Position numbers and translations under genes: made by a program. The notes beneath the pieces were generated by a model, which had not been told where the DNA came from, searched no databases, and worked only from the letters and a program-made list of their open reading frames with translations. Below are positions 1-6,250 of a stretch of DNA of 6,250 nucleotides, piece after piece (positions within the stretch are counted from its first letter, which is position 1; every line of letters starts with the position of its first letter). This stretch comes from B21-G16 sp003644825 [NCBI: Candidatus Zhuqueibacterota bacterium] (lineage in GTDB: Bacteria > SM23-31 > B21-G16): the NCBI GenBank assembly GCA_003644825.1, contig QNDJ01000114.1, forward strand, positions 1 to 6,250. Direction: 5' to 3'.

Positions 1-1937
1 CCATAAGAATACTTCAAATCTGATTTATCATAATAAAAAATTTTATAATTGTCAAGAAAAATTTTATCTAAAAATGTTTCAACAATTCCTTTAACAAAAA
101 ATATATTGATGTTTGAACTTTTATCTTTCCACATCGGGTTTTCTATTTTTCCCTGAGCTATTGCTGATAGATAATTTTCTTCCCTGTAATCTGCCTTTCC
201 AGTATTATCCTTCCAGTAAACCTTTCCAATTTCAAATATTCTTATATTATCGACTCCCCTGTTAAAATTCAATAAAGCAACATTTAACAGGCTTGGAACC
301 AGACTCCTCCTTAATAAACTTATTTCTTTACTTATAGGATTTTTTACAAAAATTGACTTTTCAGGTTCATCAAAATACTTATTAAATTTCTCATCTATCA
401 TAGAGTATGTAATTACCTCATTAAACCCTAAACTCATAAATAGATTTTTAAATCTATCTAAATATCTTTCTTCTTCGCTTTTTTTAGCGCTTTCTCTTAC
501 TTTTAAATTTATAATTGGTCTAATTCTTTCATATCCAAGTATTCTTGATACTTCCTCTATCAAATCAATTTCTCGTTCAATATCATGCCTGAAAGAGGGA
601 ATTTTGACTTCAATATTTTTATCTTTTTTTATCTCGAATTCCAGATTTTTTAATGTATTTAAAATCTCCTCTTCTGAAAAATTTGTTCCGAGAATTTTAT
701 TTGTTCTATCAATCCGCAAAGAAACCTTTTTGTTCTTCTTTTTACCAGGATATTCGTCATAAATTTTTGAAACTTTCACGTTAAATGAAGATTCAGAGAT
801 TATCTGGCATACCCTATCAAGAGCGTATAAGGTAATTTCGGGGTCAGTTCCTCTTTCAAATCTTTTTGATGCTTCAGAAGATAAACCGAGTTTCCTGGAT
901 GTTCTTCTCACGCTAAGTGGATTAAAATTAGCGCTTTCCAATAATATTTTTGTTGTATTTTCATTAATTTCAGAGTTTAAACCACCCATAACACCAGCAA
1001 TTGCCACTCCTTTTTCATTATCGCATATAAGTAAAGTATTGGAATCAAGTATTCTTCTAATTCCATCAAGCGTAATAAATTCCTCATTTTCCTTTGCTGG
1101 TTGAACTATTATTTTATTACCTGAAATGAGATTGTAATCAAAAGCATGCATAGGTTGACCGAGTTCCATCAGTACATAATTAGTAGCATCAACAATATTA
1201 TTTATTGCTCTTATGTCCACGGAGTTTAACCTATTAATTAGCCAGACCGGAGAGGGTTTAACAACTATTCCTTCTAATATCCTTGCTGAATATCGGGGGC
1301 AATTTTTTATGTCTTTTATTTCTATACAAAAATTTTCTCCAATATCAGGAGATTCATTTATTTTTATTTCTGGTTTTCTAATTTTCTGGCCTGAAAGGGC
1401 AGCTATCTCTCTTGCTATACCTATCACTCCAAGGCAGTCAGGTCTATTAGGTGTAATGAAAATATCAAAAATATAATCTTTTTGAAACTTTTCTGAAATA
1501 AACTTATCACCCGCTCTAAAACTTCCTTTAAGCTCCATTACAACATCAGACACATCAGAGATTCCCAGCTCATACTCAGAACATATCATACCAAAAGATT
1601 CCACACCTCTAATTTTTGTAATCTGGATTATTTCGCTGTTCGGTAATTTTGTCCCAGGAATAGCAACAGGTACCATCATTCCTTCCATAACATTGGGAGC
1701 ACCACAAACAATGTTTTTCCTATCAGTACCAAGGTCTACAAGGCATATCCTTAATTTTTCTGAATCTGGATGAGGTTCTATAGATATAATTTTTCCAGCT
1801 ATAACACCTTCAATGTAATTTTCCTTTGTAATTACTTCCTCAACCTCCAGACCTGCCATAGTAAGCTTTTCGGCTGTTTCTTCGGGAGACCAGGGTATAT
1901 CAACAAAATCTTTAAGCCAGTTATATGTAACCTTCAT
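1..1937 (-). CDS. pheT: Phenylalanine--tRNA ligase beta subunit, 3' end cut off by window edge
   Basis: This is the beta subunit of the cytoplasmic alpha2-beta2 PheRS, which binds tRNA-Phe and edits mischarged Tyr-tRNA. I translated 645 codons from the ATG at 1937-1935 to base 3 without a stop; the family is usually about 800 residues, so roughly the last 150, including the C-terminal FDX-ACB anticodon-binding domain, lie outside. Visible in order are the N-terminal MKVTYNWLKDFV, an EMAP/OB-type tRNA-binding domain (about 40-150, with HPDSEKLRIC at 56-65), the NRPDCLG motif (164-170), the B3/B4 editing domain (about 210-365, with ATNYVLMELGQPMHAFD and SSEASKRFERGTDP), the B5 domain (about 405-475, with DLIEEVSRILGYERI) and part of the catalytic-like core (from about 490). 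The start lies one base after the pheS TAA, and no Shine-Dalgarno is visible, so translational coupling to pheS is likely. The gene looks intact up to the edge. Confidence 0.97.
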   Translation of the reverse strand, partial: MKVTYNWLKDFVDIPWSPEETAEKLTMAGLEVEEVITKENYIEGVIAGKIISIEPHPDSEKLRICLVDLGTDRKNIVCGAPNVMEGMMVPVAIPGTKLPNSEIIQITKIRGVESFGMICSEYELGISDVSDVVMELKGSFRAGDKFISEKFQKDYIFDIFITPNRPDCLGVIGIAREIAALSGQKIRKPEIKINESPDIGENFCIEIKDIKNCPRYSARILEGIVVKPSPVWLINRLNSVDIRAINNIVDATNYVLMELGQPMHAFDYNLISGNKIIVQPAKENEEFITLDGIRRILDSNTLLICDNEKGVAIAGVMGGLNSEINENTTKILLESANFNPLSVRRTSRKLGLSSEASKRFERGTDPEITLYALDRVCQIISESSFNVKVSKIYDEYPGKKKNKKVSLRIDRTNKILGTNFSEEEILNTLKNLEFEIKKDKNIEVKIPSFRHDIEREIDLIEEVSRILGYERIRPIINLKVRESAKKSEEERYLDRFKNLFMSLGFNEVITYSMIDEKFNKYFDEPEKSIFVKNPISKEISLLRRSLVPSLLNVALLNFNRGVDNIRIFEIGKVYWKDNTGKADYREENYLSAIAQGKIENPMWKDKSSNINIFFVKGIVETFLDKIFLDNYKIFYYDKSDLKYSY

Positions 1938-1938
1938 A

Positions 1939-2967
1939 TTAAGAAAACTGTTTTATAAATCTTAAGTCATTTTCATAAAATAGTCTTATATCGTCAATTT
2001 CGAATTTCACCATTGCAATTCTTTCAACCCCCATACCAAAGGCAAAACCTGTAAAAACTTCCGGGTCATATCCAACAAATTTAAAAACCTCCGGGTCAAC
2101 CATACCTGCTCCGGAAATTTCTATCCATCCTGTATTTTTACATACACTACATCCTTTTCCTCTGCATAGAATGCAGGAAAAATCATATTCTGCACTGGGC
2201 TCCGTAAAAGGAAAAAAACTGGGCCGAAAACGAACCTTTGCTGACCTGCCAAATAAATGTCGGGCAAAAGATAATATTACACCTTTCAGGTCAGCCATTG
2301 AAACATCCCTGTCAACACAGAGCCCTTCTACCTGGTAAAAAACCGGTGAATGTGTAGCATCAGGCGTGTCTTTTCTGAAAACCCGCCCCGGAGCAATTAT
2401 TCTCACCGGTGGTTTCATTTTTTCCATAACACGAATCTGAACCGGAGAAGTGTGAGTTCTTAACAAACCACCAGAATCAAGATATAATGTATCCTGTAAA
2501 TCCCTGGATGGATGATTTTCAGGCATATTTAATGCTTCAAAATTATAGTAGTCAGTTTCAATCTCAGGACCCGTTGCAACCTCAAAACCCATCGAATAAA
2601 ATGCGTCTTTTATTTCTTCAAGTATAATATTTATCGGATGTTTTGAACCCAGGAAAAATTTTCTTCCTGGTAATGTGATATCTATTTTTTCCTCTTTTTC
2701 AGAAATTTTCTCAAATTCAACTAATTTTTCTTCTATTTCCTGTTTGATAAGGCTTTTAATAAAGTTTAGCTCTTTTCCGAATAAAGCTCTCTCTGAAGGA
2801 GATTTTTCTTTTATCTTTTTAAACAAACTGGAAATTAACCCTTTCCTTCCGAGGTATTTAAACCTTACTTTTTCGGCTTCGTTAAAATTAGTTATACCAC
2901 TTTTATCCTGGAAGAAATTATTAACTAATTCTTTTAATTCAACAAAAGTTATAGAAATTTTTTCCAT
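1939..2967 (-). CDS. pheS: Phenylalanine--tRNA ligase alpha subunit
   Basis: This is the catalytic alpha subunit of cytoplasmic PheRS, which activates phenylalanine with ATP and charges tRNA-Phe; it works with PheT encoded immediately downstream. The product is 342 residues, slightly longer than the 327 of E. coli. The N-terminal 1-90 is the helical, probably coiled-coil tRNA-binding arm. Class II motif 1 lies around H110-P111, motif 2 at about 194-215 (GRVFRKDTPDATHSPVFYQ), and motif 3 at about 307-319 (GFAFGMGVERIAM). A309 corresponds to the E. coli specificity residue A294 by my alignment. Residues 265-276 hold four cysteines (C265, C268, C273, C276), a probable zinc knob known in many bacterial PheS proteins. 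The ATG at 2967 gives the expected N-terminus, but no clear Shine-Dalgarno precedes it. The 44-base gap from rplT shows no strong terminator. The TAA stop is one base from the pheT start. Confidence 0.98.
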   Translation of the reverse strand: MEKISITFVELKELVNNFFQDKSGITNFNEAEKVRFKYLGRKGLISSLFKKIKEKSPSERALFGKELNFIKSLIKQEIEEKLVEFEKISEKEEKIDITLPGRKFFLGSKHPINIILEEIKDAFYSMGFEVATGPEIETDYYNFEALNMPENHPSRDLQDTLYLDSGGLLRTHTSPVQIRVMEKMKPPVRIIAPGRVFRKDTPDATHSPVFYQVEGLCVDRDVSMADLKGVILSFARHLFGRSAKVRFRPSFFPFTEPSAEYDFSCILCRGKGCSVCKNTGWIEISGAGMVDPEVFKFVGYDPEVFTGFAFGMGVERIAMVKFEIDDIRLFYENDLRFIKQFS

Positions 2968-3011
2968 AATGGAATATTTTTTCAGTTTAATATTTAAAAA
3001 TTATTCTGATT

Positions 3012-3362
3012 TTAATTTGCACTTACAGTATTAACAATTTCTTTAAAAATGTCCGGCTCGTTAACAGCTAAATCAGCAAGTATTTTCCTTGAAATTTTTA
3101 TGTTAGCTTTATTAATAGCATCCATAAACTTTGAGTAAGAAAAGCCATACTGTCTTACGGCTGCATTAATTCGCACTATCCACAATCTCCTGAAATCCCT
3201 TTTTCTTACTTTTCTGTCTCTGTATGAATAAAGTAAAGCTTTACTTACACTATCCTTTGCTGTTTTATACAATTTGCTTCTTCCACCTCTGTATCCTTTA
3301 GCCATTTTTAAAATCTTTTTATGTTTTTTTCTTGCTGCAACAACATTTTTAGCTCTTGGCAT
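3012..3362 (-). CDS. rplT: 50S ribosomal protein L20
   Basis: L20 binds 23S rRNA early in large-subunit assembly, and in E. coli and Firmicutes it also represses its own operon by binding mRNA. The 116-residue product has the family length. It starts with the typical MPRAKNVVAARKKHKKILKMAKGYRGGRSKLY basic extension and continues with RDRKVRKRDFRRLWIVRINAA and a globular C-terminal domain. The start is fixed by the conserved MPR N-terminus and by a perfect AGGAGG six bases upstream. It follows rpmI after a 77-base spacer with a strong hairpin, the longest spacer between protein genes here. The gene ends in TAA. Confidence 0.98.
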   Translation of the reverse strand: MPRAKNVVAARKKHKKILKMAKGYRGGRSKLYKTAKDSVSKALLYSYRDRKVRKRDFRRLWIVRINAAVRQYGFSYSKFMDAINKANIKISRKILADLAVNEPDIFKEIVNTVSAN

Positions 3363-3374
3363 AAATAACCTCCT
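3363..3374 (-). promoter_or_regulatory. Shine-Dalgarno of rplT (AGGAGG)
   Basis: AGGAGG lies at 3374-3369 on the minus strand, six bases before the rplT ATG. It is the strongest ribosome binding site in the window. Its last two G residues plus the following TTATT (GGTTATT, 3370-3364) repeat part of the 3' arm of the upstream hairpin, so they can also pair with that hairpin's 5' arm. Confidence 0.85.
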
Positions 3375-3387
3375 GTCTCATATTTAT

Positions 3388-3420
3388 AAAAATAACCCTA
3401 TGTTTATACACAGGGTTATT
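3388..3420 (-). terminator. Terminator-like hairpin between rpmI and rplT (possible attenuator or L20-responsive leader)
   Basis: On the minus strand AATAACCCTGTGT (3420-3408) and ACATAGGGTTATT (3403-3391) form a 13-bp stem with one G-U pair and an ATAA tetraloop. The 3' arm runs into a stretch of five T residues (3392-3388), two of which belong to the stem, so the U tract is short. As rplT, pheS and pheT lie downstream in the same orientation, full termination here is unlikely. Partial attenuation, RNA processing or protein binding are alternatives. The structure is directly visible; the role is inference. Confidence 0.55.
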
Positions 3421-3440
3421 ATAAAAAATTAGATCCTGCT

Positions 3441-3629
3441 TTATATCATTTGAATAACCCTTTTCCTGTCAACTGGAGAAATTAAAGAAGGTTTTCTTAA
3501 GTTCCTTTTTCTTTTTCTTGTTTTTTTAGTAAGTATATGACTTCCGTAGGATTTTCTTCTTTTAATTTTTCCTGAAGCAGTAAATTTAAACCTTTTAGCA
3601 GCACCTCTATTTGTTTTGATTTTAGGCAT
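3441..3629 (-). CDS. rpmI: 50S ribosomal protein L35
   Basis: L35 is a small, very basic protein of the large ribosomal subunit. The product is 62 residues, close to the usual 64-66, with the signature N-terminus [21 protein letters not shown] and a Lys/Arg-rich centre ([12 protein letters not shown]), ending in [13 protein letters not shown] chose the ATG at 3629 rather than the in-frame ATG at 3656. MPKIKT is the family N-terminus, AAAGGA sits nine bases before it, and the longer form would overlap the end of infC. The gap from the infC stop is 13 bases. The stop is TAA. Confidence 0.97.
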
Positions 3630-3638
3630 TTTTAACAG

Positions 3639-3644
3639 TCCTTT
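3639..3644 (-). promoter_or_regulatory. Shine-Dalgarno of rpmI (AAAGGA)
   Basis: AAAGGA at 3644-3639 lies nine bases upstream of the ATG at 3629 and overlaps the infC stop codon (3645-3643). It decides the start of rpmI in favour of the conserved MPKIKT N-terminus over the upstream in-frame ATG at 3656. Confidence 0.75.
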
Positions 3645-4152
3645 ACTTTTTAACAAACATTCCTATAAGATTTCTTCCTTCTTTTTTAACGGGGGCTTCC
3701 AGTTTAGCAATATCTGACAAATTTTCTTTTATTTTATCAAAAATTTCATATCCAAACTTGATATAGGCAAGTTCCCTACCCTTGAAAAAAACAGAAACTT
3801 TAACTTTATTGCCCTGTTCAATAAAATTTCTTATATGTTTTATTTTAAATTCAAGGTCATGTTTTTCAATTTTTGGTCTGAACCTGACCTCTTTAATGTG
3901 AATTATATGTTGTTTCTTTTTACTTTCTCTTTCTTTTTTTGTTAACTCATATTTATATTTTCCATAATTCATTATTTTACATACCGGTGGTCGTGAATTT
4001 GGTGCAACTTCTACCAGGTCAAGTCCTTCTGATTCTGCTATTTCCAGAGCTTTATCTGTATTAAGGATTCCAATCTGTTTTCCATCAGGTGCTATTACAC
4101 GAACCTTCGGTACTTTAATCTGCTTATTTACTCTAATATTATTTTTCTTAAT
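3643..4152 (-). CDS. infC: Translation initiation factor IF-3, probable AUU start
   Basis: IF3 binds the 30S subunit, prevents premature joining of the 50S, and checks the start codon and initiator tRNA. Reading upstream from the ATG at 3972 the frame stays open and encodes the missing half of the IF3 N-domain, including [45 protein letters not shown]. The next upstream stop is the thrS TAG at 4158-4156. Between that stop and Met61 there is no ATG, GTG or TTG; the best start is ATT at 4152-4150, eight bases after AAAGGAG. This gives 169 residues, near the family's 170-180: N-domain about 4-73, Lys/Glu-rich linker, C-domain about 80-167 ([38 protein letters not shown] is its start). E. coli infC also starts with AUU and is autoregulated through it. 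Starting at 3972 would delete most of the N-domain, so I reject that. Confidence 0.93.
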
Positions 4153-4170
4153 AGGCTATTCTCCTTTTTT
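4153..4170 (-). promoter_or_regulatory. Shine-Dalgarno of infC inside the thrS 3' end
   Basis: The minus strand reads AAAAAAGGAG (4170-4161) then AATAGCCT (4160-4153) before ATT. The GGAG core is eight bases from the ATT, an ideal distance. It overlaps the last Lys, Gly and Glu codons of thrS and precedes its TAG stop. No ATG, GTG or TTG lies at a usable distance, so this site is the main evidence for the AUU start. Confidence 0.8.
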
Positions 4171-6096
4171 AATCAATGAAAAAACATCTCCCTTCTCCTG
4201 CTCAAAAAACTGAATTAGTTCGTTCAAAGATTTTTTACCGATATCACCTGATTTTCTTTTTCTAAGGGAAACAGTATTAGTTGTAATTTCCTTTTCTCCT
4301 ACAATACACATAAAAGGAACTTTTTGCATCTCACTTTCTCTAATTTTATATCCAACCTTTTCATTTCTTAAATCAATTTCGGTTCTGAAATTGTTATTGA
4401 TTAACAATTTATATACTTTAAGGGCATAATTATGATATTTCTCGCTAACTGGAATTATCATTACCTGAACAGGGGTAAGCCAGAAAGGTATATCACCGGC
4501 ATAATGTTCAATGAGAATACCAATGAATCTCTCAATTGAGCCAAGAAATGTTCTATGAATCATTACAGGCTTTTTCTTTGCCCCATCTTTATCTGTATAT
4601 TCCAGATTAAATCTTTCGGGCATAGCAAAATCAAGTTGAATTGTACCGCATTGCCACCCTCTCATTAAACAATCAAAAATATGAAAGTCGATTTTGGGCC
4701 CATAAAATGCGCCATCACCCGGGTTAATTTTATGTGGAATCCCCTGTTCCTCCAGTACTTCTGAAAGTATTTTTTCTGCAAAATTCCACATATCTATCGA
4801 ACCAATGTATTTTTCCGGCCTTGTTGATAATTCTACCTTGTAGTTATCAAAACCAAAAATTTTGTATATCTTTGTAGTTAAGTCTATCAGTGTAAAAATT
4901 TCCTCTTTTATTTGGGCAGGTGTACAATATATGTGAGCGTCATCCTGAATAAAAGCCCTTACCCTGAATAATCCATGTAAAACCCCTGACTTTTCATTCC
5001 TGTGGTCATGGCCGAACTCCGGATATCTTATGGGAAGATCTCTATAGCTTCTTAAACGATTTTTATATATTAAAATACTCCCCGGGCAGTTCATCGGTTT
5101 TAAAGCATAGTTTATATTTTCAATCTTTGTAAAATACATTTCCTCTTTGAATTTGTCCCAGTGACCACTCTGACGCCATAGTTGCTCATTCATTAAAACA
5201 GGGGTTAAAATCTCTTTATATCCCCATTCTCTATACACTTTTCTCAGGAAATTATAAATTTCATTAACAATTATCATTCCTTTTGGATGCCAGAAAACAA
5301 AACCCGGTGCTTCATTATGGAAGCTGAATAAATCAAGTTCTTTTCCTAACTTTCTGTGGTCTCTTTTTTTTGCTTCTTTAAGAAAATTTAAATAGTTTTC
5401 AAGTTTTTCTTTTTCAGGAAATGAAATACCATATATTCGTTGCAGCATCTTATTTTTTTCATCACCTTTCCAGTATGCACCGGCCAGGCTTATGAGCTTA
5501 AAATTTTTAATATACCCTGTTGAAGGAAGATGAGGACCCCTGCACAGGTCGGAAAAATTCCCCTGAAAATACAATGAAACCTCATTATCTTCTATTTCAC
5601 CAAGCAATTCAACTTTGTAATCTTCATTTAATTTCCGAAAATGTTTTATTGCTTCCTCTTTATTTAGAATTTTTCTTTCTATTTTAATATCCTGCTTTGC
5701 TATTTTATCCATTTCTTCTTCAATTTTCTTAAGGTCTTCAGGAGTAAAAGAATCTTTATAATCTATATCGTAATAAAAACCTTTTTCAATCGGTGGGCCA
5801 ATAGCAATTTTAGCTTCAGGAAACAGGTTTTTTATAGCATTTGCCATAAGATGAGATGTGCTATGCCAGTATACCTCCATTCCCTCAGGAGTATCATAGG
5901 TTACTAACTCCAGTTTACCATCTTCATACAGTGGTTCGGTTAGGTCTATCATTTTATCATTGAATTTTGCAGCAACTGATTTTTTAACCGCTGACTTTTC
6001 TACTGAATTTGCCACATCAAGAGGTGAAACTCCGGCTTTAAACTTCTTACCTTCAAAATTATTAAATTCTATAATTATCTCTTTTTTATTTTCCAT
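4156..6096 (-). CDS. thrS: Threonine--tRNA ligase
   Basis: This class II synthetase charges tRNA-Thr and hydrolyses mischarged Ser-tRNA-Thr. The 646-residue product is full length and colinear with the E. coli enzyme (key residues offset by about +3 to +5). Residues 1-65 are a TGS domain and about 70-225 the editing domain, with H78, H82, C185 and H189 (HSTSH and CRGPH motifs). About 250-540 is the catalytic core, with zinc ligands C337 (MNCPG), H388 (QDDAHIY) and H514 (IHRTFLGS), motif 2 arginine R366 and motif 3 arginine R523. About 545-640 is the anticodon-binding domain. The ATG at 6096 is the only sensible start, yet only a weak AAAG-type sequence precedes it. The gene lies about 25 bases after a terminator-like U tract that follows tRNA-Val. 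It ends in TAG, and infC begins three bases later in the same frame. Confidence 0.98.
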   Translation of the reverse strand: MENKKEIIIEFNNFEGKKFKAGVSPLDVANSVEKSAVKKSVAAKFNDKMIDLTEPLYEDGKLELVTYDTPEGMEVYWHSTSHLMANAIKNLFPEAKIAIGPPIEKGFYYDIDYKDSFTPEDLKKIEEEMDKIAKQDIKIERKILNKEEAIKHFRKLNEDYKVELLGEIEDNEVSLYFQGNFSDLCRGPHLPSTGYIKNFKLISLAGAYWKGDEKNKMLQRIYGISFPEKEKLENYLNFLKEAKKRDHRKLGKELDLFSFHNEAPGFVFWHPKGMIIVNEIYNFLRKVYREWGYKEILTPVLMNEQLWRQSGHWDKFKEEMYFTKIENINYALKPMNCPGSILIYKNRLRSYRDLPIRYPEFGHDHRNEKSGVLHGLFRVRAFIQDDAHIYCTPAQIKEEIFTLIDLTTKIYKIFGFDNYKVELSTRPEKYIGSIDMWNFAEKILSEVLEEQGIPHKINPGDGAFYGPKIDFHIFDCLMRGWQCGTIQLDFAMPERFNLEYTDKDGAKKKPVMIHRTFLGSIERFIGILIEHYAGDIPFWLTPVQVMIIPVSEKYHNYALKVYKLLINNNFRTEIDLRNEKVGYKIRESEMQKVPFMCIVGEKEITTNTVSLRKRKSGDIGKKSLNELIQFFEQEKGDVFSLIKKGE

Positions 6097-6102
6097 AAAA
6101 AT

Positions 6103-6131
6103 ATCTTTTTTTAAGTTCTTAAAAAAAAGAT
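6103..6131 (-). promoter_or_regulatory. Alternative hairpin overlapping terminator U tract and thrS leader
   Basis: On the minus strand ATC, eight T and AAG (6131-6118) are followed by AA and then CTT, seven A and GAT (6115-6103). These arms pair over 13 bp with one bulged U. The 5' arm reuses the terminator's last stem bases and U tract, so the two structures exclude each other for those bases. The 3' arm covers the A-rich sequence just before the thrS ATG where a ribosome would land. The pairing is visible; its use in the cell is inference, and A/T-only pairing is weak. Confidence 0.3.
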
Positions 6132-6168
6132 TTTAGATAATATATAAGTTCATATTATCTAAAATCTT
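6121..6168 (-). terminator. Rho-independent terminator after tRNA-Val, upstream of thrS
   Basis: A perfect 17-bp inverted repeat, AAGATTTTAGATAATAT (6168-6152) and ATATTATCTAAAATCTT (6143-6127), encloses an 8-base loop. On the minus strand the 3' arm runs into eight consecutive T residues (6128-6121). On the plus strand no T run follows, so the signal is oriented with the tRNA gene. The stem is mostly A/T, so efficiency may be modest. It either ends the tRNA transcript or attenuates read-through into thrS. Confidence 0.75.
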
Positions 6169-6175
6169 AAATAAG

Positions 6176-6249
6176 TGGGCGATAGCCGATTTGAACGGCT
6201 GACCTCTTGCATGTCAAGCAAGCACTCTAACCAACTGAGCTAATCGCCC
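6176..6249 (-). tRNA. tRNA-Val (anticodon GAC)
   Basis: The minus strand folds into a complete 74-base cloverleaf. The acceptor GGGCGAT pairs with ATCGCCC, and the D stem is GCTC/GAGT with one G-U pair. The anticodon stem CTTGC/GCAAG encloses TTGACAT, and a 5-base variable loop AGGTC follows. The T stem AGCCG/CGGCT encloses TTCAAAT, and the discriminator is A. The anticodon GAC reads GUC and GUU valine codons. The CCA tail is not encoded: the bases after the discriminator read CTTA. The 5' end is one base from the window edge, so its promoter is not visible. The gene lies 79 bases upstream of thrS in the same direction. Confidence 0.95.
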
Positions 6250-6250
6250 A

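What the first reader, a model, noticed from the sequence alone, without database searches (positions are those of the whole stretch)
3972..4170. infC starts with AUU and loses 60 residues if only ATG, GTG or TTG starts are allowed
The open frame upstream of the ATG at 3972 encodes the conserved IF3 N-domain, and no ATG, GTG or TTG exists between the upstream in-frame stop and Met61. An ATT at 4152-4150 sits eight bases after AAAGGAG. AUU starts on infC are known from E. coli, where IF3 rejects non-standard starts and so represses itself; seeing it here suggests the same feedback loop. It also makes this gene easy to mis-annotate.
Basis: partly seen in the sequence, partly recalled or inferred. 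Interest (0 to 1): 0.6.

Follow-up and report, generated by a model that had tools for sequence, protein, structure and literature searches.

The report
Initiation factor gene with AUU start
[quoted passage not shown] coli and several other bacteria; it is an ordinary case of a known, probably self-limiting gene, useful mainly as a reminder that gene finders misplace its start.

Summary
On the minus strand the IF3 frame runs from ATT 4152-4150 to its stop at 3643, with AAAGGAG exactly 8 bases upstream. No ATG, GTG or TTG occurs in frame between the thrS stop (TAG, 4158-4156) and Met61 at 3972. Pfam finds the IF3 N-domain only in the extended product.

It is also ordinary. In 82 of 110 infC loci the best ribosome-binding site sits at ATT, ATA or ATC; the same rule gives ATG in 97 of 102 rplT and 85 of 102 rpmI loci. 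Six genomes of the window's phylum are held; the four with an infC match use ATT or ATA. E. coli K-12 has the same layout: stop codon, three bases, ATT. Papers report AUU in E. coli and B. subtilis, AUC in Streptomyces and AUA in S. aureus, with autoregulation known from E. coli.

The feedback loop is therefore the best explanation here, but for this organism it is inferred; nothing was measured. Of 15 recalled E. coli IF3 positions, 7 are identical, 4 conservative and 4 changed, so functional equivalence is not shown. Category: new member of a known kind, low interest.

The parts
3643..4152 (-). infC, translation initiation factor IF3, 169 aa, AUU start
   Evidence: IF3_N plus IF3_C; NCBIfam infC positions 2-166 of 170
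4150..4152 (-). AUU start codon of infC
   Evidence: 6-base Shine-Dalgarno match; corresponds to ATT/ATA starts of phylum relatives and ATT of E. coli
4161..4167 (-). Shine-Dalgarno AAAGGAG, lying inside the 3' end of thrS
   Evidence: 8 bases before ATT
4156..6096 (-). thrS, threonyl-tRNA synthetase; its TAG (4158-4156) is 3 bases before the infC start
3970..3972 (-). ATG (Met61), first standard start codon, the one the mechanical ORF list picks; no Shine-Dalgarno match
3441..3629 (-). rpmI (L35), likely ATG start
   Evidence: Shine-Dalgarno match (5 bases) at ATG 3629, none at the TTG 3656 chosen by the ORF listing; Pfam L35 match starts at residue 11 of the longer form
3012..3362 (-). rplT (L20), ATG start
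1939..2967 (-). pheS

Best explanation
This is the infC gene of a thrS-infC-rpmI-rplT-pheS cluster. Ribosomes start at AUU 4152-4150, guided by AAAGGAG in the last codons of thrS, and make a complete two-domain IF3. The initiator tRNA pairs poorly with the third base of AUU. When IF3 is plentiful it destabilises such 30S complexes and lowers its own synthesis; when IF3 is scarce the AUU is used more. Because the thrS stop is 3 bases before the start, ribosomes finishing thrS probably also feed infC. Shown here: reading frame, codon, Shine-Dalgarno site, gene order, and recurrence of AUU/AUA/AUC across relatives. Inferred: actual initiation at AUU, feedback by IF3, coupling to thrS.
For: IF3_N only in the extended form. 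Shine-Dalgarno at the right distance, uncommon in random codon draws. Best-site start codons in 110 infC loci (window and E. coli K-12 included): ATC 28, ATT 27, ATA 27, TTG 19, ATG 4, CTG 2, none 3; 42 of 110 have no ATG/GTG/TTG before the conserved motif. Same rule on neighbours: rplT ATG 97 of 102 (ATA or CTG 3), rpmI ATG 85 of 102 (ATT, ATA or CTG 6); 0 of 102 lack a standard start in either. Own phylum: 4 of the 4 genomes with a match, of 6 held. E. coli K-12 reads TAA-GGT-ATT against TAG-CCT-ATT here. Passages read: E. coli and B. subtilis AUU (PMC1805508; B. subtilis also PMC6097659), Streptomyces AUC and the E. coli loop described (PMC5472188), S. aureus AUA with ribosome density at that codon (PMC13009471), IF3 lowering the full-length share from AUU read by a CAU anticodon in vitro (PMC10158994).
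Against: No proteomics, profiling or reporter data for this organism. The genome is an incomplete assembly (83.63% complete, 493 contigs) in which no 16S rRNA was found, so the anti-Shine-Dalgarno could not be read. Of 15 E. coli IF3 positions that I recalled as possible contact or fidelity sites, 7 are identical, 4 are conservative (E30D, R112K, R131K, R147K) and 4 differ (E32K, Y107L, R116N, R129F), so equal discrimination is not assured. In 20 of 20 spirochaete-titled loci the best site is not at AUH, and a wider spirochaete sample has it in 35 of 76, so the feature is not universal.
Confidence: 0.86

Rival explanations
1. Translation starts at Met61 (3972) and the cell makes a short IF3 consisting of the C-domain only.
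For: It is the first standard start codon; the short form still matches IF3_C fully.
Against: No Shine-Dalgarno match before 3972. The upstream frame encodes a conserved IF3_N domain; L002 is 64% identical over residues 1-169.
Confidence: 0.02
2. The AUU is real but is only a weak-start device that keeps IF3 low; there is no IF3-dependent feedback in this lineage.
For: Four of 15 recalled positions differ from E. coli. No regulation data exist. Some spirochaete loci use UUG, CUG or AUG, so the feature can be lost.
Against: In most loci of the sample the third base is T, A or C and not G, as expected if a third-base mismatch is what is kept.
Confidence: 0.12
3. An ATG at this place was misread or mis-assembled as ATT.
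For: Single contig of a draft assembly.
Against: Three other genomes of the phylum have their best site at ATT or ATA, and non-ATG is the commoner state of the gene in the sample.
Confidence: 0.01
4. UAG readthrough makes a ThrRS-IF3 fusion, since thrS and infC share a frame here.
For: thrS stop and infC start are in the same frame with one codon between.
Against: The layout is not kept in the phylum: in L003 and L008 infC overlaps thrS by 4 bases in another frame, and in L002 it is 114 bases away with a further in-frame stop between. A Shine-Dalgarno site at the start is not needed for readthrough. A suppressor tRNA was not searched for.
Confidence: 0.01

Closest known systems
Escherichia coli K-12 infC (b1718), AUU start with IF3 feedback
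   Same: Gene order thrS-infC-rpmI-rplT-pheS, AUU start, Shine-Dalgarno inside the thrS end, three bases between thrS stop and start; 42% protein identity.
   Different: N-terminal tail 7 residues shorter; E. coli R116 and R129 are N and F here; rplT to pheS is 44 bases here and about 450 in E. coli, where pheM lies between.
Bacillus subtilis infC (AUU)
   Same: AUU start (PMC1805508 and PMC6097659, passages).
   Different: There an L20-interacting RNA leader precedes infC (PMC6097659, title and passages); here Rfam reports no L20 leader at gathering threshold and thrS abuts infC.
Staphylococcus aureus infC (AUA) and Streptomyces infC (AUC)
   Same: AUH start, autoregulation proposed (PMC13009471 and PMC5472188, passages).
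   Different: Third base of the start codon differs.

Membership tests
bacterial IF3 (infC) | IF3_N and IF3_C domains in one chain | tested here: met
   NCBIfam equivalog TIGR00168 at 214.3 bits against a cut-off of 60
infC genes with an AUH start | AUU, AUA or AUC at the conserved N-terminus with a Shine-Dalgarno site and no standard start usable | tested here: met
   (sequence evidence only)
E. coli-type IF3 translational feedback | Expression from the AUU start falls when IF3 rises, and AUG abolishes this | not testable with these tools
   needs an experiment
E. coli-type IF3 translational feedback | C-domain basic residues (E. coli numbering, recalled) R99, R112, R116, R129, R131, R133, R147, R168 kept | tested here: inconclusive
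   3 identical, 3 Lys, 2 not basic; K110 is identical and Y107 is Leu
L20-leader controlled infC operons (Firmicutes type) | L20 leader RNA upstream of infC | tested here: not met
   only a tRNA reaches the gathering score; thrS ends 3 bases upstream

The most novel reading that the evidence does not exclude
The start codon and the thrS stop work as one unit: ribosomes ending thrS re-initiate at a poor codon a few bases away (TAG-CCT-ATT here, ATAA or ATAG overlaps in L003, L008, L023 and L065), so IF3 would control its own level mainly by gating re-initiation after thrS, tying IF3 supply to threonyl-tRNA synthetase translation.
Probability: 0.15. Interest if true: 0.4.

Novelty: new member of a known kind. 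Interest (0 to 1): 0.15.

Why it matters
It adds a little-sampled phylum (six genomes held) to the known pattern that infC tends to avoid a G in the third start-codon position, and it shows again that callers limited to ATG, GTG and TTG delete the whole N-domain of IF3. Beyond that it changes little; papers on the E. coli loop date from 1986-1987 (reference entries).

Tried and rejected
Met61 start, sequencing error and UAG readthrough were considered and set aside for the reasons under the rivals. L20-leader control was checked with Rfam and not found. The anti-Shine-Dalgarno was sought by pattern and by the 16S family; neither was found in this incomplete genome, so Shine-Dalgarno scoring uses the common bacterial consensus. 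Whether spirochaetes had simply lost the AUH start was followed with the 76 matches from 80 genomes drawn from the phylum of L057's genome: ATA 19, ATG 16, TTG 13, ATT 11, CTG 7, ATC 5, none 5. So that phylum is mixed, and several single picks are ambiguous (for example ATA directly followed by ATG in L146). The first impression of a clean loss (20 of 20) holds only for the loci.

Limits of the survey: the 80 named loci are the best 80 of 156 confirmed and lean to the window protein's nearest relatives; near-identical loci (such as L031/L032/L035/L036) were not thinned; there is no weighting by phylogeny. All 110 loci entered the infC count. For rplT and rpmI 102 of 110 did; 8 fell to the script's filters (no match, match starting after residue 15, or no upstream stop in the locus), not itemised. 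The rule takes the longest Shine-Dalgarno match and can err in single cases (L011, L022, L002). The three 'none' loci (L004, L073, L075) have GTG, ATG and ATG with a site just outside the allowed spacing or just upstream.

Papers: I saw listings and passages only, no whole text. None of the titles listed is a cross-bacterial survey of infC starts; several listings were capped (25 of 144, 10 of 1,420, 15 of 23, 15 of 87). An arXiv paper on genes preferring non-AUG starts (Gvozdjak and Samanta 2020) is cited in PMC9845219 (reference entry only) and was not read. PMC2268962 on re-initiation gave only a reference entry for my terms.

Full report
What is there. The window's minus strand carries thrS (6096-4156), infC (4152-3643), rpmI (likely 3629-3441), rplT (3362-3012) and pheS (2967-1939). 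A further frame (1937 onward, open at the window end) is pheT by position and recalled resemblance; it was not searched. A tRNA-Val lies upstream of thrS (6249-6175). The infC frame has no ATG, GTG or TTG between the thrS stop and codon 61. ATT at 4152-4150 stands 8 bases after AAAGGAG.

Which start is used. The protein read from ATT is a complete IF3: IF3_N at residues 8-76 and IF3_C at 84-167, and NCBIfam infC from model position 2. Read from Met61 the N-domain is gone. A 6-base Shine-Dalgarno match precedes ATT 4152; Met61 has none and the second ATT (4137) a 4-base match. A match that long arose in 1.2% of 20,000 random draws of thrS codons.

Relatives. I scored 110 infC loci by the best Shine-Dalgarno site: ATC 28, ATT 27, ATA 27, TTG 19, ATG 4, CTG 2, none 3. 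In 42 of 110 there is no ATG, GTG or TTG before the conserved motif. As a control the same rule gave, for rplT, ATG 97, ATA 2, CTG 1, TTG 1, none 1 (of 102), and for rpmI, ATG 85, ATT 3, GTG 3, CTG 2, ATA 1, TTG 1, none 7 (of 102). No control locus lacked a standard start. So the rule makes a few odd picks, far fewer than in infC. In the window's phylum six genomes are held and four have an infC match, with ATT, ATT, ATA and ATA. The 25 genomes outside the phylum, each from a different family and all with a match, gave ATA 8, ATC 6, ATT 6, ATG 2, TTG 2, none 1.

E. coli. In K-12, thrS ends TAA, then GGT, then ATT; here it is TAG, CCT, ATT. The 3-base gap is found in 3 of the 46 loci with thrS adjacent (the window, E. 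coli, and L009, whose pick is ATG), so it may be coincidence. In four loci (L003, L008, L023, L065) the start overlaps the thrS stop as ATAA or ATAG, which fits coupling between the two genes; in many others the gap is 89 bases or more.

Mechanism. In the known E. [quoted passage not shown] the original papers by Butler, Sacerdot and colleagues were seen only as reference entries). In an in vitro system, raising IF3 to 1.5 uM cut the full-length share for AUU read by a CAU anticodon to 31.1%; for standard starts the passage gives AUG 90.4%, GUG 73.8% and UUG 55.8% (PMC10158994, passages). The same loop is the best explanation here, but it is inferred. One caution: of 15 recalled E. coli positions, 7 are identical here, 4 conservative and 4 changed, R116 to N and R129 to F among them.

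Known status. AUU starts on infC are in print for E. coli and B. subtilis (PMC1805508; PMC6097659), AUC for Streptomyces (PMC5472188), and AUA for S. aureus with ribosome density at the codon (PMC13009471), all read as passages. PMC5472188 also states that infC starts are misannotated in most Streptomyces species. The finding is therefore a new instance of a known kind.

Side line. In all 20 spirochaete-titled loci the best site is not at AUH (17 TTG, 2 ATG, 1 without a pick but with ATG close after a GGAGG), against 82 AUH of the other 90 loci. A wider look at 76 infC matches from 80 genomes of one such phylum was mixed: ATA 19, ATG 16, TTG 13, ATT 11, CTG 7, ATC 5, none 5. Start-codon choice in infC seems labile there. 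None of the ten papers listed (of 45) in my one search on it is, by title, about this.

Noticed in passing
6121-6167, minus strand: 17-pair (one G-T) A+T-rich hairpin followed by a run of T between tRNA-Val and thrS: terminator- or attenuator-like, yet the thrS ATG is only 24 bases further on and has no Shine-Dalgarno match. The terminator scan does not list it; it asks for at least 3 G-C pairs and a loop of 3-8.
   Followed up: partly
3391-3420, minus strand: Strong hairpin (AATAACCCT...AGGGTTATT) between rpmI and rplT; possible site of L20 control or RNA processing. No Rfam family matches at gathering threshold. Relatives were not compared.
   Followed up: partly
3656-3630: The mechanical ORF list extends rpmI to a TTG inside the infC end; the ATG at 3629 with a Shine-Dalgarno match is the likelier start.
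   Followed up: yes
L047-L100 (20 spirochaete-titled loci), L111-L186: infC start codon looks labile in spirochaetes: UUG, CUG and AUG as well as AUH. AUG, and perhaps UUG, should be less exposed to IF3 discrimination than AUH, a natural contrast for testing the loop; in vitro UUG is itself partly disfavoured (PMC10158994, passages).
   Followed up: partly
L003, L008, L023, L065: infC start ATA overlaps the thrS stop as ATAA or ATAG, a non-AUG form of the common ATGA stop-start overlap.
   Followed up: partly
L069, L070: Two near-identical uncultured actinobacterial infC loci have no ATG, GTG or TTG before the conserved motif and CTG as best start.
   Followed up: no
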